From a virus: a stretch of 39,132 nucleotides of DNA. This document shows positions 1 through 39,132 of the stretch, one piece after another. The notes beneath the pieces were generated by a model. The model had not been told where the DNA came from, ran no database searches, and saw nothing but the letters and a program-made list of their open reading frames with translations. The stretch spans positions 1-39,132 of the IMG/VR virus record IMGVR_UViG_3300031576_000160; one strand, written 5' to 3'. The position numbers and the translations under genes were made by a program. Position 1 is the first letter of the stretch, and each line of letters begins with the position of its first letter.

Positions 1-158
1 GTAGCCGTAGCCGGAGCCGTAGCCGGAGCCGTAGCCGTAGCCGGAGCCGTCGCCGGAGCCGCCGCCGGAGCCGTCGCCGTAGCCGTAGCCGGAGCCGCTC
101 ACTCCGACCACTCCGGCACAGCCGTTATCGACTGCCGCGCCTTCTCGGTAACGTCGAT
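1..158. repeat. Terminal redundancy, left copy (circular closure)
   Basis: Bases 33-158 are identical to 39007-39132. Upstream of that, both copies continue in the same GGAGCC/GTAGCC/GTCGCC hexamer array, but the left copy has one extra GTAGCC unit. This is what a circular genome (or a terminally redundant, circularly permuted one) looks like when linearised inside a repeat by an assembler. The left copy contains the 3' end of the DUF6948-like gene and the beginning of the Gly-rich gene, which runs off the left edge and is complete in the right copy. Confidence 0.93.
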
Positions 159-389
159 GATCTCTATTGCCTGTAGGACCTTGATGCGGTCAACAGACAC
201 GGGGAACTTACAAGCCAATGGCTTGGACGTCCCGTCCACCGCTAGTTGAGATAAGGACGCGGCACCCGCCCAGTACCACAAACGACGCGCATGCCGCAAA
301 ACAACTTCCTGCCCGCTACTGCTCTCTAGTTCTCCGGCGAACACGCCGGCAGAGTACGTCCGGACTATAACGTATTTCATTTTTCCCAT
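99..389 (-). CDS. DUF6948-like conserved phage protein
   Basis: A 96-residue protein beginning MGKMKYVIVRTYSAG. The segments KYVIVRTYSAGVFAG and ARRLWYWAGAASLSQLA are strongly reminiscent of the phage family annotated DUF6948, whose function is unknown. I recognise this from memory only. The start at 389 follows a good GGAGG ribosome binding site five bases upstream; a longer in-frame extension overlaps the preceding gene and looks like a shadow. The stop TGA overlaps the GTG of the Gly-rich gene (GTGA), so the two should be translationally coupled. The 3' end is duplicated at 39073-39132 by the circular overlap. No catalytic motif is visible. Confidence 0.8.
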   Translation of the reverse strand: MGKMKYVIVRTYSAGVFAGELESSSGQEVVLRHARRLWYWAGAASLSQLAVDGTSKPLACKFPVSVDRIKVLQAIEIIDVTEKARQSITAVPEWSE

Positions 390-399
390 TTTCTCCTCC

Positions 400-816
400 C
401 TATATTGCGTGGTGCGACCTCTCGCCAGCACTCTGTTTCCTCGACGACATCCCAAGGATCATCCGATTTCTGATCGACTCGCTCAGCCCGAGTAGGATGT
501 TCCGCACCCGCCGCTCGGTAACGACCTTTGCGTTTAGGATCGTCTCGCGCTCGAGGACCGTGAGTTCCCGGTCGATGGTCATGAGTTCCCGGTGTTGCGC
601 CAGATCGAGGTAGCTGTTTGCGTCCGCGAGCAAGGTGTTCATCCGCGCGTGCCACGCCTCGATACTGCTCATCTGCTCCGTGAGGATCACCGCGTCGTCA
701 CTCAACCGCTCCGACAAGAGGCCCTGGACGGCATCGATCTCATCGGCGATTTCCCCGAACCAATCCGCAAACTCAGCAAGCTCAGGCAGCCGCGCTTCGT
801 TCTTGCGTTGGGCCAT
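400..816 (-). CDS. Conserved helical phage protein
   Basis: A 138-residue protein predicted to be largely helical, with many charged heptad-like stretches. Its C-terminal third (ERRVRNILLGLSESIRNR) resembles small helical proteins found in phage recombination operons. No enzymatic motif is visible. The ATG overlaps the stop of the upstream gene by one base (TGATG), indicating coupling within the recT-exonuclease operon. It is followed 10 bases later by the ribosome-bound start of the DUF6948-like gene. The function is unknown; a role accessory to recombination is only an inference from position. Confidence 0.75.
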   Translation of the reverse strand: MAQRKNEARLPELAEFADWFGEIADEIDAVQGLLSERLSDDAVILTEQMSSIEAWHARMNTLLADANSYLDLAQHRELMTIDRELTVLERETILNAKVVTERRVRNILLGLSESIRNRMILGMSSRKQSAGERSHHAI

Positions 817-1448
817 CAGCAGGTGACCTCGAACGCCTCGACGCCGGGGATCTTCACGGTGCCCTTGGTTGCGCGGATCACGCCGCCGATCTTCACTTCA
901 TCCGGCTTCGCGTACTCTCTGGGCACCAGGTCCGGGTTGGTGATTCGGAACGACCACCGCTTCTGGATCACAGTCCTGGCCTGGGGCACGTTATCCGGCA
1001 GAACGACCGGAGCAACCGCGAGGGGCGCGCCTTTGATCTCCTTCGCTAACTCCTTATCCCCAGCCTTGAGCGCGGCCTTGGCCTGCTTCTCCCGCTCCGC
1101 CGCCGCCTTCTTTTCGGCCTCCTTCCGCAGCCGCTCCTCCTCCTGCCTCCGGTCCTCGGCCTGCTGGTCCTCCCACGCGCCCATTTTACCCTTGACGATC
1201 TTCCGGGCCTCGACCACTGGGGCGAGGGCCTTCGTCTCCGCCGCGACCGCCGCCTTGTGAGCCGCCCAGGCCTTCTCCTTCATGTCCTTGTGGTGGTCGA
1301 TGATCTGCTTCTCAAGCTCTTTGAGCCCGACGCAGAACGCATCGGCCGCGAGGTACACCTTGTTATCAGTAATCTGCATCGCCGTCGCGCGCTCCACGAA
1401 CTCGACGGCTTTCTTCTCCGTCTCCAGTACGACTACATCATTTCCCAT
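816..1448 (-). CDS. Conserved coiled-coil protein of the recombination module
   Basis: A 210-residue protein. The middle (about residues 60-135) is a long Lys/Glu/Ala/Arg-rich coiled coil. The C-terminal 50 residues form a compact conserved-looking segment containing RWSFRITNPDLVPREY and ending in IPGVEAFE. Proteins of this layout are common beside RecT/exonuclease pairs in phages, but I do not know a defined activity. The start at 1448 has a clear GGAGG five bases upstream and overlaps the exonuclease gene by 11 bases. The ribosome binding site therefore lies inside the exonuclease reading frame. Confidence 0.8.
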   Translation of the reverse strand: MGNDVVVLETEKKAVEFVERATAMQITDNKVYLAADAFCVGLKELEKQIIDHHKDMKEKAWAAHKAAVAAETKALAPVVEARKIVKGKMGAWEDQQAEDRRQEEERLRKEAEKKAAAEREKQAKAALKAGDKELAKEIKGAPLAVAPVVLPDNVPQARTVIQKRWSFRITNPDLVPREYAKPDEVKIGGVIRATKGTVKIPGVEAFEVTC

Positions 1449-2070
1449 TTACTCCTCCCGCGTAGTGCTTCTTTGCCCAATATCCCGCGACGACCGACAG
1501 CCACCGGTACTCATCCGCCAGGTCATCATGCTTTTCCAAATTATAGCCGCCGTCCTTCAAGTAGAGCGCGATACGGTCAATAACCTTCCAATCGTTGGCG
1601 CGCAGAGCGATCTGTTGAGCCGCCGTCTGCAACCGATGGTAAGGCATCTTTTTGCCCCGCTTCGCCTCGATCAAGCACGATCGTCCGCCGATCGATCCCC
1701 ACAAGTCGGGCGTACAGGCCCACCGCGTGGCCTCGACCAGGAGCGGCTTCTCTCCTCCCGCGAACTGGAAGCGCGTCTCGCGGAGGAACTTCCTGATCCC
1801 CTCGACCCGACCGGCGATGCGCTCGTCAGGAGCCTTCTTCGACTCCCGCCCGGACGCCAGGAATATAAGCCACTTATGCAGGGCGATTCCCTCCTCCCGG
1901 CCCTCCTCGGTGTAGAATGGATTGGTCTCGCTGATACCCATGTCCCGGCAAATCGCCGTGAACCCGGGGACCTCCTCGTCGCCCAGCCAATAGCGATGCT
2001 CGGTGGGGTCGAAACGGAAAATTGCGCCGGGGGAACCGCCCCAGCGCGGTCCTACTTTACGAGACGCCAT
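1438..2070 (-). CDS. PD-(D/E)XK nuclease, probable recombination exonuclease
   Basis: A 210-residue protein with the signature of the PD-(D/E)XK nuclease superfamily: an upstream acidic residue (LLVEATRW), then TPDLWG, then IEAKRG as the E-x-K element, and a following Q-x-x-A-Q motif. It directly follows the Bet/RecT gene with a 14-base overlap. By analogy with lambda Red, the pair probably forms a 5'-3' exonuclease plus single-strand annealing protein acting on phage DNA ends in the cytoplasm. The start at MASRKV (2070) is preferred because a longer in-frame N-terminus is Arg/Ser-rich and lies over recT. The exact Pfam family is uncertain. Confidence 0.85.
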   Translation of the reverse strand: MASRKVGPRWGGSPGAIFRFDPTEHRYWLGDEEVPGFTAICRDMGISETNPFYTEEGREEGIALHKWLIFLASGRESKKAPDERIAGRVEGIRKFLRETRFQFAGGEKPLLVEATRWACTPDLWGSIGGRSCLIEAKRGKKMPYHRLQTAAQQIALRANDWKVIDRIALYLKDGGYNLEKHDDLADEYRWLSVVAGYWAKKHYAGGVNGK

Positions 2071-2914
2071 CTTTGTTGGTTCTGCTGTCGCCGCACCAGG
2101 TGACGAACTCCTCATAGACCTGGGCGGCCATACGCCGCGTTCCATCGAGCCCGTACTTATTTTTGAGATGCTCCTTGACCTCCGCGTCTGTCTTCTGCGC
2201 CCCACGCCAAATAGCAAAAGCGCGTTTGCCCTGCTTCTCGGTGATGAACTGCTCCGCAGCGTCCGATCCGCACTTGTCATTCGTGTCGTCCGCGCCGTCC
2301 TCTGGGCCGCTGACCGGGCTCTGCGCCGACGCGCCCGCGCGCGCCGCTCCGGTTGGGTTCTCCTCCTGCCCCATCTCCTCGAACGTACAGACGCCCGACA
2401 TCTCCGCAGGGAACGCCCGCCGCAGGGCCAACGCCTCGGCGCACTTGGCGATCATGACGTGCGGCATCTTCGCCCACATCGTGTTCGGTTTACCGTCCTT
2501 CGTCCGCCCAGCGTACTCCTCTAAGAACGCCGTAGCCCCGCTCTCGTGCCATTCCCCGCCCGCCAGCTTCTTGACGTAGGCCGTAGCGGAGACGATCCCG
2601 CCCTTGTCGTCGTATGTGTAGGTGGGCTCTTTTCCGGGCGCGTATTTTCCCGTGCGCTCCGCGATCAGCCGGTACCCGTCTATTCCAGTTTGTATGGCCA
2701 TCACCTCTCGGTTGTCCGCCTTCGACCACCGCTTGACCGCGTGGATCTGTTTCAAGAGCGGATCGAGTCCCGTCCGCTTTGCCGTGTACAGGAACAGTTT
2801 GAGCTCGTTGTCCGTCGTGCCCTTTGCGACCGTCTGCTTGATGAGGTCGATCTGCTCCCGCCCGAACTCCTGAGGTACGATCTCCCGTCCCGTCCTCTCC
2901 TCGACTTGCTCCAT
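2057..2914 (-). CDS. bet: Bet/RecT-family single-strand annealing protein
   Basis: A 285-residue protein of the lambda Bet type of the RecT superfamily. Diagnostic segments are QTGIDGYRLIAERTGKY near residue 75 and MPHVMIAKCAEALALRRAFP near residue 150. These proteins promote annealing of complementary single strands in phage recombination and replication. The C-terminal 80 residues are variable and Ala/Gly-rich. The start at 2914 has a GGAGG site five bases upstream. The gene heads the recombination operon and is preceded by an unusual structured leader (2915-3064) with a promoter, a terminator and alternative hairpins. It overlaps the exonuclease gene by 14 bases. Confidence 0.93.
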   Translation of the reverse strand: MEQVEERTGREIVPQEFGREQIDLIKQTVAKGTTDNELKLFLYTAKRTGLDPLLKQIHAVKRWSKADNREVMAIQTGIDGYRLIAERTGKYAPGKEPTYTYDDKGGIVSATAYVKKLAGGEWHESGATAFLEEYAGRTKDGKPNTMWAKMPHVMIAKCAEALALRRAFPAEMSGVCTFEEMGQEENPTGAARAGASAQSPVSGPEDGADDTNDKCGSDAAEQFITEKQGKRAFAIWRGAQKTDAEVKEHLKNKYGLDGTRRMAAQVYEEFVTWCGDSRTNKDGVS

Positions 2915-2948
2915 CCCGTCCTCCCGCGCTTGCGCGCAAAATGAAGAG

Positions 2949-2998
2949 GCCCCCAGTGTGATGAGCGCGGGGCTGTTGGCCTAGCGACTCCTGGGGGC
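2949..2998 (-). promoter_or_regulatory. Leader hairpin 2 upstream of bet, alternative pairing partner
   Basis: A perfect 8-base inverted repeat (GCCCCCAG 2998-2991 with CTGGGGGC 2956-2949, minus-strand sense) closes a 34-base loop. The 3' part of the loop (2972-2958) can instead pair with 3030-3015, through GTGATGAG with CTCATCAC plus CGGGG with CCCCG. That pairing competes with both this hairpin and the upstream terminator hairpin. The element lies between the HTH gene and bet and looks like an attenuator or RNA switch. The structure is visible; the function is inferred. Confidence 0.55.
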
Positions 2999-3002
2999 AC
3001 TC

Positions 3003-3035
3003 AAAATAGAAAACCCCCGCCACTCATCACGGGGG
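3003..3035 (-). terminator. Intrinsic terminator upstream of bet
   Basis: The minus-strand sequence has CCCCCG (3035-3030), a 10-base loop, CGGGGG (3019-3014) and then TTTTCTATTTT (3013-3003). This fits a rho-independent terminator for transcripts coming through the HTH gene. A predicted promoter (-10 at 3042-3037) would start transcription at about 3030, inside the hairpin, so RNA from that promoter would lack the 5' arm and escape termination. Confidence 0.65.
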
Positions 3036-3036
3036 C

Positions 3037-3067
3037 ATTCTACCATAGAACGGGGGCGGATTGTCTA
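3037..3067 (-). promoter_or_regulatory. Extended -10 promoter for the bet operon
   Basis: The minus strand has TAGACA (-35, 3067-3062), a 19-base spacer ending in TGG, and TAGAAT (-10, 3042-3037). It shares the TGn-extended -10 layout with the promoters at 38829, 37482, 30358 and 27022. The -35 overlaps the stop codon of the HTH gene. A GTG begins six bases after the -10 and opens a 9-codon leader frame ending at 3001-3003. No start-site data are available, so this is a prediction. Confidence 0.5.
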
Positions 3068-3235
3068 GCGGACCATGATGCCCATATCCTCCAACCGTCG
3101 GAGGCTCAGTCCGCGCGGTTCTTCGTGGCCCTTGAGCCAACGGTTGACCGTCTTGAAGGATACGCCGATCCCATGCGCCGCGCTCTCCTGGCTCCCCATC
3201 TTCTCGACGTACTGCTTGAGCGTGATCTTCTTCAT
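3065..3235 (-). CDS. Small Cro/XRE-like HTH regulator
   Basis: A 56-residue protein starting MKKITLKQYVEKMG. The segment SAAHGIGVSFKTVNRWLKG fits helix-turn-helix DNA-binding proteins of the Cro/XRE type, with helix 2 at about residues 19-25 and the recognition helix at about 28-35. The ATG overlaps the stop of the upstream gene (ATGA). It is the only transcription-factor-like protein in the genome, and it lies directly in front of the bet promoter/terminator region, so control of that switch is an obvious but unproven role. Confidence 0.75.
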   Translation of the reverse strand: MKKITLKQYVEKMGSQESAAHGIGVSFKTVNRWLKGHEEPRGLSLRRLEDMGIMVR

Positions 3236-3459
3236 GGCGTTGCTTCCTCCATCTGTTCCGCGCGGTCGAAGGCATCATCGCCGCCTAAGTCGATATCGAG
3301 CCCAGGCCGCAGGACCACGCGCCGAACCCGGCACCGCCCGCCCAGATCAGCGGCGACCTCCGCAAACCGCCGCGCGTCCCTCTCGCAATCGAAGCCGTAG
3401 CTGGTGGCCTTCGACCACGGGGTGTCCTTCGCCTTCACGATCACGATCCACTCGGTCAT
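3232..3459 (-). CDS. Small accessory protein, unknown function
   Basis: A 75-residue protein starting MTEWIVIVKAKD. It has a short beta strand at the N-terminus, an Arg/Ala-rich helix around residues 27-40 and an acidic C-terminus. It looks like a compact alpha/beta protein, and I recognise no family. Four-base ATGA overlaps on both sides place it firmly in the early operon, coupled to the HTH regulator downstream. It is the kind of small early protein that often targets host functions, but nothing in the sequence shows this. Confidence 0.65.
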   Translation of the reverse strand: MTEWIVIVKAKDTPWSKATSYGFDCERDARRFAEVAADLGGRCRVRRVVLRPGLDIDLGGDDAFDRAEQMEEATP

Positions 3460-3743
3460 GGGCGCCCCCCGTCAGCTTTGGCTATGGCGGCGCGCAGAGC
3501 ATTAGCCTCCGGCGAATTGTCGCCTTGGATTACCCCTAGATAGGCTTGAGCGGCCTCCAGCAGGTCCGGCGCGGCAGCGATGAGGCGGACATCATTCTCG
3601 GCTACACTTTCTGCGACGAACCAAACTGCACGATCAATCACGGGCCCAACCCCGTAAAGATCACGGGTCCCTACAGGCGATATGGATTGTTTGCGGAACT
3701 CCCACGGGCCTGGGGTGTGCGTCGGCTTGTTCTTGGTCGTCAT
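3456..3743 (-). CDS. Conserved small phage protein (HTPGPWEF type)
   Basis: A 95-residue protein with the widespread phage signature THTPGPWEF near the N-terminus and DVRLIAAAPDLLEAAQAYL followed by LRAAIAKA at the C-terminus. Proteins of this type occur in accessory regions of very many phages and have no assigned function to my knowledge. The start at 3743 is preceded by GAGGGGG. The alternative longer frame would overlap the upstream gene. It is separated by one base from the upstream stop and overlaps the downstream gene by ATGA. Confidence 0.8.
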   Translation of the reverse strand: MTTKNKPTHTPGPWEFRKQSISPVGTRDLYGVGPVIDRAVWFVAESVAENDVRLIAAAPDLLEAAQAYLGVIQGDNSPEANALRAAIAKADGGRP

Positions 3744-3744
3744 G

Positions 3745-4194
3745 TTACCCCCTCGACTCCTCGAAGCATTTTTTGCACATACCGTTTCGGCTTGCAGCGA
3801 CTGTACCGGCAACCATCTCCTTGGCCCGCTTCGACTCCGCGCCCGCGCTGATTAGCGCCTGGCACTTCTTGCAGGCGCGCTCCCCGTCAGGACCCAAGAT
3901 CGCCTGCTCCTCCCGCTCGATCAGCCCCAGGCCGATGCGCCACTGCGTGCCCTCGACCTCAAGGACCAGCATCCCCGACTTGGGGAGTAACTTTCTGATG
4001 ACGCCGATCTTGCCGCCCGTGTTCTTGGCATCCTTCGACAGCTTGACCTTCTGCCCAATCCGATATTCGCGCACCGCTTCCGCGATCGCCTCGACCGCGC
4101 GCTTGCGCCCGGCGTCGTAGGTCTTGAGGACCCCATCGACTGCGCGGTACAGCTTCTTCCGCAACTCGTCCAGGTCGTGCCGCTCCAGTTCCAT
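3745..4194 (-). CDS. KOW-like and zinc-ribbon protein
   Basis: A 149-residue protein. Residues of about 50-95 (GQKVKLSKDAKNTGGKIGVI and the following beta-rich stretch) resemble a small KOW/SH3-like barrel. The C-terminus has two CKKC pairs about 40 residues apart that could bind one zinc. The start at MELERHDLDEL (4194) has GGAGG nine bases upstream. The barrel plus zinc ribbon suggests nucleic-acid binding, but this is an inference from fold-like features. It abuts the upstream zinc microprotein with one base between stop and start. Confidence 0.7.
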   Translation of the reverse strand: MELERHDLDELRKKLYRAVDGVLKTYDAGRKRAVEAIAEAVREYRIGQKVKLSKDAKNTGGKIGVIRKLLPKSGMLVLEVEGTQWRIGLGLIEREEQAILGPDGERACKKCQALISAGAESKRAKEMVAGTVAASRNGMCKKCFEESRG

Positions 4195-4195
4195 G

Positions 4196-4339
4196 CTAGT
4201 CGTCCTCCCCGCCGGTGTACTCGCCTTCCCCGATCGCGTCCGCGCTCCCCGTGGCGCAGGGGCCGCAAAGGCCCGTGCCCGCATAATTGTACGGCTCGCC
4301 GCAGACCTCGCACCCAGGCCCAGGCCGCGTGGCCTTCAT
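4196..4339 (-). CDS. Cys4 zinc-ribbon microprotein
   Basis: A 47-residue protein with CEVCGEP and, 14 residues further on, CGPC, a compact four-cysteine zinc-binding pattern, followed by an acidic tail (GEYTGGEDD). The ATG overlaps the stop of the upstream gene (ATGA) and the stop is one base before the next start, so it is clearly part of the operon despite its size. A DNA- or protein-binding zinc knuckle is likely; the target is unknown. Confidence 0.7.
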   Translation of the reverse strand: MKATRPGPGCEVCGEPYNYAGTGLCGPCATGSADAIGEGEYTGGEDD

Positions 4340-4584
4340 TTGATCACCATGCAGGCCGCGCGCTCGATCTGTTTATCACACCACGCCCGCGCCAATTCCT
4401 CAGACGCGAAGTGCCCGGGTGCCAGCGCAAGCCTGATCTCCGTGTAGTCGCCATCGCCGGGCACGTTGATCCTGATCTCGGCGTAGTACCGCCCCTCGCG
4501 CACCGATCCGTAGACGTGCCCGAAGATGCTGGCCTCGACGCCGCCGACGGACAGCTTTGCGACCCGCCCCGTTTTGGTTGTCAT
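4336..4584 (-). CDS. Small beta-rich accessory protein
   Basis: An 82-residue protein beginning MTTKTGRVAKLSVGG. It alternates hydrophobic and polar residues in several predicted strands (YYAEIRINVP, YTEIRLALAPG) and ends in a helix containing ARAWCDKQIERAACMV. I recognise no family. The start at 4584 is chosen because the long upstream in-frame extension is Arg-rich and lies over the neighbouring gene. It is separated by one base from the upstream stop and overlaps the downstream microprotein by ATGA. Confidence 0.65.
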   Translation of the reverse strand: MTTKTGRVAKLSVGGVEASIFGHVYGSVREGRYYAEIRINVPGDGDYTEIRLALAPGHFASEELARAWCDKQIERAACMVIK

Positions 4585-4585
4585 C

Positions 4586-4903
4586 CTATTCCCCCCGCTC
4601 CTCGGCAAGCATCTCCGCCTCGGCCTCCTGCTTAAGCGCCTCCCACTTCTGGTCCGCCGCCTCCTCCAGCCGCTGGCGCTCCTTCGCCGCCTCGCGCGCG
4701 TGCTTCCGGCAGAGCCGCGGCTTCCCGGGCTCCATCTTGGGTCCCCAGAGCATCGCCCCATATACGCGCGGCTTGGCATGGTTCTCGCAGTACCCCGCAT
4801 CGCACCCGCACCGAATCATGTACCGCGCGGCCCGCCACTGAGCACCACCGTGCGGCCCGAAGCGCTTGTCGTCCGTCGGGCACTCCTTCCATCCGTCCGC
4901 CAT
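4586..4903 (-). CDS. Cys/His-rich accessory protein with C-terminal helix
   Basis: A 105-residue protein. The N-terminal half has CGCDAGYCENH and further on CRKH, a Cys/His arrangement compatible with zinc binding. The C-terminal 40 residues are a long Glu/Ala/Lys helix, probably a coiled coil. The start at 4903 (MADGWKEC) lies two bases after the upstream TAA. An apparent in-frame extension from 5113 is the frame-shifted upstream gene rather than a real N-terminus. No family is recognised. Confidence 0.65.
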   Translation of the reverse strand: MADGWKECPTDDKRFGPHGGAQWRAARYMIRCGCDAGYCENHAKPRVYGAMLWGPKMEPGKPRLCRKHAREAAKERQRLEEAADQKWEALKQEAEAEMLAEERGE

Positions 4904-4904
4904 G

Positions 4905-5113
4905 TTAGCGACCTCCCGCGATCTCATCGCTATGCCAGACGATCTTCCCCATCTCGCTGAGGACCCGCGTCTCGGTGAGCTTGCAATCCGCCTTTTTCGC
5001 GCGTCCTGAAGCAACGTCGTGGCGTCGGCGATCGCCGCATCCTTCGGCATCCACTTCGGGATGTCGTCCATCCTCCAGTTCCCGTTCCAGCGGTACTCGG
5101 TTCGGTATTCCAT
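4905..5113 (-). pseudogene. Frameshifted small phage gene
   Basis: The N-terminal 40 residues (MEYRTEYRWNGNWRMDD, then PKWMPKDAAIADATTLLQDA) look genuinely coding and follow a strong GGAGG site. The C-terminal 30 residues (KLTETRVLSEMGKIVWHSD) are equally convincing but lie in the -1 frame and end at a TAA two bases before the next start. The two frames meet at GCGCGAAAAAGGCGG (around 5001-5005). One missing A in this A5 run would explain the break. Alternatives are a programmed -1 shift at A_AAA_AGG or a base-calling error. Read through, the product would be about 70 residues. Confidence 0.65.
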
Positions 5114-5186
5114 CCTCCCTCCCGGTCTGCCTCGTCAGACGGCGGGCGACCATTCCCGCCATGACGCCCCCGCAGGGGCGTTTCGG
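5114..5186 (-). other. GC-rich hairpin between DUF932 gene and next gene
   Basis: ACGCCCC (5164-5170) and GGGGCGT (5175-5181) form a 7-base stem with a tetraloop directly after the DUF932 stop. It is not followed by a T tract on the minus strand, so it is more likely an RNA-stabilising or processing element than an efficient terminator. The rest of the gap holds only the ribosome binding site of the next gene. Confidence 0.4.
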
Positions 5187-6170
5187 CTATCCCTTGAGCT
5201 TCCCGCCGACCAAGTCGAAGGCCGTGTCCCAAGCCCTCTGCTTGAGCTTCGCGCCCGATCCGAACAGCAGAGACGTTGCCCGCCCCTCCTCCTTGTCCCC
5301 CTTGCTCGACCGCGCATAATCGACGTACTCCGCAACCGCGTTAAACGCTCCCCAGGCCGTATGCTTCACGCCCGGCAGGTCGTTCCCCCGGCCCTTCTCG
5401 AACAGCGCGCCGATCTCGTTGACGATGTTCTGCGTCCGGGTGGTCAGGGCCTTCGCCTCGTCCGCCGGGATGATCCCGCACCCGCGCAGGAACTCCCGCC
5501 ACGCCTCGCCCCCCATCTTCGCCCCGGTCATCGCCCGCGCGGCCTCCCCGAACGCCTCGAACCGCTGATGGACGATTCCCAGGCCATGAGCAACGTCCGC
5601 GACCTTGAGCCCCATGTTGACCGTATGCCGCACCGTCTGCCGCTCGGCACCGGCCTCCAGCGCGACGTTGAGCGTGTTCTGGCAGACAACCCTGATCGGA
5701 GTGAACAGCATCGCCACCGCCGAGGACGCATCGTGCGTGTTGGTGAGGAGGAGGTACTTCTCCGTCACGTCCTGCTTGGTGACCACGATCTCGCCGGGGA
5801 GCTTCGCAAGAATCCAGACCCGCTCTCCCTGACCCAGGGCACCGGCGGTATGGTAGATCGCCTCCTTGGACCCCACCACGGCATCAAAGAAGCTGAACGC
5901 CTCCTTGTTCTGCAGGGGCCGGTAGACCTCCCCCACGCTCCCCAAGATCGAGCGGTTGTCCTCGCGCACCGTCGCGTAGCGGCCGGGGATCATCCGCCCG
6001 TCTTTCAGGTAGATGGGCTCCTTGGTGACCCGCCAGTCCAGACCCGCCGCCGCGATCGCCTCCGCCGCCGTCGCGGCCTTCTCCAGCTTCGTGCCCAGGC
6101 CGTGCCAGGGCTTCTCGCCCGTGTACATCATCGCCGGTTTTCCCTTCGTCTCGCTCAGGTTGTGCGCCAT
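5187..6170 (-). CDS. DUF932 phage/plasmid-like protein
   Basis: A 327-residue protein of the phage/plasmid-like DUF932 family (TIGR03299 type). The N-terminal signature MAHNLSETKGKPAMMYTGE followed by PWHGLG is diagnostic, as is VCQNTLNVAL in the middle. Members occur widely in phages and plasmids; the biochemical role is not established. The length is normal for the family. It is the first gene of the early operon, 33 bases downstream of the best sigma70-like promoter in the genome (TATAAT at 6203-6208), so early and strong expression is expected. Confidence 0.9.
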   Translation of the reverse strand: MAHNLSETKGKPAMMYTGEKPWHGLGTKLEKAATAAEAIAAAGLDWRVTKEPIYLKDGRMIPGRYATVREDNRSILGSVGEVYRPLQNKEAFSFFDAVVGSKEAIYHTAGALGQGERVWILAKLPGEIVVTKQDVTEKYLLLTNTHDASSAVAMLFTPIRVVCQNTLNVALEAGAERQTVRHTVNMGLKVADVAHGLGIVHQRFEAFGEAARAMTGAKMGGEAWREFLRGCGIIPADEAKALTTRTQNIVNEIGALFEKGRGNDLPGVKHTAWGAFNAVAEYVDYARSSKGDKEEGRATSLLFGSGAKLKQRAWDTAFDLVGGKLKG

Positions 6171-6359
6171 ATCATCCCCCCGTGTTCGGTGCGTCTTACC
6201 TTATTATAACCCCCGTTACCGTGTTCGTCCAGTCCCCCCATGTCAGGCCGCGTCAACCGTGCGGGCAAAAGACCGCCCCCCGGACACGGGAGGCCGGGAG
6301 GCGGGGACTGCGGGGCGCGTCGGTCGAGGACACGCCCTTTCCGGCAGGGCCGGAGAGTG
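6171..6359 (-). other. Intergenic region between lysis cassette and early operon
   Basis: A gap of 189 bases without a credible gene. Its left part carries the early promoter described separately. The right part is very GC-rich with short inverted repeats (for example CCGGC and GCCGG around a 3-base loop, just past the late-operon stop) and two direct copies of CGTGTCC. No U-tract terminator is visible after the late operon, although one would be expected here. Confidence 0.5.
6203..6231 (-). promoter_or_regulatory. Early promoter (perfect TATAAT)
   Basis: The minus strand has TGGACG (-35, 6231-6226, 4 of 6 consensus), a 17-base spacer and TATAAT (-10, 6208-6203). The predicted start near 6196 leaves a leader of about 26 bases before the DUF932 ATG. 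It differs from the genome's other promoters in lacking the TGn extension and the very short leader. It probably drives the early operon from DUF932 down to the HTH gene. Confidence 0.65.
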
Positions 6360-6677
6360 TTAGGCCGAAGGCGGGATGGCGGGTTTAGATTCCTCCGCCG
6401 CCTTGATCTGCGGGAGGATGCCGTCCAGCAGGCCCTTGGCCTTTGCGGCCTTATCCGCCAGGGTGACGGGCAAGATCGGGAGGATGAGCGCGAGGACGTT
6501 GTCCGCGAGCTCGGGGGGGAGAACGCCGACCGCCTTAAGTCCGTAGGTCACCGCGCCGAGCAACAGGAGCAGTTCCGATCGCTTCCCGTCCGCTTTCTTG
6601 TGTGCCCACGCCATCGACCCAACTAGATGCTTCCCGATCGCGCGCTTTGCCAGCCACAGCATGACCTTGTTGAGCAT
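6360..6677 (-). CDS. Membrane-associated protein of the lysis cassette, possible holin
   Basis: A 105-residue protein with hydrophobic segments around residues 35-50 (ELLLLLGAVTYGLKAVGVL) and 58-72 (NVLALILPILPV), flanked by Lys-rich stretches. It is the last gene of the late operon, downstream of the M15 peptidase, where holin-like or pinholin-like proteins often sit. The two weak segments make topology uncertain. The start at 6677 follows GGAGGGG. Other holin candidates are the small membrane proteins at 7345 and 9576. Confidence 0.6.
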   Translation of the reverse strand: MLNKVMLWLAKRAIGKHLVGSMAWAHKKADGKRSELLLLLGAVTYGLKAVGVLPPELADNVLALILPILPVTLADKAAKAKGLLDGILPQIKAAEESKPAIPPSA

Positions 6678-6686
6678 ATCCCCTCC

Positions 6687-6797
6687 CTACTCCTCGAACC
6701 GATGCCCCGCGTGATCCTCGCGCCGAACCCGACACCGGCGGCACCTCATCAGCATTGGATCATCCTTGTTGGAGAAATTCCATGTCCATGATAGCAT
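6687..6797 (-). CDS. Zinc-knuckle microprotein in lysis cassette
   Basis: A 36-residue frame starting MLSWTWNFSNKDDPMLMRC, then RRC, with two histidines near the C-terminus (EDHAGHRFEE). C-x2-C and H-x3-H give one plausible zinc site. It sits between the endolysin and the membrane protein at 6677, ending ten bases before that start. An internal ATG at 6755 preceded by AAGGA would give a 22-residue version. The function is unknown. It resembles other tiny Cys-rich proteins in this genome, such as those at 4196 and 37310. Confidence 0.5.
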   Translation of the reverse strand: MLSWTWNFSNKDDPMLMRCRRCRVRREDHAGHRFEE

Positions 6798-6829
6798 CCC
6801 GCCGGCGTGCTTCCAAATATCCAGCCACC

Positions 6830-7342
6830 TCATCGGCCGATCGGCACCTGCTTGATGAGTATGTACTTGCCGTCCGTCATGGTCAAGACCTGTCCGCAGA
6901 CCGCCGCCTCACGAAACGGAGCCCCAAGGCTCAGGTGGAGCCACCGCGACACGCTGTAGTCACGCTTGGCCTGTTCCTTGATTATTTGGCCGAATGGGAT
7001 GCCCTTGGCGATAATTCCGACGAGGACCTGCTGAAAGAACATCTCTAGCGTTTCCTCCGTGATCTCCCCGCTGACCGGCACGAAATCTGCGGCCTCGCCC
7101 TTCATGTGCTGGGACTTCTTCGAGCTTCCAACCGTCGCCCCGTTGAGCGCCGCGCACCTATACCCGGACGTGATCCGCAACGGTCCTGTGTGCGCGCGGA
7201 CCTGCTCGAGCATGATCGCCAGGGCCTTGAGCGCGGGGATTACGTCCTCCGCCTCTGCGCGGTTCTTGGCCTGTAGGGCCGCGTTCGACGTTCCCGTGAC
7301 CTCGAAGAACGAAAAATGGTCCGTGAGCTTGAAATCGTCCAC
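6830..7342 (-). CDS. M15-family peptidase endolysin
   Basis: A 170-residue peptidase M15 (VanY / D-Ala-D-Ala carboxypeptidase-like, M15A_3 type). The segment ITSGYRC leads to SQHMKGEAADF, whose His and Asp bind zinc, and a third ligand lies in RWLHLS near residue 145. Such enzymes cleave peptide cross-links of peptidoglycan and serve as phage endolysins. The start is a GTG at 7342, just after the upstream stop with AAGGGG upstream; longer in-frame extensions overlap the membrane protein gene. There is no signal peptide, so a holin or equivalent is needed. Confidence 0.9.
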   Translation of the reverse strand: MDDFKLTDHFSFFEVTGTSNAALQAKNRAEAEDVIPALKALAIMLEQVRAHTGPLRITSGYRCAALNGATVGSSKKSQHMKGEAADFVPVSGEITEETLEMFFQQVLVGIIAKGIPFGQIIKEQAKRDYSVSRWLHLSLGAPFREAAVCGQVLTMTDGKYILIKQVPIGR

Positions 7343-7344
7343 CG

Positions 7345-7566
7345 CTACCCCTTCGCCTCGGCCTGCGGCCAGAACAGATGCCCGCCCAACACGCCGGCCA
7401 GAAATGGCACCACAGGGTGCGCCTTCGCCCATGTTAGGATAACCTCGCTGATCGTATCTCCTCCGCCTGGCGATCCGAAGACCGCGTATAGGTCCCAGAT
7501 GGTTAGTCCTGCTGCGACGACGCACAGAACCCAGACGGTTTTTTGGCGCGTTTTGAACTCGGTCAT
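7345..7566 (-). CDS. Small membrane protein, holin candidate
   Basis: A 73-residue protein with a strong transmembrane helix at residues 10-29 (TVWVLCVVAAGLTIWDLYAV) and a second hydrophobic segment near 51-64 (VVPFLAGVLGGHLFWP). The N-terminus is basic. It lies immediately upstream of the M15 endolysin and is coupled by a 4-base overlap to the preceding gene. Size, two membrane segments and position make it the best holin candidate. The PFLAGVLGGHLFWP end resembles small phage membrane proteins often annotated as holins. Confidence 0.65.
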   Translation of the reverse strand: MTEFKTRQKTVWVLCVVAAGLTIWDLYAVFGSPGGGDTISEVILTWAKAHPVVPFLAGVLGGHLFWPQAEAKG

Positions 7567-8183
7567 ATCGCCCGGTGGAGGCAGTAGTTCACGCCCACCT
7601 TGACCGGGACGATCCCCGTGCTGCTGTAGGTGAGCCTGATCGTCAGCCCCGCCGGGATGAATCCCGCATAAGGCGTTTTAAGCAGCATGATCGGGGAGGC
7701 CAGACCCGCAGGGGCTGCGGGGACGTTCCGCCTCTTGATGTACGTCTTTATCACGCCCGCCTGCGGGTGGACGATCTCCGCCTTGATCCAGTCCCCGAGG
7801 ACCGATCCTTCCAGGACGATATCGCCGCCGTCGACGTACAGGCTCTCCGCCAGGGTATAGTCGATCGGCGTAGCCTGCCCCGCCGCGCACGTCGTCACCG
7901 GGGGCGCGTCTCCGGCATAGTCAAAGTCACCCGTCGCAAACGGGTAGGGCCGCTGGCCGATCGCGTAGTTGCAATCTTCTTTGAAGTCCGCCTCGAACTC
8001 GGCCAAATCGGCAGCATTCTGCGTTTCGTCAATGCCGGCAGGGACATGCCCTGATTTCCAGAGCATGGCTTCATAACGGCAAATCCCGTCAACGGCCCAA
8101 ACGACATATTTGTCGTCGGGTTCGTCGTACTGCACGGTCATGTTTTTCCTGGAGACGACTGCCTTAAACTCAGCGAATGTCAT
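7563..8183 (-). CDS. Virion or tail-tip accessory protein, unknown
   Basis: A 206-residue protein. The N-terminal 90 residues (AEFKAVVSRKNMTVQYDEPD, ICRYEAMLWK) look alpha/beta. The C-terminal 110 residues (VDGGDIVLEGSVLGDWIKAE and following) are rich in beta strands and end in a jelly-roll-like pattern with VNYCLHRAI. It may be a receptor-contact or tail-tip protein, given its place after the fibre-like proteins. The ATG overlaps the upstream stop (ATGA). No family is recognised. Confidence 0.6.
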   Translation of the reverse strand: MTFAEFKAVVSRKNMTVQYDEPDDKYVVWAVDGICRYEAMLWKSGHVPAGIDETQNAADLAEFEADFKEDCNYAIGQRPYPFATGDFDYAGDAPPVTTCAAGQATPIDYTLAESLYVDGGDIVLEGSVLGDWIKAEIVHPQAGVIKTYIKRRNVPAAPAGLASPIMLLKTPYAGFIPAGLTIRLTYSSTGIVPVKVGVNYCLHRAI

Positions 8184-9280
8184 TGCTCGCTCCACCTAAC
8201 CGAGATAAACACCGTCCTATTGTTCGACGGAGGACGCGCCGTGATCGCCAATTTTTTGCCAGATGTTACCGATATCGACTCGTTGTCATCGACGCGGAGC
8301 GCCTGCGCGTTTTGTCCAGTGGCGTAAGAATCAATCGCCGTCCCGTTCGACGACAGCGTTGGGAGGAGGAAGGCCTGTGCCTTTGCGGCTGAGGTGCTGA
8401 TTGCGACGTTAGCAATCGAGAGCGCCGTGCCGGAAGAGGACACCACTGGATTTAGAAAAGTCCGGTACACGAATGCCGTGTTGGTCACATCCGTCCCAAA
8501 TACCCGCGCCTTCAACCGCACGTTGACGGTATTTGTGGACAAATTCACCAGTAGAATAATTGGGTTATCGGACCCGGACACGGCGGCGTTTGCTTGCCCG
8601 CTGTCGGCGGCGTAGTCATTCTTGTCCGCAGGGGCGCTGATATCCACGTTCAGCCGGCCGTTGGTGACGCCGACCGTCTGCGATCCGGAAGATATCGAGA
8701 TTGACGATCCGGACGCCGCACTAACCGACCAAGTTCCAGTCCCCGGCGTCACGGTGTAGGAGCCGTATTGCGCCGCCGTCACCGCGCCAGCAATCGTCCA
8801 TGTGCCAGTGCCAGGTGTTGTCGTCCATGATCCCGACTGGCTCACGGCCTGAACCGCAGGAAAGTTTCCGACTGTCATGGCCCACGGTGGAGAACCCTGA
8901 TCGGCCGTTATCGTTCCTGAGATTGGCTGCGTCACCGCTGATCCGTCCACCTTCCACGCGCTTGCGCCGCCCGCCCCCTGGTCCACCTTGCCGATGGTGT
9001 TGCTCCCAGATTCGATTCCCACGCCCCAGGTCCCCGACTGCGTTACTGGTTGGGCCGTGGTGCCGGTTGGGTCCACGCGCGCGGGAGTGCCGGCGCCGGT
9101 GTTCACGTTCCACGATCCACCCTGGAACGCCGTCACGCTCGAGCCGGAGACGCTAACGCTAGAATTGGAGATGTTCGCGGTTACTGGTAGCGGCAGGGGG
9201 TCGATGATGTGGACATTGCCCTCCCAGTTCTGCGCGCGAATCGGGCAGGCGAGCGCAAACAGCAGCAGGATGGCCGTCAT
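8180..9280 (-). CDS. Fibre-like beta protein with N-terminal signal-like peptide
   Basis: A 366-residue protein starting MTAILLLFALACPIRAQNW, which looks like a cleavable Sec signal peptide (cleavage probably after RAQ). The body has many Thr/Ser/Gly-rich short repeats (QSGTWGV, GTGTWTIAG, GTGTWSV) typical of beta-rich phage fibres, then a C-terminal globular part ending FISVRWSEQ. The start overlaps the upstream stop (ATGA); a longer in-frame extension lies over that gene. A signal peptide on a tail-region protein is odd: either the protein goes to the envelope or the hydrophobic tip has another role. Confidence 0.65.
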   Translation of the reverse strand: MTAILLLFALACPIRAQNWEGNVHIIDPLPLPVTANISNSSVSVSGSSVTAFQGGSWNVNTGAGTPARVDPTGTTAQPVTQSGTWGVGIESGSNTIGKVDQGAGGASAWKVDGSAVTQPISGTITADQGSPPWAMTVGNFPAVQAVSQSGSWTTTPGTGTWTIAGAVTAAQYGSYTVTPGTGTWSVSAASGSSISISSGSQTVGVTNGRLNVDISAPADKNDYAADSGQANAAVSGSDNPIILLVNLSTNTVNVRLKARVFGTDVTNTAFVYRTFLNPVVSSSGTALSIANVAISTSAAKAQAFLLPTLSSNGTAIDSYATGQNAQALRVDDNESISVTSGKKLAITARPPSNNRTVFISVRWSEQ

Positions 9281-9579
9281 AGCGTTTCGTTGGCCAGATA
9301 GACCTGCCACGCCCCGTCGGCAGATGCCGCGCTTATCGCAACGGAATGGACGCCGCGCACAGGGACGTTGGTGAGCTCGTTCCCGCCCACCCGCAACGCG
9401 CGGGAATATACCTTCACGCCTTGCGGGTTGACGATGTCCAGCGTTGCGGTTCCCCCCACCGGCCCGTCAAGGCGGATCTGCTTTATGTAGCCAAAGAGGC
9501 TTTCCGTGACCGAAGACCCCACGCCACCTGCGACGGCGACTGGGATCACGAATGGCAGAATGTTGTAGTTCCCGCTCAC
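9277..9579 (-). CDS. Small beta-rich protein in tail region
   Basis: A 100-residue protein starting MSGNYNILPFVIPVAVAGG. It is mostly beta-strand and Gly/Val-rich, with GYIKQIRLDGPVGGTATLDI in the middle, and reads like a compact beta-sandwich. The first 20 residues are hydrophobic but lack a charged n-region, so a signal peptide is doubtful. Four-base overlaps on both sides place it in the fibre/lysis operon. The function is unknown; a small virion decoration protein is possible. Confidence 0.6.
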   Translation of the reverse strand: MSGNYNILPFVIPVAVAGGVGSSVTESLFGYIKQIRLDGPVGGTATLDIVNPQGVKVYSRALRVGGNELTNVPVRGVHSVAISAASADGAWQVYLANETL

Positions 9580-9851
9580 TCGTCCCTGTGCCGGTCCAGC
9601 AGGAGCCGGTCTATCTTCTTGGCGAGGGAGTCGATATGCGTCTCAAGTTTCTCGATGCCGCGCTGGACCTCCTCGCGTGTGCAGAACTTCTCCACCATCC
9701 GCAGTTGGTCTGCCGCGTAGTCCTTCAAAAATTGATCCTTCCACCGGAACAGCGCGCCGATCTCGCGGAGCTTCTGCTGGATGAGATAGTTCCACCCGGC
9801 GAGGGCCAGAGCGATTAGCGGCCAGGCTTCTTTGATCGCGTCCCAGGTCAT
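9576..9851 (-). CDS. Membrane-anchored coiled-coil protein
   Basis: A 91-residue protein with one transmembrane helix at residues 8-24 (EAWPLIALALAGWNYLI) and then a long amphipathic coiled coil to the end (VQRGIEKLETHIDSLAKKID). This is the layout of small phage holin-like or spanin-like proteins. The short N-terminus and one membrane span would put the coiled coil on one side of the inner membrane. Coupling by ATGA overlaps on both sides. Assignment to lysis is an inference. Confidence 0.6.
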   Translation of the reverse strand: MTWDAIKEAWPLIALALAGWNYLIQQKLREIGALFRWKDQFLKDYAADQLRMVEKFCTREEVQRGIEKLETHIDSLAKKIDRLLLDRHRDE

Positions 9852-10225
9852 TTTTGCGTCAGGTACTTCACCAGGGCAGTTTTCTCTTCGTCGGTGAGTA
9901 CTGCTCCCGACACCAGCTTCTCCAGAAGGGCTTGCTTGGCCGCCGCCTCGTCAGCTTTCTTTTGTGTTCGCGTTTTTACGGCCGCGAAGATGGGCGCTAG
10001 GATTTCGCCGGTTGCGGTGGATGTATCCGGAAGGGAGACATCGCATGCATGCCACGCATCGGAACACACGATTGGCCCAGCGTCGTGCCCAGCCGCTTTT
10101 AACGCGATTGTGATCGCGTCTATGTCCAGGTCGGTCGCCGTCGGTGTGACCGGCACACGCACCACGCCAGCTTGAACGAGGCCCGCGAAGGAAACGGTCA
10201 GTGCAAGAGCAATTAGTTGGCGCAT
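9848..10225 (-). CDS. Predicted exported protein
   Basis: A 125-residue protein starting MRQLIALALTVSFAGLVQAG, a textbook Sec signal peptide with likely cleavage after VQA. The mature part contains a Cys pair (IVCSDAWHACDV) that could form a disulfide in the periplasm, and a C-terminal helical region (DEEKTALVKYL). The start follows GAGAGG and overlaps the fibre gene by 13 bases. The function is unknown; superinfection exclusion or lysis support in the envelope are possible roles for an exported phage protein. Confidence 0.65.
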   Translation of the reverse strand: MRQLIALALTVSFAGLVQAGVVRVPVTPTATDLDIDAITIALKAAGHDAGPIVCSDAWHACDVSLPDTSTATGEILAPIFAAVKTRTQKKADEAAAKQALLEKLVSGAVLTDEEKTALVKYLTQK

Positions 10226-11523
10226 GATACCTCTCGGTACTCGATCCAGTTTGTAGTGAAATTCGCCGGGCCATAGACGTTCCAAACATCTCCGCCGTCG
10301 GATGCCCGGAATACGAGAGAAAAAGCGTGACTGCCCGCAGTTAGAGCCGTGGGGTGGACGTACTCCTGGCCCCATTTCTTACCCTCGGACCCGCCCTGGT
10401 TATAAGCACTCCAGATGTCCGTCCCTGAACCAAGGCCAATCAAGGCACCATCGACTAGGACGGATATCCGAGTATTCCCTGGGCCGGTCAAATCATGGAC
10501 CATGTCCCCGCGAACGCTGAGGAAGGTGCTCCCGGAGAACCCGTTGAGAGTGAGTGTTGAACCCGCGAGGGCCGCTCCGTGCACGGAATTGCTCCCGGTA
10601 CTCGATGGGATATTGATCGTGCGGGTTGAGCCGATCACGCGGCATGGGTGGCTTGACGTGATAACGTCCTCATGGGCGAAACTAACGTTTGCTGCTGGGC
10701 CAAACGCTCCTCCGGCGGCCTGGGTCACATCTCCGCCTCCGCCGCCGCCCCCGGTAGATATTGCGACGAAGGTGGATCCATCCAGGCTCACGTTGAGCGA
10801 GCCACCGGAGCCAGGGTTGAAGTAGAGCCGCCCGCGCTGCGCCGTCGGGGCGGAGGTTCGGTTGGAAACGTCCACGCCATCGTTGGAGAGCTTCGAGGAT
10901 GTGGCTACCCCCCCCTGGACATAGGCGGTCCCGATGATCGAGGACACGGTCGCATCCGCGCTGGAATTGATCTTTGATGTTGTGACCGCACCGTCCGCGA
11001 TCTTCTCCGCCGTGACGGCAGCCGTGGTTATTTTGTCCGTGGTGACAGCGCCCGGCGCGATCTTCGACGTTTCCACAGCCGCCGTAAGGATTTTCGCGGA
11101 CGTGACGGCATCCGGTGCAAGTTTTGGCGTCGTCACGGAAGCGTCCGCAAGCCCCGCTGTCACTATCCCTGTCAGCCCTGCCCCGCTCCCAAAGAACCCG
11201 CCAGTCGTTGTGATCGAAGAACCGCCAGAGATGAACCCGTTGACCCCCGTGAGCGTGATGCTTGAATTTTGCAGTAGGACCGGGGCCTGGAAGGTATTGG
11301 AGGCCGTGAATACGTTGGTCTTCCCCTGGATCGCCGCGCTCGTGTCGATGATGTCGAAGTTTGAGTTGAGCTTGGTCCCCCAGGATGCGCTCCCAACCGT
11401 GGGCTTAGTGGCACCCATGCGGGGCGTCAGCGAATCGGCGCTGCTCTCCAGAGGAACGGCCGCCAGGATCGAAACTGCAGCTACCAGCTTGGCGCAGAAC
11501 TTCCAGATGCTTTTCCTGGTCAT
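10213..11523 (-). CDS. Exported-looking fibre protein with decad repeats
   Basis: A 436-residue protein. Residues 1-30 form a signal-like peptide (MTRKSIWKFCAKLVAAVSIL, then AAVPLESSA). Residues of about 105-185 carry at least six 10-residue repeats of the type xAVTTxKIxx. A Gly-rich hinge follows (a run of eight Gly), then a C-terminal domain of about 180 residues with a jelly-roll-like strand pattern. Repeat plus C-terminal beta domain is typical of phage fibres. The ATG at 11523 has GGAG six bases upstream; a GTG at 11529 is an alternative. The same decads occur in the protein at 22694. Confidence 0.7.
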   Translation of the reverse strand: MTRKSIWKFCAKLVAAVSILAAVPLESSADSLTPRMGATKPTVGSASWGTKLNSNFDIIDTSAAIQGKTNVFTASNTFQAPVLLQNSSITLTGVNGFISGGSSITTTGGFFGSGAGLTGIVTAGLADASVTTPKLAPDAVTSAKILTAAVETSKIAPGAVTTDKITTAAVTAEKIADGAVTTSKINSSADATVSSIIGTAYVQGGVATSSKLSNDGVDVSNRTSAPTAQRGRLYFNPGSGGSLNVSLDGSTFVAISTGGGGGGGDVTQAAGGAFGPAANVSFAHEDVITSSHPCRVIGSTRTINIPSSTGSNSVHGAALAGSTLTLNGFSGSTFLSVRGDMVHDLTGPGNTRISVLVDGALIGLGSGTDIWSAYNQGGSEGKKWGQEYVHPTALTAGSHAFSLVFRASDGGDVWNVYGPANFTTNWIEYREVSCAN

Positions 11524-11525
11524 GG

Positions 11526-12413
11526 TCACTCCCGCTCGTAAACGACCAATGTAGTCGCTGCGCCAGCCCCGGAGCTAACAACGAGCGAATCCTTGAAAAA
11601 TGTCATGAGTTCGCTATAGGCCGCAGGCGTTGCCTCGAAGTCCAGCATAGTTGTTCCGGTGCTGGTCTTGAAGATCGCGCGCCCATCCTGGGCCCCGCCG
11701 GGCAAGGTCAGCGTGTAGGCGTTTCCGTCGATGGTGACCGTTATCACCCCACCCCCGCCAGCGGCCGCGCTTATCCCGATCCCGCGAAGGCGGCCGGCGC
11801 CCGTGAAGCTCACGACCGTGCCAGAGCCGACGAGTTGCGCCCGCGTGACTAAACCGATTTTTGGCATCGCAGAACTCCCTACGGCGACCTGGACGAACGG
11901 GCGCAGATCATATTGGACGTACCCCTGCCCCGCGACCTGGCTGTCGTTGTCGCGGATCGTCGTCTCCCCAACCACGTTGTACACCTGGGCCAACGGGATA
12001 TCCGTCGATGGGATGGTAGGCGGGACAGGGCTCACGGCCTCCGCGCCCTGGATGACGTAGAGTGCGCCGTCGTTGCGGATCGTGAGAACGTCGATCCGTG
12101 GATTCGTGACCGGGGCCACGAACAGCGGGCTATTCCCGCCCGCGAAGACCTGGTAGCTGTTTTGTGCGAACCACGCCACGCCCGCCAGGACCTCGAGCGT
12201 CATGTTTGGCGTTACCTGCTCCCGCGCGAAAAGCTGCTTAAGGTGCCTTCCGGCGATCGCCGCGTCCTCCAAGAACTCCCCCGTGCCCTGGTTGTCCCAG
12301 AGGAACATGAGGTGATCGGCGTTGGCCTCGCTATAGTCCGCCGGGTCGATCGGTGGGTTGTTGGGGTCGTTGATGATCCGCTTGGCGGTGGGGATTCTCG
12401 ATCCTCTAGCCAT
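11526..12413 (-). CDS. Baseplate or tail-tip protein
   Basis: A 295-residue protein directly after the large hub protein. The N-terminal half contains EANADHLMFLWDNQGTGEF and PRIDVLTIRNDGALYVIQGA, resembling phage receptor-binding/upper-baseplate proteins. The C-terminal part has a Gly-rich stretch and regular strands. It probably links the hub to the fibres. It starts six bases after the hub stop. The ribosome binding site is weak, so translational coupling to the hub gene is likely. Confidence 0.6.
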   Translation of the reverse strand: MARGSRIPTAKRIINDPNNPPIDPADYSEANADHLMFLWDNQGTGEFLEDAAIAGRHLKQLFAREQVTPNMTLEVLAGVAWFAQNSYQVFAGGNSPLFVAPVTNPRIDVLTIRNDGALYVIQGAEAVSPVPPTIPSTDIPLAQVYNVVGETTIRDNDSQVAGQGYVQYDLRPFVQVAVGSSAMPKIGLVTRAQLVGSGTVVSFTGAGRLRGIGISAAAGGGGVITVTIDGNAYTLTLPGGAQDGRAIFKTSTGTTMLDFEATPAAYSELMTFFKDSLVVSSGAGAATTLVVYERE

Positions 12414-12419
12414 GTTGCC

Positions 12420-15026
12420 TCATGTGGTCAAATCCTGGCATCCACCCAACCGGAAGCCGTCGAAACGAAATTGTCCGCCCCAATGGGCGGGCAAACACGC
12501 CGTGCTTGCCTCGATGTTCACCAATTCCAGCGTGGTCTTTGCCGTGGCGTCTTCCCCTTGGGGCACCGTCAACTCGTGCTGTGCCCCGATTGTATAAAAA
12601 TCCTGGTCCAGCCCGGTATTGGGTTCCTTGATCCGCGTCCGATCGTTTAGCTGGATGTTGGGCGTGAGTGCCACCTCTGCCGTGGGGAGCCAAAGCAACG
12701 GGTCCTGGAACCTCCGGATCGTCGTCTTGGAAATATCGCTGGCGAGGTCCGCGTTGTCGATGTAGTCATTCTCGAGCACGTCCGCGCGCTCCCCGAACTC
12801 AGCGATGTGGGCATCATCCGCGAACGTGATCGCCTCCACCGTCCCCCGTTTCACGAACGGCGTGCCCGTGATCTTTAGGTCGGTGATCGTTCCTGCGGCC
12901 GTGACGGTGAGCGTTATCGTGGGCTTCGTGGGATGGCTGGAGATTGACGACGTGAACACCGCCGTCCCTGCCGTTGCAACCAGGGTTTGCGGCACGTCGT
13001 ATTGCGTATCGCCCAGGTCCGCCTGGATGGCGGTCACTCCCACGGCGACCTGGAGCGGATTCGATGCGCTGATGAACGCCCCCCCAACCGTACCCTGCCA
13101 TGCCGTCACGGCTCCGGCCGCAAGGAATAGCGGGGTACTCTTCACCGTGGACTTGGTGATTATCTGATTCGATCCCCCGACCTCATCTGTCAGCGTCTGC
13201 CGAAGCCGCAGGAGGGTCGTCTCCGCGTCGAAGGTGAACTGCGCCGCATCCGTTGTCTTCGCAGACCCACCGCGCGCCCTGTACTTCACCGTCACGTTGT
13301 AGAGCTTCGGGCTGGCCGCAGGATCGGATGTCCGGAGCCGCGCTTTGATCTGCACCTGCGAGAAGGCGGGATTCCATTTCCCGATCTTTGTCCCCGCGAT
13401 GATCTCTCGATATGGGGTGAACGTCACGCCCCCATCATTGGTCACGCGCAGAAAAAAATCAATAGAGGTCGCTGGTCCCGTGGTGAACGTCGCCAGGAAC
13501 GTATCGAAGGCCACCTTGGCATCGAGGACCGGGGACAGCGCGCTTTCCCAGGTCCCTTCCGAGTCGAAATTAGGACCCGTCATGGTCAACCGAAGCACGC
13601 CCGGCTCGTCGTTGGCCGTCGTGTTGACCAGGGTCCCCGCGTTGAAGGACGCCTGGCTCCCGACGTAAAAAATGTGCGATACGACGTTCAGGTAGGACCG
13701 GAAGAAGAACCGCCCGAACTCGTCGATGTAAACCTCAGAATCCCCGGTAGAGTCCCCGAGCTTTTGCATCTCGCCCAGGATCTCCCGATCTTTAGGAAAG
13801 TACAGGGCTGGCTGGATGGTGGAGGTGTCTAGAACCATGAGATTCGATGGGAAGTTGGCGAGGTTGGCCAGGAACTCCGTCAAAAATTCCAGGGTCTTCG
13901 ACGACTTGAGGTTGGTCGTGATCTTCTTGGCGATGATGTACTTGAAGAAATCCCGCGCCTTAACCATGACCAGTCGGCCGTTGGCATCGGGCTCGATCCT
14001 GTCGATATAGCCCGTGAAAACCTGCACCGCAGACTTGAACCCGCCGCCGTAGGATCCTTCCCCGTACCCCCCCTCCCCGTACCCAACCGTCGGCTTCTCC
14101 CCCGCTCCAAAACCGATGAACACCCGCAACTGGCGATTGGGCCGGAACTCAGAATTGAAGAACGGAACGAGGCTCGAGTCTCCGCCGTATGGTCCCCCGC
14201 CATACCCTCCTTCACCGTACCCGCCGCCGCTCAACTCCTGCACCGTGGGGCTGTAGGATGGGCTGTACCTCCTGTCGAAATTCCGCAAGGTGAGATTCAG
14301 TTCCCCGGCGAGCCTTCGATTGAGCCGGTAGTCCTTCTTCCGGCTGATGTTGATGTTGGCCACGTCCTCGCTCAGATCGACCGCGCGCGTTATCTCCACT
14401 TCCACCACGCGAGTCCTCACTCCGACGGATTGGAGCTTGGTGAACGTGATCCTAATTTGTCCAACGGCCTGGAGCGTGTCGTCCTCGAAGACGTTGTAAT
14501 CGGTCACGTTGTCCGACACCTGACCGGCAACGGTCACCGTGTTTGGTTTCCCGACCTCGGCATTTCTGTCCTTGAGCCCTTCCCAGGTCGTGAAAGGCCC
14601 CCCTACGGCGTCCGGGTTCATCTCGATCAAGAAATCCTGCGGAGCGATGGCTCCTAGGTTCCCGTTCTTGGTATCCGTAGGCCAGAAGATCAAGGTAAGC
14701 CGGTTCACCTTCCGCGTCTGTCCCAAGCTGATTGTGAGCGTTTCCGGCGTTCCCAGGACCCCACCGGCCCCCGACACCACGGTCCCCTGCCAGACCGAGC
14801 CACCGACGCCATTTTCGGCCGCGCCAGGGGCCCCTGCGTTGATGTGGGTCTTGTCCCCGTTGATCGCTCCACCAGCAGGCCAGTCGGCTGAAAACTCGCT
14901 GGAGGCTACCGCCGCGCTCCCCATCGCGGAGTTGGCGTACTCCAGCAGGTCCAGGGCCACGCGATAATTGATGGCGTTGACCGCCGCTTCCCGCTGCGCC
15001 TCGAAATTCCCCCCCGGGTCTTGCAC
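12420..15026 (-). CDS. Large tail hub/tip protein
   Basis: An 868-residue protein. Residues of about 35-220 read as a discoidin/galactose-binding-like beta-sandwich (GQTRKVNRLTLIFWP). The central part has FTGYIDRIEPDANGRLVMVK and KARDFFKYIIAKK, typical of phage tail-hub (gp27/gpJ-type) domains. Two GYGEGGYG-rich loops (about residues 285-300 and 335-350) are unusual low-complexity insertions. The C-terminal third is beta-rich. The start is a GTG at 15026 that abuts the upstream TAG. It is the longest gene here and probably the central tip through which DNA exits. Confidence 0.75.
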   Translation of the reverse strand: MQDPGGNFEAQREAAVNAINYRVALDLLEYANSAMGSAAVASSEFSADWPAGGAINGDKTHINAGAPGAAENGVGGSVWQGTVVSGAGGVLGTPETLTISLGQTRKVNRLTLIFWPTDTKNGNLGAIAPQDFLIEMNPDAVGGPFTTWEGLKDRNAEVGKPNTVTVAGQVSDNVTDYNVFEDDTLQAVGQIRITFTKLQSVGVRTRVVEVEITRAVDLSEDVANINISRKKDYRLNRRLAGELNLTLRNFDRRYSPSYSPTVQELSGGGYGEGGYGGGPYGGDSSLVPFFNSEFRPNRQLRVFIGFGAGEKPTVGYGEGGYGEGSYGGGFKSAVQVFTGYIDRIEPDANGRLVMVKARDFFKYIIAKKITTNLKSSKTLEFLTEFLANLANFPSNLMVLDTSTIQPALYFPKDREILGEMQKLGDSTGDSEVYIDEFGRFFFRSYLNVVSHIFYVGSQASFNAGTLVNTTANDEPGVLRLTMTGPNFDSEGTWESALSPVLDAKVAFDTFLATFTTGPATSIDFFLRVTNDGGVTFTPYREIIAGTKIGKWNPAFSQVQIKARLRTSDPAASPKLYNVTVKYRARGGSAKTTDAAQFTFDAETTLLRLRQTLTDEVGGSNQIITKSTVKSTPLFLAAGAVTAWQGTVGGAFISASNPLQVAVGVTAIQADLGDTQYDVPQTLVATAGTAVFTSSISSHPTKPTITLTVTAAGTITDLKITGTPFVKRGTVEAITFADDAHIAEFGERADVLENDYIDNADLASDISKTTIRRFQDPLLWLPTAEVALTPNIQLNDRTRIKEPNTGLDQDFYTIGAQHELTVPQGEDATAKTTLELVNIEASTACLPAHWGGQFRFDGFRLGGCQDLTT

Positions 15027-15614
15027 CTAGGCCCCCGTAAGCTCAATCCCGGCTTGCCAAAGGTCCTGATACTGCCCCTGATGTGGCGCTGGACTGTACC
15101 GGGTCACCAGGACGCTGTGGCCGGTAAAAGAATAATCCACCCAGACCTCGGCATTGGCGTCTGGAAGATCGGTGCCCAAGGTGACCGTGCGCGTCGTCGC
15201 GTCGTAGGACCCGCTGGTGAAGTAATTGGTCCCGCTCTTGTTCACGTCCGACTTGAGGAAGACGCCGGTGATCGTGATCCCGCTGGCGCTCGTCGCGGGT
15301 AGGATGACCGTGAGCGTGTCCGTGGAGATGCAAAGCTGATAGAGGACCTTGAAGGCCGTGTTGCTCTTGAAGTTCAGGACGGATTGGCTGCTGTGAAGGC
15401 CCTGGAGCTTCGCCATCGTGTCCATGCTCATGGCCCCGGCCTGGAGGGTGATGATCGGGACATTCACCCTGAGCAGACTCCTCCGAAGACCGCCGAGGAT
15501 ATTTCTCTGCATGGCCTCCACGTGCCGGAAGTCAAACCCCAGCGCCATGATCCGCGCCGTTATCGGGAGTTCGTACCCGATCGGCCCGAGCTTGAAAGAG
15601 GCGAGCCAGCTCAT
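15027..15614 (-). CDS. Distal tail-like protein
   Basis: A 195-residue protein following the tape measure, where siphoviruses encode their distal tail protein. The N-terminus (KLGPIGYELPITARIMALGF) and beta-rich centre fit such a role. Residues of about 120-170 carry a beta-hairpin module (FLKSDVNKSGTNYF, then RTVTLG and VWVDYSF) that resembles insertions in three other virion proteins here (18124, 20008 and 21663). Coupled to the tape measure by ATGA. Confidence 0.6.
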   Translation of the reverse strand: MSWLASFKLGPIGYELPITARIMALGFDFRHVEAMQRNILGGLRRSLLRVNVPIITLQAGAMSMDTMAKLQGLHSSQSVLNFKSNTAFKVLYQLCISTDTLTVILPATSASGITITGVFLKSDVNKSGTNYFTSGSYDATTRTVTLGTDLPDANAEVWVDYSFTGHSVLVTRYSPAPHQGQYQDLWQAGIELTGA

Positions 15615-17179
15615 GTGAGTGTAAGCTGGCCCGTCGCGCCAGCCTCCCTAAGAACTTTCCCCACCCGGAAGGCCAGGGCCTTTAACTGCGTATCGGAAAT
15701 CGCAGCAAGGTCGATGGCCTGCACCCCCAGATTGACGACGACGTTGTTATTGGTCTGGGTCTGCGCGCTGGAAATCGGGGTCCCCCCAACGGCTCCACCC
15801 GCAGCCGCCTGCGGGCCAGGAGCAGCAGAACCCGCCGCCGCGACCGCAGGAGCCTCCGCGCGCGCGCTCTTCCCTGCGGCCGCAGACAGTCCCGCCCCGA
15901 TCGCCGCAATGGCCGCTATCGCCGCCAGCCCCCCGGCTAAAGCCGCCATCGGTCCAAGAAAGGATTTTCCAGACTTGAACGCTGCCACCAGAGCGGCTGC
16001 CTGCGCCATGAGGATATGCTGGCGGATGAAGTTGACCGCCAGATCGACGACCGAAGCGATCATGGCCTTTGCGGCTACCTGCCACGCCTTCGCCGTTCCC
16101 ATCGCCGCCTCTGCAGCCGCCGTCCCGATGGCTTTGAACGCCGACGCCCCGAACTCAGTAGCCGCGCTGATCCTCTCCGTCATTGCCGCCGACATTTGCC
16201 CCGATACTTCACCCACCAGGGCACCGAGTTCCGCATACCGCCTCTTAAGCTCCTCCACGTTCTGAATTGGCGTGTTGAGCATCGAGGTAAGTTTATTCTG
16301 CACAGCCTCAGCCCCAGACTTCAAAGCATCGAACGACGCCAGGGGCGTATTGAAGAGCCTCCCCATGTTCGCGCTCACCTGCGCGGAGGCCGCGTGGAAG
16401 TCGAGGACGGCCTTGACGGGGTTTCGGAACGCCGTCCCCACCGCTGCGATAGAGCGTCCCATCGCACCCATGACCGCCGCCACGTTGTTGGCGATCCTGC
16501 CGATGTCCTCCCCCATCATCATGCCGGCGCGGACGATGGTCCTAAAAGCCTCCACGGGGAGCATGGCCGCTTTCGCCGCCATCTCGAATCCACGAATGAT
16601 GGCGTCTCGGTAGGTCCCCTGAGCCTCTGCCGCGACGATCTGCGCCCTGAGTTGAACCCGGTACGCCTCCGCTTGGGCCAGTGTCTTCGCCCGATCTGCT
16701 TCCTTGGAGGGCAGAAGGGCCTCTAACGACCCTTTGACCTTGTCGTAGCTCTCCTGGGCCTGCTTCACGGCCTCTTTATGGCTAGACAGAGCCGCAGTAC
16801 CCGCCGCGATGGCAACCGTGAGCGCGAGGAAGGGCAAGGATACGGCCCCACCAGTGCTGGCGAGGCTGAATAGAACTGTATCCAGCAGACGGATCGAGCC
16901 GTGCGCCTTCTCGCTCACACCGGCCATCTGGGCGAGTTGCATGGAAACCAGGGCCAGGGATTGATGCGCCGCGCGATGGGAGACTCCTGAGTGTTCCGCC
17001 GCCGCACCCATCCTCTGCATCCCTGCTTGCGCGGACGCGGACGCAAGGGACATGCCATCGCCTTGCTTGGCGACGTTCCGCATGGCCTTTTCCAACGTCT
17101 GAAGGGACGCGATAGCCTTTGCGGCGGGCGCGCTGATCTCGTCGTAGCCCTTAAGTACTACTGCGGCTTCGTCGGCCAC
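15611..17179 (-). CDS. Tape measure protein
   Basis: A 522-residue, Ala-rich, almost entirely helical protein placed after the G/GT chaperones. A long hydrophobic stretch lies at about residues 100-135 and another near 410-440, as usual for tape measure proteins. By the usual ratio of about 0.15 nm per residue, the tail should be roughly 80 nm long. The start is a GTG at 17179 that abuts the upstream TAG. There is no obvious lytic domain. Confidence 0.85.
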   Translation of the reverse strand: MADEAAVVLKGYDEISAPAAKAIASLQTLEKAMRNVAKQGDGMSLASASAQAGMQRMGAAAEHSGVSHRAAHQSLALVSMQLAQMAGVSEKAHGSIRLLDTVLFSLASTGGAVSLPFLALTVAIAAGTAALSSHKEAVKQAQESYDKVKGSLEALLPSKEADRAKTLAQAEAYRVQLRAQIVAAEAQGTYRDAIIRGFEMAAKAAMLPVEAFRTIVRAGMMMGEDIGRIANNVAAVMGAMGRSIAAVGTAFRNPVKAVLDFHAASAQVSANMGRLFNTPLASFDALKSGAEAVQNKLTSMLNTPIQNVEELKRRYAELGALVGEVSGQMSAAMTERISAATEFGASAFKAIGTAAAEAAMGTAKAWQVAAKAMIASVVDLAVNFIRQHILMAQAAALVAAFKSGKSFLGPMAALAGGLAAIAAIAAIGAGLSAAAGKSARAEAPAVAAAGSAAPGPQAAAGGAVGGTPISSAQTQTNNNVVVNLGVQAIDLAAISDTQLKALAFRVGKVLREAGATGQLTLT

Positions 17180-17850
17180 CTAGAGCATCCTCCCCGCGCG
17201 CGCCATAGCTTCCGACTCCCGGTCCTTGCTTTCCTGTTCCTCTCGCTCGAGTTGGTAGAGCGCCAGAAGCTCCTGGTACTCCTCCGCGCTCACCTGCGCC
17301 CGCGCCTCCCGAGCCGTCCCCACGAACCGAAGCCACCGCCCCAACCATCCCGACGCCCGGACCTCGATCCGATACCCCCCCGAACCGATCCCCACGATCT
17401 CCGATGGGAACCTTCCTAGGTCCCGGGCGAGCGTCAGCAAGTTCCGTCTGCCAACGTCGCCCGCTAGGCGTTTTTTACCGCATCCGGGCTGTCCAAGCCG
17501 GACAGCTTCCAAATCTCCTTGGCGATCCGATCAACCGCCCTTGGGTTCCCCGCGATCAACTCCTGCACCCGAGCGACCGATACGCGGGGGCGAACCATCC
17601 CGAACGCCAGAGTATAGCCCTGGAACTTCGCGCCCGACGTATGACCATTCTCAGTGGCCATCTTGTGGGCCTTCTCCCGATCGTCCAGGGACAGGGGCCG
17701 CAGTACCACCTTCGCGCCCTCTCCCAATTCCGGCACCGTCAGCGCGTGTTCCTCTGGTCGGAGTCGCTTAAAAAATTCCTCCTCGGTCAGCGTCGTCCGG
17801 TCGTCCTTCTCGATCTCAGCCAGTTTTGCCGTTTCCATTGCCGCTCCCAT
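17180..17850 (-). CDS. Tail assembly chaperone GT fusion (-1 frameshift product)
   Basis: The downstream frame (17180-17475) has no good start of its own and lies in the -1 frame relative to the upstream chaperone. It joins it at the slippery heptamer A_AAA_AAC two codons before the upstream stop. The fusion would be about 220 residues, with the T-like part starting KKRLAGDV and ending in a Glu/Arg-rich helix (LALYQLEREEQESKDRE). This is the classic G/GT arrangement of lambda-like siphoviruses, in which both products bind the tape measure during tail assembly. A TTG at 17440 is a weak independent start. Confidence 0.8.
17464..17850 (-). CDS. Tail assembly chaperone G
   Basis: A 128-residue protein with LTEEEFFKRLRPEEHALTV and VVLRPLSLDDREKAHK, typical of G-type tail assembly chaperones. 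It ends SGLDSPDAVKNA. The ATG at 17850 has GGAGG five bases upstream. It sits between the tail-tube genes and the tape measure, the expected position. Most ribosomes should make this product, and a fraction shift to the GT product. Confidence 0.82.
   Translation of the reverse strand: MGAAMETAKLAEIEKDDRTTLTEEEFFKRLRPEEHALTVPELGEGAKVVLRPLSLDDREKAHKMATENGHTSGAKFQGYTLAFGMVRPRVSVARVQELIAGNPRAVDRIAKEIWKLSGLDSPDAVKNA
17470..17476 (-). promoter_or_regulatory. Programmed -1 frameshift site A_AAA_AAC
   Basis: In the zero frame the codons are GTA AAA AAC GCC TAG, so the heptamer A_AAA_AAC is perfectly phased and lies two codons before the stop. After a -1 slip both tRNAs can re-pair, on AAA and AAA. 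The downstream -1 frame is open for about 97 codons. No search for a stimulatory pseudoknot was possible. Confidence 0.85.
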
Positions 17851-18100
17851 TCCATCCTCCCTCGCCCCGGTTCACCGCCCCGATCATGTCCCGAACCTGA
17901 CCGATCTGCGCCCGGTACTCCAAAGGCTCCACCGCCGCTGTCTGGTCGTAGAATCCCCGCACCGTCTCATTCAGGGCCACTACGTTTTCAAAGCTCATCG
18001 TTACCCGTCCGCGCTCGCACGTCACCGTGAGGATCTTGTGCCCCCGACACCGCAGATACGCCGCCAGCCACAAATCGCTCGTCTGCCAATTCGATCCCAT
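17816..18100 (-). CDS. DUF5659-like small tail-region protein
   Basis: A 94-residue protein starting MGSNWQTSDLWLAAYLRC. The pattern TxDLxLAAxLxxxGH, then MSFEN and a C-terminal YRAQIGQVRDMI helix, resembles the DUF5659 family found in phages and integrated elements (recognised from memory). It overlaps the chaperone gene by 35 bases. GGGGATC precedes the ATG. A longer in-frame N-terminus lies over the tail-tube gene and is rejected. The function is unknown. Confidence 0.7.
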   Translation of the reverse strand: MGSNWQTSDLWLAAYLRCRGHKILTVTCERGRVTMSFENVVALNETVRGFYDQTAAVEPLEYRAQIGQVRDMIGAVNRGEGGWNGSGNGNGKTG

Positions 18101-18123
18101 GATCCCCGCTACCTGCCCTAGTT

Positions 18124-18729
18124 TCACACCGTCCGCCGCTCCAGCGCTCCGGTTCCGGTAAGGGCAATTGCGTCCGTCACGGCCCCGCCGTGAGGAACCT
18201 TCTCCCCGAAGTCCACGAACGCAGCGCCCACGAAATACTGCACCACGTCCACGTCGGGATAGAGCTTGACGTACACCGGCAGGGCCGCATCGAAGTACGG
18301 GAACCACACGCTGTTCGTATGGTAGCTCTCCGCTGTAGCCGTCCATCCACGGAAGGAGGATAGCTTCGTGTGATACTGGTCTTGGAACCCCGTCACGTCT
18401 GCGAGGTCAATCTTGGCATCGAGCGCCCAGTTGAACAGGTCCGCGAGTTCAACCAGCGTGGACCATGTGATGTCGTTGACCGTGATTGCGTCCGTTACCA
18501 GGTTGGCGACGAAGAACGTGATCGTGCCGCTGATGAAGTTCACCGTGTAGTCCTCTCGATCGACGAGGACGGTGTTCTTCTTGATCGTCGGCGGCTTGTT
18601 GGGGTCCCAGAAGGAATTGTAGGAATACGTCAGGTTGTCCCCTGAGTTCACCATCGCCGTATCTGCCACGACATCCGTGCGCGCGAGTTGCGCGAAGATC
18701 GTGGCGTTCTTGCCAGTGATCCGGGCCAT
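18124..18729 (-). CDS. Tail-tube protein paralogue with inserted beta module
   Basis: A 201-residue protein starting MARITGKN and paralogous to the next upstream protein (18739). Both share W-x-LDAKIxLAD, QDQYHxKLS and the C-terminal VPHxGxV plus TGTG. This copy carries an extra segment of about 65 residues (residues 18-85) with EDYTVNFISGTITFF, a beta-hairpin module absent from the paralogue. Tube subunits with additional domains are known in siphoviruses. It follows GGAGG. It could decorate the tube or form a separate ring. Confidence 0.75.
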   Translation of the reverse strand: MARITGKNATIFAQLARTDVVADTAMVNSGDNLTYSYNSFWDPNKPPTIKKNTVLVDREDYTVNFISGTITFFVANLVTDAITVNDITWSTLVELADLFNWALDAKIDLADVTGFQDQYHTKLSSFRGWTATAESYHTNSVWFPYFDAALPVYVKLYPDVDVVQYFVGAAFVDFGEKVPHGGAVTDAIALTGTGALERRTV

Positions 18730-18738
18730 CTGGCCTCC

Positions 18739-19146
18739 TTACGCCGTGCGGACTAGGGAACCGGTCCCGGTGAAGGTCACCGTACCGTCCACCACCCCGG
18801 CATGGGGAACCTTCAAGCTGAAATCGCAGAAAGCATCCCCCGTGAACTTCTCGGTGGCGTTCTCGTCCGGATAGAGGTCGAGCGTGACCTTCCCCGATTG
18901 GTGCCCGCCGTCCGTGGTCGCCGCCGCGAAAGTCGAGGTGAACAGCGAGGCGTTGACGCCAGGCTCCCACCTGAACTCCGCCGAGCCCGCCCACTCGCGG
19001 ATGAGCGATAGCTTCTGGTGGTACTGGTCCTGCATGGCCGTAGAATCGGCCAGCGGGATTTTCGCGTCCAGTTTCCAGTCGAAGATGGAGGCGATTACGG
19101 AGCCGTCGAGCTTAAGCTGGCCATTTTTTCCAGAAATCCTAGCCAT
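18739..19146 (-). CDS. Major tail-tube protein
   Basis: A 135-residue protein starting MARISGKNGQLKLDG, with a compact beta-barrel pattern and the helix ADSTAMQDQYHQKLS. Size and place (before a second paralogous tube gene, the G/GT chaperones and the tape measure) fit a siphovirus major tail protein. It has the strongest ribosome binding site in the genome, AAGGAGGT five bases before the ATG, consistent with the high copy number of tube subunits. That site lies inside the end of the HNH gene. Confidence 0.8.
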   Translation of the reverse strand: MARISGKNGQLKLDGSVIASIFDWKLDAKIPLADSTAMQDQYHQKLSLIREWAGSAEFRWEPGVNASLFTSTFAAATTDGGHQSGKVTLDLYPDENATEKFTGDAFCDFSLKVPHAGVVDGTVTFTGTGSLVRTA

Positions 19147-19588
19147 ATACGACCTCCTTGCGCTTTCTTTCCCGATACCTGCTTTGACTCAGACGGTTGC
19201 ATTCTTTGCAATATCTTGCTTGATGCCGTCCTCCCCATGGACACGGGATAAGTTCATGCCCACTTGAGCAGCGTGTTTTTACGCGATTGTGTTCACCGAA
19301 CTTGATCCGCCCTTTCGCCATCGCATCCCGGATGTTCTCGCGCTGTGTCCCTTCCCAAAGATGTTTTGGATTAACGCAAGCGGGGACATCGCACCGGTGG
19401 AGGATATTCTTTTCAGGCCACGCACCCGTATGCAGAAACCAGGAAACACGGTGGGCTTTGTGAATCCTCCCGTCAATGCAAAAACGACCATACCCGAAAT
19501 TCCCCAGGCACCCGGTCCAGAGCCAGCAGCCTTCGGACTTGGTGACGTTTTCCCAAAACCTATCGCTTGGATTTCTTCTTCGGCGCAT
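19139..19588 (-). CDS. HNH endonuclease
   Basis: A 149-residue HNH endonuclease of the HNH_3 type. GYGRFCIDGRIHKAHRVSW contributes the first His, followed by LHRCDVPACVNPKHLW and GTQRENIRD with the Asn and His. The C-terminus has CSSGHEL and YCKEC, a probable zinc ribbon. Such genes are usually mobile homing endonucleases. The gene looks less GC-rich than its neighbours, suggesting transfer. Unusually, it overlaps both neighbours (29 bases at the start, 8 at the stop), so it is not a simple free-standing insertion. Confidence 0.88.
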   Translation of the reverse strand: MRRRRNPSDRFWENVTKSEGCWLWTGCLGNFGYGRFCIDGRIHKAHRVSWFLHTGAWPEKNILHRCDVPACVNPKHLWEGTQRENIRDAMAKGRIKFGEHNRVKTRCSSGHELIPCPWGGRHQARYCKECNRLSQSRYRERKRKEVVYG

Positions 19589-19832
19589 CGCGTCGGTCCT
19601 CCTCGGTTAGCGCCTCTTCCTCCGCCAACGAGGCCGCCATAGCGGGCTCGGGCTTCTTCGTCTCGTCCTGGAACCGATCCGGGGCGACCTTCAAAAGATA
19701 GTCGGCGGCTTCGCCGTGGACTTCCCTGGGGAGCCCTGGCTCGAACTCGATGTAGTGCGGTCTTCCCTCCAAATCGTATGCCGTCACGGCCTGCCTACTC
19801 TGGATTCCCAGGTACATCAGTTGTCGAGTCAT
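19560..19832 (-). CDS. Small head-tail joining accessory protein
   Basis: A 90-residue protein starting MTRQLMYLGIQSRQAVTAY. It contains YIEFEPGLPREVHGEAADYL, a pattern seen in small phage proteins encoded near tail-tube genes, and ends in a Lys/Arg-rich tail (RRDAPKKKSKR). The start at 19832 follows GGAGG and overlaps the upstream stop (ATGA). The function is unknown. It may have been adjacent to the tube gene before the HNH gene entered. Confidence 0.6.
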   Translation of the reverse strand: MTRQLMYLGIQSRQAVTAYDLEGRPHYIEFEPGLPREVHGEAADYLLKVAPDRFQDETKKPEPAMAASLAEEEALTEEDRRDAPKKKSKR

Positions 19833-20011
19833 GCCATCCTCCCTTTCCCCTTCTCGCTCGTCACCACCACCCACGTCTGCCCGGTCGCCGTGCTCATCCT
19901 CGCCGCGGAATCTTCCGCGTCGGCCTTGCTTGGCAGAAGCCTCGCGCCATTCCCCAACCATCCGCCGGGAAGTTCCTGCGACACCCAGTATATCTTTTCG
20001 CCCGCGCTCAT
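19829..20011 (-). CDS. Small conserved-looking neck-region protein
   Basis: A 60-residue protein starting MSAGEKIYWVSQELPGGWL. It alternates strand and turn (ARLLPSKADAEDSAARM, then GQTWVVVTSEKG). Four-base ATGA overlaps at both ends support it as a real gene. I recognise no family. Its position between the terminator-like protein and the tube genes suggests a structural or assembly role. Confidence 0.6.
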   Translation of the reverse strand: MSAGEKIYWVSQELPGGWLGNGARLLPSKADAEDSAARMSTATGQTWVVVTSEKGKGRMA

Positions 20012-20688
20012 AGGTACTTGTTGGCGTTGGTTTTTATCAGGAACCACGCCGCCAGATCGAAAACGACGTTGAACTTAGTCGGGTTATTCTCCTGGTCCAC
20101 GATCTGCGGTTCAGCCACCCCGGCGATTGTGAAGTCAACGAGTCCGGCTTTGTAGGTGGCCCTGATCTTTGCGCCTGCTCCTTGCGCCGCTCCGAACGTG
20201 ACCTTTCCCAGCGCGTAATCAATCGTGTAACCGCCCCCAACCACGACGGGAGTCCCATTCACGTCCTCCTTGTAGATAATGGGCGTCGGCGTAGTGAACC
20301 AGTCGGGCTGGTCGGAGATGTAGGTAAGCTGATCGCCCGAATCGCGCAGCAGATCGGCCGTCGGCAGGTAGTTGATCCCCGGATGCGTGATCCCGCCCGT
20401 GTCCAAAGCCATTGCGCTCTCGATCAGCCGGCGGAAACGGGCGCGAACGTCCACCACGTCCTGCGGCGTCTTCAAAGAGAAGGTGCATTGGAGGACCGGA
20501 TTCTCTTTTCTCTGTGAGTCCCCAAGCACCCAAAGGTCCTGCGCTGGCTCTGCCAGGTAGGTGACGAGCGCCCTGGGGAGCGGGATCTCGCTCAACACCG
20601 TGCGCGGGGTCATGACGTAGGCTTTGAGCCCATACGTTGACGCGAGCTCCGACGCATTGATAAATGCGGCCAGGGACGCGCGTATCAT
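20008..20688 (-). CDS. Tail terminator/neck-like protein with beta insertion
   Basis: A 226-residue protein starting MIRASLAAFINASELASTYG. The first 130 residues and last 40 look like a neck or tail-completion protein. Between them residues of about 145-190 contain a module with GGGYTIDYALGKVTFGAA and IRATYKAG, similar to modules in the proteins at 15027, 18124 and 21663. It follows the gp10-like gene with an ATGA overlap, the usual order of head-tail joining genes. The specific role is inferred. Confidence 0.6.
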   Translation of the reverse strand: MIRASLAAFINASELASTYGLKAYVMTPRTVLSEIPLPRALVTYLAEPAQDLWVLGDSQRKENPVLQCTFSLKTPQDVVDVRARFRRLIESAMALDTGGITHPGINYLPTADLLRDSGDQLTYISDQPDWFTTPTPIIYKEDVNGTPVVVGGGYTIDYALGKVTFGAAQGAGAKIRATYKAGLVDFTIAGVAEPQIVDQENNPTKFNVVFDLAAWFLIKTNANKYL

Positions 20689-21134
20689 TTGCCGAGGAAC
20701 GCCCGCGCGATCTGCTCGAGCCGCTTCTTGAAGTTCGGGAACTCGGCGTAGAGGCTTTTCCGCAGAAATCCCCATGTCGCATCGGGGTTGGTATTGCCCT
20801 TCCGCCTTCGGGTGACCTCCTTCCCGTTGATGTTCCGATAGGTGCTCCCTCTTGGGATAACCGGATGGGAAACTTCCGAGTACTCTACGATTGGGGCATA
20901 GGGGACGTAGCTCCCTATGACAGCCACGGTCCCATCCCCAAGGAACTGCGGTTTGATCGACGCGCGCAGAGTCCCCGTGGCGACCGGGACCGTGCGCTTG
21001 GCCTCACTGACGACCCGCAGGGCTGATTCTTTAACCGCCGCCCGGACTAGCGGCCGGACCTGGTTGCTTGCCTTGGTGGCGCGCACGATCATCGCCGTAA
21101 GCTCTGGGGGGATAATGATCTCGGTCCTGAACAT
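20685..21134 (-). CDS. HK97 gp10-like head-tail joining protein
   Basis: A 149-residue protein. The pattern RTVPVATGTLRASIKPQF, followed by YAPIVEYSEVSHP and a C-terminal KRLEQIARAF helix, is typical of the HK97 gp10 / phage minor tail protein family, which acts in head-tail joining. The ATG overlaps the upstream stop by one base (TAATG). Length and order in the neck cluster are normal. Confidence 0.8.
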   Translation of the reverse strand: MFRTEIIIPPELTAMIVRATKASNQVRPLVRAAVKESALRVVSEAKRTVPVATGTLRASIKPQFLGDGTVAVIGSYVPYAPIVEYSEVSHPVIPRGSTYRNINGKEVTRRRKGNTNPDATWGFLRKSLYAEFPNFKKRLEQIARAFLGK

Positions 21135-21589
21135 TAGAGCCCCGCCGTGTCGGAGTTCTCGTTTGTCCGGCGCAGGAATGTGTTGTAGAAGGTCACGTCC
21201 CCAACCACCACGGGCACGGGCCGCATGACCAGCCTGTACTCGGCACCCCGGAAGATCAGCCGGTCCCCAGGGTGGCTCCCGCCCGCGTCCTCGTCCGATT
21301 CGTGGAGACGTTCCCTGATCTGGAGATGCAGGTCCCCCGCACTCAACACTCCCGCCGCCAAGAGCCCGCTATGGACGCTCAGATCAACCATGACCGCCGT
21401 GGCGGGGAACGATGCGTAGGTGGGCTGGACATTCTGCCCGAAGGCATCCGGGGTCGCGGACTGGCTCACGAACTGCTTGATGGTAACCGGTTCCTCAAGC
21501 GAGGACTCCTGCTCCACGATCCCCTCGGCGAACTGGACTTGATCGTCACCCGTCCCGCCCTGGTCGAATACCGCCGTCACTTTGGCCAC
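21134..21589 (-). CDS. Head closure / neck protein
   Basis: A 151-residue protein starting with GTG (MAKVTAVFDQGG); a second GTG at 21580 overlaps the upstream stop as GTGA and is an equally likely start. It contains DLSVHSGLLAAGVLSAGDLH and RLIFRGAEYRLVMRPVPVVV, the beta-rich layout of phage head-closure proteins. It sits between the connector protein and the gp10-like protein. The assignment rests on position and general pattern. Confidence 0.6.
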   Translation of the reverse strand: MAKVTAVFDQGGTGDDQVQFAEGIVEQESSLEEPVTIKQFVSQSATPDAFGQNVQPTYASFPATAVMVDLSVHSGLLAAGVLSAGDLHLQIRERLHESDEDAGGSHPGDRLIFRGAEYRLVMRPVPVVVGDVTFYNTFLRRTNENSDTAGL

Positions 21590-21681
21590 CGCCCATGTCC
21601 GGCCTCGAATCCAAGAAGGAACCCGACCACGAAGCTGGTCGCGGAGACGACGACAGCCGCCGCTACCGCCTGGGCGTCCAT
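21577..21681 (-). CDS. 34-residue membrane microprotein
   Basis: A small frame starting MDAQAVAAAVVVSATSFVVG and ending FEAGHGRWPK, with one clear transmembrane helix at about residues 4-25. It overlaps the connector gene by 19 bases, and its TGA overlaps a GTG of the next gene. A single-pass membrane protein inside the neck cluster is unexpected. It could be a small inner-membrane effector, or a chance open frame, although the hydrophobic segment is clean. Confidence 0.45.
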   Translation of the reverse strand: MDAQAVAAAVVVSATSFVVGFLLGFEAGHGRWPK

Positions 21682-22328
21682 TCCTTCTGCCCCGTGTTGA
21701 ACCGGCCGTAGGACGCTGAATCCCGACGACCATGCCGCTGGTAAAAATTCTTCAATGACTCCTTGGCATTCTCGAACTCCGCCGCAGCGAGGTCGAGCCA
21801 ATGCTTCTTGATCGACGCCTTGTTGAGCGTCTTCCCACCCGCTCCCGCGTCATAGAGAGGCGCGTTGCGCGCAGCGAGGGCCTGGAAGGCGTGAGCCCCG
21901 GCCTCATGGCACAAGGGCTCCATGAGCCCATCTGCGACCGTGGTGATGTCGGAATAGCCGATGAACTGCAAGCCCTTCTGGATATGGATATCTAGTTCCG
22001 CGTCGAGGAAGTAGAGGAAATCGTACCGCGCCAGGAGGGTGACGGCAGGAGCCGCCCCCAGGATGGTGAACGTCCCCCGCGTGTCGTCCTCGCTGTAATC
22101 CACCACCGGGGCTAGAGTAACGCCGTCGGAGATTACGACGAGCGAGCTTACGGAAGCCGGGGCGGCGATCCTGCGGTTGTTGAGTTGGAAGAACTTATTT
22201 GTGCCGTTGACCTGATCGCCCAACACCGACCGCCGCAGGTTCTCTTGACGAACGGACTTGCTGGGCGGGCTGTCGAGGTCGTCGATCAGCCCCCGCGTCT
22301 GTGTTCGCGCCTGCGCTTGTGTCGGCAT
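21663..22328 (-). CDS. Head-tail connector protein
   Basis: A 221-residue protein. The N-terminus (TRGLIDDLDSPPSKSV) and the C-terminal helical half (HWLDLAAAEFENAKESL) fit adaptor/connector proteins. Between them, residues of about 58-105 carry a beta module (LVVISDGVTLAPVVDYSEDD, then GTFTILG and LLARYDF) like the insertions at 15027, 18124 and 20008. It follows the capsid-associated genes. Connector assignment is by position and shape. Confidence 0.6.
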   Translation of the reverse strand: MPTQAQARTQTRGLIDDLDSPPSKSVRQENLRRSVLGDQVNGTNKFFQLNNRRIAAPASVSSLVVISDGVTLAPVVDYSEDDTRGTFTILGAAPAVTLLARYDFLYFLDAELDIHIQKGLQFIGYSDITTVADGLMEPLCHEAGAHAFQALAARNAPLYDAGAGGKTLNKASIKKHWLDLAAAEFENAKESLKNFYQRHGRRDSASYGRFNTGQKEWTPRR

Positions 22329-22336
22329 GGCTCATT

Positions 22337-22690
22337 CTACGGCAGACCCACCACGCGCGCCTTGATCGAAGCAGCCGCCCCAAGGGTCACGGAAACGCAC
22401 CTTGAGCGTAGATACCGGATGGCCTTATCAACCGCCCAGACCGTCTCCCCGTTCGCCTGGCTTCCGTTGATGTGCGTCACGATGGAGGTCCACGTTGCCC
22501 CGTCCAGTGATCCTTCGGCCAGAACGCTCCAGGCAGTTGCGGCAACGGCGTCCCCGCTGACCTGCAGGGCAACCTTGCTGACCGCCTGATCGGTGCAGTC
22601 AATCGTTGCGCCGTTCCCCGCCGCCGTGAAGCTGTCGGGGCCGGCCAGATTATCAACGCCTGCGAGGACCTCCCATGTTTCAGCGGACAT
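22337..22690 (-). CDS. Small beta-sandwich virion protein
   Basis: A 117-residue protein with a run of regular strands (VSKVALQVSGDAVAATAWSV, then EGSLDGATWTSI) that look like a beta-sandwich of the type used in capsid or tail decoration. It has no signal peptide. It lies between a signal-peptide protein with decad repeats and the connector gene. The function is inferred only from fold-like features. Confidence 0.6.
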   Translation of the reverse strand: MSAETWEVLAGVDNLAGPDSFTAAGNGATIDCTDQAVSKVALQVSGDAVAATAWSVLAEGSLDGATWTSIVTHINGSQANGETVWAVDKAIRYLRSRCVSVTLGAAASIKARVVGLP

Positions 22691-22693
22691 GGG

Positions 22694-23125
22694 TTAGAGA
22701 CAGCCGCAGACAGATGCGTCGGCGTTGGTGCAGTGGCCGAACTTCCCGGTGCCGTCGTTCATCTCGCACAGCGCGCCAGCGCCGCCGCTGGTCTTGTCGA
22801 TCTTCGCCGTGGTGACGGCGGCAGAAGCGATCTTGTCGGACGTGACAGCAGCGGAGGCGACCTTGGGCGTAGTGACCGCGCCTGATGCGATCTTCGCGGA
22901 CGTGATCGAGGCATCCGCGACCGCGCCGGTGATCGTTCCGGAAATGGCGACATCCCCAACGATGTCTAGGGCCGTAGAGGCCGCAGTCTTGCCCTTGCCG
23001 ATGGCGACACCGCTCGAGGTTACGTTCATGATGGTGGTCCCGCCGTCCGGGCTGAAAGTATACTGCCCCGCGAGAACAATGCCGGCCAGGGCCGGAATGA
23101 GCAGAATGGAGAAAAACTTTTTCAT
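22694..23125 (-). CDS. Exported-looking protein with AVTTxKI decad repeats
   Basis: A 143-residue protein starting MKKFFSILLIPALAGIVLAG, a classic signal peptide. Residues of about 68-110 have four 10-residue repeats (ASGAVTTPKV, ASAAVTSDKI and similar), the same type as in the fibre at 10213. The C-terminus is Cys-rich (LCEMNDGTGKFGHC, SVCGCL) and could form disulfides after export. It is coupled to the upstream gene by ATGA. It could be a head fibre or an envelope protein; the signal peptide favours the latter. Confidence 0.65.
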   Translation of the reverse strand: MKKFFSILLIPALAGIVLAGQYTFSPDGGTTIMNVTSSGVAIGKGKTAASTALDIVGDVAISGTITGAVADASITSAKIASGAVTTPKVASAAVTSDKIASAAVTTAKIDKTSGGAGALCEMNDGTGKFGHCTNADASVCGCL

Positions 23126-23589
23126 GGCGTGTGCGCCTCCTCTGGATGCTTCTTGATCCGCGTCTTGCCGATCTTCGCCGCAAGTTGCACGGTATCGAGT
23201 TCCTCGTCCGGCCTCACGGGGACGTATATCAGTCCCCGCTCAGCGCAGAGCTGCGCTTTCTTCGCGATCATCTCCTCCATCCAGGCCGGAGTCGAGTCGA
23301 ATACGTCCATCTCGCCGCCGGGGACGCTGAAGGTGTCCACCACCAGCAGGTCCTCATGGAAGAAGTACCGGAAGGCATCTAGGCCTGCCAGCCACACGGG
23401 GCGCCAGTCGATGACGTACCCCGTAGCGTGCCGACCGTTGAGGCGGGACAGGGCGATGGCGATCGCCGCGCCTTCTGGGTCTTGGCGCGGCGCGGGCTTC
23501 GAGTACTCTGCAACTTCCTTCGGGTCATACTCGAACCCCCGCTTCCGCTTCGTCCGCACCGCCTTCGCCTTCCTGGTCACGCCTTCCAT
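23122..23589 (-). CDS. Virion-region protein, unknown
   Basis: A 155-residue protein directly after the major capsid gene. The N-terminus is strongly basic (TRKAKAVRTKRKRGFEYD). The middle has VIDWRPVWLAGLDAFRYF, and the rest is mixed alpha/beta. I do not recognise a family. The basic N-terminus could contact DNA or the capsid interior. It follows a strong intergenic hairpin and is coupled downstream to a signal-peptide protein. Confidence 0.55.
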   Translation of the reverse strand: MEGVTRKAKAVRTKRKRGFEYDPKEVAEYSKPAPRQDPEGAAIAIALSRLNGRHATGYVIDWRPVWLAGLDAFRYFFHEDLLVVDTFSVPGGEMDVFDSTPAWMEEMIAKKAQLCAERGLIYVPVRPDEELDTVQLAAKIGKTRIKKHPEEAHTP

Positions 23590-23618
23590 GCCTCCTCCAT
23601 CCTATCCTTTACCCGCGC

Positions 23619-23648
23619 CCCCGGGGACCTATCCAAGCATCCCCGGGG
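23619..23648 (-). other. Strong hairpin after the major capsid gene
   Basis: CCCCGGGGA (23619-23627) pairs with TCCCCGGGG (23640-23648), a perfect 9-base stem with a 12-base loop. It is located about 18 bases after the capsid stop. No T tract follows, so it may protect the capsid mRNA 3' end or act as a processing or weak termination site that raises capsid expression over the genes behind it. Confidence 0.5.
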
Positions 23649-23665
23649 ATCTCCGGGTCGCCCTA

Positions 23666-24784
23666 TCAGATGACGGGCGCGGTGGCGTTGATCGAGCCCG
23701 CGAAGATGTAGCGGGACTCCAGCACGGCCACCTGATACCGTCGGCGGGCCTTCCACCGGTTCAAGTCGTTGTCGAACGACTTGCCCGAGTTCGGGTCTTC
23801 CTGCACCACGCTCAGGGGCTCGCGCTCCTGGAACGGGATGCTGGTCCGCTCCTCCATCAGGAACCAGTCCCCTGATCCGAGGAAGCGGCTGACGCCGAGC
23901 TTGTACAGGCCCTGCAACGGGTTCACGGTCATCGTCCATCCGGTCTGCCCGGAGGCCGCATCCCCGATCGTCTCGGACCCGGCCGCGCCCGGGATACTGG
24001 GCTGGAGCGAGCTGTTGAGCAGCTTTGCCGCGTTGAACTTATCGGACGTGCTGACCAGCAGGTACGACGGCATGACCATAATCCGCTGGCCGAGCGGATC
24101 GCGGATTCCCTGGAGGGCGATGTCCGCCAGCTCCAGGTTGGGCTGGGTCAGCGAGGCGTTCGCCGCGAACCGGTTGCCGATCGTGGTGCTGTACGTCGCC
24201 CCACGGACGGCAGCCATAACGTCGAACTCTTCCTTGTACCGCACTCGCTGCCCCATCTTCGACGGGCGCTTTGCAAGCTGCCCCGTCTGATCGTCGCTGA
24301 TCGCCTCGATCGGCATGGCGAAGATACGAGCGACCTTCTTGTTGATTAGCACCGTGTCCAGGCCCTGGACGCGGCTGTCGCTGATCGGCCCGCCCGGAGC
24401 GACTTCCTCCGGAAGCTCCGGAGAGTAGAGCGGCGCGTACCACTCCTGCCGGTTGGACGACGGGATCATCTGCACGATGTCGGGGTAGATCACCGGGACG
24501 GCCTTGTAGGCGTCGAACATGAACTGCTGGACGCCGTAGCGGTACAACTGCCCCAGAGCGGAAGCCGGGGTCGCCTCGCGCAGGCTCTCGCCGCAGACGC
24601 CCTCCAGTTTCGCCCAGAAGTCCTTGCCGTTCCGCTTGGTCTTGCCCCAGTCAAGCTCCGCCGGGTCAATGCCGTGGCGGCGCTTGATGCTCTCCTGTAG
24701 CTCAGTCTGGGAACGGGACGCCTCTCCGAGTTGGAGATCCCGCTCCTCGATCTGGGCTTCCGTCAGCTTGTAGCCGATGTGCAT
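23666..24784 (-). CDS. Major capsid protein (Mu gpT-like)
   Basis: A 372-residue protein in the expected position behind the protease/scaffold and decoration genes. Segments such as YRYGVQQFMFDAYKAVPVIY, RQEWYAPLYSP and GNRFAANASLTQPNLEL are like HK97-fold capsid proteins of the Mu gpT group. The C-terminal part has the usual RYQVAVLESRYIFAG P-domain-like strand. It has a good GGAGG site. No N-terminal delta domain is obvious beyond a helical 60-residue start, consistent with a separate scaffold. Confidence 0.85.
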   Translation of the reverse strand: MHIGYKLTEAQIEERDLQLGEASRSQTELQESIKRRHGIDPAELDWGKTKRNGKDFWAKLEGVCGESLREATPASALGQLYRYGVQQFMFDAYKAVPVIYPDIVQMIPSSNRQEWYAPLYSPELPEEVAPGGPISDSRVQGLDTVLINKKVARIFAMPIEAISDDQTGQLAKRPSKMGQRVRYKEEFDVMAAVRGATYSTTIGNRFAANASLTQPNLELADIALQGIRDPLGQRIMVMPSYLLVSTSDKFNAAKLLNSSLQPSIPGAAGSETIGDAASGQTGWTMTVNPLQGLYKLGVSRFLGSGDWFLMEERTSIPFQEREPLSVVQEDPNSGKSFDNDLNRWKARRRYQVAVLESRYIFAGSINATAPVI

Positions 24785-24799
24785 GGTAGCGATTCCTCC

Positions 24800-25225
24800 T
24801 TAGTTCTCGGGCAAGGCGTTGAACTCAACCTTGATCCGGGTCACGTTCCCGGCCGCGCCGGTCACGGATGCGAGTTCGCGGACGCGGCCGACCTTGGTCG
24901 CTCCGCCGCCCGAGGACGAGGTGACGATCTGCGGGTCCGCCGTGGCGTACACCGCATCGCCGTAGGCCACCGTATCGCCGGCCGTCAGGAAGAAGAAGAA
25001 CACGCCGCTCCGAAGGACGACGACGGTGCTCAACTGATCCAGCAGGCTGGTGACAGGGCTCGTGTCCTGACAGATGCCGTGCAGCGCATCCGTCGCCGCG
25101 CTGATCGGCACGATCAAGTTCGCGCTGACTTTGACGAGGTCGCCCGAGTTCACGGCCTGGGCCGCAGACTTCGGCGCCTGTAGGACGCCCGCGTCGTGCG
25201 CGGACGGGTTGTTGGGGCTGCTCAT
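24800..25225 (-). CDS. Capsid decoration protein (DUF2190-like)
   Basis: A 141-residue, beta-rich protein. AQAVNSGDLVKVSANLIVPI and TAGDTVAYGDAVYATAD are typical of DUF2190/gpD-like head decoration proteins, which stabilise the capsid surface. It lies between protease/scaffold and capsid, as in many phages. The ribosome binding site is GGGAGG. The family is assigned by pattern only. Confidence 0.75.
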   Translation of the reverse strand: MSSPNNPSAHDAGVLQAPKSAAQAVNSGDLVKVSANLIVPISAATDALHGICQDTSPVTSLLDQLSTVVVLRSGVFFFFLTAGDTVAYGDAVYATADPQIVTSSSGGGATKVGRVRELASVTGAAGNVTRIKVEFNALPEN

Positions 25226-25227
25226 GG

Positions 25228-25842
25228 TTACTTGCCTCCCTTGAGGAGCCCAGAACCGGCGAGGGCTTCCTGCATTTTGGTGCGAGCCTCAGGCCCGCCC
25301 GTCTTCCCGCCCGCGCCCGGAACTCGGGCAGCGGTCACGCTCTCCAACAGCGCCTTGCGGGATGCCACGAAGACATCCATCTGCTTCTCGGTCTTGCCGG
25401 TCATGAGGATGCGAAGCTCGTCATGGAACTGCGCCGGGATGCCAGACTCCGCGAGCTTCTTGTCAACCACGACCTTGTCTGCCGCAGCCTTCCGGACCAT
25501 GCGCTCGCCCTGCCACCGCTCGAATAGGTGCTTCTCGCCCTCGGTCATCTTCCCCGAAGCGAACCGCGCCGACTCGGCCGCGTAGGCCTCCTCCTCCGTC
25601 GCCTTCACTGGCTCAAGCTGGCCGTCCTTCTCGGCGGGCTTCGCCATTTCTGATTCCTCCTTTTTCGGCTCGTCCTTCTTTGGCTCATCGCCCAGGGCCT
25701 TGTGCAAAGCGTCCAGGTGCCCGCTCACCTCATCCAACGCAGGCCCATAGGCCTTGTCGTGCGCGGGGTCCTTCGCCACCGCTGCCCGCATCGTCTTGAG
25801 GGCCTCGGAAGCCTTCATAAGTGCTTCTTTGTGTTTCTCCAC
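25228..25842 (-). CDS. Nested scaffold protein, long form (internal GTG)
   Basis: The in-frame GTG at 25842 is preceded by AAAGGAGG with a 4-base gap. The product would be 204 residues, starting MEKHKEALMKASEALKTM, and would be all helical, acidic and free of the protease domain. This matches lambda C/Nu3 and similar designs in which a scaffold is translated from within the protease gene. A further in-frame ATG at 25647, with AAAGGAGG eight bases upstream, would give a 139-residue short form. Confidence 0.6.
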   Translation of the reverse strand: MEKHKEALMKASEALKTMRAAVAKDPAHDKAYGPALDEVSGHLDALHKALGDEPKKDEPKKEESEMAKPAEKDGQLEPVKATEEEAYAAESARFASGKMTEGEKHLFERWQGERMVRKAAADKVVVDKKLAESGIPAQFHDELRILMTGKTEKQMDVFVASRKALLESVTAARVPGAGGKTGGPEARTKMQEALAGSGLLKGGK

Positions 25843-26682
25843 GGTTCCTCCTTTGGTAGCTCCGCTCTCCAGGATCGCCTTTACGCTTTCGCGCAGGGCG
25901 GGGACTGCTTCCCTGAGCGGCTTCCCTCCGGCGGCGGGCTGAGTTACGATATCGGCACTTACGACTCGAGTGATGTCCTGCACGTCGTGCCAGGTCCCGT
26001 CCTCTTTATCAACGGGGCTCGTCACGCCGTCCGCGTTGATGGAGATTCCGATGTAGTCCTGGCTCGGGAACTTGTCCGAGTAGTTCAGGGCTTCGACGAG
26101 CATGTCCCACGCCCACGCGAAGGCATCGCCCTGATTGATCTTCAGCAGGGCCTTGACCTTCCCCACCCCCCCGACCTCGACGTATTCCGGGGAGTGGAAA
26201 TACCCAACGATGTCGCGGATAGACCTCTCGGGGCGGGCCTGCTCCTCGATCTTGTCCGGATGGTCCGCGTAGCACTTGGCCCCATCGAAGCGCGCGTAGG
26301 ACTTCTGCAGGGCCTCTTTGGTGTAGAAGTGTTTGTCCACCTTGTTCCCGGGCCCCTCGCTAATGATATAGACCGGGACCTGCCGCAGCCTCGGGTCCAC
26401 CATCGTCTCGCGCGCGCCCTCGCAGAATCGGACGCCCCACCGCAGGAGCTTGTCGGCCTCGCGGGTGGGTCGGTAAAGCTGTCCGGCGGCGCTCGGGGCG
26501 CTGGCCTCGGCGGCCTTGTACTTCTTCCAGGCCTCGGCAAGATTCTCGCACTCCTTCCCGCCCGGAGCGTAGCCCTGATCGGACATCCAGTTCGCCAGAG
26601 CCCATGGATTGTAGATAGTAGGATCGGTCTTCATCCTCTTGACCGTGGGCTCCCACCCGGCCGGGGTCTTCTCGGTGATCAT
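25228..26682 (-). CDS. Prohead protease-scaffold fusion with nested starts
   Basis: A 484-residue protein. Residues of about 1-270 contain VPVYIISEGPGNKVDKHFYT, ADHPDKIEEQARPERSIRD, IGISINADG and RVVSADIVTQPAAGG, which resemble Mu gpI-like and related prohead proteases. Residues 280-484 are Lys/Glu/Ala-rich and helical, as in scaffolds. Two strong internal ribosome binding sites (AAAGGAGG at 25847-25854 and 25656-25663) precede in-frame GTG 25842 and ATG 25647. The ATG at 26682 overlaps the upstream stop (ATGA), making a longer N-terminus unlikely. Confidence 0.78.
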   Translation of the reverse strand: MITEKTPAGWEPTVKRMKTDPTIYNPWALANWMSDQGYAPGGKECENLAEAWKKYKAAEASAPSAAGQLYRPTREADKLLRWGVRFCEGARETMVDPRLRQVPVYIISEGPGNKVDKHFYTKEALQKSYARFDGAKCYADHPDKIEEQARPERSIRDIVGYFHSPEYVEVGGVGKVKALLKINQGDAFAWAWDMLVEALNYSDKFPSQDYIGISINADGVTSPVDKEDGTWHDVQDITRVVSADIVTQPAAGGKPLREAVPALRESVKAILESGATKGGTVEKHKEALMKASEALKTMRAAVAKDPAHDKAYGPALDEVSGHLDALHKALGDEPKKDEPKKEESEMAKPAEKDGQLEPVKATEEEAYAAESARFASGKMTEGEKHLFERWQGERMVRKAAADKVVVDKKLAESGIPAQFHDELRILMTGKTEKQMDVFVASRKALLESVTAARVPGAGGKTGGPEARTKMQEALAGSGLLKGGK

Positions 26683-26927
26683 GGCGTGATCCGACCCAGG
26701 GCGAAGTTGATCGCTGCGTCGTTGTCCCAGTAGTTGCAGCATCCCTTCTCCGGGTCCACGTTGAACTTCCAGCGCTGGCAGAAGTTCATCTGGACGAAGA
26801 CGCAGGTGGCGCAATGGATCGGGACCGGGGAGCTAACGTATCCTGCTTCGATCCTCTTATCGGCATCGCTCGCCTTGTCTCCTTTCGCCATCGGAACCGG
26901 CGGGGCGGGGATCGCTCCGTCGCGCAT
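26679..26927 (-). CDS. Cysteine-rich small head-region protein
   Basis: An 82-residue protein. Five cysteines lie in a short stretch (CATCVFVQMNFCQRW, then GCC), able to bind a metal or iron-sulfur-like site. The start at 26927 (MRDGAIPAPP) follows GGAGG nine bases upstream. A longer start at 26999 would place an intrinsic terminator inside the coding region. It ends with an ATGA overlap on the protease gene. Small Cys-rich proteins at this position occur in other phages, but I know no function. Confidence 0.65.
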   Translation of the reverse strand: MRDGAIPAPPVPMAKGDKASDADKRIEAGYVSSPVPIHCATCVFVQMNFCQRWKFNVDPEKGCCNYWDNDAAINFALGRITP

Positions 26928-26966
26928 GATCCCGGCCTCCACCAGTCCGCTCCTCAGTTCAGACAC

Positions 26967-26993
26967 AAAAAAAGAGCCTCCGCGTGTCGGCTC
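26967..26993 (-). terminator. Intrinsic terminator in the leader of the capsid operon
   Basis: The minus strand has GAGCC (26993-26989), a 10-base loop, GGCTC (26978-26974) and seven T (26973-26967). This is a rho-independent terminator pattern. It lies only about 20 bases downstream of the predicted start of the promoter at 27051-27022, so it ends upstream transcripts or attenuates the capsid-operon leader. Confidence 0.7.
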
Positions 26994-27006
26994 CTCCATC
27001 CCATCC

Positions 27007-27051
27007 GATGCTTCTGCATCATTTGTAGCAGACCATCTCGCGCTTTGTCAA
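27007..27051 (-). promoter_or_regulatory. Extended -10 promoter of the capsid operon with palindrome
   Basis: The minus strand has TTGACA (perfect -35, 27051-27046), an 18-base spacer ending in TGC and TACAAA (-10, 27027-27022), so an extended -10. Directly downstream lies the palindrome GATGC-AGAA-GCATC (27020-27007), spanning the likely start site and a possible operator. The -35 overlaps the stop codon of the upstream gene. The intrinsic terminator follows at 26993. Confidence 0.62.
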
Positions 27052-27272
27052 GAGAGCTTCCCGGCCCTGAGTTTGATCAACACCATCCTGCCGTCGGGAG
27101 ACGCCGTTACCTCGAAACTCTCTTTGTTCAGGTCCCGCCCCCACTCACTGGAAATCTGCTCCAGATGCATGACGATCTTCATGAGCGCGCCGCTCACGCC
27201 TTCGTGCCGATCGAGGAACTTAACGAGCCTCGCGTTCTTGGTCCCGATGAACTGGTAGACGTTATCAGCCAT
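27048..27272 (-). CDS. Small head-region protein, unknown
   Basis: A 74-residue protein starting MADNVYQFIGTKNARLVKF. It has an N-terminal helix, a central EGVSGALMKIVMHLEQISSE helix and a strand pair near the end (FEVTASPDGRMVLIKLRAG). The start at 27272 has GGAGG six bases upstream. Its stop codon forms part of the -35 box of the next promoter. No family is recognised. Confidence 0.6.
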   Translation of the reverse strand: MADNVYQFIGTKNARLVKFLDRHEGVSGALMKIVMHLEQISSEWGRDLNKESFEVTASPDGRMVLIKLRAGKLS

Positions 27273-27273
27273 C

Positions 27274-27429
27274 CTATCCCTCCACCCCGTCAAACAGCAC
27301 GTGAATCCTGGGCCCCGTGTGGCGACATCCCACGCCGAGTATCCCGAGCGCCATCAGCGCGATCCCGATCAGGATCAGCAACCATCCACGCTGCTTCTCC
27401 TTCCTCCGGGTGATCTCGGTGATCAGCAT
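27274..27429 (-). CDS. Membrane or lipoprotein-like microprotein
   Basis: A 51-residue protein with a basic N-terminus (MLITEITRRKEKQRGW) and a strong hydrophobic helix (LLILIGIALMALGILGVG) ending at a Cys (GVGCRH). It fits a single-pass membrane protein, and LGVGC is lipobox-like. The ATG abuts the upstream stop (TAGATG) and the stop is one base from the next start. It could be an accessory lysis or exclusion protein in an unusual place between head genes. Confidence 0.55.
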   Translation of the reverse strand: MLITEITRRKEKQRGWLLILIGIALMALGILGVGCRHTGPRIHVLFDGVEG

Positions 27430-28410
27430 CTACTCCGTTCCTCCCACGATCAATCCGGTGGCCCCGTGATCCGCCGCCCAATCCTTGAACGTCTGCTGGG
27501 GCTGATCCGTCTGTCCGAACTCTCCGTAGGTCTGCCCGATCGGCAAGTCCATGTACGTGCAGGTGCAGTTGGGGTGGCTCAGGGCCGGGGGGTAATCCTC
27601 CGGGCCGTCCAACTCCCTGCCGTCCAGATCAACGCAAACCGGACACGCCCCCGCATGAGCAAGCCATACCGTCTTGCCGATCGCTTCTTCATTCTCTAGT
27701 CGGAACTGGTAGCCACCAAGGCTGCTGGCCCTCCGGAGTTCCGTTCGCGCGATCATCTCCGCCCGCGAAGTCGCCGCCCGTCCGCTCGTCCCCATCTCCC
27801 CACGGATGCGCTTGGCGGCCTGGAGCCAACTCTCCTGGTCGATCATCGAGCGCATGAGCCCCTGTTGAATCCGGTGGGCCATGTCGTCGGTGATGATCCC
27901 CAGTCTTTGTGAGAAGTTCGCGCCCTGGTAATCCTGGTAGAGCATCCCCAGGATCTCCTGGTCAGGGATGATCCCGAACCGGATGGCCTCGGGATTGGCA
28001 CCAAGTTCCTGCGCCGAATAGGCCCCGTGAGCATAGGCCCGCTTGAACTGGGCGACTAGGGACCGCTCGATCGCGCCGTTGGTCTGTCCACCCAGGGCCT
28101 CGATGCGGTTCACGATCTGCCGAAACAGGAAGTCCTGCCGTCCCGTTCGGCGCATGGTGGCGAGGTCCCACTTCTCCACGCCGACCGCATCGAAGGACTG
28201 CCGGACCTCGTTGTTCAGGTCCTCGAGCGCCGCGCGGAACAAGCCCCGGAGTTCCCGCCTCTGGGCGACCTCGGCCACGTTGAGGTCCACCTGCCGGCCA
28301 CGGTAGAGCCGCCAGAACCGCCCGACCTTCCGCTGATCCAGGCCTTTAAGCCTTTCCTCGATCGCCGCTTGATCCAGGGGCGTGGTGGGGTCCATCTCGC
28401 CGCCGGCCAT
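27430..28410 (-). CDS. Mu gpF / SPP1 gp7-like head morphogenesis protein
   Basis: A 326-residue protein. The C-terminal region has the family's characteristic AEMIARTELRRASSLGGYQF, then CPVCVDLDGREL and HPNCTCTY, which probably binds zinc. The N-terminal two-thirds is helical. Such minor capsid proteins bind the portal-containing vertex during head assembly. The ATG abuts the portal stop (TAAATG), and order portal-gpF is standard. Confidence 0.88.
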   Translation of the reverse strand: MAGGEMDPTTPLDQAAIEERLKGLDQRKVGRFWRLYRGRQVDLNVAEVAQRRELRGLFRAALEDLNNEVRQSFDAVGVEKWDLATMRRTGRQDFLFRQIVNRIEALGGQTNGAIERSLVAQFKRAYAHGAYSAQELGANPEAIRFGIIPDQEILGMLYQDYQGANFSQRLGIITDDMAHRIQQGLMRSMIDQESWLQAAKRIRGEMGTSGRAATSRAEMIARTELRRASSLGGYQFRLENEEAIGKTVWLAHAGACPVCVDLDGRELDGPEDYPPALSHPNCTCTYMDLPIGQTYGEFGQTDQPQQTFKDWAADHGATGLIVGGTE

Positions 28411-30351
28411 TTAAGATCGGTGCTGGAGCCTGATCTCGCGCTTCTCTTGACCGCCCAGGGAGCCCGTGGGCTTCGGCTGGGGCTCGGGCGCCGTGGCCCC
28501 CGACCCAGCAGGGGCCGCGGCAGAACCTTGAGGCACCTGGGGCTGTCCCGCGATCGGTGCAGGGCGGTTATAGAGCGCTCCCGCGCGCCGCAACTCCTCC
28601 GCCGCGATCTCGGCCTGGGCTTCGTCGTAGTCAAAATTCTCGATCCCAAGCTCCTTGGCGATCATCGCCGCGCCGTCCTCATGGGAGATATACCCGCCCA
28701 CCACGGCGAAGTCCACGTCCTTGATCTTGGCGCTCCGGTCCTCGATGGCGATCTCCGGGAACTGGAAGTCGATCTTGACCTTGTGATCGACCGTCTCCCC
28801 CGTCTCCTCGTCCACCACCACGCTAGGAAGCCGTCCTGATTCGATCTCCCCCCGCGCCCAGGCCTGAGCGATATCCCGCAGGACCCGGCCCAGGGTGATC
28901 TGCCGCGCCTGGAACTTCTTGGTCCCCGGCTCGGAGGCCACGACCGCGCTGGCTCGCGCGCTCTGATCCGCGAAGCCCAGGTATTCCTTCGGGACTCCCA
29001 GGCCCACGGCGATCATGTTGATGATCCCCATCGCCTCGTCGGTTCCGTCGGAGCCCTTGAGGTCAACGGTCATGGGGGTGAGTTCGCTGGCCTCGTTCTC
29101 CACCCACACGCTCCCGAACTCGGGCTGTTGATTCCCGAACGAATTAATGAAGGACTGCACATCGGAGTCGGAGCCCTTGATCTTGTTCTTCCACGCGAAG
29201 GTGGACTGGACGATGGCCCGGAGGACGCGCGCCGTCCAGAAATCCTTGTACCGCTTCAGCCACCCCAGGACCGGGAAAAGATCGGAGCGCCCGCGCTTTT
29301 CGTTCGGCCCCACGTTGATCTTGTAGTGGAGCATCTCGTCCGCCGGTATCTGGTTGATGACGTACTTCGAGGACTCAAACCGGCCTGGGTCGAAGCGTTG
29401 ATCCGCCCCGCCGCTGTAGAGGACCTGATACTGCGTCGGGAACTGCTGATGGTAATAGAACACGCCCACGCTCGACGCGCCCATCCCGGTTTCCATGTCT
29501 TCGAGGTCTGTGACGATCTCCCAGACCGTAGATGGGTCCACCCACCGCACGCTCAACTCCTTGGTGATCGGGTTGACGGCCTTCCGGAGCATGAGCTCGC
29601 CGTCCCGGCTGATCGTGTCGCTCCACATCTCCAGCCGGCTGTTGAGGTCCAGCTTGTCGGCCCAGGCGTCCCACCGTTCTTGGCACTCTGGGTGGCAGGC
29701 CTTCGCGGATACTCCACGACCAAGTACGAAGTGAGTGATGATCTTCACACCCTGGTGGGCGATCGGGTTGTGATTGAACGCCTCGAAGGCTTTAGCGAAC
29801 CCGTCCAGCATATCGTGGAGGTACAACTGCTTGGAGAACGGCCCGCCCATGATTGGGACGTATTCCTGGAAGGGCTTGGTGCCAGCGATCGTCTGGGTAG
29901 GGTCCTCTGTGTCAAAGAAGGATTCCCGCAAGGCGCGTTCTTTTGGGTCGATCAGTGAGTCGTCTTTGAGCTTGATCCCTGCTTCGAGCATCCGCTGGAC
30001 CTTGGGCCAGCCGACTTCCGCCCGCCGCACCGCATCCCGCAGTTCGGCGTTGCTTGTGATGCTCCGGACCCGATACCCGCCCGCTCGGTTGACCTCGAAG
30101 ATGCGAGCATACTCCACGCCAGGGATGGCGCTGGCTTTCCCCAGGCCGCCGGTCTTCGTCCGCTCTCCGAATAGCGCCTCAAGAAACCGCGAATAGAGGC
30201 TCTTGGTGGAGTGGTTGAGCGCCTTAAATTCTTCGTCGGGATCGTAGGCTTCGGAGAGGAACGCCCGCATATCCGGCGCGCGCCCCTTCCCGCGTTTGGC
30301 GAACGGCTTTGCTGCCGGGGCGGCTTCGGGCCTTCCGTTGGCAGAACCCAC
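28411..30351 (-). CDS. Portal protein
   Basis: A 646-residue protein, long for the family. It has portal-like segments FNHNPIAHQGVKIITHFVLG, RWVDPSTVWEIVTDLEDME and ADEMLHYKINVGPNEKRGRS, then VGLGVPKEYLGF before a helical C-terminus. The last 60 residues are Pro/Ala/Gly-rich. Portals form the dodecameric DNA channel at one capsid vertex. The assigned start is a GTG at 30351 without a ribosome binding site, six bases after a -10 box, so the mRNA may be leaderless. ATG codons downstream (for example MRAFLSEAYD) are alternatives. Confidence 0.85.
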   Translation of the reverse strand: MGSANGRPEAAPAAKPFAKRGKGRAPDMRAFLSEAYDPDEEFKALNHSTKSLYSRFLEALFGERTKTGGLGKASAIPGVEYARIFEVNRAGGYRVRSITSNAELRDAVRRAEVGWPKVQRMLEAGIKLKDDSLIDPKERALRESFFDTEDPTQTIAGTKPFQEYVPIMGGPFSKQLYLHDMLDGFAKAFEAFNHNPIAHQGVKIITHFVLGRGVSAKACHPECQERWDAWADKLDLNSRLEMWSDTISRDGELMLRKAVNPITKELSVRWVDPSTVWEIVTDLEDMETGMGASSVGVFYYHQQFPTQYQVLYSGGADQRFDPGRFESSKYVINQIPADEMLHYKINVGPNEKRGRSDLFPVLGWLKRYKDFWTARVLRAIVQSTFAWKNKIKGSDSDVQSFINSFGNQQPEFGSVWVENEASELTPMTVDLKGSDGTDEAMGIINMIAVGLGVPKEYLGFADQSARASAVVASEPGTKKFQARQITLGRVLRDIAQAWARGEIESGRLPSVVVDEETGETVDHKVKIDFQFPEIAIEDRSAKIKDVDFAVVGGYISHEDGAAMIAKELGIENFDYDEAQAEIAAEELRRAGALYNRPAPIAGQPQVPQGSAAAPAGSGATAPEPQPKPTGSLGGQEKREIRLQHRS

Positions 30352-30357
30352 GCAGCG

Positions 30358-30387
30358 AGTCTAGCAGGACCACGCCCGCGCTGTCAA
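30358..30387 (-). promoter_or_regulatory. Extended -10 promoter for the head operon
   Basis: The minus strand has TTGACA (perfect -35, 30387-30382), an 18-base spacer ending in TGC and TAGACT (-10, 30363-30358). It lies in the 46-base gap between terminase and portal. The portal GTG starts seven bases after the -10 end, so transcription would begin at or next to it. The layout matches the promoters at 38829 and 27022. Confidence 0.58.
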
Positions 30388-30397
30388 TGCTTCCCGC

Positions 30398-31978
30398 TCA
30401 GTATGGCGATCGGCCGTAATACCCGCGCGCGCCAGGACCGGGACGACTCCGCGCGATCAGCACGGATTGAGGCGATCCAGGCGGGTTGACGCGCAGATGG
30501 TAGCACACGCCAGCGCAAGCGTCAGCGAGGTCCTTCGAGCCCTTCGGAGGATGATCCACCTTCTTGCCTTTCACCATCTCGAGGTTCCGCAGTTCGTGGA
30601 TCAGGACCGGGTGCTCCGGGTAGTGGACCGTGCCCTGGTTCACGCCCTCCAGGAGCGTGTCATAAGGCTCCAGGTTTCGGTCGATGCTTAATACGTCGCA
30701 CTCGATCCCCTTCCGATTCATAATCTGGATCGAATCGACCGACTGCCACCCGTCGTAAGACCCCCGGCTGAACCGGAAGCCGCGATTCCGCAAGGCCAGG
30801 ATGGCGTCCCGCACCGCCGCAAAGTTAACCTCTCTCCCATCCCCTGGTGCGATCCTCCACACGAGGTCCAGCTTCACGTGCGGCCCCTCCCGATGTCCGA
30901 TGGCGACTCCGCAGGCGTCCCGTGTATGCCCCAGGTCGATGTGGAATACATAGGACCTCCCGCTCTCGGGTTTGAAGTCCTCTGGGATGATCGGCCCATC
31001 CACCCACCTGAGCGTCCGGTCAATGCCCGCCTCGATCGCGTCCCGGTTGGAGAAGTACGGGTCCAGCGCTCCGGACGCCATCGCCATAAAGTCTCGTTTG
31101 AACTTGTGGGCGTTCTTCATCGCGTAGCCCAGTAGCGACTTGGGGATCTCGTAGGATTCCCCTTTGTTCGGCTCCCACGTCACGAAATTGTCCCCATACT
31201 GGTCCGGCTTCGCCTCCCACAGCTTCCGACGCCTACGGAAGATCGTCTCGTCCCGCATCTTTCGCTCGGTGAAGTCGTCTTCGTATTTTGGCGAGGAGAT
31301 GCCGATCAGTTTCCACGGCCACCTATCGGCCATGCGCGACTCAAGCCGCCGCTGCATAGCGAGCCATATTTCATCCGCCACGTCCCGCCCCTCGGCATCG
31401 GTGTAGAAGCTGGCCTCGTCCAGGATGGCGCAGATGAGGTCATACCCGATCGGAAAAGTCTCCTGGCTATTCCCGGGGATGACGTAAACGTCTTTGGGAA
31501 AACGAAGCTCGGTGATGATCTTCGCGTCGTGCGGAAACCGCGTCTGGAACCAGTAGGCGTTTTCCACCAGGGCCTTGATCTTCCCGAATACCACCTTGCG
31601 CGCCTGGGCAGCTCTGGGTCCCATGTTCATCACCGTAAGTTTGGACTCGGGAAGTAGGCCGAAGGTCGCCTGCGGGTCTTTAAGACACAGGACCCGGTGG
31701 ACTTCGTAGGCCGCTATGATTGCCGCCTTGGTTGACTTCCCGGCCCCGATGGCCTCGCAAAACACGCCCTCATGTTTCCCGGAGGCGTATAGGTCGCAGA
31801 TATCCTGCTTGACCGCAGGCCAGACCTTCCCCCGCAAACCTAAGAAGGCGCGCGACTCGATGAACTCCTCGAGCTCCGCAGGGCAGAACTCCCACGGACC
31901 CCCGGGAAGTTCAGCGGCCTCTTCGCGCTCTAATTGCAGTAAGGCGGCGAGTTTCTTCGAGGATGATGGTATCGGCAT
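30398..31978 (-). CDS. terL: Terminase large subunit
   Basis: A 526-residue ATPase-nuclease. The Walker A motif is CEAIGAGKST near residue 74, and Walker B is LICAILDEAS near 182. The C-terminal RNase H-like nuclease has acidic residues in FHIDLGHTRDACG (about 345) and GSKDLADACAG (about 500). It packages DNA into the prohead through the portal. It overlaps terS by 68 bases; GGAG precedes the ATG at 31978. Confidence 0.93.
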   Translation of the reverse strand: MPIPSSSKKLAALLQLEREEAAELPGGPWEFCPAELEEFIESRAFLGLRGKVWPAVKQDICDLYASGKHEGVFCEAIGAGKSTKAAIIAAYEVHRVLCLKDPQATFGLLPESKLTVMNMGPRAAQARKVVFGKIKALVENAYWFQTRFPHDAKIITELRFPKDVYVIPGNSQETFPIGYDLICAILDEASFYTDAEGRDVADEIWLAMQRRLESRMADRWPWKLIGISSPKYEDDFTERKMRDETIFRRRRKLWEAKPDQYGDNFVTWEPNKGESYEIPKSLLGYAMKNAHKFKRDFMAMASGALDPYFSNRDAIEAGIDRTLRWVDGPIIPEDFKPESGRSYVFHIDLGHTRDACGVAIGHREGPHVKLDLVWRIAPGDGREVNFAAVRDAILALRNRGFRFSRGSYDGWQSVDSIQIMNRKGIECDVLSIDRNLEPYDTLLEGVNQGTVHYPEHPVLIHELRNLEMVKGKKVDHPPKGSKDLADACAGVCYHLRVNPPGSPQSVLIARSRPGPGARGYYGRSPY

Positions 31979-32390
31979 CCGACTCCGTGACTGGGTTCGC
32001 GCTCAGGTCCTTGGGTAGCTCTCCGGACTGGCCGTACAGCGTGAGCTCATGCCGCATGGCGCCCAATCCGTCTGCCACCGTGGGCTCGATCTCGTCCGCC
32101 TGGAGCCGCTTGACGAGTTTGCCTTGAATCAGCCGGGTGATCTTGATCTGCCGGTCCTTGACCTCCGCCAGGGAGTCCGTGGCCTTCTGGATGATCTTCG
32201 CGCCGGCCGTCTCGTCCGCCTCGCGGACCCGCCTCTGCCATTCGAAGGTCTGGGACCACTTCACGACCGCCTGCACGGATCTGCTAAACTTCGCGGCCAC
32301 AGCTGTTAAAGTCCGCCGCGCGCCCAGACCGATGTAGTAGGCCAACGCCTCCTTATGGCGGATCGTTTCCTTTTTCGGTCTAGCGGCCAT
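31911..32390 (-). CDS. terS: Terminase small subunit
   Basis: A 159-residue protein. The N-terminus KHEALAYYIGLG-like segment (HKEALAYYIGLGARRTLTAV), then AAKFSRSVQAVVKWSQTFEW and RRVREAD, is the helix-turn-helix of phi11/SPP1-type small terminases, which recognise packaging sites. The following coiled-coil region probably makes the ring. It abuts the upstream lipoprotein gene stop (TAAATG) and overlaps the large subunit. Confidence 0.88.
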   Translation of the reverse strand: MAARPKKETIRHKEALAYYIGLGARRTLTAVAAKFSRSVQAVVKWSQTFEWQRRVREADETAGAKIIQKATDSLAEVKDRQIKITRLIQGKLVKRLQADEIEPTVADGLGAMRHELTLYGQSGELPKDLSANPVTESDADTIILEETRRLTAIRARRGR

Positions 32391-32600
32391 TTACCTGCAA
32401 TCCACCATGCGCCCATCCCAGTGGCTAAAGATGACGGATCGGCCCCGCTTATGGCAGGGCTCGATAGCTTTCTTTGCGGCATCGAATCTTAGGTCATCCC
32501 ATTCCTGCTGTCTTTTGTACGCGCGCTCATTATCGCACCCGCCGAGGACATGGGGCAGCGAAAGCAATGCCACCCAGGACAACGCTGGTAGAAGTCTCAT
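32391..32600 (-). CDS. Predicted lipoprotein
   Basis: A 69-residue protein starting MRLLPALSWVALLSLPHVLG followed by GCDNE: a signal peptide with a lipobox-like LGGC. The mature part has two more cysteines (IEPCHKRGRS, MVDCR) and is otherwise charged. It has GGAGG five bases before the ATG. Phage lipoproteins often serve in superinfection exclusion or as outer-membrane spanins; it sits far from the lysis genes, which favours exclusion, but this is inference. Confidence 0.7.
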   Translation of the reverse strand: MRLLPALSWVALLSLPHVLGGCDNERAYKRQQEWDDLRFDAAKKAIEPCHKRGRSVIFSHWDGRMVDCR

Positions 32601-32791
32601 CCCGCCCTCCCCCGGCGCTTGCGCGTGATTACAAGCGCCGGAACGCTATCGCTCTCATCGTGCGGCTGCGGCCTCCCGTGATTGCATTTATTCGGGAACC
32701 ATGACTGCATACTCGGGCACCAGTACCCGGACGCCAGGACTTCAACGTCGGATTTCTTCACGTCCCCCGGCGCTTGCGTAGGCCGCTCCAT
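32597..32791 (-). CDS. Small Cys/His accessory protein
   Basis: A 64-residue protein starting MERPTQAPGDVKKSDVEVLA. The centre has YWCPSMQSWFPNKCNHGRP, with Cys and His residues that might bind a metal, and the C-terminus is Arg-rich (ITRKRRGRAG). The ATG follows GGAG, and the stop overlaps the lipoprotein ATG (ATGA). It overlaps the upstream gene by up to 50 bases. The function is unknown. Confidence 0.55.
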   Translation of the reverse strand: MERPTQAPGDVKKSDVEVLASGYWCPSMQSWFPNKCNHGRPQPHDESDSVPALVITRKRRGRAG

Positions 32792-32924
32792 TTGCTCCAG
32801 TAGCAGTGTTTTTTGTGCGGCCTTCTTTCCAGTGACCCACGAACAAATTCCTCAGGCTCCTAAGAAGGTCTGCCGACTTCAACCGCCCCCGAATCTCGTC
32901 TAGCGCCTTTTGGTGGGGGGTCAT
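32742..32924 (-). CDS. Small protein with possible -1 frameshift
   Basis: A 60-residue protein starting MTPHQKALDEIRGRLKSADL. At ACA AAA AAC (32808-32814) the zero frame has a phased A_AAA_AAC heptamer. The zero-frame tail is Ala/Gly-rich and unremarkable. The -1 frame continues KKHCYWSKWSGLRKRRGT and stops at 32758, which looks more protein-like. Either a programmed shift or a one-base indel in the A6 run may be involved. The ATG overlaps the upstream stop (TAATG). Confidence 0.55.
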   Translation of the reverse strand: MTPHQKALDEIRGRLKSADLLRSLRNLFVGHWKEGRTKNTATGANGAAYASAGGREEIRR

Positions 32925-33697
32925 TAAACGCCAGCGATTGGCACCTGAATCTTCGGGTTCAGGTCGAACGTCTTTGTCTTCCCTTCTCTCCGGACGGAGG
33001 CCTTGTCGTTCCCGTGGTCCATTCTCACGATGTTCGAGCCCCACTTCTTTTGCAGGATCTCGAAGTTCTCCCGCTCTCGCCTGATCGTCCGATAGGTGGC
33101 GCAACCACCGACCCGGTCATTGTGGCCGCAGACGTAGCAGTATTTGTTGAACCGGAGGATAATCCGATACTTGTTTAGGTGCTGGATGGCGTAATCGTAG
33201 TCCTCTTTTAGCGGCAGGGCCTCGTCGTAGCGGATCGAGTTTGGCCTGATCCCGCAGAACGTCCCGAGGACCGGACGCACCGTGCAGAAAGGTATCATCT
33301 CCCGATAGGCACCCTTGTCGTACACCATATTGATGCCCCAGAGATACGCCCCCCACTGCTCCGCCATCGTGAAGCCGTGTTCCAAGAACTCCCCGACCTC
33401 CTCCGCCGTTAGCTTCCGCTCTCTCTGATTTTCCCAGACCATGATGCCCGAAACGTCGTCATCGAGCATCACCACCCCGCGCGCGCCCGCGTAGGTCTCT
33501 ACGATCCAGTTCCTCACCCGCGCCATATTCCCGCGCACGGCGTCCGGGATCACCTTCACCGTATGCCCGGACTTCCGGTACTCCTCCGCCTCGAACTCAT
33601 GGACGGCGACCACCACGGATGGCAGATACTTCGCTACGGGGACCAATTCCTTGCCCCGCTTGTAGGAGGGCGATACCACCACGATTTTGTCAGTCAC
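32924..33697 (-). CDS. TAGT-like GT-A glycosyltransferase
   Basis: A 257-residue protein starting with GTG. IVVVSPSYKRGKELVPVAKY and VRNWIVETYAGARGVVMLDD with MLDDDV as the DxD-like motif match GT-A glycosyltransferases; KEDYDYAIQHLNKYRIILRF resembles the phage TET-associated glycosyltransferase (TAGT) group known from hypermodified-base systems. No TET/JBP dioxygenase is present in this window, so the substrate (DNA base, protein or surface glycan) is open. It lies behind a broken FkbM-like gene, a second ParB gene and a cupin gene. Confidence 0.7.
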   Translation of the reverse strand: MTDKIVVVSPSYKRGKELVPVAKYLPSVVVAVHEFEAEEYRKSGHTVKVIPDAVRGNMARVRNWIVETYAGARGVVMLDDDVSGIMVWENQRERKLTAEEVGEFLEHGFTMAEQWGAYLWGINMVYDKGAYREMIPFCTVRPVLGTFCGIRPNSIRYDEALPLKEDYDYAIQHLNKYRIILRFNKYCYVCGHNDRVGGCATYRTIRRERENFEILQKKWGSNIVRMDHGNDKASVRREGKTKTFDLNPKIQVPIAGV

Positions 33698-33789
33698 GGG
33701 CGACCTCTTGCAATTCGGGTCGCCGCTCCGCCGTCACCATCTGCGTCCACCCCCGGCCGTCCCTTTTTGCGCGCACCGCAAAGTTTTTT

Positions 33790-33966
33790 TCAAGAGAAGC
33801 AGGCTAGACAGGAAAACGCGCCGATGTTCATGCCGATGTCCATTACAATGTCGCCGGGTCTCATCGAGAGCGCAGGCTGGTAAACCTTGAGTACCTCATC
33901 CACCACCCATTCATCCAGTGTATCCTCGCGCACGTTGAACTTGAGCCGCCCACGGTTAATTAGCAC
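33790..33966 (-). pseudogene. Truncated FkbM-like methyltransferase
   Basis: A 58-residue frame from a GTG (33966). REDTLDEWVVDEVLKVYQPA and GDIVMDIGMNIGAF match the start and the SAM-binding motif I of FkbM-type methyltransferases, which are normally over 200 residues. It stops at 33790 right after motif I. About 90 bases to the next start follow; they hold an open C-terminal-like stretch (GWTQMVTAERRPELQEVARD) in another frame, perhaps a remnant. This reads as an internally deleted gene. Confidence 0.6.
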
Positions 33967-34724
33967 TCGCCCTCATTTTCTCTATCGCGTCTGGCCCGGG
34001 AAGAACCCGCCCGATCCCTTTGGCCCACGGCTTCCCGTCCCGCCGGCGCGCGTACACCGATTGAAGCTCGAACAGTGTGAGCGCCTGCATCCAGTCCGTC
34101 TCATTTTTGAATTGGAGGACTATATAATTGTTCTCCTCTCCCAACTCCTCCGCGAACGTAACCGCGCCCGGAGAGCCCCCCCCCCCCCCCCCCCCCCCCG
34201 CCCCCTTTTCTTCCTCCCCCCCCCCCCCCCCCCGCACCCCCACCCCCCCGCCGGCGACACCCCCCCCCCCCCTCGGCGATGAGCTTCTTGAGTTCCTCCT
34301 CATCGAACCCGACAATATCCATGTCCATATCGCCGTCGTTCAACTCGGCCACGAGCCCGCGAAGTTTCGCCTGGTCCCAATCTCCGCCATGTGCATTGGC
34401 CGCGATGTTCGCCGCTTTCTCTTTCTTCTCGTCCCAATCGACCTCTCTGTATCCGAACGGACCCCACGGCGTCTGTATCGTCCCGGCCGCAACCGTTCCC
34501 GTCTTATCCTTCGAGGCCTTCTTCGTGATCTCCCAATCCGGCTGGAGGTTCTTGACCCGCTGGTGTCCTCCCACGATCCGATTGGTCCGGACGTTCACCA
34601 CTACGCCGCCAAGGTCCCCGAACTCCCGCATGGCCTTGCCTAGGGCCGTCAGCTTCTTCTCGCTGATCCGCCTAGGGTTGAACGGGGCGGGCTTCAAGTC
34701 CCCGACCTTTTCACGCGCGCCCAT
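33956..34724 (-). pseudogene. Second ParB-domain protein, frame broken by poly-G tract
   Basis: The N-terminal 150 residues (PAPFNPRRISEKKLTALGKA, then VVNVRTNRIVGGHQRVKNL) are a ParB-like nuclease domain. The C-terminal 60 residues (FAEELGEENNYIVLQFKNET, then RVLPGPDAIEKM) form a domain I associate with such phage proteins. The two lie in frames that differ by one base and are separated by a poly-G/C tract (34176-34272). It may be an assembly or sequencing artefact, or a real slippery tract. Start at 34724 (MGAREK) is favoured by GGAGG spacing. Confidence 0.6.
34176..34272. repeat. Poly-C/G low-complexity tract
   Basis: On the plus strand there are runs of 24, 18 and 13 C separated by short interruptions (for example TTTTCTTCCT). 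No other part of the genome looks like this. It interrupts a ParB-domain gene. Runs this long are rarely stable in phage genomes and are typical failure points for base calling, so an artefact is likely, though a slippage-prone tract cannot be excluded. Confidence 0.9.
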
Positions 34725-35061
34725 AGTCATCCTCCAACCGCTCGATGTCGTCCTCGGCCAGCACCGCCCCGCGCGCGATCTCCAGGAGGACCAGAGGACC
34801 GGAGGCCTCTTTGGGGCACTCGATCCGGTGAAGCGTGCAGACCGGCACCGTGATCTCAGCGCCGGGGACCACGGCGAAGGAGCCCTCGTCCTTGTAGAAA
34901 ATCCCAGTCCCCGCCAGACAGGAAAAAAGCTCGCTCCGGTGGTGGTGTCTTTGGAGACTCGTCCGGCCTCCTGGTTGCACCGTGAGCTTCTTCACCCAGA
35001 ACCCCGGCCCCTTTGCCAGGATTTCAAACGTGCCCCAAGGACGCGGCTCCAGAATGCTCAC
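34711..35061 (-). CDS. Cupin (mannose-6-phosphate isomerase type II-like)
   Basis: A 116-residue cupin. RPWGTFEILAKGPGFWVKKL, then TSLQRHHHRSELFSCLAGTG and VPVCTLHRIECP, give the two cupin motifs with metal-binding His and Glu. It looks like the C-terminal cupin of mannose-6-phosphate isomerase/ManC. Small proteins of this type occur in phage accessory regions; the substrate is uncertain. The GTG at 35061 overlaps the previous stop (GTGA). A start at 35109 would overlap that gene by 52 bases. Confidence 0.75.
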   Translation of the reverse strand: MSILEPRPWGTFEILAKGPGFWVKKLTVQPGGRTSLQRHHHRSELFSCLAGTGIFYKDEGSFAVVPGAEITVPVCTLHRIECPKEASGPLVLLEIARGAVLAEDDIERLEDDYGRA

Positions 35062-35213
35062 CGTTTCCCCCACAATGAGCGGCGCAAAAGCCGTTGTCCC
35101 CTTCGCCACTCCTCGAACGCGGCTTGGTCGTACTCCGCGCCTCGCGGTCTACTGCGGGCGAATTGCGCGCGCTCCCACCGTTCCCGCCACCATGTCACAA
35201 TACGGGCGATCAC
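35058..35213 (-). CDS. Small basic Trp-rich protein
   Basis: A 51-residue protein starting (GTG) MIARIVTWWRERWERAQFAR. It is rich in Arg, Trp and Gln (FEEWRRGQRLLRRSLWGK) and looks like a short basic helix hairpin, possibly nucleic-acid binding. GTGA overlaps join it at both ends to NinG and the cupin gene, which is the main evidence that it is translated. No family is recognised. Confidence 0.55.
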   Translation of the reverse strand: MIARIVTWWRERWERAQFARSRPRGAEYDQAAFEEWRRGQRLLRRSLWGKR

Positions 35214-35605
35214 CGCTCCCCCATCTCGATCCACTGCGCCCGGAACCCTGCCAACATCTCCACCAGGTCAGACCGCGACCACAATGCCCTGCCGTGGGAC
35301 TCCTGCTCGATCTCCGCCAACTGCTCCGCCCCGAACCGCGTTGCATACCAGGCGAAGAACTTTGCTGGCGCGACCTCCATATAGCCGTTGCAGGGCATAC
35401 ACGCCCCCACGATATTTCGGAGGTCCCACCTTAATTTAAGCGACCTGGACTTCTTGATGAAATGGAAGGCGCACTCGATCGAACGGCCGCATCCGAAAGG
35501 ACACCGCCCCCCCGTCTTCTCCGTCCAGACCTCACGGACGATCTTGCTCACCACGTCGTCAAGGTCTTTGTACAACCACGGCCGCGTGGGAAGCTTGATT
35601 CTCAT
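35210..35605 (-). CDS. NinG/Rap-like recombination endonuclease
   Basis: A 131-residue protein. GGRCPFGCGRSIECAFHFIK, then LRWDLRNIVGACMPCNGYM, fits lambda NinG (Rap), a Holliday/D-loop endonuclease with zinc-binding cysteines and an HNH-like core. It probably supports phage recombination together with Bet and the exonuclease. ATGA overlap upstream at 35605; a longer in-frame N-terminus lies over the preceding gene. Normal NinG is somewhat longer (about 200), so this is a short version. Confidence 0.78.
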   Translation of the reverse strand: MRIKLPTRPWLYKDLDDVVSKIVREVWTEKTGGRCPFGCGRSIECAFHFIKKSRSLKLRWDLRNIVGACMPCNGYMEVAPAKFFAWYATRFGAEQLAEIEQESHGRALWSRSDLVEMLAGFRAQWIEMGER

Positions 35606-35832
35606 GGCGTCTCCTTGGACGCGGAAAAGTCGTTTGCTTTCGGACACGTTGCGAAATGCGATACACCAAAACGCGCGCGATCCAGCCGCATCGCCGTCAG
35701 CGCGCGGTTGGCGTCGAACGGGTTCATGGTCATCAGTTCGTACACGGGCGGGCGCATATCGAGCGGTATTTTCTTCCCGTCCTCCGTGACGGCCCAGGTG
35801 ATGTTGGCTCCGCACCCTCGGCAACTTGCCAT
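35602..35832 (-). CDS. Zinc-ribbon-like small protein
   Basis: A 76-residue protein starting MASCRGCGANITWAVTEDGK. The N-terminal CRGCG pair and a later HFATCP give three or four possible zinc ligands. KKIPLDMRPPVYELM resembles phage zinc-ribbon proteins with a KxxPxD motif. The ATG overlaps the ParB stop by one base (TAATG). Role unknown; regulation or nucleic-acid binding is possible. Confidence 0.65.
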   Translation of the reverse strand: MASCRGCGANITWAVTEDGKKIPLDMRPPVYELMTMNPFDANRALTAMRLDRARFGVSHFATCPKANDFSASKETP

Positions 35833-37313
35833 TAGCACTTCTTTACCGGCTTGACCTTCGCCGCGACGGCCTTCGTGGCCCTCGCCCGGATATCCGCCAT
35901 CCTGAATCCAAGGTCAGCGTACACCTTCTGGGCGCGTCCTTCGTAGTCCGTCAATCCGCCGACCGCCAACAGGAAGGCGATCCGCTCGAGCTCAGGTGCC
36001 GTCAGCTTCTCGAGTTCCTTCCGCTCGACCGCCGTGGACCCCTTCTTCGCTACCCCGAAGGCGTCCCAGATCGCGCGCGGGCGATACGAATTGTCCAAGG
36101 CCTGCACGATCGCCAGGATGCGGAGCTTCGCTTCATCGGCACCCGGATCGGTTTTGAGCATCCCCCCGATCTCCTGGTACATCTCGACTAGGATGGCAGC
36201 GTTCCGCTTCTTCTCCGCGTTGGCCTTCTTGCTGGCCGCTACCTCCTGCGGGCTCTTTCCTTCCCGAATCTCCTTTGGCAGGATGGAGGGCTCCAGGCAG
36301 ATGATTCGGACCTTGGGCTTGTCGCCCTGATATCTCGGCACCACGCCGGCCACCGCGAACTTGTCAGGGTTTTCCGCGATCAGCTTCTTGTCCACCGTGT
36401 CGGGCATCACCATCGCGCCCTTCACGCCCTCGACTTCTCCGCCGTATCCCAAGACCTTAACGCCCAGGCTCTTGATCCCGATCTTCTCGGCTTCCTTCAC
36501 GGCGGTCTGCCCGACGAATAGGGCCATCTTCGTGTCGAAGCACGGAGCGTTCGAGCATTGCCCCTTCTTCGCGCCGTCAAAGAGCATCCCCTGGTTCCCG
36601 CTATTATGAGGGCAGGCGGAGCAAGCGATCTTCTCCGCGTACTCCTTATCCTTGGGGAACGGAGCGCGGGCAAGATCGCGCCCCACCGCGCGGTCGATCG
36701 CCTCCGCCAGGTCGGCCGTGGTTGGGTACTCGCCCTTCTTGACGGCTTTGACGAACTCCGCCTGCGCCTCCTTCGAGGTCCGGAGGAGTTGGTGCCCCGC
36801 CGACGCGACCATGCGGCCAGACGCGACGAGGTCCTGCGCGTCCTTCATGAGTTCCAGCAGACGGATCGCCCGGTAGATGTACGTCGTGGACTTCCCGATC
36901 CTCTCCGCCAGGGCTTCGACCTCATACCCGCCGTTGTCGCGGAGCGTCTTAAAGGCTTGGGCCTCCTCGATCGGGTTCAGATCTGCGCGGTGGAGATTTT
37001 CCAGCGCCTGGATTTCAGCGGCCTGGTCTTCCGTCACGTCCAACACCCGCGCGGGGATCCCCGTGAGCCCCGCCATCTTCGCCGCGCGGATCCGTCTTTC
37101 TCCCGCGATCAGCCAGAACGTGCCTTTGTCCTTCTCCCGCAGAAGCACCGGCTGGAGGACGCCTACGCGCTTGATGTTGTCGGACAACTCCTGCAATTTC
37201 TTCGCGTCGAACGTCCGCCGAAAATTCCCGTGCGTGTCGATCCTAGAAAGCGGGATCACCCCAGTATGAGTCTCCTTGTACGCCGCCGCCTTCTCCATCG
37301 TCGCCGTTGTCAT
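35832..37313 (-). CDS. ParB/RepB/Spo0J-family protein
   Basis: A 493-residue protein. The ParB/Srx nuclease-like domain (residues of about 20-110) has NIKRVGVLQPVLL and the GERRIRAAKMAG box; then comes an HTH region (ALAERIGKSTTYIYRAIRLL). The C-terminal half contains cysteines (IACSACPHNSG, CSNAPC) and many charged helices. ParB proteins bind CTP and centromere-like sites; here partition, DNA binding or regulation is possible. The start at 37313 has GGAGG and overlaps the upstream microprotein stop (ATGA). Confidence 0.88.
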   Translation of the reverse strand: MTTATMEKAAAYKETHTGVIPLSRIDTHGNFRRTFDAKKLQELSDNIKRVGVLQPVLLREKDKGTFWLIAGERRIRAAKMAGLTGIPARVLDVTEDQAAEIQALENLHRADLNPIEEAQAFKTLRDNGGYEVEALAERIGKSTTYIYRAIRLLELMKDAQDLVASGRMVASAGHQLLRTSKEAQAEFVKAVKKGEYPTTADLAEAIDRAVGRDLARAPFPKDKEYAEKIACSACPHNSGNQGMLFDGAKKGQCSNAPCFDTKMALFVGQTAVKEAEKIGIKSLGVKVLGYGGEVEGVKGAMVMPDTVDKKLIAENPDKFAVAGVVPRYQGDKPKVRIICLEPSILPKEIREGKSPQEVAASKKANAEKKRNAAILVEMYQEIGGMLKTDPGADEAKLRILAIVQALDNSYRPRAIWDAFGVAKKGSTAVERKELEKLTAPELERIAFLLAVGGLTDYEGRAQKVYADLGFRMADIRARATKAVAAKVKPVKKC

Positions 37314-37474
37314 CCTATCCTCCCCTTGATCTTCTTGGCCCAGTATCGCTCGATCCTGGCCCTGCCGCCGCAGGCGTTCGTGCAGTGGGATTGCCACGAT
37401 ACCTTCGGCGTGAACGCCTTACGGCACCGCGCGCAGACTCGACTACCCGCACTTCCCGCGTCCGTGTCTCCCAT
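37310..37474 (-). CDS. Zinc-finger microprotein upstream of parB
   Basis: A 54-residue protein starting MGDTDAGSAGSRVCARCRKA, followed by SHCTNACGG: a C-x2-C/C-x3-C zinc finger with a basic tail (RIERYWAKKIKGRIG). No ribosome binding site is visible, but a promoter -10 box lies seven bases upstream of the ATG, so it may be read from a leaderless mRNA. The stop overlaps the ParB start (ATGA), so translation of ParB probably depends on it. Confidence 0.65.
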   Translation of the reverse strand: MGDTDAGSAGSRVCARCRKAFTPKVSWQSHCTNACGGRARIERYWAKKIKGRIG

Positions 37475-37511
37475 TGGCGTTATTATGCCACTATACGGTG
37501 GCGTTAATCAA
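37475..37511 (-). promoter_or_regulatory. parB-operon promoter with operator-like repeats
   Basis: The minus strand has TTGATT (-35, 37511-37506), an 18-base spacer ending in TGG and CATAAT (-10, 37487-37482). An inverted repeat GCCAC-N6-GTGGC (37487-37502) covers the spacer. Two direct copies of TAACGCCA lie at 37506-37499 and 37482-37475. These could be repressor or ParB operator sites. The ATG starts seven bases after the -10. Confidence 0.55.
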
Positions 37512-37518
37512 CCGCCGC

Positions 37519-37974
37519 CTACTCGAAATCCTCGGGCTCTGGAGGATCGGGCTGATGCGCGTCCGCGCTGGCCTTCTCCCCCTCCGTCAACGCCCTCGGG
37601 ACCATGACCTTTTGACCATGCCCCAAAGCTCCCAGGACGCCCCTCTCGTCCCGACCGATGTACAAACCACCCCCGCCGCGCGCGCGAACGATCCACCCCA
37701 CGGCCTTGACCATATCCCAGACGCCCTGGGTGAAGTCGTCGGGCCATGCCGCCAGCTTCTTAACCAGATAGAAGGCGTTGTCCCCGTACTTGGCCGGCTT
37801 CCGGCACTTCGTGCAGAACACCGTCACGCCCGCGCAATGGAGGGTATTCGCGTTGTCCTGGTAGATGATCTCAGTCCGGCAAACCACCTTCCGACAGCAC
37901 TTGGTCAGGAGTCGGTCGATCTCCTCGACCCTCTCCGCCTCGTCAGCGGCCGAAGCGTTTGTTCTTCGTCTCAC
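37519..37974 (-). CDS. Cys-rich accessory protein
   Basis: A 151-residue protein starting with GTG. LLTKCCRKVVCRTE and, 22 residues later, FCTKCRKPAKYG give a four-cysteine zinc-binding pattern. The middle (YLVKKLAAWPDDFTQGVWDM) is helical, and the C-terminus is acidic (PDPPEPEDFE). The GTG at 37974 has GGAGG nine bases upstream and overlaps the upstream gene by 32 bases. No family is recognised. Confidence 0.65.
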   Translation of the reverse strand: MRRRTNASAADEAERVEEIDRLLTKCCRKVVCRTEIIYQDNANTLHCAGVTVFCTKCRKPAKYGDNAFYLVKKLAAWPDDFTQGVWDMVKAVGWIVRARGGGGLYIGRDERGVLGALGHGQKVMVPRALTEGEKASADAHQPDPPEPEDFE

Positions 37975-38287
37975 GTTCGTATGCCTCCGGGTCCACCATC
38001 CAATCCGGGAACCATCGAGCAACCGTATCAAGGTTCCACGTCAGGCCAGATTGTTCCATCCTCACCCCGATCGCCTCTACCCCGCGCCGGGCGCGCTTCG
38101 GGTCGTTTAGGGCGAAGGCCATTATATCCCGAGCGGCTCTCCCGAACCGTCGGTAGCAGGCACCGACGGCTGCTTTTTGCGCGGGGTCTGGATCTCCTGG
38201 CCGATAATTGAAATACGTCCGGATGACGCCATCGAGGAACGCATGGAATGGGCTCCCCGTCTTCTCCTCGTCCGCCGCCCTCGTCAT
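37943..38287 (-). CDS. Conserved-looking early protein (possible replication accessory)
   Basis: A 114-residue helical protein starting MTRAADEEKTGSPFHAFLDG. RRFGRAARDIMAFALNDPKR and GLTWNLDTVARWFPDW resemble small phage replication-accessory proteins, but this is weak. The start at 38287 follows GGGGGAG; a longer in-frame N-terminus would run into a structured intergenic region. It heads the second accessory block. Confidence 0.6.
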   Translation of the reverse strand: MTRAADEEKTGSPFHAFLDGVIRTYFNYRPGDPDPAQKAAVGACYRRFGRAARDIMAFALNDPKRARRGVEAIGVRMEQSGLTWNLDTVARWFPDWMVDPEAYERETKNKRFGR

Positions 38288-38411
38288 CCTCTCCCCCACG
38301 CGACGGCCTTTATAAAAGGCCTTTAATGCGCGACCCACCGGTAGGACAGTGGGCAAGAGTAGAGCCCACACCTACCGACTCGAGGAGGGTGACAGAAGCC
38401 CCCCGCGAACG
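38288..38411 (-). other. Structured intergenic region with two hairpins
   Basis: A 124-base gap without a gene. The minus strand has GGTAGG/CCTACC enclosing GTGGGC/GCCCAC with small internal loops, about 12 base pairs in total. About 20 bases further comes the palindrome GGCCTTT-TAT-AAAGGCC (7-base stem). Neither is followed by a clean U tract. They could be an RNA element, processing site, operator or replication-associated structure. Confidence 0.5.
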
Positions 38412-38822
38412 TCAACGCCTAACGGCTGTCGCGTTCCGTAAGACCGAGCTTGCCCGTGTCTCTGGGATACTGGGGGTCGCACCCCGCCTGCCCATATCTG
38501 GTACGCACTCACGCGCTTGGATCTTGAACCCGGGCCCAGGGCAGAACGCCGTCTGCTCTGAGCGCAGGATCACGAACACCACGCGCGGATTATTCCTAGC
38601 AAGCCGCTCCGCCTCTGCCTTCGCGGACGCGAAGTTAAAGTGCGCGACACGCGGACGCTGTCCGCTCGATGACCGCCACACCATCCAGAACGGGCGGACC
38701 TGATCGGGACCAAGGAAGCCGATGCCGCGATCTTTGGAAATAAAAATCCCCTCCTGCGTGCGAGCCAAGAAAACTGCTTCCGGCTCAGAAGGGGTTGAAA
38801 TCTTGGTTTTCTTATCTCGCAC
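38412..38822 (-). CDS. Conserved accessory protein (RPFWMVWR type)
   Basis: A 136-residue protein if it starts at the GTG 38822 (MRDKKTKISTPSEPEA). RPFWMVWRSSSGQRPRVAHF and AKAEAERLARNNPRVVFVIL match a type of small phage protein I have seen often; function unknown. The open frame extends to an ATG at 38903 that overlaps the Gly-rich gene stop (ATGA). That extension is Arg-rich and lies over a strong promoter, so the GTG six bases after the -10 is favoured. A terminator hairpin lies inside codons 10-25. Confidence 0.6.
   Translation of the reverse strand: MRDKKTKISTPSEPEAVFLARTQEGIFISKDRGIGFLGPDQVRPFWMVWRSSSGQRPRVAHFNFASAKAEAERLARNNPRVVFVILRSEQTAFCPGPGFKIQARECVPDMGRRGATPSIPETRASSVLRNATAVRR
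38737..38794 (-). terminator. Intrinsic terminator inside the 5' part of the 38412 gene
   Basis: The minus strand has CCCCTTCTG (38794-38786) pairing with CAGGAGGGG (38756-38748), a 9-base stem with one G-U pair. An inner GAGCC/GGCTC stem lies in the loop, and ATTTTTATTTCC follows. The mismatch is tolerable only on the minus strand (G-U rather than C-A), supporting minus-strand function. It lies about 25 bases after the start of the promoter at 38858. Confidence 0.62.
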
Positions 38823-38828
38823 GGTCCG

Positions 38829-38858
38829 ATTATTCCAAACCATCCCGCAGGATGTCAA
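38829..38858 (-). promoter_or_regulatory. Extended -10 promoter upstream of the 38412 gene
   Basis: The minus strand has TTGACA (perfect -35, 38858-38853), an 18-base spacer ending in TGG and AATAAT (-10, 38834-38829). A GTG (38822) begins six bases after the -10. Perfect -35, five of six -10 positions and the TGn extension make this one of the best promoters in the genome. Confidence 0.62.
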
Positions 38859-38899
38859 GAGCGGACGCGGCCGAATCCGCCCGACCGCGCCCGCCTCGA

Positions 38900-39076
38900 T
38901 CATTTTCCGTCGCCGTAGCCGGAGCCGTAGCCGTAGCCGTAGCCGGAGCCGTCGCCGGAGCCGTCGCCGGAGCCGTCGCCGTAGCCGTAGCCGGAGCCGT
39001 AGCCGGAGCCGTAGCCGGAGCCGTCGCCGGAGCCGCCGCCGGAGCCGTCGCCGTAGCCGTAGCCGGAGCCGCTCAC
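38900..39076 (-). CDS. Gly-rich repeat protein (G-[SYD] dipeptides)
   Basis: A 58-residue protein starting with GTG that consists almost only of Gly-Ser, Gly-Tyr and Gly-Asp dipeptides and ends GYGDGK. Its GTG overlaps the DUF6948-like stop (GTGA). Gly-rich tracts next to DUF6948-like genes occur in other phages (from memory). It is encoded by imperfect hexamers GGCTAC, GGCTCC and GGCGAC, so slippage by whole hexamers keeps the frame. No signal peptide; the function is unknown. Confidence 0.6.
   Translation of the reverse strand: MSGSGYGYGDGSGGGSGDGSGYGSGYGSGYGYGDGSGDGSGDGSGYGYGYGSGYGDGK
38907..39070. repeat. Hexanucleotide repeat array
   Basis: About 27 copies of G(G/T/C)(A/C)GCC hexamers, coding for the Gly-rich protein on the minus strand. 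The same array continues at 1-96 in the left terminal copy. The two copies differ by one unit (an additional GTAGCC in the left copy), an indication of copy-number variation or assembly collapse. Confidence 0.9.
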
Positions 39077-39132
39077 TCCGACCACTCCGGCACAGCCGTT
39101 ATCGACTGCCGCGCCTTCTCGGTAACGTCGAT
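38975..39132. repeat. Terminal redundancy, right copy
   Basis: The counterpart of 1-158: bases 39007-39132 equal 33-158 exactly. The right copy contains the complete Gly-rich gene and repeats the last 60 bases of the DUF6948-like gene. It shows that the molecule is circular or circularly permuted. Confidence 0.93.

Follow-up and report, generated by a model that had tools for sequence, protein, structure and literature searches.

The window analysed here, that is, the whole stretch of DNA, is the virus record IMGVR_UViG_3300031576_000160 from IMG/VR (positions 1 to 39,132; 39,132 bases). The same stretch of about 158 bases, which includes a tandem repeat of the GGCTCCGGCTACGG type, is found at both ends of the window (1-158 and 38975-39132), and the record therefore closes as a circular genome of approximately 39.0 kb. 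All genes discussed are encoded by the minus strand. An upstream unit begins with a DUF932 gene (6170-5187), continues with several small genes and ends with the gene for a 56-residue HTH protein. It is followed by a leader, by the bet/RecT gene (2914-2057) and by exonuclease-like genes. The genes on either side of the leader are:

3066 to 3235, minus strand: 56-aa HTH protein (HTH_3/Cro-like), encoded at the end of the upstream unit
2057 to 2914, minus strand: bet, RecT-family ssDNA annealing protein (Pfam PF03837, E 6e-29; PHROG 2780)

Directly 3' of the DUF932 gene, a Type II hammerhead ribozyme is located on the minus strand at 5121-5188 (Rfam RF02276, 55.3 bits with a gathering threshold of 37). 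The operon that contains this ribozyme runs in the direction of bet, and the early message could be cut there. Elsewhere in the window, at 34176-34279, about 100 bases that are nearly pure G on the minus strand break a gene whose frame looks sensible on either side. This run is probably a sequencing or assembly artefact.

The leader of bet, referred to below as copy 1, contains the following elements:

3062 to 3067, minus strand: -35-like TAGACA (5/6 consensus match), overlapping the HTH stop codon
3037 to 3045, minus strand: TGn-extended -10 TGGTAGAAT (hexamer TAGAAT; consensus match)
3007 to 3042, minus strand: putative terminator T1, segments 1:2 CCCCCG/CGGGGG with outer pairs TAGAA/TTCTA (stem -25.6, loop of 8)
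3015 to 3030, minus strand: arm A, GTGATGAGTGGCGGGG, which starts at +1 and holds most of segment 2
2991 to 2998, minus strand: arm B, GCCCCCAG, identical to segment 3
2958 to 2972, minus strand: arm A', CCCCGCGCTCATCAC, which can pair with A or within the B:B' hairpin
2949 to 2956, minus strand: arm B', CTGGGGGC, identical to segment 4 and located one base after A'
2938 to 2948, minus strand: U-rich tail CTCTTCATTTT of the putative terminator T2 (B:B')

The promoter of copy 1 thus reads TAGACA-19-TAGAAT with a TG extension, the spacer of 19 bp being long. When the last T of the -10 hexamer is counted as -7, the predicted +1 is position 3030. It should be noted that the promoters and start sites considered here are matches to the sigma-70 consensus, the rules of which are assumed for the host. 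An earlier, sequence-only reading of this leader had listed a promoter, a terminator, an 8-base hairpin and a third pairing, and all four are present at the positions it gave. Two long ORFs that overlap the leader (177 and 82 aa) were dismissed, as their codon use is non-coding.

T1 straddles the predicted start site. Its segment 1 (CCCCCG, 3035-3030), which forms the 5' arm, ends at position 3030, and its segment 2 (CGGGGG, 3019-3014) completes an inner G+C stem that is followed by TTTTCTATTTT, with the U-rich run at 3013-3003. In the outer stem, UUCUA pairs with the TAGAA of the -10 element, and the complete stem (3042-3007) is longer than had been claimed. Judged by sequence and fold, T1 has the properties of an intrinsic terminator, namely a G+C-rich stem, a short loop and a U-run. 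The view that RNA from the promoter would lack the 5' arm of this terminator is borne out, because the predicted start lies inside it. The 8-base hairpin (2998-2991 with 2956-2949) also proved to be terminator-like itself, being followed by a U-rich tail that had not been pointed out. This hairpin, T2 (2998-2949), has an energy of -20.6 and a modest U-tract with 5 T among 8 tail positions. A G+C-rich stem with a U-run directly after it is found by the same reckoning both in T2 and in the corresponding hairpin of a second copy described below; the loops of these two hairpins are long (34 and 29 nt, respectively), with folds of their own inside.

The third pairing (3030-3015 with 2972-2958) had been thought to exclude both hairpins. 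It indeed shares bases with T1, but none with the 8-base hairpin. Instead, it crosses the latter, and the two compete for A', which pairs in the interior of that hairpin as well. The outermost part of this pairing, which we call the clamp, joins the +1 arm GUGAUGAG (3030-3023) to CUCAUCAC (2965-2958). The leader can therefore be described as four runs (1, 3035-3030; 2, 3019-3014; 3, 2998-2991; 4, 2956-2949) that combine either as 1:2 plus 3:4, or as 2:3 plus the clamp. Two U-tailed hairpins within 126 nt were obtained in only 5 of 1000 shuffles, and among all U-tailed hairpins of the window's coding strand, T1 ranks second in strength. A helix as strong as the observed one that begins exactly at +1 was found in 2 of 2000 shuffles for copy 1 and in 0 of 2000 for the second copy. 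The plain MFE z-scores lie between -1.4 and -2.7, which is modest, and the fold energy alone is therefore insufficient to single out this region.

The dependence of the fold on the start site was computed by partition-function folding of RNAs that share a 3' end at 2938 and differ in their 5' end. For starts from 3046 to 3033, T2 forms with a probability of 0.82-1.00, as does T1 wherever its 5' arm is present (0.82-1.00), and in the complete read-through RNA from 3235 the probabilities of both T1 and T2 are near 1. With a start at 3031, the clamp has a probability of 0.87 and T2 of 0.04; with the predicted start at 3030, these values are 0.92 and 0.02. Moving the start to 3029 lowers the clamp probability to 0.03. 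The folds of RNAs started upstream and at 3030 thus differ in the way that had been proposed. During elongation from 3030, segment 2 takes segment 3 in a G5:C5 hairpin before segment 4 exists, and the GUGAUGAG/CUCAUCAC clamp closes once position 2958 is reached. The forced states differ by about 2 kcal/mol in copy 1 and by under 1 in the second copy, which is no more than the error of the folding energies, and the exact probabilities are therefore not to be leaned on. Moreover, some start-dependent U-tailed hairpin appears in 3.8% of the shuffles of the copy 1 region. On these computed folds, copy 1 would be a four-segment attenuator, with 1:2 and 3:4 paired in read-through RNA, and 2:3 and the clamp paired in promoter RNA.

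We consider it about an even chance that copy 1 acts as a start-site-gated transcription attenuator that insulates bet from read-through. Segment 1 lies upstream of +1, and the choice of start site would decide whether it is present in the RNA. RNA arriving from the upstream genes would fold as 1:2 (T1) and then as 3:4 (T2), so that RNA polymerase would meet two successive U-tailed hairpins before bet and stop there. RNA begun at 3030 would lack segment 1; segment 2 would then take segment 3 (G5:C5), GUGAUGAG would clamp CUCAUCAC, and neither terminator would form. Promoter RNA would be exempt from the stops because segment 1 is missing and the clamp is present, and polymerase started at 3030 would pass. 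In this way, the recombination operon (bet and the exonuclease-like genes) would be insulated from the upstream operon and run by its own promoter. The suggestion that the downstream fold further controls bet can accordingly be extended, since the most plausible reading of this fold is a second terminator, which would likewise be off in promoter RNA. The local HTH protein had been named as a natural regulator, and this idea is unsupported: a perfect 5-3-5 palindrome, TTCTATGGTAGAA, covers the -10 of copy 1, but it occurs once in the window, where no second operator copy was found even at 3 mismatches.

The same layout recurs on the same strand at 38858-38738 (copy 2), with letters that cannot be aligned to those of copy 1:

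38853 to 38858, minus strand: -35 TTGACA (6/6 consensus match)
38829 to 38837, minus strand: extended -10 TGGAATAAT (consensus match), with a predicted +1 at 38822
38806 to 38822, minus strand: arm A, GTGCGAGATAAGAAAAC, from +1
38786 to 38794, minus strand: arm B, CCCCTTCTG
38758 to 38774, minus strand: arm A', GTTTTCTTGGCTCGCAC
38748 to 38756, minus strand: arm B', CAGGAGGGG, one base after A'
38738 to 38747, minus strand: U-tract ATTTTTATTT
38412 to 38822, minus strand: ORF of 136 aa from the GTG at +1, part of which matches PHROG 17352; its true start is uncertain

Both copies have a TGn-extended promoter, an arm A that begins at +1 and contains one small internal loop, the order A-B-A'-B' with one base between A' and B', and a U-tail. 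The RNA of copy 2 opens with GUGCGAGAUAAGAAAAC at 38822, the partner of which is GUUUUCUUGGCUCGCAC (38774-38758). Inside this clamp lies CCCCUUCUG (38794-38786), the partner of which is CAGGAGGGG (38756-38748), and AUUUUUAUUU comes next. The resulting terminator hairpin (38794-38748) has an energy of -18.8 and 7 T among 8 tail positions. The energies of clamp and terminator are almost equal (-23.6 versus -22.9), and the clamp is the first to form. In the fold computation, no start-site gate was seen in copy 2, where upstream RNA leaves the clamp intact; start-site gating therefore belongs to copy 1 only. Copy 2 would rather hold a balanced pair of clamp and terminator at +1 that some factor could tip either way, and its parts could serve the unit downstream as a regulated attenuator. 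This unit comprises a small ORF and a ParB-like gene, with packaging genes further on. The coding signal is weak at the start of the ORF at 38822-38412, and part of copy 2 may be coding. The copy 2 promoter is closely preceded by the GGCTCCGGCTACGG-type end repeat, and a very strong hairpin (38862-38899, minus strand), with about 19 pairs but no clear U-run, ends near its -35.

Common descent of the two copies was dropped as a sequence-based explanation, as their local alignment score was matched or beaten in 474 of 2000 shuffles, which is the chance level. The shared layout is therefore not merely copied sequence. The outer pairs GUG..GAG / CUC..CAC are common to both copies, and this may be due to chance or to a preference at +1.

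Several searches addressed how often such a layout arises. Sites at which the TGn -10 and the -35 both reach 5/6 or more occur twice in the window, as compared to 0.05 expected per shuffled window, and both carry the module. A promoter-blind descriptor applied to both strands picked out exactly copies 1 and 2, both of which lie at a predicted +1, whereas 30 shuffles yielded 0.3 hits per strand, with no hit at a -10. A promoter-anchored descriptor with looser thresholds gave 2 observed modules; among 400 shuffled genomes, 397 had none, 3 had one and not a single one had two. When all 1595 promoter-like sites of the window and of 20 further phage records are ranked, the two sites take places 1 and 2. 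In reading these counts, it should be borne in mind that the descriptor thresholds were shaped on copy 1 after it had been seen; because the descriptor was built on copy 1, it is copy 2 that provides independent evidence. The layout is unlikely to be a product of chance and has probably been selected, the main ground for this being its recurrence at a second promoter.

Descriptor scans revealed no comparable module in about 1.1 Mb of viral loci plus 0.75 Mb around RecT homologues, nor in the 20 other phage records. Likewise, no homologous leader was found in the IMG/VR scans and the genome scan, which included RecT relatives to 65% identity and portal relatives at about 45-50%. The nearest related phage found (G002, L258/L259) shares the gene order and has no such leader before recT. 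Among the matches listed in an IMG/VR scan with TTCTATGGTAGAAT, the hits were unrelated, as expected for 14 bases, and did not form a family. Rfam gave no match at gathering thresholds in 2880-3240 or 38650-38960, and a relaxed E-value gave only sub-threshold matches. GUGAUGAG resembles the hammerhead core CUGAUGAG; however, a hammerhead or other known RNA was rejected for the leader as there is no Rfam match.

Far more tentatively, both copies might exemplify a single sequence-independent layout at the two strongest promoters, in which a +1 clamp and the U-tailed hairpin that follows one base later are in competition. Termination would be set by the choice of start in copy 1 or by a phage or host factor in copy 2, the RNA would read its own 5' end, and the layout would define a new, start-anchored class of attenuators, which we regard as a doubtful but conceivable generalization. 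If the start-site-gated attenuator is real, the start position of RNA polymerase alone would decide termination, and an operon could be insulated from read-through without a protein while its own promoter remains fully active. Neither homology searches nor sequence-based searches for RNA families would reveal a layout without shared letters. Finding such switches would need promoter-anchored descriptor searches, which the present data show to be feasible and specific.

The layout may also be read in less elaborate ways. T1 could be an ordinary terminator that ends the upstream operon and overlaps the promoter for compactness, the other pairings being non-regulatory. A promoter beside a terminator is frequent in compact phage genomes, the window itself has a plain terminator (6304-6273) that is followed by a -10-like TATAAT ahead of the DUF932 gene, and the rank of T1 among the U-tailed hairpins fits this explanation. 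We nevertheless regard it as rather unlikely, since it accounts neither for the +1-anchored helix, nor for the second U-tailed hairpin, nor for the recurrence of the A-B-A'-B' order at the other strong promoter. The crossing of these arms, with A' and B' separated by one base in either copy, is what would be expected for an H-type pseudoknot (A:A' plus B:B'). Such an RNA would be about 85-93 nt long, with similar predicted lengths in both copies, a clamped 5' end and a 3' end at the U-tract, and it could act in trans or on RNA polymerase as the put RNA of HK022 does; putL offers a precedent for a 5'-paired RNA element just past a promoter (PMC9378689). This possibility seems improbable, because the B:B' hairpin takes up A' in its inner part in both copies, which favours mutual exclusion, because the joining loop of copy 2 measures only 11 nt, and because no Rfam family was found at gathering or relaxed thresholds.

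It is more improbable still that the clamp serves chiefly as a 5'-terminal stem that shields the end of the message and hides the +1 GUG, with leaderless translation competing. This idea leaves the U-tailed B:B' hairpins unexplained, and the weak coding signal with which the copy 2 ORF begins speaks against it. Stems at the 5' terminus are known to protect mRNA in the case of E. coli ompA. GUG opens both +1 sites, and a third promoter-like site (37490), with an ATG at +1/+2 (37474), fits the existence of leaderless messages. In copy 1, the GUG starts a nine-codon ORF without a Shine-Dalgarno sequence (GUG AUG AGU GGC GGG GGU UUU CUA UUU UGA). Leaderless translation from the +1 GUG of both copies may therefore play a part.

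As a start-site-gated attenuator, copy 1 resembles the trp-type attenuators in having segments 1 to 4 and a U-tailed intrinsic terminator, with 1:2 plus 3:4 (terminator) opposed to 2:3 (antiterminator), and this alternation is found in its computed folds. However, the position of the ribosome decides in trp-type attenuators, whereas in copy 1 the transcription start would decide, segment 1 being located upstream of +1; furthermore, the 1:2 pairing (T1) is itself a terminator. In place of a leader peptide with regulatory codons, copy 1 has only the nine-codon ORF, which contains no run of a single amino acid fitting the downstream genes. Copy 1 is therefore not a member of the trp type, as a ribosome-sensing leader peptide is absent. 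In IS10 and IS50, the element's own promoter starts within an inverted repeat, as in copy 1, and only read-through RNA folds the inhibitory stem. That stem hides a ribosome binding site, whereas the stems of copy 1 would end transcription, and copy 1 differs further in having a second, antitermination clamp from +1.

The bistable leaders of pT181 and pIP501, with antiterminator and terminator forms, are also similar, but they need an antisense RNA, which is RNAIII in the pIP501 attenuator (PMC4981023). Here, no opposing TGn-extended promoter was found in the window in a scan for plus-strand TGn -10 sites that reach 5/6 or more; a weaker one may be present. The nearest phage precedent for an early-transcript RNA that promotes read-through is HK022 put, the mechanism of which differs. 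This RNA of about 70 nt is located just past an early promoter, has its 5' end paired near +1, folds into two stem-loops, binds RNA polymerase and favours passage of distant terminators, and putL and putR are similar in sequence (PMC9378689). In the present case, by contrast, the terminator with which the pairing competes is a local one, and copies 1 and 2 have no sequence in common. The RNA from +1 is predicted to adopt a clamped, branched fold, which can be set beside the two stem-loops of put by description only.

Two minor observations concern other parts of the window. The third promoter-like site, TGGCATAAT (37474-37500, minus strand), has its expected start at the ATG that opens a Cys-containing ORF of 54 aa, which is a candidate leaderless message as judged from its sequence. 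Right before the Shine-Dalgarno sequence of bet, a GCGC-GCAA-GCGC hairpin with a GNRA tetraloop is present (2937-2926, minus strand), and a predicted extension of this hairpin pairs with part of the bet ribosome site.
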